A program made the position numbers and the translations under genes. Shown piece by piece: positions 1-43,464 of a stretch of DNA of 43,464 nt. The notes under the pieces were generated by a model. The model saw nothing but the letters and a program-made list of their open reading frames with translations. It was not told the DNA's origin and ran no database searches. The DNA lies in the NCBI GenBank assembly GCA_021324255.1, contig JAJPJL010000122.1, positions 1 through 43,464 on the forward strand, read 5' to 3'. Every line of letters begins with the position of its first letter. The first letter of the stretch is position 1. Origin of the DNA: Bacillota bacterium. GTDB taxonomy: Bacteria; Sysuimicrobiota; Sysuimicrobiia; Sysuimicrobiales; Segetimicrobiaceae.

Positions 1-28
1 GCATGATGGCGGGAGTGCCGCCGTACGT

Positions 29-107
29 GGGGGCGTGGTGTAGCCTGGTTTAACACACCTGCCTGTCACGCAGGAGATCGCGGGTTCAAATCCCGTCGCT
101 CCCGCCA
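29..107 (+). tRNA. tRNA-Asp (anticodon GTC), CCA encoded
   Basis: A cloverleaf can be folded by eye. The acceptor arm GGGGGCG at 29-35 pairs with CGCTCCC at 97-103 (one G-T pair). The anticodon stem CCTGC/GCAGG holds the loop CTGTCAC, which gives anticodon GTC (Asp). The T arm is GCGGG-TTCAAAT-CCCGT. The discriminator is G104 and the terminal CCA (105-107) is encoded. The promoter is not visible because the window begins 28 bases upstream. A broken decarboxylase gene follows 15 bases after the tRNA, on the other strand. Confidence 0.97.
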
Positions 108-122
108 GCCTTGTTCCATAGA

Positions 123-776
123 TTACATTACCCCGGCGGCCCGTGCGCCTTCCGCTCGTACGAGATCGACGAGCGCATCGATGTCCGGGCGTGATGCGCG
201 GGGATTGACGATGCACGCCCGTAGCACGAAGTGTCCCCGCAGCATGGTACTGGAGACAAACGCCTGCCCGCTCACCTGGACGGATTCCAGGATAGTCTTG
301 TTTACGGCGTTGAGGCGCTCCCGATCGCCCCGCAACGCCGGCGGCGCGTGGCGAAAGCACACGATGCTCAGGCTCTGCGGCGCCGCCAGCTCCAAGTCGG
401 GCGCCTGTCGCACGCGGGCCGCCAGGTGCTCGGCGAGCGCGATGTCGCGGCCGATCGCCTCGGCATAGCCGCTCAGGCCGTGGTACTTGAGCGCCATCCA
501 TACCTTGAGCGCGCGAAACCCGCGGGTCTGCTGGAATCCAAATTCGCTGAACCACGGGGGTCCGCTGACGCCCGCCCCGCTGCCGCCGGTACGGAGATAC
601 GGTGGCACGAGGCTGAACGCGTCGCGCATCGCCGCCGCGTCACGCACGAGCACGAGGCCGGCTTCGACGGGAACGTACAGCCACTTGTGCGGGTCTACCG
701 CCACGCTGTCGGCGAGCGCGAGCGGTGCAAGCTCGGGCCGGTAGCGGTCGGTGAGGATCGCCGGCGCGCCTCGCAA
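123..776 (-). pseudogene. 5'-truncated PLP-dependent group II amino-acid decarboxylase
   Basis: This is the C-terminal half of an aromatic-L-amino-acid/glutamate decarboxylase-type enzyme. The fragment keeps the Schiff-base lysine motif DPHKWLYVP (about residues 28-36) and the downstream small domain (FGFQQTRGFRALKVWMAL, then a C-terminal sheet ending near 120). It has 217 residues against roughly 450-480 for the family. Homology begins abruptly at about RGAPAIL, where full-length relatives would carry the cofactor-binding N-terminal domain and a HVDAAxG-like stretch. Reading the same frame further upstream gives Arg/Pro-rich sequence with no family resemblance, then a stop near 834-836. The other two minus frames do not restore the missing part. 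The only start is a TTG with no clear ribosome binding site. I call it a remnant, because a single half could not bind PLP normally. Confidence 0.8.
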
Positions 777-857
777 CGGTCGCGTTCCACGCGGACGCGC
801 CCTGGCGACGGCCGGCTCTGCACGAGGTACGTCTTAGCGCTCCACGGAGCCCGGCGT

Positions 858-863
858 TACAAT
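858..863 (+). promoter_or_regulatory. Putative -10 element for the rtcB operon
   Basis: TACAAT lies 65 bases upstream of the rtcB start, in the gap between the truncated decarboxylase and rtcB. There is no convincing -35 hexamer at 17-18 bases spacing, so this is only a plausible -10 box. Confidence 0.35.
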
Positions 864-927
864 TGTGGGTGAACGTGGTGCGGCGGCTCGCGCGACTCAA
901 CGACGGTGGTGTAACGGAGGCTCGAGC

Positions 928-2406
928 ATGTCCGTGGACACGGAGCGGCAGCCTCAGGGCCACGGGTCGTCCAGCCTGCGGCCTCTGGACCCATACCGGT
1001 GGGAGATCCCGTCCGACTACAAACCCGGCATGCGGGTTCCGGGATTGGTCTATGCCGACGCGGCCCTGTTATCGCAGATTCAGACCGACCAGGCGCTCGA
1101 GCAGGTGGCCAACGTCGCGACGCTTCCGGGGATCGTCGGCCGGTCGATCGCGATGCCCGATATCCACTGGGGCTACGGCTTTCCGGTTGGCGGCGTGGCC
1201 GCCATGCGGCTCGACGATGGCGTGGTCTCGCCGGGCGGCGTAGGATACGACATCAACTGCGGGGTCCGGCTGCTCGCCGCGTCGCTCTCCCACGAGGAGA
1301 TCGCGCCGCACCTCAGGGCGCTTGCGGACCGTCTTTTCAAGGACGTGCCCTCGGGCGTTGGCACCCGCGGGCGGCTTCGGCTGACCCAGTCGGATCTGGA
1401 CGAGGTGCTCGCGCATGGGGCTGCCTGGGCGGTCGCGCGGGGGCTCGGCCGGCCGGAGGATCTTGCGCGCATCGAGTCGGAGGGCGCGATCCCCGGTGCC
1501 GCGCCGGATGCGGTGAGCCAAAAGGCCCGTACACGCGGGCTCGAGCAGCTTGGCACTCTCGGCTCGGGCAATCACTTCCTCGAAGTGCAGCGCGTCGATG
1601 AGATCTTCGACCCTGCCACGGCAGCCGTCTTCGGGTTGCGGCATCCGGGTCAGATCACCGTGCTCATCCACTCGGGATCCCGGGGGCTCGGGCATCAAGT
1701 GTGCGACGATTTCCTCACCGTGTGCGACCGCGCGCTTGCGCGCTACCACATCGCGCTGCCAGACCGGCAACTGGCATGCGTGCCGCTCGCGGCTCCCGAA
1801 GGCCGTTCATACTTGGCGGCCATGGCCGCCGCCGCCAATTTTGCGTTCGCCAACCGCCAGGTCATCACGCACTGGATCCGCGAAGCGTGGGACGCGGTGC
1901 TGGGGACGCGCGCCGCGCCGCCGGATCTCGTCTACGACGTCGCCCACAATATGGCCAAGATCGAGGAGCACACGGTCGGGGCTGAGCGCCTCAGGCTTTG
2001 CGTGCACCGGAAGGGCGCCACGCGGGGATTCCCGGCGGGGCATCCAGACGTGCCTGCGCCGTATCGGGGCGTCGGGCACCCGGTGTTCCTGCCGGGCGAC
2101 ATGGGCCGGTATTCGTACGTGCTGGTCGGGACCTCGCGGGCCATGGAGGAGACATTCGGCTCAACGCCCCACGGTGCCGGCCGCGTGCGGAGCCGCGGCG
2201 CCGCGCGCCGGCTGCTCCGCGGCGTGGACATCGCCGATGCGCTGGCCGCGCGGGGCATCATCGTGCGCGCCGCGAGCCGCGGCCTGCTCGCGGAGGAAGC
2301 CTCGGAGGCGTACAAGGATGTGGCGGACGTGGTCCGGGCGAGCGATGGCGCCGGTCTAACGCGCCGCGTGGCGCGGTTGCGTCCGGTCGCCGTGATCAAG
2401 GGGTGA
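928..2406 (+). CDS. rtcB: RNA-splicing ligase RtcB (3'-phosphate RNA ligase)
   Basis: RtcB joins RNA 2',3'-cyclic phosphate or 3'-phosphate ends to 5'-OH ends through a GMP-histidine intermediate. It acts in RNA repair or tRNA splicing in the cytoplasm and needs Mn and GTP. The 492-residue protein has the whole family signature: DIHWGYGFPVGG (78-89), GVGYDINCGVRLL with metal ligand Cys111, GSGNHFLEV (212-220), HSGSRGLGH (248-256), YDVAHNMAKIEEH with His340, the HRKGATR block (360-366) and HGAGR with the likely guanylylated His415. It ends in the usual VIKG tail. The ATG at 928 was chosen because CGGAGG sits 7 bases upstream; the frame is open to 865 but has no homology there. The archease gene follows at once, forming the classical RtcB-activator pair. 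Confidence 0.97.
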   Translation: MSVDTERQPQGHGSSSLRPLDPYRWEIPSDYKPGMRVPGLVYADAALLSQIQTDQALEQVANVATLPGIVGRSIAMPDIHWGYGFPVGGVAAMRLDDGVVSPGGVGYDINCGVRLLAASLSHEEIAPHLRALADRLFKDVPSGVGTRGRLRLTQSDLDEVLAHGAAWAVARGLGRPEDLARIESEGAIPGAAPDAVSQKARTRGLEQLGTLGSGNHFLEVQRVDEIFDPATAAVFGLRHPGQITVLIHSGSRGLGHQVCDDFLTVCDRALARYHIALPDRQLACVPLAAPEGRSYLAAMAAAANFAFANRQVITHWIREAWDAVLGTRAAPPDLVYDVAHNMAKIEEHTVGAERLRLCVHRKGATRGFPAGHPDVPAPYRGVGHPVFLPGDMGRYSYVLVGTSRAMEETFGSTPHGAGRVRSRGAARRLLRGVDIADALAARGIIVRAASRGLLAEEASEAYKDVADVVRASDGAGLTRRVARLRPVAVIKG

Positions 2407-2410
2407 CGCG

Positions 2411-2848
2411 TTGCCCGCGTGCCCGGCACCCGTGCAGCCGTTTGAGACGTTCGAACACACCGCCGACGTCGGCCTCATCGAGCGCGGCCATACGCTCGAG
2501 CAGGTGTTTTGCAACGCCGCGGCCGGCCTGGTCGACCTGATGGTCGACCCGGAGGGACTCCGCGAGGACGTACACCTCAAGGTGACTGCCGAGGCCGCGG
2601 ACCGCGCCGGCCTGCTGGTGGCGTGGCTCAACGAGTTGCTCTATCTCCTCGATGCGCAGGGCTTTGTGCCGCGGCGATGCCGCGTCGTCGAGTTGCGCGA
2701 CACGATGCTCGCCGCGGAGGTGTCTGGCGATACCGTCGACCCGGCGCGGCACGCCGTCCGCCGAATGATCAAAGCCGCCACGTATCACGGCCTGTCGCTG
2801 ACGCGCACGGATACGACATGGGAAGCGAAGGTTATCCTCGACGTATAG
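2411..2848 (+). CDS. Archease, RtcB cofactor
   Basis: Archease speeds RtcB guanylylation and multiple turnover. The 145-residue product shows the family motifs FEHTADVGL (about 13-21), NAAAGLVDLMVD, the VAWLNELLYLLD block and the C-terminal IKAATYHGLSL, which carries the conserved metal-site His, with an Asp in the final residues (VILDV). The TTG start is preceded by AAGGGGTG inside the last rtcB codons, only 4 bases after the rtcB stop, so translation is probably coupled. A GTG at 2432 is an alternative start that would still keep the whole domain. Co-transcription with rtcB fits the known functional pairing. Confidence 0.93.
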   Translation: MPACPAPVQPFETFEHTADVGLIERGHTLEQVFCNAAAGLVDLMVDPEGLREDVHLKVTAEAADRAGLLVAWLNELLYLLDAQGFVPRRCRVVELRDTMLAAEVSGDTVDPARHAVRRMIKAATYHGLSLTRTDTTWEAKVILDV

Positions 2849-2934
2849 GTGCGCGGGTCCGGCAGGTGAGTGCCGCGGCGGCGATGGAGACAACGAGGGG
2901 CGGCGCCCCCGGGGCCGCCGGGAATAGGACGCAG

Positions 2935-2978
2935 CGCGGCGCAGCGGGTGCGCCGGTCGGGTCGCCCGCTGCGCCGCG
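2935..2978. terminator. Long GC hairpin between converging genes
   Basis: A perfect 14-bp inverted repeat (arms 2935-2948 and 2965-2978, arm CGCGGCGCAGCGGG) extends by two more pairs and closes on a loop of about 12 bases. It sits between the end of archease and the end of the leftward 89-residue gene, so it probably ends transcripts from both sides. There is no long U-tract. Confidence 0.65.
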
Positions 2979-3001
2979 TCTCATGTTCACCCTGGCGCTG
3001 T

Positions 3002-3271
3002 TTAGGTCGCCTTGTCGAGCGCGTCCTGAGAGACTTCTTTGCTGAGACCGCGAATCGCTTTGACGATCGCTTGGTTCATTTGGCCCCGGTCGCGGAGGGC
3101 GTCCACCGGAATCTCCTCGACCGTTGAATGCGTGCCCCGGGACAGCTCGACTGAGAGCATGCCGTTCTGTGCTTCCTGTACTTCACCTACGCCGACGTCG
3201 TCCCGGCCAAGTCCAATGATTGCCTCCTCGATCGTCTGCCGGTACCGCTTCAGGTCCTTGGTCGTGGACAT
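3002..3271 (-). CDS. Small acidic protein of unknown function (89 aa)
   Basis: I do not recognise this family. The product is soluble, with no signal peptide or membrane segment: an N-terminal helix (TKDLKRYRQTIEEAIIGLG), a probable beta-hairpin (GVGEVQEAQNGMLSVELSRG), then a C-terminal helical part with IPVDALRDRGQMNQAIVKAI. A strong GGGGAGGTGAG ribosome binding site precedes the ATG, which supports real expression. It stands alone, converging on archease across a shared hairpin terminator and divergent from tRNA-Phe. Confidence 0.75.
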   Translation of the reverse strand: MSTTKDLKRYRQTIEEAIIGLGRDDVGVGEVQEAQNGMLSVELSRGTHSTVEEIPVDALRDRGQMNQAIVKAIRGLSKEVSQDALDKAT

Positions 3272-3416
3272 GGTCTCACCTCCCCTTTCAGGATATGTAC
3301 CCGCAGGGCGCGAGAGTGTATCCTCCAGGTCACGCGGCCATGGGGGGGATGCTGCCGTCGCCGCGTGGATGACGACTGGTCCTCGGTGCCCGATGCGGTG
3401 CGAACGAATCCGTACC

Positions 3417-3446
3417 TTGCCGTGACACGACGCTCTTCGCTATACT
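3417..3446 (+). promoter_or_regulatory. Promoter of tRNA-Phe
   Basis: TTGCCG (3417-3422) and TATACT (3441-3446) are 18 bases apart. The -10 box ends 19 bases before the mature tRNA 5' end, as expected for a short tRNA leader. Confidence 0.6.
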
Positions 3447-3465
3447 CGGAGCGTTTCGACGAGTT

Positions 3466-3541
3466 GCCGGGGTAGCTCAGGTGGTAGAGCAGGGGACTGA
3501 AAATCCCCGTGTCGGCGGTTCGACTCCGTCCCCCGGCACCA
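3466..3541 (+). tRNA. tRNA-Phe (anticodon GAA), CCA encoded
   Basis: The acceptor arm GCCGGGG (3466-3472) pairs with CCCCGGC (3531-3537). The D arm is GCTC...GAGC and the anticodon stem GGGGA/TCCCC carries the loop CTGAAAA, anticodon GAA (Phe). The T arm is GGCGG-TTCGACT-CCGTC with one G-T pair, the discriminator is A3538 and the CCA is encoded (3539-3541). The genes following it (3.6-4.7 kb) are small and of accessory type, but I found no repeated copy of the tRNA 3' end that would mark an attachment site. Confidence 0.97.
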
Positions 3542-3586
3542 AGGTTTTCTTGGCCCGAAATGGCTCGGATGGGTGGAAGAGCGCGT

Positions 3587-3715
3587 ATGGCACGTCTGAC
3601 CCGTGAGGAGCGCGCTGAACTGGGACGCCGTGCGGCGGAGGCGCGATGGAACCGGGTCGGGCACGGGAAGAAGACGCCGCACTTGGTTGGGGATCAAGAT
3701 GGCAATAAGATATGA
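3587..3715 (+). CDS. Small basic protein (42 aa), unknown
   Basis: A short gene directly after tRNA-Phe. The N-terminal motif ARLTREERAELGRRAAEARW is a charged helix of a kind seen in many very small uncharacterised bacterial proteins; no function can be given. The ATG at 3587 was chosen because GGTGGAAGAG lies just upstream. The frame is also open back into the tRNA gene, which cannot be coding. It may be co-transcribed with the two short genes downstream. Confidence 0.45.
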   Translation: MARLTREERAELGRRAAEARWNRVGHGKKTPHLVGDQDGNKI

Positions 3716-3785
3716 AGGCTGGTACCTGATCGACACTTACTCTGGGCAAACGCAACACCCGTGGCCGGAGGTTGGTTTCGGGTAG
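3699..3785 (+). CDS. Possible 28-aa peptide
   Basis: A short frame (MAIRYEGWYLID...) overlaps the end of the 42-residue gene and ends just before the DUF433 start, with GGGGATC upstream of its ATG. Its composition (Trp, Tyr, acidic residues) is unlike the Arg-rich junk frames of this GC-rich sequence, which hints that it is real or is the relic of a longer protein. No family is recognised. Confidence 0.25.
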   Translation: MAIRYEGWYLIDTYSGQTQHPWPEVGFG

Positions 3786-3790
3786 ATGAG

Positions 3791-4039
3791 GTGACGAGGG
3801 TGGATATCTTCCCTGGGATTTCAATGGATCCGGATGTTCGGTTCGGGAAGCCGTGTATCGCCGGAACCAGGGTAGATATTGCAACGATAGTGGCGGCGGT
3901 CGCGGCGGGCGATAGCATTAGCGAGGTTGGGAAGGCGTATGGACTAACTCATGAGCAAGTCTTGACTGCTTTGCGTTACGCTGCGCACCTACCACCAGAC
4001 AGCCCTCAATCCTCCTCCCGCGCACGCTCGAGTCGCTGA
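3791..4039 (+). CDS. DUF433 domain protein (VapB45-like antitoxin type)
   Basis: DUF433 proteins are small winged-helix-like proteins, commonly the antitoxin partner of a DUF5615 PIN-like nuclease. Visible here are the diagnostic segment GKPCIAGTRVDIATIV and the helix-turn-helix-like part GDSISEVGKAYGLTHEQVLTALRYAA. The usual DUF5615 toxin gene is not present on either side, so this is an orphan or a remnant. The C-terminal tail (PPDSPQSSSRARSSR) is low-complexity and looks unlike the normal ending. The start is uncertain: GTG 3791 matches the usual family N-terminus, and GTG 3761 is the alternative. Confidence 0.7.
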   Translation: MTRVDIFPGISMDPDVRFGKPCIAGTRVDIATIVAAVAAGDSISEVGKAYGLTHEQVLTALRYAAHLPPDSPQSSSRARSSR

Positions 4040-4101
4040 TGGGCCCCGGAAGGCGGGGCGAGGAGGTCACCGCCTATCCGGTTTGAGGAAGGAGTGCGGG
4101 C

Positions 4102-4236
4102 ATGAAGGAATTGAACCTCGTTGTCCTAACGTTGGCGAGCGACATTGTCTTCGACACCTTGCTACCGTTCGGGCTCGCGCGCCATCCGGTAGGCATCGTG
4201 CTTAGCGCCGCGCTCGCCTACAGCGGGTTCAGCTGA
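4102..4236 (+). CDS. Small hydrophobic protein (44 aa)
   Basis: A 44-residue frame begins MKELNLVVLTLASDIVF and ends ALAYSGFS. It is preceded by a good ribosome binding site (AGGAAGGAG, about 8 bases from the ATG). It contains one or two short hydrophobic stretches, so it may be a single-pass membrane peptide. It lies 50 bases upstream of another small membrane protein and may be co-transcribed with it. No family is recognised. Confidence 0.4.
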   Translation: MKELNLVVLTLASDIVFDTLLPFGLARHPVGIVLSAALAYSGFS

Positions 4237-4286
4237 ATTAGACGACATAGATGCAATTCACGCGCTCGTCGTCCCGATAGAACCGC

Positions 4287-4658
4287 ATGGCAGTGGTGCC
4301 ATTGGCCATCTGCGCGGGCATCATTGTCTACCTGGTCGGCGCCGGCATCTATGTCTATCTCATGAGCGCAATCCTGTCGGCACCCTTCATGACGTGGGTC
4401 TATGGCGGGCTGCTGCTGAGCATGACGGTCATTGCCGGCGGCGTCGTGATTCTTGACGATTACCACGCGGAGGACAATCGTCACGGGTTGCTCGTCATCG
4501 TTGTGAAGCGCCTGATCGGATGGAGTCTGGTCGCGCTGCTGCTCATTCGCGTGGTCCATCAGACCGGACCCATTTGGGCCTGGTCCTCGTCCCTCGTGAT
4601 CACGCTTCCCGCCATCATCATCGCGCACGGCATCTGGCGGACGGTGCAGGTGACGTAG
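4287..4658 (+). CDS. Small multi-pass membrane protein (123 aa), unknown
   Basis: The product has four predicted membrane segments: about residues 3-26 (AVVPLAICAGIIVYLVGAGI), 33-56, 72-88 and 96-116. A short acidic loop (DDYHAEDNRHG) lies between the second and third. It has no signal peptide cleavage site and no recognised family. The ATG at 4287 follows an in-frame stop by two codons, so it is the only ATG start. It sits between a 44-residue hydrophobic gene and the methyltransferase. Confidence 0.6.
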   Translation: MAVVPLAICAGIIVYLVGAGIYVYLMSAILSAPFMTWVYGGLLLSMTVIAGGVVILDDYHAEDNRHGLLVIVVKRLIGWSLVALLLIRVVHQTGPIWAWSSSLVITLPAIIIAHGIWRTVQVT

Positions 4659-4726
4659 CATCCACTAGGTGGCGTCGTCCTGGGCACGCTTGGAGTCCTG
4701 TTGGCGACGGAAAGGGGGGCCCTCGG

Positions 4727-5815
4727 ATGGCGGACAAATCTGCGGACGTCGTCGGCACCGCGCCCGAACCGATGGAGGGGCACGGAGCTTACAACCGAAA
4801 CTCGCGCGTGCAGGCGGCCGGCCTTTCAACGGCGCTGCCACTCTTCGAGCGCGCGGCGCGAGGGGTGCCGCTCACGGACGGGATGGAACCGATTGTCATC
4901 GCCGACTACGGTTCGTCCGAGGGGCAAAATTCGCTCGCCCCGATCCGCGCGGCAATCGCCGTCTTGCGGGCTCGTACGGGCGCCGGCCGCGCGATCTCGG
5001 TGGTCCACACCGACCTCCCCGAGAACGATTTTGCCGCCCTGTTTGAGACGCTGGAAGGACCCGACAGCTATCTCCGCGGCGATCCGGCTGCCTTCGCCTT
5101 CGCCGTCGGGCGGTCGTTTTACCAACAGATCCTGCCGGTGACCAGCGTGACGCTTGGATGGAGCTCATGGGCCGTGCAGTGGCTGAGTCGCGTGCCCAGC
5201 CCTATTCCCGACCACGTGCAGGTCTCCTACAGTCGAGACCTGCGGGTGCGCGCGCTCTACGCGCGCCAGGCGGCCGACGACTGGCAGTTGTTTCTCGTCC
5301 ATCGCGGGCGGGAGTTGAGGTCAGGTGGGCGGCTCGTCGTTGTGACGATGGCGTTGGACGAGGAGGGTCGTTTCGGCTATCAGCCGCTCCTCACGGCGAT
5401 GTACGCTGCGCTCATGGACATGGTCGAGGACGGATTCGTCCGCACCGAGGAAGCGGCGCGGATGACGATCCCCACGGTCGCTCGGAGCCGCGACGACCTT
5501 GTAGCTCCGTTCGCAGACGGCGGACGATTCGCAGGGCTTGCGATCGAGGAGGTCGACCTGTTCCAGGTCGAGGACCGGTTCTGGGTCGATTACGCCCGCA
5601 GCGGCGATGCCAGCGCCTTCGGTGCGGGGTGGGCCGCTTTTGCGCGCGCCTCGGTGGCGCCGACGCTCGTCGCATCCCTTGATGGCGGCCACGACGATCC
5701 CCGCGCCGCCGCTTTCGCGGAGCAGATGGAGCGCGGCATGGCGCGCCGCTTGGAAGCGGCGCCGGAGCCGCTTCTCATCCCGCTCGCCAAGATGCTGCTG
5801 GTAAAGGAGAGTTGA
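4727..5815 (+). CDS. SABATH-family SAM-dependent carboxyl methyltransferase
   Basis: SABATH enzymes (salicylate, benzoate and theobromine methyltransferases of plants, plus rarer bacterial members) move a methyl group from S-adenosylmethionine to a carboxylate or ring nitrogen of a small molecule. The 362-residue product carries the family marks in order: EGHGAYNRNSRVQ (17-29), the SAM loop IADYGSSEGQNSL (58-70), HTDLPENDFAALF (about 99-111), the FYQQILP and LGWSSWAVQWLS blocks (about 144-170), and a C-terminal LFQVEDRFWVDY segment. Length is normal for the family. The ATG at 4727 has AAAGGGGGG upstream. The substrate cannot be read from sequence. No biosynthetic cluster surrounds it, and its neighbours are small accessory genes, so lateral acquisition is possible. 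Confidence 0.85.
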   Translation: MADKSADVVGTAPEPMEGHGAYNRNSRVQAAGLSTALPLFERAARGVPLTDGMEPIVIADYGSSEGQNSLAPIRAAIAVLRARTGAGRAISVVHTDLPENDFAALFETLEGPDSYLRGDPAAFAFAVGRSFYQQILPVTSVTLGWSSWAVQWLSRVPSPIPDHVQVSYSRDLRVRALYARQAADDWQLFLVHRGRELRSGGRLVVVTMALDEEGRFGYQPLLTAMYAALMDMVEDGFVRTEEAARMTIPTVARSRDDLVAPFADGGRFAGLAIEEVDLFQVEDRFWVDYARSGDASAFGAGWAAFARASVAPTLVASLDGGHDDPRAAAFAEQMERGMARRLEAAPEPLLIPLAKMLLVKES

Positions 5816-5893
5816 GGGCGTCTGGTCGTGACGGCCACATATGGCTGTACTTGCTGCCCAGATAGACGGAGAGAAGCCGCGAAAGGCGTCATG

Positions 5894-7123
5894 TCAGTCG
5901 CTTACTGCCCCCGGCCCTCCCTGTGCGGATCGCATGGGCGGCGGGGCCTGAACCACAGGTGCTGCGGCGTCGAAGATCGCCGTGCGACCACCCGTTCGTG
6001 GCGGGTAGATTCGCTGGCAGTTGATGGTCCGCTTTACCAGTTTCGCTTCGCTGCCTGTCAGTATCACACGGCGATTCCAGCCTTCGGTGTAGACGGCCCC
6101 CCACGCGCCGAGATCGAGCACGGTGACGTACCAGTCGATGCGAAGCGGGAGCATCGGTTCGCCGAGCAGGTCGCAAGCAACATTATGCCCGGCGAAGCGG
6201 CCCATCGGCCGCGCGTGTTGGCAGGACATCACGGAGGCATGCGTGCCATCCACATGGAACCACGCTGCGTCGCCGGCCGCGAATTCGGCATCCAGTCCCT
6301 TCACTTTGAGATATTCGTCGACGGGTAGGCGACCGAAGCGGTCCGGCGGAACCGGGAACCGCGCGCACAAGGGATGGGCTCGCATACCGCCGCACCAGAT
6401 GATCGTGGCCGCACTAATCCGCTCACCGTTCGACAGGATGGCGCCATCCGCGTCCACGGCGCGCACCGTGATACCGGGACGCATTTCGATGTGCAGAGCG
6501 CCGAGTGCACGTTCAATGACTCTGCGGGCTTCTTCGCCCATGTCAGACCCAATCCATGGGGCGCGGTCAGCAAGAATCACGCGGGTCTTGCCGAGTGCCG
6601 TGAGACGGTCCGGCATTTCCGTGGCAACCTCGATGCCGGTGAGGCCGCCACCGACCACAAGAACTGTGTTGTGAGCACATGCTGTCGGCTGCGAAGGCAA
6701 CGCGGCGAGGTGATTCCGCAGTCGAGCGGCGGCTTCATAGGTGTCGACATTGAACGCATGCTCCGCGAGTCCGGGTACGGGCGGGATGTCGAGCCTACTG
6801 CCAAGGGCGAAGACCAGGCGATCATAGCCGATCGGTTCGGGCAAACCCTGAACCGAAATTTCGCGCCGCTTGAGATTGATGTCCAAGACCTCGCCTCGCA
6901 CACGTCGTACACCGACCGAGGCAAGAACGTCGTCGAACGGGACGCGCACATCCGCAAGACTTCTCTCGTAATTGCGCACACGAATCGCATGCCAGTCGGT
7001 GCGATCCACGAGGACGACTTCGATCTCGTGCAATGGGATCCGACGCTCGTTGAGTATCCGTGCGGCGCCGACGGCGCTCCACAGTCCCGCGAATCCCCCG
7101 CCCAACACAACGATCTTCTGCAT
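5894..7123 (-). CDS. NDH-2-like FAD/NAD(P) oxidoreductase
   Basis: A pyridine-nucleotide disulfide-oxidoreductase-fold flavoprotein of the type II NADH dehydrogenase group (409 aa). The N-terminal FAD dinucleotide motif VVLGGGFAGLWSA (5-17) and the central NAD motif VVGGGLTGIEVATEM (about 154-168) are intact. The C-terminal FAD segment FAAGDAAWF follows (about 290). NDH-2 passes electrons from NADH to membrane quinone without pumping protons. No membrane helix is visible, fitting peripheral attachment. The tail is Pro/Ala-rich. AAGGAGA stands 9 bases before the ATG. It differs enough from classical Ndh that another quinone or sulfide/CoA-type substrate is possible. It stands alone and leftward, with a long 5' region. 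Confidence 0.8.
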   Translation of the reverse strand: MQKIVVLGGGFAGLWSAVGAARILNERRIPLHEIEVVLVDRTDWHAIRVRNYERSLADVRVPFDDVLASVGVRRVRGEVLDINLKRREISVQGLPEPIGYDRLVFALGSRLDIPPVPGLAEHAFNVDTYEAAARLRNHLAALPSQPTACAHNTVLVVGGGLTGIEVATEMPDRLTALGKTRVILADRAPWIGSDMGEEARRVIERALGALHIEMRPGITVRAVDADGAILSNGERISAATIIWCGGMRAHPLCARFPVPPDRFGRLPVDEYLKVKGLDAEFAAGDAAWFHVDGTHASVMSCQHARPMGRFAGHNVACDLLGEPMLPLRIDWYVTVLDLGAWGAVYTEGWNRRVILTGSEAKLVKRTINCQRIYPPRTGGRTAIFDAAAPVVQAPPPMRSAQGGPGAVSD

Positions 7124-7211
7124 CGCCGCGCGTCTCCTTGGCGAACGGGCTCACCTCGCGTTCAGGTGAACAGACACATCGTAGCAGGCGGGCTACGTGC
7201 AGATTTACCTT

Positions 7212-7236
7212 TTGGCACTCCCATCGGGGGTGCCAA
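7212..7236. promoter_or_regulatory. CIRCE-like inverted repeat upstream of the NDH-2-like gene
   Basis: Arms TTGGCACTC (7212-7220) and GGGTGCCAA (7228-7236) flank a 7-base centre. The arms resemble the HrcA operator (TTAGCACTC-N9-GAGTGCTAA) but the spacing is two bases short. It can also fold as an 11-bp hairpin with a 3-base loop. It lies about 90 bases upstream of the NDH-2-like start. Confidence 0.4.
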
Positions 7237-7542
7237 CCGACTCTTTCCGTCCGGCGACCCTCGTCGCGGCGTCGCCGCGGGGTGCGTCGGGCGCTGTATG
7301 ATGAGTCGGGCGCGCACAGCAACGGACCTCAGGGATCGCGAACCCGAGCCGCATTCTGCGGGGGGCTCGCTGCAGCGTCCTTCGTTGCGCGTCCGTGGCA
7401 TTTCGCGGATGAGGAGTCTTGCACGGCAACATGACTGGGAACGAACTCGAAACGCTAAGCGGAAGACCAGACAGAATCCCGTCCCTGAGACACTCCCTCG
7501 GCGTCTCACCGCTTGGCCCGTAACGCCTCGGCCCGTACGCCG

Positions 7543-7572
7543 TTGACGAGTCGGACAACTTTGGTCTATGAG
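7543..7572 (+). promoter_or_regulatory. Putative promoter of the 86-aa gene
   Basis: TTGACG (7543-7548) and TATGAG (7567-7572), 18 bases apart, lie about 80 bases before the GTG start at 7651. Confidence 0.4.
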
Positions 7573-7650
7573 ACTGTGCGGAGTGGTCTACCAGCCGCAG
7601 GAACAGGGCATGAACGTCGCAGAACCTGCTCTGCCGCCGGCGAGGTCCCT

Positions 7651-7911
7651 GTGACAACGAGCCGTAAGCCGATGGTGTTGGTGGAGAGGCGGGACAAAAG
7701 TCCCCTCGGGGTGACCCGCCGGAAGCGATTTGACGAATCACTGTCGCTCCTCCGGGCATTGGGCTTGTCCCCCGCGGCCGTCGAACACTATCGACGGCTG
7801 GCCCGCAAGACTCAACGGCTTCCCCATGAGCTCGTATGCGCGATGGCTGAACGCGCGGCCGACGACGTCGCGCTCGTCGCGATGATCTCGCTCGGCCGAG
7901 GTCCCGCGTAG
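7651..7911 (+). CDS. Small soluble protein (86 aa), unknown
   Basis: An unrecognised protein. Residues from about 23 on form a helical domain (RKRFDESLSLLRALGLSP, then AVEHYRRLARKTQRLPHELVCAM), suggesting a small DNA-binding or regulatory fold, but no named family can be assigned. GTG at 7651 has GGCGAGG just upstream; ATG at 7672 is the alternative. Its codon usage matches its neighbours and a promoter-like pair lies upstream. Confidence 0.5.
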   Translation: MTTSRKPMVLVERRDKSPLGVTRRKRFDESLSLLRALGLSPAAVEHYRRLARKTQRLPHELVCAMAERAADDVALVAMISLGRGPA

Positions 7912-9113
<1,202 letters not shown>

Positions 9114-9125
9114 TACCTCGGCGCC

Positions 9126-9536
9126 TCACCAGGGGACGTCGAGATGCCGGATGCGCCACCCGGCATCGGTCCGGACGAGCCGAGCGGTGAACGCGCCGAG
9201 CGTCCGGGCGGGACCGCGGGCCGTGCCGTCCGCGGCGAGACGGTACACGCGCGGATGCCATGATGCCTCCGCGCGGTCGGGGCCGAGGTGAACGCGGTAC
9301 CCGTCGGTCACGCAACGAGCCCGGGGCTTGCGCTGGAAGACATCGCGGAACTGCCGGATCACAGCACTGCGGCCGTGGCGGTACTGCGTGTCGAACCAGT
9401 TGACCGCGACGTCCCCCGTAAAGACGGTGTCCAGCGATTCCCAGCGTTGATGATTGAGCGCCTCCTGAAATCGTGCGAGCAGCTCATCGATTGCGGCAGT
9501 GTCGGTCTTGGGCTCGGGCATGGCGAGGGCGGCCAT
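9126..9536 (-). CDS. SnoaL-like / NTF2-fold protein
   Basis: A 136-residue protein with the layout of the SnoaL-like cone-shaped alpha+beta barrel: helix DTAAIDELLARFQEALNHQRW (11-31), LDTVFTGDVAVNWFDTQYRHGRSAVIRQFRDVF, then strands ending AFTARLVRTDAGWRIRHLDV. Such proteins bind or isomerise small hydrophobic molecules, or serve only as binding proteins; the ligand is unknown. It converges on the FMN reductase with 12 bases between the stops. Confidence 0.75.
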   Translation of the reverse strand: MAALAMPEPKTDTAAIDELLARFQEALNHQRWESLDTVFTGDVAVNWFDTQYRHGRSAVIRQFRDVFQRKPRARCVTDGYRVHLGPDRAEASWHPRVYRLAADGTARGPARTLGAFTARLVRTDAGWRIRHLDVPW

Positions 9537-9625
9537 CGTGATCTCCTCTTGGATGCGTCATACGCTCACTACAGCGGCTAACGTCCACGGCGCGCGAAGC
9601 GCATCCCGCGGCGGCATGTCCTGAC

Positions 9626-11104
9626 GTGGTGGTGCTCGAGGCCGGCGGGGCGCGACCCGCTCCCGCGCTGCGCCTTCGCACGTGGGGGTTCCGCCTCGCG
9701 CTCGTTGGGGTGCTGGCGCTGGCGGCGGCGGTGCGCCTGCACTGGATCGGCCTCGGGTCGCTCGACATCGACGAAGCGTTTGCCCTCTGGGTCGCCCGCC
9801 ATCCGCTTCGCGGCATCTGGCCGGTGCTGGCGAGGCTTGACGATCACCCGCCTCTGTACTACCTCGCGCTCCACGCGTGGGTCCGGGTGTTCGGCGACAC
9901 CCCGGTAATGTTGCGGATGCTTTCGGTCGCCGCCGGGGTGCTGACGGTTGCGCTGGCCTGCGCGCTGGGGCGCCTGGCCGGCGGCCGGGCGCTCGGGGTG
10001 GTCGCGGCTCTGCTGGTCGCGCTGGCCCCCGATCTCGTCCGATGGAGCCAGGAGGCCAGAATGTACGCGCTGGAAGCGTCGGCCCTGACCGGCGCGACCG
10101 TGGCCGCGGCGACGCTGCTGGCCGGTGACGGCCGCTCGCGCGCCGCCTGGATGGGATATGTCGGCGCCGCGTCGGCTGCTGTGTGGACCGACTACAGCGC
10201 GTTGCTCTTCCCCGTGGCGATGGCGGTGGTCCTCGTCTGGATCGCGTGGACACTGCCCCCCGCGGCACGAGCGCCGCTCGCGCGGAGGTGGGCGCTGGCG
10301 CACCTTGCCATCGCGGTGCTGTGCGCTCCCGTGCTCGTCTTGCTCGCACAGCAGACAGCCGGAGGGACGGTCGTCGCCTGGTACGCGCTCAACCCGTACG
10401 CGCCCGCCGCGGTCGCGCTGGCGGCTCTCCTCCTCCTCGTCCTCGGACGTGCGGCGTGGCCGGGCGATCCCCGCTGGGTGGCCCTCACGACGGGATTGTG
10501 GGTCGTCCCGATCGCCTGTCTCATGGGCCTGTCGGCCGTCGCCCCGGTCTTTGTGAAGCGCGCCTACCTCTGGACGGACGTCCCGCTTGGACTCGCGCTC
10601 GGCGCGGCGCTGTTGCGGGTGCGGGCCCCGGCCTTGAGACTCACGCTGGCCGCCGCGATCGCGGTCGGTACGGCCGCCGGGCTGGCGGCCCATTATCGCA
10701 ACGACCTCGCCGGCGACGCGCTTCGCGGGTGGGATCGGGCGGCGGCGTATGTCGCCGCGCGAGCCCGCGCCGGGGATCTGTTGCTCTTGTACGTGCCCTA
10801 CGTACAGCCGGCGTTCGACTACTATTCGGCGCGGTACCGGCTGTCGATTGACGAGCGGGGCGTGCCGGTGGATTTCGGCGGCGGACGGACCCTCTTTCCG
10901 CCGCTTGGCAGGGCCGGCACCGCCCGGGTGCGCGCGCTCCTCGCGGGGCGGTCCAGGGTGTGGCTCGTGCACGGGATGTACCCGAGCGCGGCGCCGATTC
11001 TCGACGTGCTGGGGGCGCAGGGACATCTGATCGATCGCCGGACGGTGACGCCCGCGCTCACGATCTACCTGTACGACATGGACTCCGCCCGTCCGTCGAA
11101 GTAG
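9626..11104 (+). CDS. GT39/ArnT-like membrane glycosyltransferase
   Basis: A GT-C-fold integral membrane glycosyltransferase of the dolichyl-/polyprenyl-phosphate-mannose type (492 aa). After the first membrane segment (about 24-40) comes the first outside loop with the acidic motif LDIDEAFALWVARH (about 47-60) and, later, DDHPPLYYLALHAW, both typical of GT39/ArnT/PMT enzymes. Some ten hydrophobic segments follow to about residue 350, then a soluble C-terminal domain. It should move a sugar from a lipid-phosphate donor to lipid, protein or glycan outside the membrane. The GTG start at 9626 has only a weak ribosome binding site. No other glycan genes are nearby. Confidence 0.8.
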   Translation: MVVLEAGGARPAPALRLRTWGFRLALVGVLALAAAVRLHWIGLGSLDIDEAFALWVARHPLRGIWPVLARLDDHPPLYYLALHAWVRVFGDTPVMLRMLSVAAGVLTVALACALGRLAGGRALGVVAALLVALAPDLVRWSQEARMYALEASALTGATVAAATLLAGDGRSRAAWMGYVGAASAAVWTDYSALLFPVAMAVVLVWIAWTLPPAARAPLARRWALAHLAIAVLCAPVLVLLAQQTAGGTVVAWYALNPYAPAAVALAALLLLVLGRAAWPGDPRWVALTTGLWVVPIACLMGLSAVAPVFVKRAYLWTDVPLGLALGAALLRVRAPALRLTLAAAIAVGTAAGLAAHYRNDLAGDALRGWDRAAAYVAARARAGDLLLLYVPYVQPAFDYYSARYRLSIDERGVPVDFGGGRTLFPPLGRAGTARVRALLAGRSRVWLVHGMYPSAAPILDVLGAQGHLIDRRTVTPALTIYLYDMDSARPSK

Positions 11105-11211
11105 CCGGGCATCCCGGCGTCGCGGCGCGGACCGCTTCGCGTCACGACGGGCAGGGTGCGCTTCCGGCCCGTTGAATGGTAAGGAATCATCAGCCCGGAC
11201 AGGGAGGAATC

Positions 11212-12618
11212 GTGAAACCCAGGACGATCATCGACAAGATCTGGGACGCGCACGTGGTGCGACGCGCGCCCGAACAGCCGGATGTGTTGTTCGTGGACAT
11301 GCACCTCGTGCACGAGGTGACGACGCCGCAGGCGTTCGAGGGCCTCCGCCTGGCGGGGCGGCGGGTCCGGCGGCCCGACCTCACGTTCGCGACCCTCGAT
11401 CACAACGTCCCGACCTGGCCCCGATCCCAGCCGGTCACGGATCCCATTAGCCGGCGGCAGATCGCCGCGCTGGAAGACAACTGCCGCGCATTCGGGATCC
11501 GGTTGGAGGGGCTGGAGAGCCGCCGGCAGGGCATCGTGCACATTATCGGGCCGGAGTTGGGCCTCACGCAACCCGGTATGCTGATTGCCTGCGGCGACAG
11601 CCACACCGGCACCCATGGCGCGCTCGGCGCCCTGGCGTTCGGAATCGGCACGACGGAAGTCGAGCACGTGCTTGCCACGCAGACCCTGCCGCTCCGGCGC
11701 CCGAAGACGATGGAAGTGAGGGTCGAGGGCGCGTTGCCGCCGGGAACCACGCCCAAGGACCTGATCCTCGGCATCATCCGCCAGATCGGCGTCGGCGGGG
11801 GGATCGGTCACATCATCGAGTACACGGGATCGACGATCCGCGGGCTGTCCATCGAAGGCCGGCTCACGGTCTGCAACATGACGGTGGAAGGCGGCGGGCG
11901 CGCCGGGATCATCGCACCCGATGATCAGACCTTCACGTACGTCGCGGGCCGGCCATACGCGCCGCAGGGTCGCTTGTGGGATGAGGCGCTCGCGTACTGG
12001 CAAACGCTGCCCACCGATCCCGGCGCCGCCTACGACCGGCGTGTCGACGTCGACGCCGCGACGATCGCGCCGTTCGTCACATGGGGCACCAACCCGGCTC
12101 AATCGGAACCGGTGACGGGGCGAGTGCCCGACCCCAGCGCGGTATCAGACCCGGCGGCACGCCGTGCGATCGAGCGGGCGCTCGCGTACATGGCGCTGCG
12201 GCCGGGAACGCCGATTCAAGAGATCGCGATCGACCGCGTATTCATCGGGTCGTGCACGAACTCCCGCCTCGAGGATCTCCGGGCCGCGGCGCAGGTGGTG
12301 GCCGGACGCAGAGTGCATGCCGGCGTGCGGGCCATGGTCGTGCCGGGCTCGCAGCAGGTCAAGGCCGCCGCGGAGCGGGAGCGTCTCGATCGCATCTTCA
12401 CCGACGCCGGCTTCGAGTGGCGGGAAGCCGGATGCTCCATGTGCCTGGGCATGAACCCGGACATCTTGGGCCCCGGAGAGCGCTGCGCATCCACCTCCAA
12501 CCGCAACTTCGAGGGTCGCCAGGGCCCCGGCGGGCGCACCCACCTCGTCAGCCCGCCGATGGCCGCGGCGGCGGCGATCGCCGGGCGGTTTGTCGATATC
12601 CGCGAGTGGAGGGCGTAG
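11212..12618 (+). CDS. leuC: 3-isopropylmalate dehydratase, large subunit
   Basis: An aconitase-family [4Fe-4S] hydro-lyase that, with LeuD, isomerises 2-isopropylmalate to 3-isopropylmalate in leucine biosynthesis. The 468-residue protein shows [49 protein letters not shown] in pieces, [13 protein letters not shown], the first cluster Cys in [13 protein letters not shown] (about 347) and the other two in [11 protein letters not shown] (about 407 and 410). GTG at 11212 has AGGGAGG 4 bases upstream. leuD follows 2 bases after the stop. Homoaconitase and citraconate/citramalate hydro-lyases share these motifs, so without leuA or leuB in view the substrate is not certain. Confidence 0.92.
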
Positions 12619-12620
12619 GG

Positions 12621-13232
12621 ATGGAGCCGTTCACGGAGCACACCGGCGTGGTCCTGCCGCTCGACCGGGCCGACGTCGACACCGATCTCATTATCCCGGC
12701 CCGGTTCCTCAAGCGTATCGAGCGCACCGGGTACGGCGACATGGTCTTTTATACGCTCCGGTTCGACGCCGGCGGCACACCGCTGGCCGATTCGATCTTT
12801 GCCAAGCCGCAGTATCGCGGGGCCACGGTGCTCGTGGCCGGGCCGAACTTCGGATGCGGGTCATCCCGGGAGCATGCGGCGTGGGCGTTACGGGAGTACG
12901 GGTTTCGCGCGATCATCGCGCCGTCGTTTGCGAATATCTTCGCGGCCAACGCGGCCCAAAACGGCCTGCTCACGGTCGTGTTGCCCGAGGAACGGGTCCG
13001 CCAGATGCTGGAGACGGCGGCCACGCGCGAGGGCTACCAGCTCACCGTAAACCTGGAGCAGCAGACGGTGACGGACGGGTTCGGCCGGCGGGACCGGTTC
13101 GAGATCGATCCATTTACGAAGCACTGTTTGCTGCACGGCTTGGACGCCATCGGGCTCACCCTGCGGGCGTCCGACGACATCGCCCGCTTCGAGGCGTCGC
13201 GCCCCGGGTGGATGCCGCGAGTCACGGCGTAG
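12621..13232 (+). CDS. leuD: 3-isopropylmalate dehydratase, small subunit
   Basis: The swivelling small subunit (203 aa) that completes the LeuC active site. It shows DRADVDTDLIIPARFLK (15-31), the substrate-loop signature GPNFGCGSSREHAAWAL (about 73-89), FANIFAANAAQNGLL and the C-terminal KHCLLHGLDAIGLTL. Length is normal for the bacterial small subunit. The gene begins 2 bases after the leuC stop, with GGAGGG in the leuC end acting as ribosome binding site, so the two are made together. Confidence 0.94.
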   Translation: MEPFTEHTGVVLPLDRADVDTDLIIPARFLKRIERTGYGDMVFYTLRFDAGGTPLADSIFAKPQYRGATVLVAGPNFGCGSSREHAAWALREYGFRAIIAPSFANIFAANAAQNGLLTVVLPEERVRQMLETAATREGYQLTVNLEQQTVTDGFGRRDRFEIDPFTKHCLLHGLDAIGLTLRASDDIARFEASRPGWMPRVTA

Positions 13233-13301
13233 GCGGACCCGCCCGCACCGCCGCGCGACCGCCCGCCGTGCATTGCGCGGCGGCAAACGCCCCATCCGCG
13301 C

Positions 13302-13335
13302 GGGGACGCCCGGACGTCGCAGCCCGGGCGTCCTC
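13302..13335. terminator. Hairpin after leuD, facing a leftward gene
   Basis: A perfect 10-bp repeat (GGACGCCCGG at 13304-13313 and CCGGGCGTCC at 13324-13333), lengthened by two further pairs, lies between leuD and the converging secreted-protein gene. There is no U-tract of note. Confidence 0.55.
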
Positions 13336-13355
13336 AGCGGCGACAGCGTTTCGCT

Positions 13356-13739
13356 CTATCCGCCGACGTCGAACCCCGTATCCAGCGACGCCGTCTGGTC
13401 CCCGCTCTTGCACGTCACGCGCACGTTCCGGTGCCCCGCCGTGCCGATCGTCTTCCACATCCACGTGACTTGCCCCTGAGCGTTCGCCTGTCGCTCCGGC
13501 AGGCGCCCCCCGCTCGGATTGTTGCCTTGTCCTCCCGGTTTGCCGCCCCCGGCCTTTTGGAGCGTAATCTCGCCGGAACACGCGGCGCCTGGCTGCGTTT
13601 GGATCACGAGCGTGGATTGCTCGCCGTGGCTGACCGTTGGCGTGATCGACACGAGCGTCACCGTCAGGCTATCGGCGAAGCCGGGCGCCACGGCGACCGC
13701 CAACACAAGAAGCATGCCGAGACCCGCGAACGTGCGCAT
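13356..13739 (-). CDS. Small secreted protein (127 aa), unknown
   Basis: An N-terminal signal peptide is clear: basic start, hydrophobic core LLVLAVAVAPG, likely cut after GFA at residue 22. The mature part is a predicted beta-sandwich (TVTLVSITPTVSHGEQSTLVIQ, then VTWMWKTIGTAGHRNVRVTC) with two Cys that could form a disulfide, interrupted by a Gly/Pro/Asn/Gln linker (KAGGGKPGGQGNNPSGG). The arrangement resembles short Ig-like or Big-type domains but no family is certain. GGGGGGAG precedes the ATG. Confidence 0.7.
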   Translation of the reverse strand: MRTFAGLGMLLVLAVAVAPGFADSLTVTLVSITPTVSHGEQSTLVIQTQPGAACSGEITLQKAGGGKPGGQGNNPSGGRLPERQANAQGQVTWMWKTIGTAGHRNVRVTCKSGDQTASLDTGFDVGG

Positions 13740-13882
13740 GTCTCCCCCCTCGACCGTGGTACCTGCTGACTCGACGTGAGCTGAGAAGAAGACGGCAAGA
13801 TTGGACGAAGAACGTTGTCCGGCACGTATTCGGGCCGGTTACGGGTTCTCCCTGCTCCCGCCGGCGCGCCCTATCCGGCTCG

Positions 13883-14656
13883 TCACGGTTTCGCGGCGCG
13901 CAGGAGCGCCACGTACTCATCCGCCGTGTCGCTGCCCGTAATCAGCCGCAGCACGAGCTCGTCGACGGCGCCATCCCACTGGGCAAGGGCCGGGGGGAGT
14001 CCGTCCGCGGCCGGGACGGCGATCGCGGCCTCGGCCGGGGACGCTCCCATGCGGGCAAAATGGGCCTGGTAGGCCGGGATCGTCGCGTACCGCGCGCCTT
14101 CGGCGGTCAACCGCGCCCGCGCTGCGTCTCCGATCGCGGCGCGCACGTAGGCCAGGACCGGCGGCGGTTCGCGGCCGGCTGCCGCGGCGCCCGCGCGCAC
14201 CCATTCCGCGGAGCGGCGCGCATGCCCGGGGGTCAGCCAGTTGAGGAGTGCGCCGTCGGACACCGCCCCGGCGAGCCGGCACATCTGCGGCCCCAACGCG
14301 GCCACAATCAGGCGCGCCGGCAGCGCCGAGCGCAGCGCGGCGACGCCGTCCCGCACGCGGGCCAGCGCGCCCGGGTTGGGGCTGCCCACGCCGAGAAGCA
14401 GGCGGTCCAGCGGCAGCCCGTTGGCCCGTACGCCGTCGGCGATGCTCGCCGGCCCACGCGTGTGCAACGGGATCACGCCCACCCCAAGCGCGATGCGTCC
14501 CGTGTGCCGGGACGCGGCTGCGAGGGCGGCGAGCCCGTCGATCGAGCCGGGATAGTTCACCCAGAACGAGTCGTACCCGAGCGCTTCCGCCTCGCGCGCC
14601 GTGGCTTCGATGATCGCGGGCGCAACCCCGGCAAACAGTGCAACGCCTCGTCGCAT
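13883..14656 (-). CDS. Luciferase-like (LLM class) flavin-dependent oxidoreductase
   Basis: A TIM-barrel flavin or F420-dependent oxidoreductase of the bacterial-luciferase superfamily (257 aa). Supporting segments are GVALFAGVAPAIIEATAREAEALGYDSFWV in parts (4-33), ALGVGVIPLHTRGP (about 56-69), DRLLLGVGSPNPGAL and LIVAALGPQMCRLAGAVSDGALLNW. The protein is about 50-80 residues shorter than many family members, mainly in the C-terminal half. Whether it uses FMN or F420, and its substrate, cannot be told. The ATG at 14656 was chosen because AAAGGACGG lies upstream and the open frame beyond it is Arg/Pro-rich. Confidence 0.8.
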   Translation of the reverse strand: MRRGVALFAGVAPAIIEATAREAEALGYDSFWVNYPGSIDGLAALAAASRHTGRIALGVGVIPLHTRGPASIADGVRANGLPLDRLLLGVGSPNPGALARVRDGVAALRSALPARLIVAALGPQMCRLAGAVSDGALLNWLTPGHARRSAEWVRAGAAAAGREPPPVLAYVRAAIGDAARARLTAEGARYATIPAYQAHFARMGASPAEAAIAVPAADGLPPALAQWDGAVDELVLRLITGSDTADEYVALLRAAKP

Positions 14657-14814
14657 CCCTGCCGTCCTTTCGCCCGAGCTACCGCGTCGGCACACTGTTT
14701 TGCGGCCGGCCGGACGAGGACCTCTCGCGGGCCGGCGCCGAAGAGGAGGGGGCCGCCCAAACGGAGTCCGACGTCCGGCGATGCGCCGCAACCCGTCCGC
14801 GCCCGAGGTGATCG

Positions 14815-15840
14815 ATGAGCAATCTCTGCGTCTTGATCGCGTCGTACCTGGAGCCCGAGTACGTCGAGCGGATTGCCGCCGTGCCGGGCGTGGATGTGAT
14901 CTACGAGCCCGCGCTGCTGCCGCGGCCGCGGTATCGTGCCGACCACCACGGGGCCTCGCTGCGGCGCGCGCCGCGGGATGAAGCGCGCTGGCGCGAGTAC
15001 CTCGCCCGCGCCGAGGTGCTGTTCGACTTCGATTTCACCAACCTGGACCGGCTCCTGGAGTTGGCGCCGCGGGTCCGGTGGATTCAAGCGACGAGCGCCG
15101 GCATCGGCCAGCTCCTGGTCCGCACCGGCCTCGTACACAGCCAGGTGGCGTTCACGACGGCGAGCGGGATCCACGCCGTGCCGCTGGCGGAGTTTTGCCT
15201 CTGGGCCCTCTTAGGGTACGTCAAGGACGCGCCCCGGCTCGCCCGCGAGCAGGCGGCCCATCACTGGGAGCGCTACTGCGGCCGGGAATTGCGAGGCATG
15301 ACGGCCGGTATCGTGGGGCTCGGCCGCGTGGGCCGCGAAGTGGCGCGGGTGTGTCGCGCCTGCGGGATGCGAATCGTCGCCACCAGGCGGACGATCCGTG
15401 CCGGCGATGCGGAGGGCGTCGACGAGCTCGTGCCGGCGGACGCGCTGCCCAGGCTGCTTGGCGTCTCGGACGCGGTCATCCTGTGCGCGCCGCACACGCC
15501 GGAGACCGAGCGCATGCTCGGCGCCCGCGAGCTGCGCGCCATGAAGCGGGGAGCCTATCTGATCAACATCGGCCGCGGCGCCCTCGTCGACGAGCCCGCG
15601 CTGATCGAGGCGCTGCGGGAGGGCCACCTCGGGGGCGCCGCGCTCGACGTGTTCGCGACGGAGCCGTTGCCGGCCGCGAGCCCGCTATGGGACATGCCGA
15701 ACGTCATCGTCAGCCCGCACTCGGCGAGCACGGCGGATACGGAGAACGACAAGTTGACGGCGTTGTTTTGCGAAAACCTCACGCGGTACCTCGCGCGGGC
15801 GCCGCTCTTGAACCGTTTTGATCCGGACCGGCTCTACTGA
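14815..15840 (+). CDS. D-isomer-specific 2-hydroxyacid dehydrogenase
   Basis: An NAD(P)-dependent dehydrogenase reducing a 2-oxoacid to the D-2-hydroxyacid (341 aa). The Rossmann motif GIVGLGRVGREVARV (about 164-178) is intact. The catalytic Arg is in NIGRGALVDE (about 246-255), the Glu in LDVFATEPLP (about 275-284) and the His in VSPHSAS (about 298-304). Residues 90-105 (WIQATSAGIGQLLV) form the usual substrate-domain loop. It resembles glyoxylate/hydroxypyruvate reductase-like members more than phosphoglycerate dehydrogenase, as no ACT domain is present. GAGGTG precedes the ATG by 4-5 bases. It diverges from the luciferase-like gene, so the two share a 158-base intergenic region. Confidence 0.9.
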   Translation: MSNLCVLIASYLEPEYVERIAAVPGVDVIYEPALLPRPRYRADHHGASLRRAPRDEARWREYLARAEVLFDFDFTNLDRLLELAPRVRWIQATSAGIGQLLVRTGLVHSQVAFTTASGIHAVPLAEFCLWALLGYVKDAPRLAREQAAHHWERYCGRELRGMTAGIVGLGRVGREVARVCRACGMRIVATRRTIRAGDAEGVDELVPADALPRLLGVSDAVILCAPHTPETERMLGARELRAMKRGAYLINIGRGALVDEPALIEALREGHLGGAALDVFATEPLPAASPLWDMPNVIVSPHSASTADTENDKLTALFCENLTRYLARAPLLNRFDPDRLY

Positions 15841-16382
15841 GGCACGGCGATCTGCGCCGCCTCGGACACGGTGGTGGTGACGACGGCGCCGGCCGGGGCC
15901 TGCACCTGCCCGCCGTGGACGAGGGAGCCGCCCAAGAAGCCGATCGGCCAGATGAGAACGATGCCGGCCACGCCGGATCCGGCGGTCCTGCTTGCGCCCT
16001 GGATCTGCGCCACCGTATCCGGCGTGACGTCCACGGGCGACAGCTTGATCGGGCGGCCGTCGACGGCCGTGGTGTCGATGCTCTCGATGTGCACGCGGGC
16101 GCCCTTGCCGAAGAGCCCCGGGTGCGCCACGGCGGTGACGACGCCGCGAGCGGGCGTCGCCGCCCGGATCACGATGGACCGATCCACCACGACGTCCGAC
16201 GCGACCTCGAACTGCACCGCCGTGCCCTGTTGGGTCGTCGAGGAATCCACCGGCGTCTCGAATCGAAGCAGCACCTCGGCGCCGGCCGGCACCGGGACGC
16301 CGACATCCGCGAGAGCCGGGGCCGCTCCGGCGGCCGCCACCACCAGCACGGCCGCGGCGATGATCGTGGCGATGCGCCGCAT
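15834..16382 (-). CDS. Secreted or surface protein (182 aa), unknown
   Basis: A signal peptide of about 25 residues (MRRIATIIAAAVLVVAAAGA..., ending APALA) is followed by an all-beta domain: VPVPAGAEVLLRFETPVDS, then TAVQFEVASDVVVDRSIVI, then ARGVVTAVAHPG, a pattern typical of small surface or periplasmic beta-barrels. A hydrophobic Gly-rich stretch (GVAGIVLIWPIGFLGGSLV, about 137-155) could be a membrane or oligomer element. GGAGGTC lies 8 bases before the ATG. It converges on, and overlaps by 7 bases, the dehydrogenase gene. No function is known to me. Confidence 0.72.
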   Translation of the reverse strand: MRRIATIIAAAVLVVAAAGAAPALADVGVPVPAGAEVLLRFETPVDSSTTQQGTAVQFEVASDVVVDRSIVIRAATPARGVVTAVAHPGLFGKGARVHIESIDTTAVDGRPIKLSPVDVTPDTVAQIQGASRTAGSGVAGIVLIWPIGFLGGSLVHGGQVQAPAGAVVTTTVSEAAQIAVPQ

Positions 16383-16659
16383 CCTCCTCGACCTCCACGC
16401 GCGCAAAGCGCTCGAAGAACCGGAGGCGGAGTTTCTGCCGGCTCGGTGGATTCTCCTCCAGCCGGCCGGGATGCCGGCGGGCCGCGCCGCGTCGTGCCGC
16501 AGGTGACGGGCCGGGGTCGACCGCCGTGCCCGGGGGCCCGCGCCCCGCGGAGCCGGAAAAAATAAGGCAAATCGAACGCCTGGCGGGAGGAAACCCGCCC
16601 CTGTTCCCGAACACCGTAACCCCGAGATTGGTTCACCACGACGAGCGCGGGAGGGACGT

Positions 16660-16947
16660 ATGACCAAGGCCCAGTTCGCGGCGCGGCTTGCCGAGAAGCT
16701 GTCGAGCAGAGAGCGAACCGTGAGCAAGGCGGAAGCCGGACGGATCGTGGACGAGATCACGAGCCTCGTGACGACCGTCCTGAAGCGGGGCGACAAGGTC
16801 CGGTTCCCCGGCTTCGGGAGCTTCCGCGTATCCAAGCGCAAGGCGCGTACCGCGCGCAACCCGCAGACCGGCGAGCCCGTGCGGGTGCCCGCGCGGACCG
16901 TGCCCCGGTTCACGGCGGCAAAAGAGCTCAAGGCCGCGATCAAGTAA
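16660..16947 (+). CDS. HU-family nucleoid DNA-binding protein
   Basis: A 95-residue histone-like HU/IHF protein that bends and compacts DNA as a dimer. It starts with MTKAQFAARLAEKL, has the central KVRFPGFGSFRVSKRKAR (about 47-64) and the DNA-inserting arm RTARNPQTGEPVRVPARTVP (about 64-84), and ends in KELKAAIK. Length and motif order are exactly those of HU. GGGAGGGACGT stands before the ATG. It is monocistronic, as a strong terminator follows 13 bases after its stop. Confidence 0.96.
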   Translation: MTKAQFAARLAEKLSSRERTVSKAEAGRIVDEITSLVTTVLKRGDKVRFPGFGSFRVSKRKARTARNPQTGEPVRVPARTVPRFTAAKELKAAIK

Positions 16948-16960
16948 GCGCCGGCGGGAC

Positions 16961-16997
16961 CAGGGCCGCGGGGCGTAGGCCCCGCGGCCCTGTCTTT
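16961..16997 (+). terminator. Intrinsic terminator of the HU gene
   Basis: A perfect 14-bp stem (16961-16974 with 16979-16992, arm CAGGGCCGCGGGGC) with a GTAG tetraloop is followed by TCTTT. This is the clearest factor-independent terminator in the window. Confidence 0.9.
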
Positions 16998-17171
16998 GGC
17001 GCCGGTCCGGTTCCCGCCGCGGGCGGGCGCGAACAGCGCGGGCATGGACGTTCGGGCCGCCGCCATGTTACCATTTAGTATCGTGAGTTCCGGGGCAAAA
17101 GCTCGAGCCGCGACGCTCGGGTCGACCCGCTATCGCACGTGCTCCGCGGCTCCCAGGAGGCCACGCAAGGA

Positions 17172-19046
17172 ATGACAGTTAACCAAATGAAGCTGCTGAT
17201 CGGCGGCGTGCAGCTTCGTGACGGTGTCTCCACGGTCGCCGACCTCGTCGGCCGAATTCTCACCCGCGCAGGACTGCACGTGCTCGGCGTCGAGCGGAAC
17301 TTCGCATCGACGATCTACGGCGCCCACCAGTACGACCCGCTCGTCGTCTCCGCGAGGCCGCTGGTGTCGTGGGGCGACCGCGCCATCGATGTGCTCGCCG
17401 GGCTCGAGTACGACAGCAACCCCGACGCGCCGCAGCAACCCAACCGCGACACGATCCGGCAGCACGCCGGCGATCTCGTCGACGGCGGCGTGCTCCTCTA
17501 CGACAGCTCCGGCGGCCCGGTGGAGACCGGGGCGCTCCAGGCGCGCGGCGTGCAGGTCTTTGCGATTCCCGCCCGCGATATCGCGCTCCGGGAGCTCAAG
17601 AAGGAAGTGGTCAAGAACCTGATCATGACGGGCGCGCTGTTCCGCCTGCTCGAGTTCGATCAGGACGAGCGCTGGCTCCGCCGGTTCTTGGAGGAACGCT
17701 TCGGGCGCAAGGGTGCGGCCGTCGTGGATCTCAACCTCGAGGCGGCGCGCCGCGGGCGCGCGCTCGTCGAGCGGATTCTCGAGGACCGGCGCCAGTCCTC
17801 GGTCGGCTACCGGATCGAAGCGGTCCGCGATGCGGCGCCCGCCGTGTACGTCAGCGGCAACGAGGCGTTGTCGATCGGCGCGATCGAGGCGGGGGTCCGG
17901 TTCTACGCGGGCTACCCGATCACGCCCGCGTCCGGCATCCTCGAGTACATGGAGACGTACCTGCCCGGGTACGGCGGGCGGGTGCTGCAGGGCGCGAACG
18001 AGCGCGAGTCGATCCGCGCGGCGCTCGGCGCGAGCGTCGCCGGCGTGCTGAGCATGGTGGGGACGAGCGGGCCGGGACTGTCGCTCAAGGTGGAGGAGAT
18101 CGGCGTCTCCGGGACCACCGAGACGCCGCTCGTGATCGTCGACGCGATGCGCGCGGGGCCGTCGACGGGCATGCCGACCAAGGCCGAGCAGGGCGACCTC
18201 ACGCTCGTCACGGGCGGCGGGCACGGGGAGATCCCGCGTATCGTGCTGGCGCCGTCGACGATCGACGAGTGCTACACGCTGATGCGGGACGCGGTGCGGC
18301 TGTCGGATCGGTACCAGTGCCCGGTCTTCTTTCTGACCGACCTCAACCTGAGCGAGGGGCGCATGACGGTGCCGGAGTCGGTCTTCCGGCCCGGCCGCGC
18401 CTCGATCGCGCGCCACGTCGCCGCCGAACACGACGTGCGCGGGGAGCGGTACCTGCGCTACCGTCTGACGGACAGCGGGATCTCGCCGCGCCTGATCCCC
18501 GGGCAGCGGGGCGGCATCTCCAAGATCAGCAGCACCGAGCACGACGAGTTCGGGTTCGTGACGACGGACCCCGCGATGCGGGTCGCCCAGATGGACAAGC
18601 GGATGCGCAAGCTCCACACGTACCTGCGGGAGGACGCCAAGGCGCCCCAGGTGTACGGTGAGGTGGGGCGCGGCCTCACGTTAGTCGGGTGGGGCGGGAC
18701 CAAACTCGCCCTGCTGGACGCGCGCGAGCGGCTGCGCCGCGATGGGATCGAGGCCGCCGTCGTCCATTTCACGCACCTCTGGCCGTTTCCGACGCACCTG
18801 GCAAAGCCGCTCCTGGACACCGGCGGGCCGGTCGTCGTGTGCGAGCACAACTACTTTGGACAGTTCGCGGATCTCATCCAGGCGCACTGCCTGGTGCCGA
18901 CGCGGCGCGTGCTCAAATACAACGGCCGGACGTTGTATCCGTCCGAGGTCGTGCGCGCGGTCCGGGAGGTCACCCACAACGGGGCGGTGGCCGTCCGACT
19001 CGGCGGCAAGGATCCGGTGATGGTCGAGGTGAGCATCGATGCCTGA
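17172..19046 (+). CDS. korA: 2-oxoacid:ferredoxin oxidoreductase, fused gamma-alpha subunit
   Basis: Catalytic partner of KorB: oxidative decarboxylation of 2-oxoglutarate (or another 2-oxoacid) to acyl-CoA with ferredoxin reduction. The 624-residue protein has the gamma domain at the N-terminus (about 5-190, GGVQLRDGVSTVADLVGRIL) fused to the alpha pyrimidine-binding domain from about 220. That domain contains GNEALSIGAIEAGVRFYAGYPITPAS in pieces, ANERESIRAALGAS and the MVGTSGPGLSLKVEE loop. Fusion of gamma and alpha is the usual form in bacterial KorA/OforA. AGGAGG lies 12 bases before the ATG and AAGGA directly before it. It overlaps korB by 8 bases. There is no built-in ferredoxin domain, so an external ferredoxin is required. 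Confidence 0.93.
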   Translation: MTVNQMKLLIGGVQLRDGVSTVADLVGRILTRAGLHVLGVERNFASTIYGAHQYDPLVVSARPLVSWGDRAIDVLAGLEYDSNPDAPQQPNRDTIRQHAGDLVDGGVLLYDSSGGPVETGALQARGVQVFAIPARDIALRELKKEVVKNLIMTGALFRLLEFDQDERWLRRFLEERFGRKGAAVVDLNLEAARRGRALVERILEDRRQSSVGYRIEAVRDAAPAVYVSGNEALSIGAIEAGVRFYAGYPITPASGILEYMETYLPGYGGRVLQGANERESIRAALGASVAGVLSMVGTSGPGLSLKVEEIGVSGTTETPLVIVDAMRAGPSTGMPTKAEQGDLTLVTGGGHGEIPRIVLAPSTIDECYTLMRDAVRLSDRYQCPVFFLTDLNLSEGRMTVPESVFRPGRASIARHVAAEHDVRGERYLRYRLTDSGISPRLIPGQRGGISKISSTEHDEFGFVTTDPAMRVAQMDKRMRKLHTYLREDAKAPQVYGEVGRGLTLVGWGGTKLALLDARERLRRDGIEAAVVHFTHLWPFPTHLAKPLLDTGGPVVVCEHNYFGQFADLIQAHCLVPTRRVLKYNGRTLYPSEVVRAVREVTHNGAVAVRLGGKDPVMVEVSIDA

Positions 19047-19911
19047 GGCGGTCCAGGCGACCAAGGCGATCTGGGACCAAAATGCCGCGCCGCGGCACCG
19101 CATCCAATGGTGCCCGGGCTGCGGCGATTACGCCGTGCTGAACGCGGTCAAAGCGGCGGTGACGTCGCTCGAGCTCACGCCGGCGGAGCTGCTGCTGGTG
19201 GCCGGGATCGGGTGCTCGGGGCAGATCCGCAACTACCTGAACGGCAACGCGTTCTACGGCACCCACGGCGGCGCGCTCGCCTACGCGCTCGGCGCGAAGA
19301 TGGCCAACCCGGAGTTGACCGTGCTGGTCATGGCGGGGGACGGCGACACGCTCGCGATCGGGATCGAAAACTTCGTGCACGCCTGTCGCCGCGATCCCGA
19401 CATCACGCTGGTGCTGATGAACAACGGCGTGTACGGGCTCACCAAGGGGCAGGACTCGCCGTCCGCGGGGCTCGGCCAGCCGGATTGGAAACCGTCCGAG
19501 GAGCACCCGCCGTTCATCGATCCGGTGGAGGTGGCGCTGACGTGCGGCGCGACGTTTATCGCGCAGGGATTTTCGGGCGATCCCAAGCACGCCGCGCAGC
19601 TGATCGTGGAGGGCGTGCGCCACCGCGGATTCGCCGTCATCAACGATTTTTCGCCGTGCGTGACCTACAACAAGGTGAACACCTACGACTGGTTCCGCGC
19701 GCACGTGGAAACGGTGCCCGCCAGCCATGATCCGTCGAGCAAGGCCGCGGCGTGGGACCTGGTGCGCGACTTCCAGCGCCGGGGCAAGCTGCCCACGGGC
19801 ATCGTGTACCGCGCCGCGCGGGCGAAGGGGGACGGGGCGAAGCGCCTCCCCACCTGGCCCGACGAACTGGCGCGAGCCGATGTCGAACCGTTGGTCAAGC
19901 GGCTGCGCTGA
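19039..19911 (+). CDS. korB: 2-oxoacid:ferredoxin oxidoreductase, beta subunit
   Basis: The thiamine-diphosphate and [4Fe-4S]-binding subunit (290 aa). Cluster ligands are the two Cys of WCPGCGDYAVL (about 24-34), the Cys of GIGCSGQI (about 57-64) and that of FSPCVTYN (about 211-218). The TPP motif GDGDTLAIG (about 100-108) is followed by LMNNGVYGLTKGQ. This is a complete, standard-length beta subunit. Its start codon lies within the end of korA (ATG overlapping by 8 bases). A seven-iron ferredoxin encoded at 32.1-32.4 kb is a candidate electron acceptor. Confidence 0.95.
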   Translation: MPEAVQATKAIWDQNAAPRHRIQWCPGCGDYAVLNAVKAAVTSLELTPAELLLVAGIGCSGQIRNYLNGNAFYGTHGGALAYALGAKMANPELTVLVMAGDGDTLAIGIENFVHACRRDPDITLVLMNNGVYGLTKGQDSPSAGLGQPDWKPSEEHPPFIDPVEVALTCGATFIAQGFSGDPKHAAQLIVEGVRHRGFAVINDFSPCVTYNKVNTYDWFRAHVETVPASHDPSSKAAAWDLVRDFQRRGKLPTGIVYRAARAKGDGAKRLPTWPDELARADVEPLVKRLR

Positions 19912-19942
19912 CGCTCCGCGGCGCGATCGAGGACCCGGGATA

Positions 19943-19970
19943 CCGATGACCGCCGCGAGGCGGTCATCGG
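19943..19970. terminator. Bidirectional terminator between korB and the leftward HD-GYP-MFS gene
   Basis: A perfect 12-bp stem (arms CCGATGACCGCC at 19943-19954 and GGCGGTCATCGG at 19959-19970) with GCGA loop is followed on the + strand by ACGTTT. It overlaps the last codons and stop of the leftward gene, so it can serve both directions. Confidence 0.75.
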
Positions 19971-22576
19971 ACGTTTCCCGCCGGCCGCGCGGCGCGGGGA
20001 TCGGGAGGGCGCCCCGCCGCGCCGCTCCGCGGCTCGTCCGCGGGCGTCGGCGCCGTCGCGGCGCGAGCCGCCGCGCGCCGCGGGACCGGGAGGTTCCGCC
20101 CCGCGGCGACCCACACGATGGCGACGCCCGCAATGGACACCATCCCGAGCAGCACCAGCGCGGCCTGGGGGCCGGCCACGTCCGCGAGCCGGCCGAACAC
20201 CAGCATGCCGAGCAGGGTCGTGCCGGCGATGAACACCTGCCGGCTCGCCATGAGCCGGCCGACGATCCATGAAGGGGCGTTGGCCAGGGAGATCGAGGCG
20301 TTGGCGATGTTGGTGGCGATGTTGCCGGCGCCGAAGAGGAACGCCCCCGCGATGAGCACCGGGTACGACGTCGTCAGGCCGAACAGGCCGACGCCCACGC
20401 CGGTCAAGAGAAACGTCATGATCACAAACGGTACGCTCACCCACCGCCGTCCGGTCGCGGCTAGCGCGACCGCGGAGGCGAGCTTGCCGACGCCGATGAC
20501 GCTGTTGATCACGCCGTACGCGACCACCGGCAGGCCGGCGGCGCGAATGATCATGGGCGCGCGGAGCGCCGGAAACGCCAGCGTGAGGTACCCGGGGACG
20601 ATGAGCAGCGCCAGCACCAGATGGAGGGGCGTGCGGCCAATGTAGGTGAGGCCTTCGCTGATCTCCGTCACCAAATGCTTCGGGGCCGCGCCGCCCAGGC
20701 CGGCCCGCCACGCGAGCGGCATGAGCCCGACGCAGACCGCGCTCACCACAAAGCTCAGCGCGTCGAGATAAAACACCATGTGGTAGCCGAGCGTGAGCAC
20801 GATCGCCCCGCCGAGGACCCCGCCGACGATCTCCGCGATCCGCTCGGTCGTCTGCAGCATCGCCGTGCCCGTCGGCAAGATCTCGTCGGGGACGACCGCC
20901 GGGATGAGACCGTACACCGCCGACCGGAAAAACACCGTGCCGACGTTCAGGACGACGAGCACCAGGAGCCCCGCCGGCAGCGATCGCAGGAGCACAAAGG
21001 GCAGCGCCGCGACCAGCGCGGCCCGCCCCAGGTCGGCCGCGATCATGACCCCGCGGCGGTCGATACGGTCCGCCAGGGCGCCGGCGAGGAGGCCCAGGAG
21101 GCCCTGGCCGACGGTGGCGGTAATGAGCGCGACGGCGAGCACCGTGGCGGACTTGGTGAGCTGATACACCCACAGCGTCAGCGCGATGAAAAAGATCTCG
21201 TCGCCGAGAAAGCTGACCAGCTGGCCGCCCCACAGCAGGGCGAAGGAGGGTTGCCGGAAGAGCAGCGCCCACGCGGGGAGCGGGCCCCGGCCGGCGTCCG
21301 GCGCCCGGCGTTGCTCGGCCGCGCCGGCGTGCAGGCGCATGACCCCCGCGCGGGCGAGCACCGTTTGCAGCGCCGCGATCACCCGTGGATCGAACTGGGT
21401 TCCGGCGTTGCGGGCGAGCTCCTCGAGCGCTTCCCGCGGTGATCGCGCGGCCCGGTACGGACGGTCCGTGGTCATGGCATTGTAGGCATCCACCACGAGG
21501 TTGATGCGCGAGCTGAGCGGGATCTGCTCTCCGGCTAGCTTGGACGGATAACCGGTGCCGTTCAGATTCTCGTGGCTTGCGCCCACGAGCGGCGCAATCT
21601 CGGCCAGCCCGCTGATGGACTCCACGATGCGCACGCCGGCCTCGACGTGCGATTGCATGATGCGCCACTCTTCGCTCGTCAGCTTGCCCGGCTTCAGCAG
21701 GATCTCGGAGGGAATCACGGTCTTGCCGACGTCGTGCAGCAGCCCCGTGAGGTAGACGCGATGCACTTCGGGCTCGTCGAGGCCCAAGACCCGCGCGATC
21801 CGTCTGGAGAGCTCGGCGACGGCGGCGGAGTGGTCGGCCGTGTAGGGGTCCCGCGCGTCCACGGCCGCGGCCAGGACCGACACCGCGGCCAGCGCCCGGC
21901 GCTGTTCCCGGCCGCGCAGGATCCGCGGTAGATAGAGTTGCAGCGTGAGCGCCGCGGCGAGCGGGGGGACGAGTAGCCGCGCCGTCAACGACGGATTGTT
22001 GCTGGCGGCCCACACCGCGACAAACGCGGCCCCGGTAAAGGCCGCCATGTGAAACGTCGTCGAGGTCACCTGGAAGCGGACCGCCTGCGGCCAGGTGAGC
22101 CCTTCCTCCAAGTGCAGGTGCGCCGAGGCCAAGATCCAGCGAATGACGGTGTAGACGAGGCCGGCGACGATCACATCGCCGGCGCTGCCCCACTCCGGCA
22201 TGGCGTACACGACCAGGGCCGCGGCGCTGATCGACAACAGCTGATCGCCCGAGTCCATCAGTACGTCTTGCCACGGCCGCCGGAGCAGGCCGAACGTCAT
22301 GCCGGCAGCGGCCCCGAGCAGGGTGGGAGTCCAGCCGAACAACACGAGCGCCGCTACCGTGATGACGGGGCTCAGCGGCAACTCGCCGGAGGGGTCGAGG
22401 TAGATCGGATATTGGTCAAGCAGCGCCGTGGTCAAGGCGATCACGAGCACCGCGGGGATGTCGGCGGTGGTGATCCCCCGCGCCCCGCTGGCCAGTAGCA
22501 CCGCGCTACAGGCGGCGATGCCCCAGGTCAGCGTCGTCAGCGGAACGTTCCGTCGCGCCGCAGTCATCTCGACCAT
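19964..22576 (-). CDS. Membrane sensor + HD-GYP phosphodiesterase + MFS transporter fusion
   Basis: A single continuous frame of about 870 residues joins three parts. Residues about 12-220 form an N-terminal membrane region of roughly seven segments (MASE-like sensor). Residues about 235-410 are an HD-GYP domain with ADHSAAVAEL, metal-binding LLHDVGKTVIP, SHENLNGTGYP and DAYNAMTTDRPYR. HD-GYP domains break down cyclic-di-GMP. From about 436 an entire MFS permease follows, starting FRQPSFALLWGGQLVSFLGD, with motif A-like GALADRIDRRGVMIAAD and about 10-12 membrane segments, similar to EntS-type exporters. A polar tail closes the protein. No stop or frameshift lies at the junctions. ATG 22576 follows the upstream gene's stop by 2 bases; TTG 22582 is possible. 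It is co-transcribed with the HD-GYP gene before it. Confidence 0.88.
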   Translation of the reverse strand: MVEMTAARRNVPLTTLTWGIAACSAVLLASGARGITTADIPAVLVIALTTALLDQYPIYLDPSGELPLSPVITVAALVLFGWTPTLLGAAAGMTFGLLRRPWQDVLMDSGDQLLSISAAALVVYAMPEWGSAGDVIVAGLVYTVIRWILASAHLHLEEGLTWPQAVRFQVTSTTFHMAAFTGAAFVAVWAASNNPSLTARLLVPPLAAALTLQLYLPRILRGREQRRALAAVSVLAAAVDARDPYTADHSAAVAELSRRIARVLGLDEPEVHRVYLTGLLHDVGKTVIPSEILLKPGKLTSEEWRIMQSHVEAGVRIVESISGLAEIAPLVGASHENLNGTGYPSKLAGEQIPLSSRINLVVDAYNAMTTDRPYRAARSPREALEELARNAGTQFDPRVIAALQTVLARAGVMRLHAGAAEQRRAPDAGRGPLPAWALLFRQPSFALLWGGQLVSFLGDEIFFIALTLWVYQLTKSATVLAVALITATVGQGLLGLLAGALADRIDRRGVMIAADLGRAALVAALPFVLLRSLPAGLLVLVVLNVGTVFFRSAVYGLIPAVVPDEILPTGTAMLQTTERIAEIVGGVLGGAIVLTLGYHMVFYLDALSFVVSAVCVGLMPLAWRAGLGGAAPKHLVTEISEGLTYIGRTPLHLVLALLIVPGYLTLAFPALRAPMIIRAAGLPVVAYGVINSVIGVGKLASAVALAATGRRWVSVPFVIMTFLLTGVGVGLFGLTTSYPVLIAGAFLFGAGNIATNIANASISLANAPSWIVGRLMASRQVFIAGTTLLGMLVFGRLADVAGPQAALVLLGMVSIAGVAIVWVAAGRNLPVPRRAAARAATAPTPADEPRSGAAGRPPDPRAARPAGNVR

Positions 22577-22578
22577 GT

Positions 22579-23850
22579 TCAACGGGTCGCCACCGCGTTC
22601 TTCCGGTGCTCCGCAAGCGCGGCGACCAGCGCGTCAACGACCTGCGGGTCGAGATCACGGCCTCGCATTGCGCGCAAACGCTTCAACGCATGACGCGGAG
22701 CGCCGGCACCGGCCTGGTGCTGCGCATCTTCATACGCTTCGGCGGCCGCGAGGATCCGAGCCGCGAGGGGAATGCGCCGGCCCCGTTTCCCGTCCGGCAC
22801 CCCTCGGCCATCCCAGCGCTCGTGGTGCGCCCTGACGATCCGCGCCACGAGCGGGTCCGGAAATCTCGCGAGAATGGCGCTCCCCGCGCTCGCGTGATGG
22901 GCCGGGGTTTCGGAGCCCGTGGAGGGGCCGGCCAGCATCCCAACGTCATGGAGGCGTGCGGCGAGGCGCATACTGCGAATCGTCGCCTCCGACATGCGAA
23001 GGCGCCGTCCCACCTCGGTTGCGAGACTGCCCACGCGCTCTCCGTGTTCCCGCGCGCGGGGATCCACGCCTTCCAGCACCCGCACGACGGCCTCCACGAT
23101 CTCGCCGACCGCCTGTTGCGACCGATGATACGAGGCAAGCTCCTGCCGCGGGATCGGCAGGGCGATCGCCGAGACGGCCGTGAGACCCAGGGCGGCCCAC
23201 GCGTTGCCGAGGCGCGCGGCGATGCTCGCGAGCAAGATCGCCATCGGTGCCGCGAGCAACTGGATGTCCCATTGATCGATGACGTTCTGGCGCCACGTGG
23301 CGGACAAGGGGTGGCCGAAGCGCAGGTGCTTGTACACCGCGAAGATCCCTTCGTTCACGATGCGATTGACGGAGACGATGACGACGGCCGCAACGAAGAA
23401 CTGCAGGAGCCCGGGCTCGATCCTCGCCGCCGCCGCGTGCCCCGCGAACGCGGCCGCGGCCGTGGCAAGGCCCCAGCCGGCGCCATTGTTGCCGGCACGC
23501 CAGAGTTCGCTCCTGGAAAAGAGCAAGAGTCCCACACACGACCCGATCCCGACGCCCAACAACACGTCCTGGGGCAGCCAGATCAAGGCCGCCACGATCT
23601 TGACGTTGTTGACGGGGAATGTGCTGCCGCCGGAGGGGTTGGGGATCGGCGGGACAAGACCGGCGGCCATGAACACCAGCGCGAGCCCCGCGACGATCGC
23701 CGCGTGGCTGTGCGGCACCGCCACGAGTGCCGCCGTTACGTATAGACCCGCGAGCGCGAGGCTGAATCCCTGAATCGGACGCGAAAGCCCGCGGAACGAT
23801 TCCCCCATTGGCGAGCGAGATCGAGGTAGGCGATCCGGGCGGCGCGTCAT
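22579..23850 (-). CDS. Membrane HD-GYP-type protein with degenerate GYP motif
   Basis: A 423-residue protein: about six membrane segments (residues 28-235, including VTAALVAVPHSHAAIVAGLALV in parts) followed by a cytoplasmic HD-GYP domain. EHGERVGSLATEVGRRL (268-284) and RLHDVGML (299-306) carry the metal-binding His-Asp, and AHHERWDGRGVP (341-352) is the GYP block with Tyr replaced by Val. The Lys normally after HDxG is Met. The His/Asp metal ligands remain, so activity on c-di-GMP or another cyclic dinucleotide is possible but uncertain. It ends 2 bases before the ATG of the HD-GYP-MFS fusion. The start is uncertain (23850 or ATG 23808), as neither has a good ribosome binding site. Confidence 0.85.
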   Translation of the reverse strand: MTRRPDRLPRSRSPMGESFRGLSRPIQGFSLALAGLYVTAALVAVPHSHAAIVAGLALVFMAAGLVPPIPNPSGGSTFPVNNVKIVAALIWLPQDVLLGVGIGSCVGLLLFSRSELWRAGNNGAGWGLATAAAAFAGHAAAARIEPGLLQFFVAAVVIVSVNRIVNEGIFAVYKHLRFGHPLSATWRQNVIDQWDIQLLAAPMAILLASIAARLGNAWAALGLTAVSAIALPIPRQELASYHRSQQAVGEIVEAVVRVLEGVDPRAREHGERVGSLATEVGRRLRMSEATIRSMRLAARLHDVGMLAGPSTGSETPAHHASAGSAILARFPDPLVARIVRAHHERWDGRGVPDGKRGRRIPLAARILAAAEAYEDAQHQAGAGAPRHALKRLRAMRGRDLDPQVVDALVAALAEHRKNAVATR

Positions 23851-23923
23851 TCACTGAATCTCGTTCAGCAGCCGCTGTCCCCAGCCATGTGCCTTCGGAG
23901 CCTAGAGCGATGAACCGTCACTA

Positions 23924-23947
23924 CATGTGATATCGTCACATGCATGT
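23924..23947. promoter_or_regulatory. Operator-like dyad resembling a CRP site
   Basis: CATGTGA (23924-23930) and TCACATG (23936-23942) form a perfect inverted repeat with a 5-base centre. The core is TGTGA-N5-TCACA, close to the CRP consensus (which has N6). It overlaps a second perfect palindrome, ACATGCATGT (23938-23947). It lies about 75-95 bases upstream of the start of the HD-GYP operon. Confidence 0.5.
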
Positions 23948-24526
23948 GGCGCTCACCATCATCTGATGGCCGGCGGTTCCGTCGATACCTGACGGCGTCG
24001 GCAGTTACAGGCCCCCGCGTCGACGACTCGTCGATGCGTGCGGGAGCGCCGCGGCGTGGCATGCCGCTTCGTGGTATCGCGCCGCCCGGATCTCACCCAT
24101 TATGCAATTATGAGTGCCCCCTCGATCCTCCTGGAACGCTACGACATCGGGTCAGGAAGCATGACGCTTCGTCGAATCTCACTGAACTCCTGCTGGGCCG
24201 GCGTTCGGCCCACGGTCAACTTGGATGCCACACATGCCGGTCCAATCAACTTTCCTCAATCAACCTTCCTGTGGTCGTGCCCACGCCCCGCGGTGAACGG
24301 ACCTGGATGTGACCAAAACGCGCCGCACCCATCTCTCCTCTATCATCCAGATACGCCCGCGCAAATACCGCGCCGGTCCGAGTTGCCGACACCGGCGCGC
24401 ACAAACGATCGGAGATCGTGTCACAATCGATAATCAGGCGTCCTCCGTCCGCGGATATGGAGTGGGCGCGGTCAGCGCGGTCGGTTTTGTGATGCTTAAT
24501 TCCAAATAAACTAACCACCCTCACCT

Positions 24527-24547
24527 CCGCTCCAGATGTCAGAGCGG
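24527..24547 (-). terminator. Weak hairpin after the hydratase operon
   Basis: CCGCTC (24527-24532) pairs with GAGCGG (24542-24547), 1 base beyond the stop of the leftward hydratase beta gene. On the minus strand a run with TTTATTT follows about 25 bases later, so termination efficiency is doubtful. Confidence 0.35.
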
Positions 24548-24548
24548 T

Positions 24549-25121
24549 CTATGCTGGGGCGCGACGATACCGGGCCCGGCCCTCCTCATATACGTCACCG
24601 CCGTGGACGTCGTTGACCACCACGACGGGAAATCGTTCCACCACGAGCCGGTGGATCGCCTCGGGCCCAAGGTCGGGAAAGGCGACCACGGCGGCGTCGC
24701 GGACGCACGCGCCGAGCAGCGCGGCGGTGCCCTCAACGGCGCCAAAGTAGACGGCGCGCTGCCTCATCATCGCGGCGCGGACCTCGGCGGAACGCTTGCC
24801 TTTGCCGATCATGGCTCGCAGGCCGGTCGCGTCCAGGATCAGCGGGGTGTAGGCATCCATTCTGGACGCCGTGGTCGGGCCGGCAGAGCCGATCGGCCGG
24901 CCCGGCCTGGGCGGGGTCGGACCGCAATAGTACACGACCTGATCGCGGAGATCCACCGGCAGCGGGAGGCGACGGGTAATGAGGCCGGCGAGGCGCTCGT
25001 GCGCCGCATCGCGCGCGGTGTAGATCGTGCCGCTCAGGAGCACGGCGTCGCCCGCGCGCAGGCTCTCGGCCCGTCTCGTGTCGAACGGGACCGTGACCTG
25101 GAGGGCCGGGCGGGAGGTCAT
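24549..25121 (-). CDS. Class I fumarase-type hydro-lyase, beta subunit
   Basis: The C-terminal (beta) subunit of two-subunit iron-sulfur hydro-lyases (fumarase, L-tartrate dehydratase, mesaconase). The 190-residue product shows AGDAVLLSGTIYTARDAAHERL (about 23-44), the conserved VYYCGPTPP and GPTTASRMDAYTP (about 81-93), the IGKGKRS loop and FPVVVVNDVHGGDVY at the end. It overlaps the alpha gene by 4 bases (ATGA), implying fixed stoichiometry. The beta subunit contributes substrate-binding residues. Which of fumarate, mesaconate or tartrate is used cannot be read from this. Confidence 0.9.
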   Translation of the reverse strand: MTSRPALQVTVPFDTRRAESLRAGDAVLLSGTIYTARDAAHERLAGLITRRLPLPVDLRDQVVYYCGPTPPRPGRPIGSAGPTTASRMDAYTPLILDATGLRAMIGKGKRSAEVRAAMMRQRAVYFGAVEGTAALLGACVRDAAVVAFPDLGPEAIHRLVVERFPVVVVNDVHGGDVYEEGRARYRRAPA

Positions 25122-25966
25122 AGGACCACGCTGCCCGCCCGGTGGGAATGGCAGTCCAGATTGACCGCGACCGGCAGGCTCGCGATGTGGGTCGCACGGC
25201 TCTCCACGTGCACGGCGAGCGCCGTGACCCGGCCGCCGAACCCTGCCGGGCCGATCCCGAGCGCGTTAATTTTGTCGAGCAATTCGCGCTCGAGCGCGGC
25301 CAGCTCCGGATCGGCGCTGGGCGTCCCCACGGCCCGCAGGAGCGCGCGTTTGCTCAACAGCGCCGCCTGTTCGAACGTCCCGCCCATGCCCACGCCGACG
25401 ATGAGCGGCGGGCTGGGGTTGGGCCCCGCGTCGGACACCGCCTGGACGACGAACCTCACGGCGCCTTCCCGGCCGTCCGACGGCGTGAGCATCGCGAGGC
25501 GGCTCATATTGTCGCAACCGGCGCCCTTGGCGAGGAAGCCGAGCGCCACCCGATCCCCCGGCACGACGCGCGTGTAGACGATCGCGGGCGTGTTGTCGCC
25601 GGTGTTGATCCGGCGTAACGGCTGCTCGACCACGGACGGTCGCAGGTAGCCCTCGCGGTACCCCTGCCGGACGCCTTCCTGGATCGCCGCTTCCAGGTCG
25701 CCGCCCGCGACGTGGAGGTCCTGGCCCAGGTCGAGAAAGACCACTGCCTGGCCGGTATCCTGGCAGATTGGGTACCATTGCGAGCGCGCGACCTCGGCAT
25801 TTTCCAGCAGGCGTTCGAGCACGTGGCGGCCGGTCTCGCTCTCTTCCGTCGCCCGCGCCCGCCGGAGGGCAGCGAGCATGTCGTCGCCCATACGGTGGTT
25901 GACGGTGATGCACAGATCGCGCACCGCGGCGGTGATGTCGCCGGCGGCGATGGTCCGGATCGTCAA
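25118..25966 (-). CDS. Class I fumarase-type hydro-lyase, alpha subunit, with one cluster Cys replaced by Ser
   Basis: The N-terminal (alpha), [4Fe-4S]-carrying subunit (282 aa). Two usual cluster ligands are present: PICQDTGQAVVF (about 84-95) and NLDCHSHRAG near the C-terminus. At the place where the family normally reads CPP before VGVG, this protein has NPSPPLIVGVGMGGT, codon AGC, so Ser replaces Cys. A further Cys sits in GAGCDNMSRLAMLTP. The TTG start at 25966 has GGAGGG 6 bases upstream and overlaps the stop of the CoA-transferase gene (TTGA), so the operon is translationally coupled. Fumarase is the default name; mesaconase is plausible given the CoA-transferase neighbour. Confidence 0.87.
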   Translation of the reverse strand: MTIRTIAAGDITAAVRDLCITVNHRMGDDMLAALRRARATEESETGRHVLERLLENAEVARSQWYPICQDTGQAVVFLDLGQDLHVAGGDLEAAIQEGVRQGYREGYLRPSVVEQPLRRINTGDNTPAIVYTRVVPGDRVALGFLAKGAGCDNMSRLAMLTPSDGREGAVRFVVQAVSDAGPNPSPPLIVGVGMGGTFEQAALLSKRALLRAVGTPSADPELAALERELLDKINALGIGPAGFGGRVTALAVHVESRATHIASLPVAVNLDCHSHRAGSVVL

Positions 25967-27162
25967 ACGACGCCCTCCGCCGCAAGCCGCGCAAGGTCGT
26001 CCTTTGTGAGGCCGAGCCACTCCCCGTAGACCTCGCTGTTGTGCGCTCCGAGCGGAGGCCCGGCCGTTCGGACGGCGCCGGGTGTCTCGGAGAACTTCGG
26101 CACGACGCCCACCATGGCCAGGTCGCCCGCATCCCCGTCCGGCACCGAGATCACGTTGTCGCGCGCCGCAACGTGGGGGTCCGCGACGATGCGCGAAACG
26201 TCGTAGACAGGTCCCGCCACGGCGCCGCTCGCTTCGAGGCGGGCGAGGACTTCGCTCTCCGTGCGGCCGCCGATCCAGCCGGCGATGATGGCGTCGAGCT
26301 CGGCGCGGTGTGCCACGCGGGCCGCGTTGTCACAGAACCGCGGGTCCTCGATCAACTGGGGCTGGCCGATGGCTGCCGCCAAGCGTTCGAACACGCGCTG
26401 GCTCGTCGCCGACAGCGCGATCCACGTGCCGTCGTTGGCGGCGTACAAGTTTCTCGGGGCGGCGTCCGGGAACGTGCTGCCGGTCCGCCGGGCCTCGATG
26501 GCGAGCGCCCGGTACTGCGTCACATGGGGGATGAGCATCCGCAGGAGCGGCTCGTACAGGCTCACGTCGACGACCTGGCCCCGGCCGGTGGCGTGGCGGT
26601 GATGGAGCGCCATGAGCACCGCCATCGCCCCCATGACGCCGGCCACCTCGTCCGCGAGCGGGATCGGCGGGACGAGCGGCGGCGAATCGGGGAACCCGGT
26701 GATGGCGACGAGCCCGCTCATCGCCTCCGCGATCGTGCCGAAGCCCGGCCGGTGGCGGTAGGGACCGGTTTGACCGAACCCCGAGATGCGCAGCACGATG
26801 AGCCCCGGGGCACCCTGGAGCAGGCGGTCCGGGGCCAGCCCCCATCGTTCCAGCGTGCCGGGCCGGAAGTTTTCCACCACGACGTCGGCGCGCTGCGCGA
26901 GACGGACCAGCAGCTCCTGGCCCCGCGGGCGGCTGAGATCCAGCGTGATGGATTGCTTGTTCCTCGACATGACCTTCCACCACACCGAGGCCCCGTCGAC
27001 AAATGGTCCCCAGGAACGCAGCGGGTCGCCGCGCTTCGGGTGCTCGACCTTGACGACGCGGGCGCCAAAGTCGGCGAACATGGATGTCGCGGTGCCCCCC
27101 GACACAATCGTCGAGAGGTCCAAGATGGTGAGATCGCTGAGCGGGCCGCTCCTGTGCATCAT
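25963..27162 (-). CDS. Family III CoA-transferase (CaiB/BaiF type)
   Basis: A 399-residue family III acyl-CoA transferase that moves CoA between a dicarboxylic or other organic acid and a CoA donor through an aspartyl-CoA intermediate. Evidence includes LTILDLSTIVSGGTATSMFADFGARVVKVEHP in parts (10-42), the ADVVVENFRPGTLERWG block (about 92-108), SGFGQTGPYRHRPGF, and the catalytic Asp in PLADEVAGVMGAM (about 169). The length is standard. It is the first gene of a three-gene leftward operon with the two hydratase subunits. The pairing suggests a pathway on a C4-C5 dicarboxylate such as mesaconate, citramalate or itaconate, but the acid is not determinable. Confidence 0.9.
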   Translation of the reverse strand: MMHRSGPLSDLTILDLSTIVSGGTATSMFADFGARVVKVEHPKRGDPLRSWGPFVDGASVWWKVMSRNKQSITLDLSRPRGQELLVRLAQRADVVVENFRPGTLERWGLAPDRLLQGAPGLIVLRISGFGQTGPYRHRPGFGTIAEAMSGLVAITGFPDSPPLVPPIPLADEVAGVMGAMAVLMALHHRHATGRGQVVDVSLYEPLLRMLIPHVTQYRALAIEARRTGSTFPDAAPRNLYAANDGTWIALSATSQRVFERLAAAIGQPQLIEDPRFCDNAARVAHRAELDAIIAGWIGGRTESEVLARLEASGAVAGPVYDVSRIVADPHVAARDNVISVPDGDAGDLAMVGVVPKFSETPGAVRTAGPPLGAHNSEVYGEWLGLTKDDLARLAAEGVV

Positions 27163-27277
27163 CGCGGGCTATACGAGCGTTCGCCTCCGGGCACAGATTC
27201 CGCCCGGACATCGGCGTCCCTGCCCGCGGAGCTCTCCGGGCCGCAGCCGCGCCCGCGGCGCGCTACGGCGGAGGGGG

Positions 27278-29572
27278 TCACAGGACCGGCGGTCGCAGGA
27301 GCGAGGCGCGGGCGTCGCGAGCCGGCGCCGATAGGGGGTGTCCGGGGAGATCTTCGAGCTGGGCAAGGATCTCCGCGGCCTGCCAGGCGAGACGCTGCAG
27401 GTCGCCATCGGGGATGTGGTGACGCGTCGTCACGCTCCCCCAGGCCCGGCCGGCCGCCCACGTCATGATCGCCGAGGCGCGCCACGCCGCCTGGGCCGGT
27501 TGACTGCCGGCCCCCGCAAGCTCGTCCTCGAGCGGGTCCGGCGGGAGTCGCTTCTCGCGCAGCGCGGCGTTCAGCCGCACGACGACGCGCCGCAGCGCGA
27601 GGAGCGCCCGGCGCACCTCTTCCCCGACGGGCCCGTGCTCCCACCCCGCCAGGCGCGCCGTGGCCTCGGATTCACGGTGACCCGGGCGGGCGAGCGCCCG
27701 TACCCGCGGCACGACAAGCCGTTCGGTCCCGAGCGCCCCGGCCACACCCGCGAGCGCCAGGGGCTTCGCGGGCAGAATCCGGGCTCGGATCGCCTCGGCG
27801 AGCAACAGCATTCTCGGATGGCGCATGCGCGCGGCCGTACGGCCGGCATCCGTGGGGCGTCCGGCGGCGTCGAGGTATCCGAGATCGCGGAGGATCGCCC
27901 GGCGCGCGCGGAACTCATGCACCTCGCGATTCTCGAGAGCGTCGAGCGTACGCGCCGCCTCCCGGCGTTCGCGCTCTAGGGCCGCAAGGTCGGGCAGGCT
28001 TGCGAGGCAGCGGTCGACGGCGGGGCACCCGGTGCAGGGGACCCGCACGATCTGCTGCCCGAGCTGTGCGACCGCCTCCGCCCCGCCGGGCCGGCGCCGT
28101 GCGCGCCGCAGGCGGTCGAGCAGCCCCTCAAACTTGGCCCGTGTCGCCAGGCGGTCGCCGCAGGGCCGGTCCACGAGGGGATCCTGCGGGAGCGCGGCGA
28201 GCCGTTCGCGCGCCGCGGCGATCTCCGGTTGCCGCAGAAAGCCCGCGAATGACCGGCGCATCATCTCCTCCGCGTCCGCCGACGGTCCGCGGACGAGCAG
28301 GTTGAGCACCTGCGCGTCGCTCGGCGTGAACCTCGAGACGACCGGGTCGGGCGCGGCCGCGGCCAGGGCCAGCCCCGCCTCCGCATCGTCCGTGCGTTCC
28401 GCCGCGACGACCACGATCCCGAGGGTGTCCCGGCCCCGGCGTCCTGCCCGGCCGCTCATCTGATGGAATTCCGTCGGCGTGAGCGGCTCCACGCCCTCGG
28501 GGCCGTGCCGGTAGAGTGTCGAGAGCACGACGGTGCGCGCCGGAACGTCCAGCCCGGCCGCCAGCGTGGTCGTCGCGCAGACGAAGCGCACCAACCCTGC
28601 CTCGAGCAACTCTTCCACGCACAGGCGCCACGCGGTGAGGTGCCCCGCGTGGTGGGACGCCACGCCCGCGCGGCGGAGCCCTGTGAGCAGGGGGTGCGCT
28701 GAAAGCTGGGGAGTCGCGGCGAGCCATCGCTGGATCCGCGCCGCGCGCTCGGCGTCCCCGGGCGCGGGGCGGGCGCCGAGCGCGCGCGCCGCGTCGTCGC
28801 ACTCGCGGCGGCTCGGAAAGAACAGAATCGCGGGCGTGAGACGATGCCGGTCGAGTCCCTCCGCGACGGCCGCGAGCCAGCGCGGCTGTTTCGAGCGCGC
28901 TCGAATCCCGGGCGCGGCGTCCGGAGGAAGGAGTTGCCCGCTCGCGTCCGCCAGGAGAAACGCGAGCGGCACCGGGCGCGTATCCAGCGTGATCACCGCG
29001 GGCGCGCGCCCGCGGAGCGTGCCGATCCACGCTGCCAGCGCGCCGGCGTTTGGGATCGTCGCGGAGAGCAGGAGCAGCCGGCTCTCTCGCGGCGCCAGCA
29101 ACAGCACTTCTTCCCACGCCGTGCCGCGTTCAGGGTCGGCCAGATAGTGGGCCTCGTCGAGCACGATCACGCCCGCCGGCGCCTCCCGGCCTGCCGGGTC
29201 GTACAGGGTATTGCGCAGGATCTCGGTCGTCGCCACGATTACCGGGGCGCGCGTATTCACGCGCCGCTCGCCGGTGAGGAGCCCCACGGCGGCGTCGCCG
29301 AACAGGGCCTGGAACCTCCGGAACTTCTGGTTCGAGAGCGCCTTGAGCGGGGTCGTGTACCACACTCTGGAGGGTGCGGCCCCGGCCGGGGTCTCGAGGG
29401 TGCCCGCGATGTGCTGCTCCGCGATCCAGGTCTTGCCGCTGCCCGTCGGCGCGGAGACCACGACGTCGCCGTGCTCCAGCGCGGCGAGCGCATCGCGTTG
29501 GAACTGCGCGGGCGCAAACGGGCTCCGCGGCGCCTCGCCGACGTCGCGGAGGATCGCCTGCAGCGTGGTCAC
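27278..29572 (-). CDS. Ski2-like superfamily 2 helicase
   Basis: A DExH-box helicase of the Ski2/Mtr4/Hel308 group (764 aa from GTG 29572; GTG 29626 would add 18). In order: Q-like FQRDALAAL, Walker A APTGSGKTWIAEQH (about 42-55), TTPLKALSNQKFRRF, DEAH box VIVLDEAHYL (about 116-125), LLLSATIPN, then the second RecA domain with FFPSRRECDDAA, HHAGHL, TTTLAAGLDVPAR and motif VI HQMSGRAGRRGRD (about 369-381). After it, a segment with Cys pairs (CTGCPAVDRC, about 511-520) and a helical C-terminus recall the DSHCT region of RNA helicases. Such bacterial proteins probably act on structured RNA. No ribosome binding site decides the start. Confidence 0.88.
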   Translation of the reverse strand: MTTLQAILRDVGEAPRSPFAPAQFQRDALAALEHGDVVVSAPTGSGKTWIAEQHIAGTLETPAGAAPSRVWYTTPLKALSNQKFRRFQALFGDAAVGLLTGERRVNTRAPVIVATTEILRNTLYDPAGREAPAGVIVLDEAHYLADPERGTAWEEVLLLAPRESRLLLLSATIPNAGALAAWIGTLRGRAPAVITLDTRPVPLAFLLADASGQLLPPDAAPGIRARSKQPRWLAAVAEGLDRHRLTPAILFFPSRRECDDAARALGARPAPGDAERAARIQRWLAATPQLSAHPLLTGLRRAGVASHHAGHLTAWRLCVEELLEAGLVRFVCATTTLAAGLDVPARTVVLSTLYRHGPEGVEPLTPTEFHQMSGRAGRRGRDTLGIVVVAAERTDDAEAGLALAAAAPDPVVSRFTPSDAQVLNLLVRGPSADAEEMMRRSFAGFLRQPEIAAARERLAALPQDPLVDRPCGDRLATRAKFEGLLDRLRRARRRPGGAEAVAQLGQQIVRVPCTGCPAVDRCLASLPDLAALERERREAARTLDALENREVHEFRARRAILRDLGYLDAAGRPTDAGRTAARMRHPRMLLLAEAIRARILPAKPLALAGVAGALGTERLVVPRVRALARPGHRESEATARLAGWEHGPVGEEVRRALLALRRVVVRLNAALREKRLPPDPLEDELAGAGSQPAQAAWRASAIMTWAAGRAWGSVTTRHHIPDGDLQRLAWQAAEILAQLEDLPGHPLSAPARDARASLLRPPVL

Positions 29573-29653
29573 GCGGGCGCGGCCCACAGGAGCCGCCCGG
29601 GGCCGCGTCGAATGCCGGGGGAGCACACGAGACCGTGGTGGTTCGAGGGACCT

Positions 29654-30094
29654 GTGCCGAGACAGACCAAGGGATTCACAGCGTACGAGCGGCGGTTCTT
29701 GGCGAGCCTGATCCGGCAGGTGTGGCGAGCCTGCCAGGGGTTCGTCGCCGTGGTCGTGGAGCGCGGACCGGGAGAAGCCATCTACGCGCTCGAGAACCTC
29801 GCCGAATGGTCGACCGCCCAGCGTGCCCGGTTGCGCTCAACCGCGGGGCGTTCGCAGGCCGTCGGCGACCCGGCGCGCCGGGTCGCGACCGAGCTGCTGC
29901 GCGACGTGCACACCTTTTGCGGCGGGCTCGGTGATCTGCTCGGCAATACCCAGCAGTCCGCGCTCGATCCCGATGAGGTGGAGGACGAGGCGCTGACGAT
30001 GGTCGATGGATTCCTGTCGTGGACGACCTTGATGGCCACGCAGCTCGGGATCTCCGGCAACCTCCGCCCGCGGACCCTCTGGCACGAGCGCTAG
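29654..30094 (+). CDS. Unknown helical protein (146 aa)
   Basis: An unrecognised soluble protein, mostly helical: FTAYERRFLASLIRQVWRAC (8-27), VAVVVERGPGEAIYALENLAEW, a basic stretch (RARLRSTAGRS), AARRVATELLRDVHTF-like helices, and a C-terminal part with DEVEDEALTMVDGFL. GTG at 29654 is preceded by GAGGGA 5 bases away. It is divergent from the Ski2-like helicase with about 80 bases between starts, so both may share a control region. Its acidic and hydrophobic pattern suits a small helical bundle; no function is assigned. Confidence 0.65.
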   Translation: MPRQTKGFTAYERRFLASLIRQVWRACQGFVAVVVERGPGEAIYALENLAEWSTAQRARLRSTAGRSQAVGDPARRVATELLRDVHTFCGGLGDLLGNTQQSALDPDEVEDEALTMVDGFLSWTTLMATQLGISGNLRPRTLWHER

Positions 30095-30106
30095 CGTCGC
30101 GCCGGC

Positions 30107-30790
30107 CTACCGGATCTCGAACGTGTCTCCCGGCTTCAGCACCTGCACCCGGGACTCCGTTGACGACTCGACCCGCCGCTTGAACGCCTGCGGATCCTGA
30201 GCGATCAGCGGCCACGTGTTGTAGTGCTGCGGCAGGATCGTGCGCGCGCCGAGGAACTTCGCCGCGAGCGCGGCGTCCTCGGGTCCCATCGTGAAATTGT
30301 CGCCGATCGGCAGCATGGCCACGTCGAGCCCGCCCTCGCCGATCAACCGCATGTCCGAGAAGACGGCGGTGTCTCCGGCGTCGTACACGCGCTTGCCTTC
30401 GACCTCGAGCAGGATGCCCGCCGGCATGCCCCCGTAGGCGCCGTCGGGGAACGCGGAGCCGTGGAACGCCGGCGTCAGCTTGACCCGCCCAAACGGGAAC
30501 GTGTGACCTCCGCCGATGTGAAGGGCATGGACGTTGGCCACGCCCTGCTTCTGCGCGTAGTTCACGATCTCAAAGTTGGCGATCACCGTCGCCCCCGTCC
30601 GCTTCGCGAGCTCCGCGGTATCGCCGTAGTGATCGCCGTGCGCATGCGTGACGATGATGAACGCGGGGCGAAGCTCGGCGGCGCCTGGCGGCGCCTGCGT
30701 ATTGCCGGTGAGAAACGGGTCGATGAGCACGGTCGTGCCTTTGGTCTCGAGCGCCCATGTCGCGTGGCCCAGAAATGTCAGCGTCGCCAT
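30107..30790 (-). CDS. Metal-dependent hydrolase, UPF0173 (metallo-beta-lactamase fold)
   Basis: A 227-residue MBL-fold hydrolase of the UPF0173/YtkL type. It begins MATLTFLGHATWALETKGT, has IIVTHAHGDHYGDTAELA with the metal-binding HxHxDH (about 54-59), and ends with GARTILPQHYNTWPLIAQD, the last metal His being near 197. ADAGDTAVFSD-like VYDAGDTAVFSDM (about 142-154) supplies the bridging Asp. Such proteins are hydrolases of unknown physiological substrate. AAGGAG precedes the ATG by about 10 bases. It diverges from threonine aldolase and converges on the unknown 146-residue gene. Confidence 0.9.
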   Translation of the reverse strand: MATLTFLGHATWALETKGTTVLIDPFLTGNTQAPPGAAELRPAFIIVTHAHGDHYGDTAELAKRTGATVIANFEIVNYAQKQGVANVHALHIGGGHTFPFGRVKLTPAFHGSAFPDGAYGGMPAGILLEVEGKRVYDAGDTAVFSDMRLIGEGGLDVAMLPIGDNFTMGPEDAALAAKFLGARTILPQHYNTWPLIAQDPQAFKRRVESSTESRVQVLKPGDTFEIR

Positions 30791-30900
30791 CACCCAGTCT
30801 CCTTCCGTGCCGGTTGTCCCGCGCGCACGCCGGCCGTCGATCGAGCCATGCGGTTCCAACGGTGGGCCATACGGTGTCGGCAGCGCAGTGGTGTTGCGTC

Positions 30901-30906
30901 TATAAT
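30901..30906 (+). promoter_or_regulatory. -10 element of the threonine aldolase gene
   Basis: A consensus TATAAT lies 33 bases upstream of the GTG start. No good -35 hexamer is seen at 16-18 bases spacing. Confidence 0.45.
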
Positions 30907-30938
30907 ATGGTAGCAGATTGTCCGGCAGGGAGGTAGAC

Positions 30939-32000
30939 GTGACGACACTGATCGATCTCGCCAGCGATACCCTGACCAGCCCGTCGGCGGGCATGCGGGC
31001 GTTCATGGCGCGCGCCCCGGTGGGCGACGAGCAGCGTCAGGAGGACCCCTCGGTCAACGCCCTGCAGGAGCGGGTCGCCGCGCTGCTCGGCAAGGAGGCC
31101 GCGCTGTACCTTCCGTCGGCGACCATGGCCAATGCGATCGCGGTCAAGACGCACACCCGCCCGGGCGACGAGGTGGTGCTGGAGCGGACGGCGCACATCG
31201 TCACGTCCGAAGCGGGCGGCACGGCGCTGCTCTCCGGGGCGATGGTGTACGTCATCGACGGCGTCCGGGGCGTGTTTACCGAGCAGCAGGTCGTCGACGC
31301 CATCCGGCGGGACGACCCCCACTGCGCGCGCACGCGGCTCGTCTGCGTGGAGCAGACGTCGAATCAGGGCGGGGGCACCGTGTGGCCCGTCGCCCGCCTG
31401 CACGCGGTCGCGGAGGCCGCCCACCGGCACGGGTTGCGTACCCACATGGACGGTGCGCGCGTGATGAACGCCGCGGTGGCCTCGGGGATCCCGGCCGCGG
31501 AGCACGCGCGCGGGTACGATTCCGTGACGTTTTGCCTGACGAAAGGACTGGGATGCCCGGTGGGCGCGCTGCTTGCCGGCGAGCGAGCGTTTATCACGGA
31601 AGCCCGGCGCTACAAGCACATGTTCGGCGGCGCCATGCGGCAGGCGGGGATCATCGCGGCGGCCGGGCTGTACGCGCTCGACCACAACGTCGAGCGGCTG
31701 GCGCAGGATCACACGCATGCCAAGATCCTGGCGCGGGGCCTCGCGGAGATTCCAGGCATTGCCATCGACGTCGCGCACGTCGAGACCAACCTCGTCTTCT
31801 TCGACGTCGCGGGAACGGGACTCACGGCCAAGGAGGCCGTCGAGCGGCTCCTGGCCCGCGGCGTCCGGATGGGGGCGACCGGCCGGACGCGCATCCGCGC
31901 GGTCACGCACATGGACGTCTCGCAGCAGGACGTGGAACGGGCGGTGGAGATCGCGCGCGAGGTATGGGGGCGGGCGCGCGCCGGCGCCCCGGGTGAATAG
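30939..32000 (+). CDS. Threonine aldolase (low-specificity type)
   Basis: A fold-type I PLP enzyme that splits L-threonine or L-allo-threonine into glycine and acetaldehyde (353 aa). It starts TTLIDLASDTLTSPSAGMRAFM, has GDEQRQEDPSVNALQERVAALLGKEAALYLPS in parts (24-55), QTSNQGGGTVWP, LRTHMDGARVMNA with the cofactor Asp-Arg pair, and the Schiff-base Lys in FCLTKGLGCPVGALL (about residue 200). A MFGGAMRQAG block follows. The GTG start at 30939 has GGGAGGTAG 5 bases upstream. The motif set fits LtaE-type enzymes. It has its own promoter-like box and a shared terminator with the ferredoxin gene. Confidence 0.93.
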   Translation: MTTLIDLASDTLTSPSAGMRAFMARAPVGDEQRQEDPSVNALQERVAALLGKEAALYLPSATMANAIAVKTHTRPGDEVVLERTAHIVTSEAGGTALLSGAMVYVIDGVRGVFTEQQVVDAIRRDDPHCARTRLVCVEQTSNQGGGTVWPVARLHAVAEAAHRHGLRTHMDGARVMNAAVASGIPAAEHARGYDSVTFCLTKGLGCPVGALLAGERAFITEARRYKHMFGGAMRQAGIIAAAGLYALDHNVERLAQDHTHAKILARGLAEIPGIAIDVAHVETNLVFFDVAGTGLTAKEAVERLLARGVRMGATGRTRIRAVTHMDVSQQDVERAVEIAREVWGRARAGAPGE

Positions 32001-32028
32001 GGCGCGGACCGGCGCCGGGCGCTCACCA

Positions 32029-32069
32029 ACGACGGGACCGGGAGCGCTCGGCGCCCCCGGTCCCGTCGT
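32029..32069. terminator. Bidirectional hairpin between threonine aldolase and ferredoxin genes
   Basis: A perfect 14-bp inverted repeat (arm ACGACGGGACCGGG at 32029-32042, partner 32056-32069) lies between the converging genes and should terminate both transcripts. There is no U-tract. Confidence 0.7.
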
Positions 32070-32087
32070 GCCGGCAACCCGATCGGG

Positions 32088-32378
32088 TCAGACGTGCCCG
32101 TGTTTTGCTTGGAACTCGTCCTTGCTCAATTTGTAGTGGTCGGCGCCTTCTTCGATGTACTTTTTGTACTGGTCCGGGACGTCGCCCTCGGCAAAGATCG
32201 CCGTGACGGGACACACCGACTCGCACGCGCCGCAGTCGATGCACTCCTCCGGATTGATGTACAGGTGAATCTCTCCCTGGTCCTCGTCCGCCTTCGGATG
32301 GATGCAGTCGACGGGGCAGACCTCGACGCACGAGCGGTCCTTCGTCCCGATGCACGGCTCCGTGATCACGTAGGTCAT
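32088..32378 (-). CDS. fdxA: Seven-iron ferredoxin ([3Fe-4S] + [4Fe-4S])
   Basis: A 96-residue ferredoxin of the Azotobacter FdI type. The first cluster motif is C-x7-C-x3-C-P (CIGTKDRSCVEVCPVDCIH, 9-27), typical of [3Fe-4S] sites. The second is CIDCGACESVCPVTAIF (about 46-62), typical of [4Fe-4S]. The C-terminal extension (VPDQYKKYIEEGADHY...) is shared with that family. It likely carries electrons for KorAB or similar low-potential enzymes. Upstream on its strand is AAGGAGG before the ATG and a good promoter at 32432-32460. It stands alone between threonine aldolase and the NUDIX gene. Confidence 0.93.
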   Translation of the reverse strand: MTYVITEPCIGTKDRSCVEVCPVDCIHPKADEDQGEIHLYINPEECIDCGACESVCPVTAIFAEGDVPDQYKKYIEEGADHYKLSKDEFQAKHGHV

Positions 32379-32431
32379 GCTGGGGCGCCTCCTTGAAGAC
32401 TGATCTCTCGCGATGCGCTTCCGCTGCCGCC

Positions 32432-32460
32432 ATTATACGCTAGGGGCCCGCGGATGTCCT
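32432..32460 (-). promoter_or_regulatory. Promoter of the seven-iron ferredoxin gene
   Basis: Read on the minus strand: AGGACA (32455-32460) and a perfect TATAAT (32432-32437), exactly 17 bases apart. The -10 box lies about 55 bases before the ATG. Confidence 0.65.
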
Positions 32461-32577
32461 GGTGTGGCCGCGGCCGTCCCGCGCGGCGCCGGAGCCGGCG
32501 CCGGGATCCGGCCGGGGAATCCGCCGGCGGCACGTCGTATGCTATGCTGGCACGCATCGGAGGAAAGGACGGGCCGG

Positions 32578-33336
32578 TTGGATTCGCGATCGCGCCGCCA
32601 ATCCGCGGCAGGGCCGTCGAGCGGGCCGCAGTCCCGGCCGGCCGGGGGCCGTGGCTTGAGCCGCCGGCCCGGCCCCCCTGGCAGCCGCGCGGTCGAGGCC
32701 GCTCCGATCCCGCCGGAGGTCGGCGCCCTGTTGCACGACCTCGGACGGTTTGGCGCGCACGTGCGGCGCGCCTTGGCCGGCCGCGCGCACCGCCGGCGCA
32801 CCGCCGTGCCCGGCGCGGCCCGGGCGGCCGTGCTGGTTCCGCTCGTGCCGTCGAGCGCCGGCGCCGCGGTGCTCCTGACGAAGCGGACGGACACCGTGCT
32901 GCACCACCGCGGTCAGATCTCGTTTCCCGGCGGCCGCATCGAACCGGGCGAGACGCCGATCGATGCGGCGCTGCGCGAGACATTCGAGGAGATCGGCGTC
33001 CCGCCGGCCGACGTGGAGATCCTGGGGCGCCTCGGCGACGAGACGATCCGCGCGTCGGGATTCACGGTCACGCCGGTGGTGGGCGTGATTGCCGCGCCCC
33101 GCCGGCTGCGGCTCAGCGTGCGCGAAGTGCGTGCGACCCTCCGCGTCCCGCTGTCGGTCCTGCTCGACCACCGGAACATTCGCAGCGAGGTGTGGGAGCG
33201 AGACGGGCGGGTGCGGCCCGTGCGGTTCTACCAGATCGGCTCGGATGTTGTCTGGGGCGCTACGGCGCGCATCCTTGCCGGGTTCCTGCACGCCGTCCTG
33301 GGAGCGCCCGCGCGCCGCGTGGGACAGGTCGGATAG
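32578..33336 (+). CDS. NUDIX hydrolase, CoA pyrophosphatase (NudL) type
   Basis: A NUDIX enzyme (252 aa) that hydrolyses nucleoside diphosphates linked to another group, here most like the CoA/acyl-CoA pyrophosphatase branch. The NUDIX box is complete: GGRIEPGETPIDAALRETFE then EIGV (about 120-143), preceded by LLTKRTDTVLHHRGQISFP, which marks the NudL/UPF0035 group. The first 40-50 residues are Arg/Pro-rich and unconserved, so the true start may lie downstream. TTG 32578 was chosen because GGAGGAAAGGA sits 8 bases before it. It is followed 12 bases later by a phosphoesterase gene. Confidence 0.82.
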   Translation: MDSRSRRQSAAGPSSGPQSRPAGGRGLSRRPGPPGSRAVEAAPIPPEVGALLHDLGRFGAHVRRALAGRAHRRRTAVPGAARAAVLVPLVPSSAGAAVLLTKRTDTVLHHRGQISFPGGRIEPGETPIDAALRETFEEIGVPPADVEILGRLGDETIRASGFTVTPVVGVIAAPRRLRLSVREVRATLRVPLSVLLDHRNIRSEVWERDGRVRPVRFYQIGSDVVWGATARILAGFLHAVLGAPARRVGQVG

Positions 33337-33348
33337 GAGGCGGATCGG

Positions 33349-34062
33349 ATGCGCGTTGCCATCCTCTCGGATGTTCACGGGAACGTGCGCGCCTTGGAGA
33401 GCGTCTTGGCCGACGTGCGATCCCGAGGCCCGTTCGACGCGACCGTCAACGCCGGCGATCTCGCCTTCGGCGGCCCGCGGCCGCGCGAGGCCCTGGAGAT
33501 GCTGCGCAGCGTCGGGTGGCCGACGATCGTGGGCAATACCGACCAGTGGCTTGCCGGCGACATCCCCGGGGTCGAGGCGCCGCCGGCGCTCGCCGGCGTT
33601 CGCGAGTGGGTTCGCCGCCGGCTGCGGAGGGACGACTTGGACTACCTGCGCGCGCTGCCCATGGCCCACCGGATCGAGCCGGCCGGCGGTCCCTCGCTCG
33701 TGGTGGTCCACGCGACGCCGTTGAGCACCACCGACTCCGTCGATCCGGACGCCCCGGCAGCCGTGCTGTCGACCATGCTCGAGCAAGCGCGCACGCGCCA
33801 CCTGGCCTACGGCCACATCCACCGTCCGTACGTGCGCGACGTCGCGGGCGGGATGGTCGTCAACGTGGGGAGCGTCGGCCTGCCGTTCGACGGGATCCCG
33901 CAGCCCGCGTGGGCGGCGTGCACGCTGGCCGGGGGGCGCTGGCACGCCGAAATCGTGCGCGTTCCGTACGACGGCGAAGCGGTCGCCCGCGAGCTCGCCG
34001 CGAGCGACCATCCGCTTGGGGAATTGTTCGCCCGCCGGGTTCGGACCGCGCGGATGGACTGA
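33349..34062 (+). CDS. Calcineurin-like metallophosphoesterase
   Basis: A metallophosphoesterase of the YfcE/MJ0936 type (237 aa). The metal-binding motifs appear in order: ILSDVHGN (5-12), NAGDLAFGGP (about 35-44), IVGNTDQWL (about 60-68), VVVHATPL (about 118-125) and YGHIHRPYV (about 150-158), followed by VVNVGSVGLP. Typical relatives act on phosphodiesters or phosphomonoesters; the substrate is unknown. It begins 12 bases after the NUDIX stop with GGAGGCGGATCGG upstream of the ATG, and a PHP phosphatase follows 7 bases after it, so the three are probably one operon. Confidence 0.9.
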   Translation: MRVAILSDVHGNVRALESVLADVRSRGPFDATVNAGDLAFGGPRPREALEMLRSVGWPTIVGNTDQWLAGDIPGVEAPPALAGVREWVRRRLRRDDLDYLRALPMAHRIEPAGGPSLVVVHATPLSTTDSVDPDAPAAVLSTMLEQARTRHLAYGHIHRPYVRDVAGGMVVNVGSVGLPFDGIPQPAWAACTLAGGRWHAEIVRVPYDGEAVARELAASDHPLGELFARRVRTARMD

Positions 34063-34069
34063 CCGCCGC

Positions 34070-34915
34070 ATGGTGCGCTCGGACTATCACGTGCACCTGG
34101 AGCGGGGACCGTGGACGCTCGAGTGGCTCGGCCGGTTCGCGGCCCAGGCGCGCGCCGCCGGGTTGACGGAGATCGGCTTCAGCGAGCATCCGCACCGGTT
34201 CCGGGAATGCCGGAAGATGTACCCGCCGCGCGACGCCGTGGAGGGCTGGGTCGATCAACAGTGCACGGAGAGCCTCGAGAGCTACATCCGCCTCATCGAG
34301 GACGCGCGCCGCGCCGGCCTGCCCGTCAAGATCGGGCTGGAGTGGGACTACCTGCCGGGATACGAGGCGGAGGTCGAGCGGCTGCTGGGCGCGTACCCGT
34401 GGGACTTCGCCATCGGCTCGGTCCACTGGCTGCCGCCCGACGACCGGAACGGCGTGTGGTGGGGATTCGACAACCTGAGCCGCGCCGACGAATGGGAGCG
34501 GCGTGATGTGCTCGCGGCGTACCGCCGGTACTTTCTGCTGATCGCGCAGGCGGCGGAGACGCGGCTCTTCGATTTCATCGGCCACCCCGACGTCATCAAG
34601 GTATGCGGGTACCGCCCGGCCGGCGATCTCACCGAGCTCTACGAGGCCGCCGCGGAGGCGATGGCGCGAGCCGGGGTCTGCGCGGAGATCAATACGGCGG
34701 GGTGGCGCAAGCCGGTCGGTGAGGTGTATCCCGCTCCAGGGTTGCTCCGGGCGTGCCGGCGCGCCGGTGTGCCGACGCTCATCAACTCGGACGCGCACGT
34801 CCCGGAGGACGTCGGGCGGGACTTCGCCCGCGCCGCGGCGATCGCCCGCGAGGCGGGCTACGCCGAGGTGACGACGTTTGCCGGCCGCGCGCGGGCGATG
34901 ACGCCGCTCGCGTGA
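34070..34915 (+). CDS. PHP-domain phosphatase, histidinol-phosphatase (HisJ/HisK) type
   Basis: A PHP-superfamily metal-dependent phosphoesterase (281 aa) like the HisJ-type histidinol-phosphatases. It begins with SDYHVHLERG (4-13), then GFSEHPHRF (about 39-47), the GLEWDYLPG motif (about 87-95), FAIGSVHWLPPD, FDFIGHPDVIK (about 167-177) and the late INSDAHVPEDVG (about 242-253), covering the metal-binding His/Asp set. It might supply the last phosphatase of histidine biosynthesis, but no other his gene is in view. The ATG at 34070 follows the phosphoesterase stop by 7 bases and has only a weak ribosome binding site. Confidence 0.87.
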   Translation: MVRSDYHVHLERGPWTLEWLGRFAAQARAAGLTEIGFSEHPHRFRECRKMYPPRDAVEGWVDQQCTESLESYIRLIEDARRAGLPVKIGLEWDYLPGYEAEVERLLGAYPWDFAIGSVHWLPPDDRNGVWWGFDNLSRADEWERRDVLAAYRRYFLLIAQAAETRLFDFIGHPDVIKVCGYRPAGDLTELYEAAAEAMARAGVCAEINTAGWRKPVGEVYPAPGLLRACRRAGVPTLINSDAHVPEDVGRDFARAAAIAREAGYAEVTTFAGRARAMTPLA

Positions 34916-34951
34916 GGCGCCGGCGCCGGGAGCCGCACGCGGCGGCGGTCG

Positions 34952-34981
34952 TTGACAGTAATCGGAACCGTTTGCGATTAT
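34952..34981 (+). promoter_or_regulatory. Promoter region of the nuo operon with a nested dyad
   Basis: A perfect TTGACA (34952-34957) is followed by GATTAT at 34976-34981 (18-base spacer). Between them lies an inverted repeat TAATCG (34959-34964)/CGATTA (34975-34980) with a 10-base centre. The nuoA start is about 105 bases downstream. The dyad inside the spacer looks like a regulator site. Confidence 0.55.
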
Positions 34982-35085
34982 GACATTGGAGCATTGAGGG
35001 AGCAGGGCACGTCCCTACCGGCGCGTCGCTGGCGCGAAGCCGCGGGCGCCGCGGTCATGTGTGGGCCTTGTTTGAGAGGGTGTCG

Positions 35086-35439
35086 ATGTCGGGATATGTC
35101 CCCGTGCTGGTGCACCTCGTTCTCGCGGCGCTGCTCGCGTGCACCGTGCTCGGTTTGCACCTCCTCGTCGGGCCGCGGCGCCCCACACTCGAGAAGTCGC
35201 TGCCGTACGAATCCGGCGTATGGCCCGTGGGCAGCGCGCGCGAGCGGGTTCCCATCTACTACTATCTCATCGCGATGCTCTTCATCCTGTTCGATGTCGA
35301 GATCGTCTTCGTCTACCCCTGGGCCGTGCTCGTGAGGGAGCTCGGGCGCACCGGCCTCGGCGAGATGTTCGGGTTCCTGGCCGTGCTCGTCGTGGGCTAC
35401 CTGTATGTTCTCCGTCGAGGGGCGCTGCAATGGGAGTGA
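35086..35439 (+). CDS. nuoA: NADH-quinone oxidoreductase subunit A
   Basis: A small membrane subunit of complex I (117 aa) with three membrane segments: about 8-28 ([20 protein letters not shown]), 60-82 ([20 protein letters not shown]) and 92-110. The conserved loop [13 protein letters not shown] (about 36-48) and the [12 protein letters not shown] motif are those of NuoA. The ATG at 35086 is preceded by GAGAGGGTG. It is the first gene of the complex I operon and overlaps nuoB by 10 bases. Confidence 0.95.
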
Positions 35440-35927
35440 TCCGGTCCGAGCAGGACCTCGAGCGCAACGTGCTGACGACAACCCTGGAGCGGCTCGTCGC
35501 CTGGGGCCGCGGGAACTCCGTCTGGCCGGCGCAGTTCGGCCTGGCCTGCTGCGCGATCGAGATGATGTGCGCCGCCGGATCCCGGTTCGACATCTCCCGC
35601 TTCGGTTCCGAGCTGTTTCGGGCGTCCCCCCGGCAGTCGGACCTGATGATCGTGGCGGGGCGGGTGAGCCAGAAGATGGCGCCCGTGCTGCGCCACATCT
35701 ACGACCAGATGCTCGACCCGAAGTGGGTCATCTCGATGGGCGATTGCGCCAGCACGGGAGGTCTCTACAACAACTACGCCGTGGTGCAGGGCGTCGACAA
35801 GATCGTGCCGGTCGACGTGTACGTCGCGGGCTGTCCGCCGCGTCCCGAGGCGCTGCTGCACGGGCTGCAGCTGCTCCAGCGAAAGATCCAGACGCGCACG
35901 ACGGGCGCCGCCGCGCGCGCGACGTAG
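35430..35927 (+). CDS. nuoB: NADH-quinone oxidoreductase subunit B
   Basis: Peripheral complex I subunit (165 aa) carrying the terminal cluster N2. The four Cys ligands are visible: the adjacent pair in [10 protein letters not shown] (about 39-48), the one in [10 protein letters not shown] (about 102-111) and that in [12 protein letters not shown] (about 133-144). Length is typical. The ATG at 35430 overlaps the end of nuoA. Confidence 0.96.
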
Positions 35928-35938
35928 CCGGGCGACCT

Positions 35939-36496
35939 GTGGTGGACGAGACGTCGATTCTCGACCGGCTGCGTCCGCACGTGCCGTGGGATCGCCTGGC
36001 CGCCCGGGTGGAACGGGGTGGCGCCGTCGTCGAGGCGCCGGCGGACGTGCTGCTCGCGGTGCTGCGCGCCGCCCGTAACCGGCTCGGGCTCGATACGTGT
36101 GCGGACATCACCGCGTGGGACCGGCTGCCGCGCGAGCCGCGATTCGAGGTCGTGTACATGCTCGGACGGGCCGGGACCGGGGATCGCCTGATGGTCAAGG
36201 CCCTGGCCGCCGGCGAGCCGCCGCGCCTGCCGAGCGCGACCGCCGTCTATCGCGGCGCCGGCTTTCCGGAGCGCGAAGTCTACGACATGTTCGGGGTCGT
36301 CTTCGACGGTCACCCGGACCTGCGGCGGATCCTGATGCCGGACGACTGGGAAGGCCACCCGCTGCGGCGTGATTTCTCGCTGTTCGAGGAGCCGGTGGAG
36401 TTCATCGGGCACACACCAAAGGTTCCGAGCGAGATCATTCCCTACTTCCCGCCCGGCAGCCCCTCGGGGTCCGGCGGTGAAACCCCGCCCCGGTGA
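35939..36496 (+). CDS. nuoC: NADH-quinone oxidoreductase subunit C
   Basis: A 185-residue hydrophilic subunit of the quinone-side arm. The conserved C-terminal block is present: [20 protein letters not shown] (about 101-120), [20 protein letters not shown] in parts and [11 protein letters not shown]. NuoC and NuoD are separate genes here, unlike the fused E. coli NuoCD. The start is GTG 35939 or the next GTG at 35942; no strong ribosome binding site decides. The tail after the conserved block is Pro/Ser/Gly-rich. Confidence 0.9.
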
Positions 36497-37677
36497 CGGC
36501 GATGGCGACGACGACCGAGACGCTCACGCTGAACATGGGCCCGCAGCACCCGAGCACGCACGGGGTGCTGCGGTTGGTCCTCGAGCTGGAGGGCGAGGTC
36601 GTTCGGAAGTGCACGCCCGTGATGGGCTACCTCCACACGGGCATCGAGAAGGAGATGGAATCGCGCACCTACCACCAGAACGTCACGCTGGTGGACCGGA
36701 TCGAGTATCTCGCAAACTACAACGAGGAGATGGCGTTTCATCAGTCCGTGGAACGCCTCTTTGGGCTCGAACCGCCTCCGCGCGCCCGGTACATCCGCAT
36801 CCTCATGTGCGAAATGAACCGCATCGCGAGCCACCTGATGTATCTCGGCGCCGGCGCGATGGACCTGAACGTCAGCAGCGTGTTCCTGTACTGCCTGCAG
36901 GACCGCGAGAAATTCCTGGACCTCTCCGAGATGATATCGGGACAGCGCATGATGCCGGGGTACTTCCGCGTCGGCGGCCTGGCCGAGGACCTCCCGGACG
37001 GGTTTGTGGCTGCCTCTCGGGCGTGGCTCGACGAGATGGCGCGCCGGATCGACGAGTACGACCGCCTGCTCACGGACAACTTGATCTGGCGGGAGCGGCT
37101 CGAGGGCGTCGCGTTGCTGTCCCCGGAGGACGCGATCGCGCTCGGCGGCACCGGTCCGGTGCTGCGGGGCTCCGGGATCGCGCACGATATTCGCAAGGTC
37201 CTCCCGTACGGCGGGTACGAGGAGTTCGACTTCGACGTGCCCGTGGAGCGCGGCTGCGACGCGTTCGCCCGCTACCGGGTGCGCATGGAGGAAATGCGCC
37301 AGGCCCGCCGCATTGCGCTGCAGGCCCTGGACCGCCTGCCGGACGGGCCGGTGATCGTGAACGACCGTAAGGTCGCGCTGCCGCCGCGCGCCGAACTGGC
37401 CCGCAGCATGGAGGCGGTGATCCATCAATTCAAGCTCGTCAGCGAGGGCATGCACCCGCCGGCCGGCGAGACCTACGTGGCCACGGAGTCGCCGCGCGGC
37501 GAAAAAGGCTACTTCGTCGTGAGCGACGGGAGCAACCGCCCCGTGCGCGTGCACGCCCGCGCGCCGAGCTTCTACAACCTGCAGACCCTGCCGGCGATGG
37601 TCGAGGGCCGGCCGCTCGCGGACGTCGTCGTCGCGGTCGCGAGCATCGACATCGTGCTGGGAGACGTGGACCGGTGA
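36493..37677 (+). CDS. nuoD: NADH-quinone oxidoreductase subunit D
   Basis: The 49-kDa-type subunit (394 aa) that forms the quinone site with NuoB. Recognised segments are [20 protein letters not shown] (about 13-32), [18 protein letters not shown] (about 45-62), [13 protein letters not shown] (about 111-123), [14 protein letters not shown] (about 155-168), and the C-terminal [15 protein letters not shown] with IVLGDVDR. The quinone-site His-Pro of GPQHPSTHG is intact. The GTG start overlaps the nuoC stop (GTGA). ATG at 36502 is the alternative. Confidence 0.96.
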
Positions 37678-38150
37678 GCGGCCGGGTGCTGTCGGACGCG
37701 ACGCTCGGCGAGATCGCGCGCCTGCGGGACGCCTATCCGCAGGCGCAGTCGGCTCTGCTGCCGGCGCTGCACGCGGCGCAGGACCAGGTCGGGTACCTGA
37801 GCCCCGAGGCCATCGCCGACGTCGCGCAGGCGCTCGGCCTGGCCGAGACCGAGGTGACGTCCGTCGCGAGCTACTACAGCATGTTCTTCCTCACGCCGGT
37901 GGGGCGGCACAAGATCCGCGTCTGCACGAACCTGTCGTGCTATCTCAACGGCGCGGAGGAGGTGCTCCGCCGATTGTGCGAGCGGCTCGGCGTGTCGCCC
38001 GGGGAGACCACGGCGGATGGGCGCGTCCTGCTCGAGGCGGTCGAGTGCCTCGGCGCGTGCGAGGAAGCCCCCGTGGTGCTGGCGGACGCGACGCGGCACG
38101 CCCGCGTCACGGCCGCCGGAGCCGACGACCTGCTCCGGGAGTTGCGCTGA
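37674..38150 (+). CDS. nuoE: NADH-quinone oxidoreductase subunit E
   Basis: The 24-kDa-type thioredoxin-like subunit (158 aa) with one [2Fe-2S] cluster (N1a). The ligands are Cys pairs in RVCTNLSCYL (about 82-91) and ECLGACEEAP (about 124-133). An N-terminal helical part includes ALLPALHAAQDQVGYLS. GTG start overlapping the nuoD stop. Confidence 0.95.
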   Translation: MSGRVLSDATLGEIARLRDAYPQAQSALLPALHAAQDQVGYLSPEAIADVAQALGLAETEVTSVASYYSMFFLTPVGRHKIRVCTNLSCYLNGAEEVLRRLCERLGVSPGETTADGRVLLEAVECLGACEEAPVVLADATRHARVTAAGADDLLRELR

Positions 38151-39436
38151 TGCCCGAACCGCTGCTCATGAAGTACGTGGGGCGGCCGGGACGCGACGCG
38201 GTCGACGAGTACGTGCGGACGGGCGGCTACGAGGCGGCGGCGCGCGCGCTCAAGGAGCTCACGCCGGACGATCTCGTGGCGATGGTCGAGGCGTCGGGCC
38301 TGCGCGGCCGCGGCGGCGCCGGCTTCCCGACCGGCCGCAAGTGGCGGTTGACGCCGAAGCGCGAGGGCGACGTGCGCTACCTGGTCGTCAACGCCGACGA
38401 GGGCGAGCCGGGAACGTTCAAGGACCGCACGCTCATCGAAGGCGACCCGCACCAGATTCTCGAGGGCGTGCTGATCGCCTCGTACGCGAACAGGGTCCAC
38501 CGGGCGTTTATCTACGTGCGGGGCGAGATGTTCCTCGGGTACGAGCGCCTGCGCCGCGCCCTCGAGGGCGCCTACGCCCGGGGGTTCTTTGGCCGGAACA
38601 TCCTCGGCACGGGGTTCGATCTAGACGTCACGCTCCACCGCGGCGCGGGCTCCTACGAGTGCGGGGAAGAGACTGCGCTCTTGGAAAGCCTCGAAGGACG
38701 CCGCGGCGAGCCGCGCGTCAAGCCGCCGTACTACCCCGCCGTGAAAGGGCTGTACGGCCGGCCGACCGTGCTCAACAACGCGGAGACGCTGGCGCACATC
38801 CCGCACATCGTGCGTCTCGGGGCGGACGGCTACAAAGCGTACGGCCCGCCGATCCTCTACTCGGTGTCGGGCCACGTCACCCGCCCCGGCGTCAAGGAAC
38901 TGCCGATCGGGACGTCCCTTCGGGAGATCATCTTCGAGCATGCGGGCGGGCTGCGGCCCGGCCGCACCTTCAAAGCGGTCTTTCCGGGCGGCTCGTCGGC
39001 GGCGATTCTCACCGCGGAGCACCTGGATACGCCGGCGGACTTCGACTCGCTGGCGAAGCTCGGCTCCATGCTGGGCTCGAGCGCGATCATCGTCATGGAC
39101 GACACGACCTGCATCCCCGCCGTGATCCGGCGGACGGTGGAATTCTACCGTGACGAGTCCTGCGGGAAGTGCACCCCCTGCCGCGAAGGCACGATCTGGC
39201 TCAGCCAGATCCTCGACCGGATCCTGGACGGCCACGGCCGCATGACGGACCTCGAGCTGATGGACGGCATCGCGCAGCAGATGACGGGTCTCTGCCTGTG
39301 CGCGCTGGGGGAGAGCGTGCCCCCCGCGCTGCGCGCTTCGCTCACGTACTTCCGCGACGAGTACCTGCATCACATCCGCGCCGGGTCGTGCGATGTCGTG
39401 CGCGCGCCGGTGGCGGCCGGCGGGGCGTCGGGATGA
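38150..39436 (+). CDS. nuoF: NADH-quinone oxidoreductase subunit F
   Basis: The NADH- and FMN-binding subunit (428 aa). GLRGRGGAGFPTGRKW (about 49-64) is the NADH/FMN glycine-rich motif. NADEGEPGTFKDR (about 83-95) and GAGSYECGEETALLESLEG (about 165-183) follow. The N3 cluster ligands are in ESCGKCTPCREG (about 341-352) and, later, one Cys in GLCLCALGE. Its ATG overlaps the nuoE stop in TGATG. Its presence with NuoE and NuoG shows that this complex I uses NADH and is not the headless type. Confidence 0.97.
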   Translation: MPEPLLMKYVGRPGRDAVDEYVRTGGYEAAARALKELTPDDLVAMVEASGLRGRGGAGFPTGRKWRLTPKREGDVRYLVVNADEGEPGTFKDRTLIEGDPHQILEGVLIASYANRVHRAFIYVRGEMFLGYERLRRALEGAYARGFFGRNILGTGFDLDVTLHRGAGSYECGEETALLESLEGRRGEPRVKPPYYPAVKGLYGRPTVLNNAETLAHIPHIVRLGADGYKAYGPPILYSVSGHVTRPGVKELPIGTSLREIIFEHAGGLRPGRTFKAVFPGGSSAAILTAEHLDTPADFDSLAKLGSMLGSSAIIVMDDTTCIPAVIRRTVEFYRDESCGKCTPCREGTIWLSQILDRILDGHGRMTDLELMDGIAQQMTGLCLCALGESVPPALRASLTYFRDEYLHHIRAGSCDVVRAPVAAGGASG

Positions 39437-39470
39437 CCCGCGGGGAGCCGGATCGGGAGGAGCCGGAGCG

Positions 39471-41936
39471 ATGAGCAGCGCGCCGCCGCTGACGACGGTC
39501 CGCCTGACGATCGACGGCCGCGAGATCGTGGTTCCCAAGGGGACGACGGTCTACACCGCCGCGGCGCGGGCGGGCATCGACATCCCCACCTTTTGCTACC
39601 ACGATCGCATGGAACCGCTCGGGGCCTGCCGCGTCTGCCTCGTCGAGATCGAGAAGATGCCGAAGTTGGTGACCTCGTGCACGCAGGAGGCGGGCGACGG
39701 CATGGTCGTCCACACCGCGTCCGACAAGGCGAAGGCCGGCCAGCGGGCGATCCTCGAGTTCCTGTTGATCAACCATCCGCTCGACTGCCCGATCTGCGAC
39801 AAGGGCGGGGAGTGTCCGCTCCAGGACAACACCCTCAAGTTTGGGCCGGGGCAGAGCCGGTTCGTCGAGGTCAAGCGCACCTTCCGCAAGCACCTTCGGA
39901 TGGGGCCGACGCTCGTGCTCGACCGCGAGCGGTGCATCCTGTGCTGGCGGTGCGTCCGGTTCGGGGAGATCATCGCCGGCGACGACGCGCTCCAGGGGTT
40001 CGAGCGCGGCTACCGGGGCCAAATCGCGACGCCGCAGATGGCGCCGGTGCGGAGCAAGTTTATCGGCAACACCATCGAGATCTGTCCCGTGGGCGCGCTC
40101 ACGAGCGCGACCTACCGCTTCCGGTCCAGACCGTGGGACAATGGCGCGGTCGCGAGCGTCTGCCCGCACTGCGGCTGCGGGTGCGCGACGACGCTCAACG
40201 TCCGGGGCAACGACCTCGACCGGACGCGGGCCCGCGCTCACCCCGAGGTCAACGACGTCTGGCTGTGCGACAAGGGATTCTTCGGGTACGAGTTCGTGCA
40301 GAGCCCGGAGCGCCTGACGTCGCCGCTCCTCCGCCGGGACGGCGTGCTCGGGGAGGCGACCTGGGCCGAGGCGATCGAGCGCGTCGCGGGCGCGCTGCGC
40401 GCGGCCGCACCGCAGGCCGTCGGCGTGGTGGGGGGCGCGCGGTCCACGAACGAAGACAACTATCTGCTGCTCCGCCTGTTCAGAGGCATCATCGGCACGA
40501 ACTCCGTGGACTTCCGCGTGGACACCGCCCACCCGGCGCCGGGCTCCGCGGGATGCTGGGGGCTGCCCTGCTCGATCGCCGAGGTCGAGGCGGCGGACAC
40601 CATCGTGCTCCTGGGGTGCGACCTCACCGAGGAGTACCCGATCATCTGGCTGCGTGTCAAAAAGGCGGTGGACCGCGGCGCGCGCCTCGTCATCCTGAAC
40701 CCGTGGGAGCTCGAGATCGCCCGGTGGGCGACCCACGCGCTCACGTACCGGTCCGGAGCGGAGGCGGCGCTGCTCGAGGCGCTGGCGGGACGCCGGGACG
40801 TGGCGGCGGCCGCCGCGGCGTCGGAGGTCCCCGCGGACCGGCTCCGGGAGGCGGCGGACGCGCTGGCCGCGGCCGCCCGTCCGATCATCCTCCTCGGCCG
40901 CACCGCGGTGGAACGGCCGGACGTGCTGCCCGTGATCGCCGCGGCGGACGCGCTGCGCGCGGCGCGCCCCGGGGCGCAGGTCGGGTTGCTGCGCGGCCGC
41001 GCCAACAGCGGCGGGGCGCAGCTGCTCGGCCTCATGCCGGATATGCTGCCCGGGTATCGCGCGATCACCGACCCGGAGGCGCGGGCGGCGGTGGCGGCCG
41101 TGTGGGGCCGCGCCGTGCCGGAGGCCCCCGGACGCACCGTGCGGGGTATGCTCGAAGCGGCGCGGGAAGGGGCGCTCGACCTGCTCTACGTCGTGGGCGC
41201 GGACCCGGCCACGGATTACCCGGACCGGCGCGCCTGGGAGGAGGCGCGCCGCCGCCTCCGCACGCTCGTCGTCCACGACCTGTTCCTGACCGAGACCGCG
41301 GCGGCCGCGGACGTCGTGCTGCCCGTGCTCGCCTACGCCGAGAAGAGCGGGACCGTCGGCAACATCGAAGGGCGCGTGCTGCGGCAGGATGCGGCCGTGC
41401 GCGGGCCCGGCAGCGCGCGGTCCGACGGGGCCATCTTCGCGGCGATCGCGGAGCGGTTGGGGACCGAGCTCGCGTACGCGTCGTGGGAGGACGTTTCCGC
41501 GGAGATCGCGCGGCTCATCCCGGGCTGGGGGCCGGACGTCCGCCTCGCGCCCCCGGCGTTTCGCGCCGCGGCCGCGGGCCCGGCGGGGGCCGGCCCGGCG
41601 ACTGCCCGCGACGGCGAGCTCCTGCTGGTGGCCGGGACCCGGCTCTACGACCGGGGTACGATGGCGCTGCGTTGTCCCGGGATCCGGGGCCAGGCCGGCG
41701 AGCCCTTTGTCGGGCTGCATCCGGACGACGCCGCCAGGCTGGGCGTTACCGGGGGGGCGATGTGCGAGGTGCGGTCGCCTCGCGCCGCGATCCGGCTGGC
41801 GGCCCGGCTCCTACCCGGGTTGCATCGCGGCCACGCCTACGTGCCGCGGGGCTACGAGGCGGCGCCGGTCTCGGCGCTGCTCGACGAGCACGGTCCGGTG
41901 TCGGTCGCCATGCGTCCCGCCGGGAGCCCCGGGTGA
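39471..41936 (+). CDS. nuoG: NADH-quinone oxidoreductase subunit G
   Basis: The largest peripheral subunit (821 aa). The N-terminal [2Fe-2S] ferredoxin domain has [20 protein letters not shown] in parts (about 41-60) and the N5 site [17 protein letters not shown]. The N4 site is [13 protein letters not shown] with CPVGALT. The extra cluster N7 is present too: [13 protein letters not shown] followed by WLCDKGFFG. The rest is a molybdopterin-oxidoreductase-like domain without active-site Mo ligands, as in other NuoG. The ATG at 39471 has GGGAGGAG upstream. A 34-base gap separates it from nuoF. Confidence 0.95.
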
Positions 41937-41976
41937 CGCATCGGGCCGGGGACCGGGAGCGGGGGGGAGCGGGCGC

Positions 41977-42966
41977 GTGCTGGTGACCCTCCTGATCGAC
42001 GTCGTGCGGAGTCTCGTGTTCCTGGTCGGCGTCCTGACCGGGTTCGCGTACGTCACGCTGTTGGAGCGCCGGTTGCTCGCGCGCTTCCAGGTCCGGGTCG
42101 GCCCGGACCGGGTCGGCCCGCTCGGCCTCCTGCAGCCGCTCGCGGACGGCATCAAGCTGATCTTCAAGGAAAACTTCGTGCCCGCCGGCGCCGACCCGCT
42201 CGTCTACCAGACGGCGCCGCTCATCTCGGCGGTGGCCGCGCTGTTCGTGTACGCGGTCATCCCCCTGGCGCCGCCGATCCACCTGTTCGGCCGGGAGATC
42301 CCCCTGTACGTGGCGGACGTCAACGTCGCGATCCTGCTCGTGCTCGGCGCGAGCAGCGTCGGGGTGTACGGGATCATCCTCGGCGGCTGGGCGTCCAACA
42401 ACAAGTACGCGATTCTCGGCGGCCTGCGGTCGAGCGCGCAGGTGATCTCCTATGAGCTCACGTTGGGGCTCGCGGTGCTCGGCGTGGTCCTGTTGGCGAA
42501 TTCGCTGCGCCTCACGGACATCGTGCGGGCGCAATCGCACGTGTGGTTCATCGTGCAGCAGCCCCTGGCGTTCGTCCTATTCATGATCGCGGCGTTCGCG
42601 GAGACCAACCGGGCGCCGTTCGACCTGCCGGAGTCGGAGCAGGAGCTGATCGCGGGCTTCCAGACCGAATACGGCGGGTTCAAGTTCGCGATGTTCTATC
42701 TCGCGGAGTATATTGGGATCATCACGATGGGCGCCCTGGTCACGACGCTGTTTCTGGGCGGGTGGCAGGGCCCGTGGCTGCCGCCGATCGTGTGGTTCCT
42801 CGTCAAGGTCCTGGCGGTCGTGTGCTTCTTCATTCTCGTGCGGGCGACGCTGCCCCGGTTGCGCTACGATCAGCTGATGCGCCTCGGGTGGAAGGTGCTC
42901 ATTCCGCTCGGCATCCTCAACCTGGCCGTGACCGCGGCGCTGATCGTGTGGCGCAGCGCGCGGTGA
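41977..42966 (+). CDS. nuoH: NADH-quinone oxidoreductase subunit H
   Basis: The membrane subunit that joins the two arms and takes part in quinone binding (329 aa, about eight membrane segments). Characteristic stretches are [20 protein letters not shown] (about 27-46), [40 protein letters not shown] (about 137-156) and [19 protein letters not shown] (about 207-225). The GTG at 41977 has GGGGGGGAG 7 bases upstream; GTG 41983 is an alternative. Confidence 0.96.
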
Positions 42967-42994
42967 CGTCGCCGTCGGACCGGAGTGATCGGAC

Positions 42995-43464
42995 ATGGTG
43001 GAAGCGGTGAGTGAGCGCCTCCGGCAGGCCTGGAAGATGGTCTCGGGACTCGGGGTCATCGGCCAGCGGATGTTCCGGCGGCCCGTGACGACACGCTACC
43101 CGGAGGAAAAGACCCGGGTCCAGCAGCGCTTCAAGGGGCGGCATTATCTCACGCTCTTCGCGGACGGGATGGAACGGTGCGTCGGGTGCGAGCTGTGCGT
43201 GATCGTCTGCCCGAGCCAGTCCATCTACGTCAAAGCCGCGGAGAACGATCCGCTGGAGCCGCACTCGAAGGGCGAGCGCTACGCCGAGGACTTCCAGATC
43301 AACATGCTGCGCTGCATCTTCTGCGGTTTTTGCGAGGAAGCGTGCCCGACCGGGGCGATCGTGCTCGGGCACGAGTACGAGCTGAGCGGCTACACGCGCG
43401 GCGAGCTCATCTACACGAAGGACCGGCTGCAGGAGAAATACCCCGGCGAGTCCGGGCGGGATCC
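42995..43464 (+). CDS. nuoI: NADH-quinone oxidoreductase subunit I (cut by the window end)
   Basis: The 2x[4Fe-4S] ferredoxin-like subunit carrying clusters N6a and N6b. The reading frame starts at ATG 42995 (GGAGTGATC upstream) with MVEAVSERLRQAWKMVSGLG and stays open to the last base, 156 codons so far. Both cluster motifs are present: CVGCELCVIVCPS and CIFCGFCEEACPTGAI. The TRYPEEKTRVQQRFKGRH segment before them is typical. The gene has no stop inside the window, so the C-terminus and the expected nuoJ onward lie beyond it. Confidence 0.95.
   Translation, partial: MVEAVSERLRQAWKMVSGLGVIGQRMFRRPVTTRYPEEKTRVQQRFKGRHYLTLFADGMERCVGCELCVIVCPSQSIYVKAAENDPLEPHSKGERYAEDFQINMLRCIFCGFCEEACPTGAIVLGHEYELSGYTRGELIYTKDRLQEKYPGESGRD

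Follow-up and report, generated by a model that had tools for sequence, protein, structure and literature searches.

A candidate messenger-gated exporter formed by an HD-GYP domain joined to a complete MFS transporter in one bacterial family

Transcription, motility, polysaccharide synthesis and adhesin release are among the processes that c-di-GMP is known to control. Among the HD-GYP phosphodiesterases, alanine mutants of PmGH at D183, H189, H221, D222, K225, H250, H276, H277 and D308 are essentially inactive, and its R192 hydrogen-bonds with D308 (PMC4159591). DvhD, by comparison, is a non-hydrolysing HD-GYP protein that serves purely as a c-di-GMP receptor (PMC13090378). A different kind of union between transporter and signaling domain is already known from CbrA and other SLC5 kinases (PMC7096432). 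Here we describe a protein that joins a membrane-anchored HD-GYP domain to an exporter of the major facilitator superfamily (MFS), encoded within a 43,464-nucleotide stretch of bacterial DNA (the window). Our literature search, which covered few subscription journals, found no paper on an HD-GYP-MFS fusion. If our reading of it is correct, a messenger domain covalently attached to an MFS exporter would constitute a direct, post-translational link from messenger to transport.

A single-frame fusion conserved in one family

The minus strand of the window carries, from 22582 to 19964, a single open frame of 872 codons encoding one 872-amino acid protein, in which N-terminal membrane segments are followed by an HD-GYP domain and then by a complete MFS exporter domain. 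The N-terminal region (residues 1–225; 21908–22582) contains about six to seven hydrophobic segments and reaches the cut-off of no Pfam family. The HD-GYP domain, hereafter HD-GYP2 (residues 226–411; 21350–21907), carries LLHDVGK and GYP motifs and belongs to the HD-GYP family by its match to Pfam HD_5 at residues 236–401 (6.8e-40; 137 bits versus a cut-off of 27.2). A fast-evolving linker (residues 412–436; 21275–21349) leads into the DHA3-like MFS domain (residues 437–830; 20093–21274), which is matched by MFS_3 at residues 442–825 (1.3e-18) and, in two stretches beginning at residue 450, by MFS_1 (4e-18). These above-threshold matches over both halves, together with motif A, place it in the MFS superfamily. 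It also covers the NCBIfam model TIGR00900 over its full length (364/364), at a score of 168.7 bits that lies below the curated cut-off of 319.6 for this DHA3 H+ antiporter model; the named families nearest to it, Mef(A) and EntS among them, are exporters of the DHA3 type, every score being below cut-off. The C-terminal tail (residues 831–872; 19967–20092) lacks conservation. A structure model of the protein (mean pLDDT 59.9) is trustworthy in the HD-GYP part only, where pLDDT is mostly above 90. The MFS part is modeled poorly, so the absence of solved MFS structures from the listed fold matches is uninformative, and the linker, whose predicted structure had been proposed as a check, is of low confidence.

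The original prediction, made from the sequence of the window, thus described the uninterrupted frame, its three parts and both HD-GYP motifs correctly, and its statement that the transporter begins where free-standing MFS proteins do agrees with the starting point of free-standing orthologues. Its gene span had the right frame and probably the wrong start: in place of the ATG at 22576, the most likely start is the TTG at 22582, because a 4-bp NTGA overlap between the start of the fusion and the stop codon of the preceding gene is present in 8/8 genomes (in the window, TTGA at 22579–22582, minus strand, suggestive of translational coupling). That preceding gene (22579–23850, minus strand) encodes HD-GYP1, a 423-amino acid membrane HD-GYP paralogue bearing HDVGM and GVP in the motif positions. 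The prediction's finding omitted this overlapping paralogue, and the ancestral cluster described below is invisible from the window. Elsewhere in the window, a 2-oxoacid:ferredoxin oxidoreductase-like pair on the plus strand (17139–19911) converges on the fused gene, and upstream of it (24549–29626) are genes resembling those for fumarase, CoA-transferase and helicase, all named by eye; the neighboring genes are largely conserved in the fused family.

The fusion is real. The same domain order, sought in related genomes, was found intact and in a single frame in eight genomes representing four genera of one family of uncultured bacteria (f1), the relatives' proteins being 44–87% identical to that of the window, which argues against a sequencing error and rules out the indel near 21300 that had been raised as a possible artifact. 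Third-position G+C remains between 0.80 and 0.97 throughout the gene, junction included. Internal stops listed for three genomes (G005, G006 and G009) gave way, on direct reading, to single frames across both domains. The remaining four genomes of the family contain no fusion in their assemblies; two are only 64–68% complete, and in G008 the contig stops inside HD-GYP1, exactly where the fusion should come next. Both halves of the protein are under purifying selection: dN/dS measured against G001 is 0.048 for the HD-GYP domain and 0.096 for the MFS domain, with pairwise values of 0.05–0.13 and 0.10–0.13, respectively, compared with 0.22–0.39 for the membrane region and 0.39–0.82 for the linker, which is short and not conserved. 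A search of the linker for conserved internal starts bearing a Shine-Dalgarno-like site found none, and we therefore rejected the production of a free MFS protein from within the gene.

A split gene cluster and the origin of the fusion

Our sample of the phylum comprised 43 genomes from a single order. A phylum with just one class and one order would be compatible with Sysuimicrobiota/CSP1-3 (PMC11604079), to which these genomes may belong. In families other than the fused one, the parts are separate neighboring genes in the order MFS, HD-GYP1, HD-GYP2, an arrangement seen in f2, f5, f6 and f7 and varied in one genome (G026), where the MFS gene lies approximately 4 kb further on and on the opposite strand. 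The observation named in advance as damaging to the fusion, that relatives always encode its parts separately, therefore describes the other families and fails within the fused family, where eight genomes carry the single gene. In a tree that took other MFS proteins of the same genomes as its comparison set, the fused and split MFS proteins constitute one subfamily (support 100/99), with all others falling outside it, and resolve within it into a fused group (100/100) and a split group (98/96). This subfamily and HD-GYP1 co-occur in 20 genomes (Fisher p 5e-9, without correction for relatedness). The only exceptions, G035, G012 and G008, all lie at contig edges: a 3.5-kb contig ends after the MFS gene in the first, both genes are cut at contig ends in the second and HD-GYP1 is cut in the third.

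The most parsimonious account places the joining of the cluster's MFS gene, behind HD-GYP2, at the root of the fused family. Conservation of the cluster, followed by fusion, makes a functional link between HD-GYP signaling and the transporter likely, as judged from gene content and arrangement. The split cluster of the sister families also provides a natural before-and-after comparison, by which it is directly testable whether fusion accompanied the loss of catalysis and the gain of gating.

The split loci have further features of their own. A BTAD-AAA-TPR (SARP-like) regulator of approximately 1200 amino acids follows HD-GYP2 in most f2 and f6 genomes (L036:9157-12729, L043:10398-14213, L040:2447-6181 and L039:7848-11498); it occurs in 10 genomes, all of which have the cluster, adjoins HD-GYP2 in nine of these, and is found in no genome of the fused family. 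Split MFS proteins (L034–L043) possess about 100 extra C-terminal residues, with a recurring "EF...EQRWLN"-like motif and then hydrophobic stretches, an extension that the fused MFS domain lacks. Split clusters additionally fall 3–18 points below their flanks in G+C (L034, L036–L040, L042–L045), as at L042 (52.5% versus 70.9%), while the fused locus and its surroundings are alike (70.1% versus 69.7%); the split lineages may have received the cluster horizontally.

Among the genomes searched, the MFS subfamily is restricted to the phylum of the fusion. A profile of the fusion returned nothing at 1e-75 from 343 genomes of other families, all outside the order, and a profile of its MFS domain returned nothing at 1e-60 in the corresponding search; these large searches score few candidates per genome, and a convergent fusion involving a different MFS protein could escape them. 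The 47 genomes of one other phylum likewise yielded nothing at 1e-70, an empty result that, without a positive control, carries little weight. A related-locus search of genome contigs matched the G001 record alone, plasmids gave no match covering 80% of the query, and viral contigs contained HD-GYPs, but no relative of the fusion's MFS subfamily. Proteins resembling HD-GYP1 also occur in about 10 families outside the phylum; each is a single HD-GYP that keeps the HD.GK motif, with no MFS protein of the subfamily adjacent. At three loci outside the phylum (L210, L213 and L218), single sensors resembling HD-GYP1 or HD-GYP2 adjoin large proteins with weak matches to the BTAD regulator profile (33–94 bits).

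Departure from the catalytic HD-GYP and retention of transporter features

We mapped the residues of the HD-GYP domains onto PmGH positions (PMC4159591). The fused domain retains seven of the nine residues essential in PmGH: in 8/8 genomes H276 is replaced by Ser and D308 by Asn or His (in the window, Ser336, codon 21575–21577, and Asn368, codon 21479–21481, minus strand), and R192 is missing. Neither change appears among 80 HD-GYPs sampled from viral contigs, which were fetched with patterns sparing positions 276 and 308; His occupies position 276 in 79 of these and Asp or Glu position 308 in 79. Split HD-GYP2 appears catalytically complete in most genomes, with His276 in 11/13, Asp308 in 10/13 and both changes together in 0/13, although two of the 13 have Ser at 276 and otherwise look active. 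HD-GYP1 has lost the catalytic Lys (K225) in 20/20 genomes, along with D183 in split clusters and the GYP tyrosine in the fused family, at a dN/dS of 0.17–0.20. Both HD-GYPs of the fused family thus look to have departed from the known enzyme, yet to be under selection.

These losses favor messenger binding over breakdown. The original prediction had suggested that cyclic-dinucleotide breakdown is coupled directly to transport; the clustering and co-occurrence of the split parts speak for a functional link, and the replacement of H276 and D308 in every fused protein speaks against breakdown by the fused domain. Three other long HD-GYP proteins are encoded in the source genome (L001, L003 and L004), two of which (L003 and L004) also bear GGDEF motifs in the same chain, and a source of c-di-GMP is therefore likely.

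The MFS domain looks functional. It retains D505, R506, R509 and R510 of motif A, which is invariant in fused and split members, and R553, E584, N754, R781 and Q782 are invariant in 22/22 fused and split proteins while being rare in the other MFS proteins compared, features that suggest that the transporter works and has a substrate of its own.

A proposed mechanism, its alternatives and known systems

We propose that a two-gene operon gives rise to a pair of membrane HD-GYP proteins, of which the second carries a DHA3-like MFS exporter. The pair would act mainly as a cyclic-dinucleotide receptor, c-di-GMP being the most likely ligand, with hydrolysis reduced or absent; nucleotide binding or dimer rearrangement would open or close the attached exporter, and sensing by the membrane parts would tune that binding or rearrangement. 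The topology permits such an arrangement, since the HD-GYP domain and the MFS N-terminus are both expected in the cytoplasm, and the architecture suggests that the messenger may act directly on the transporter. Nucleotide binding, the pairing of HD-GYP1 with the fusion, transport gating and export as the direction of transport are steps that we infer. Retention of seven PmGH-essential residues means that some hydrolysis may occur, which counts against a receptor, and the short, unconserved linker offers no visible coupling element. We consider a receptor gating the exporter to have not quite an even chance of being correct. The fuller claim is more tentative: that fusion within an MFS - HD-GYP - HD-GYP cluster, present in several families of the phylum, gave rise to an MFS exporter with a built-in receptor, through which c-di-GMP or a related messenger gates the transporter of the same chain directly.

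It is doubtful, though conceivable, that the domain is instead an active phosphodiesterase whose messenger breakdown is coupled, in either direction, to transport in the same chain. Its HD, K225, H250, H277, D305, GYP and nucleotide-binding Arg residues are retained, its dN/dS (0.05–0.13) indicates strong purifying selection, and its split counterparts are mostly complete-looking; set against these are the two PmGH-essential positions replaced in all eight genomes and unaltered in this way in the 80 other HD-GYPs. Less probable is a transceptor working in the opposite direction, for which CbrA is a precedent (PMC7096432): the MFS domain would sense or transport a substrate and report through HD-GYP2 and HD-GYP1, with the BTAD regulator as output in split clusters. 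Although this regulator-like gene adjoins HD-GYP2 there, it is missing from the fused family, an output is hard to see in an HD-GYP with lost catalytic residues, and polar residues of the transport type are retained. Listeria Mdr-type MFS pumps secrete c-di-AMP, and the MFS domain could itself export a cyclic dinucleotide or product captured by HD-GYP2. The positive charges of invariant R553 and R781 in the membrane region, and of K700 in fused proteins, would be suited to an anion as substrate, but such charges have a role in the proton coupling of MFS exporters too, and we find export of this kind improbable. A chance, neutral joining of unrelated adjacent genes whose parts act independently would accord with the unconserved linker but is very improbable given the clustering and co-occurrence of the split orthologues across the phylum and the persistence of the fusion through divergence down to 44% identity.

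A receptor-gated exporter would have partial counterparts among known systems. With the HD-GYP phosphodiesterases PmGH (4mcw), V-cGAP3 (5z7c) and PA4781 (4r8z) the fusion shares HD_5, the GYP loop, most metal ligands and, in the predicted structure, the HD-GYP fold; it differs from them in the replacement of H276, a metal ligand, and D308, and in the complete transporter attached. DvhD of Desulfovibrio (9rbz, 9rc0; PMC13090378), a membrane protein with a departed HD-GYP as receptor, is among the best fold matches of the model (Z 25.3, rmsd 4.2, 198 aligned). In DvhD the HD motif is gone, as are both His, and there is no transporter, whereas the fusion has lost one His and D308; its residue losses point toward a DvhD-type receptor, capable of binding without hydrolysis, but are milder. 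The likeness to DHA3-type exporters (TIGR00900; Mef(A), EntS, Tap) extends over the whole of the TIGR00900 model, although the MFS domain scores below its cut-off and forms its own subfamily. Finally, the CbrA/CrbS SLC5-STAC sensor kinases (PMC7096432) likewise combine a transporter and a signaling domain in one chain, but there an SLC5 transporter is joined to a kinase, whereas the fusion differs in both transporter and signaling domain and carries its MFS transporter C-terminally.
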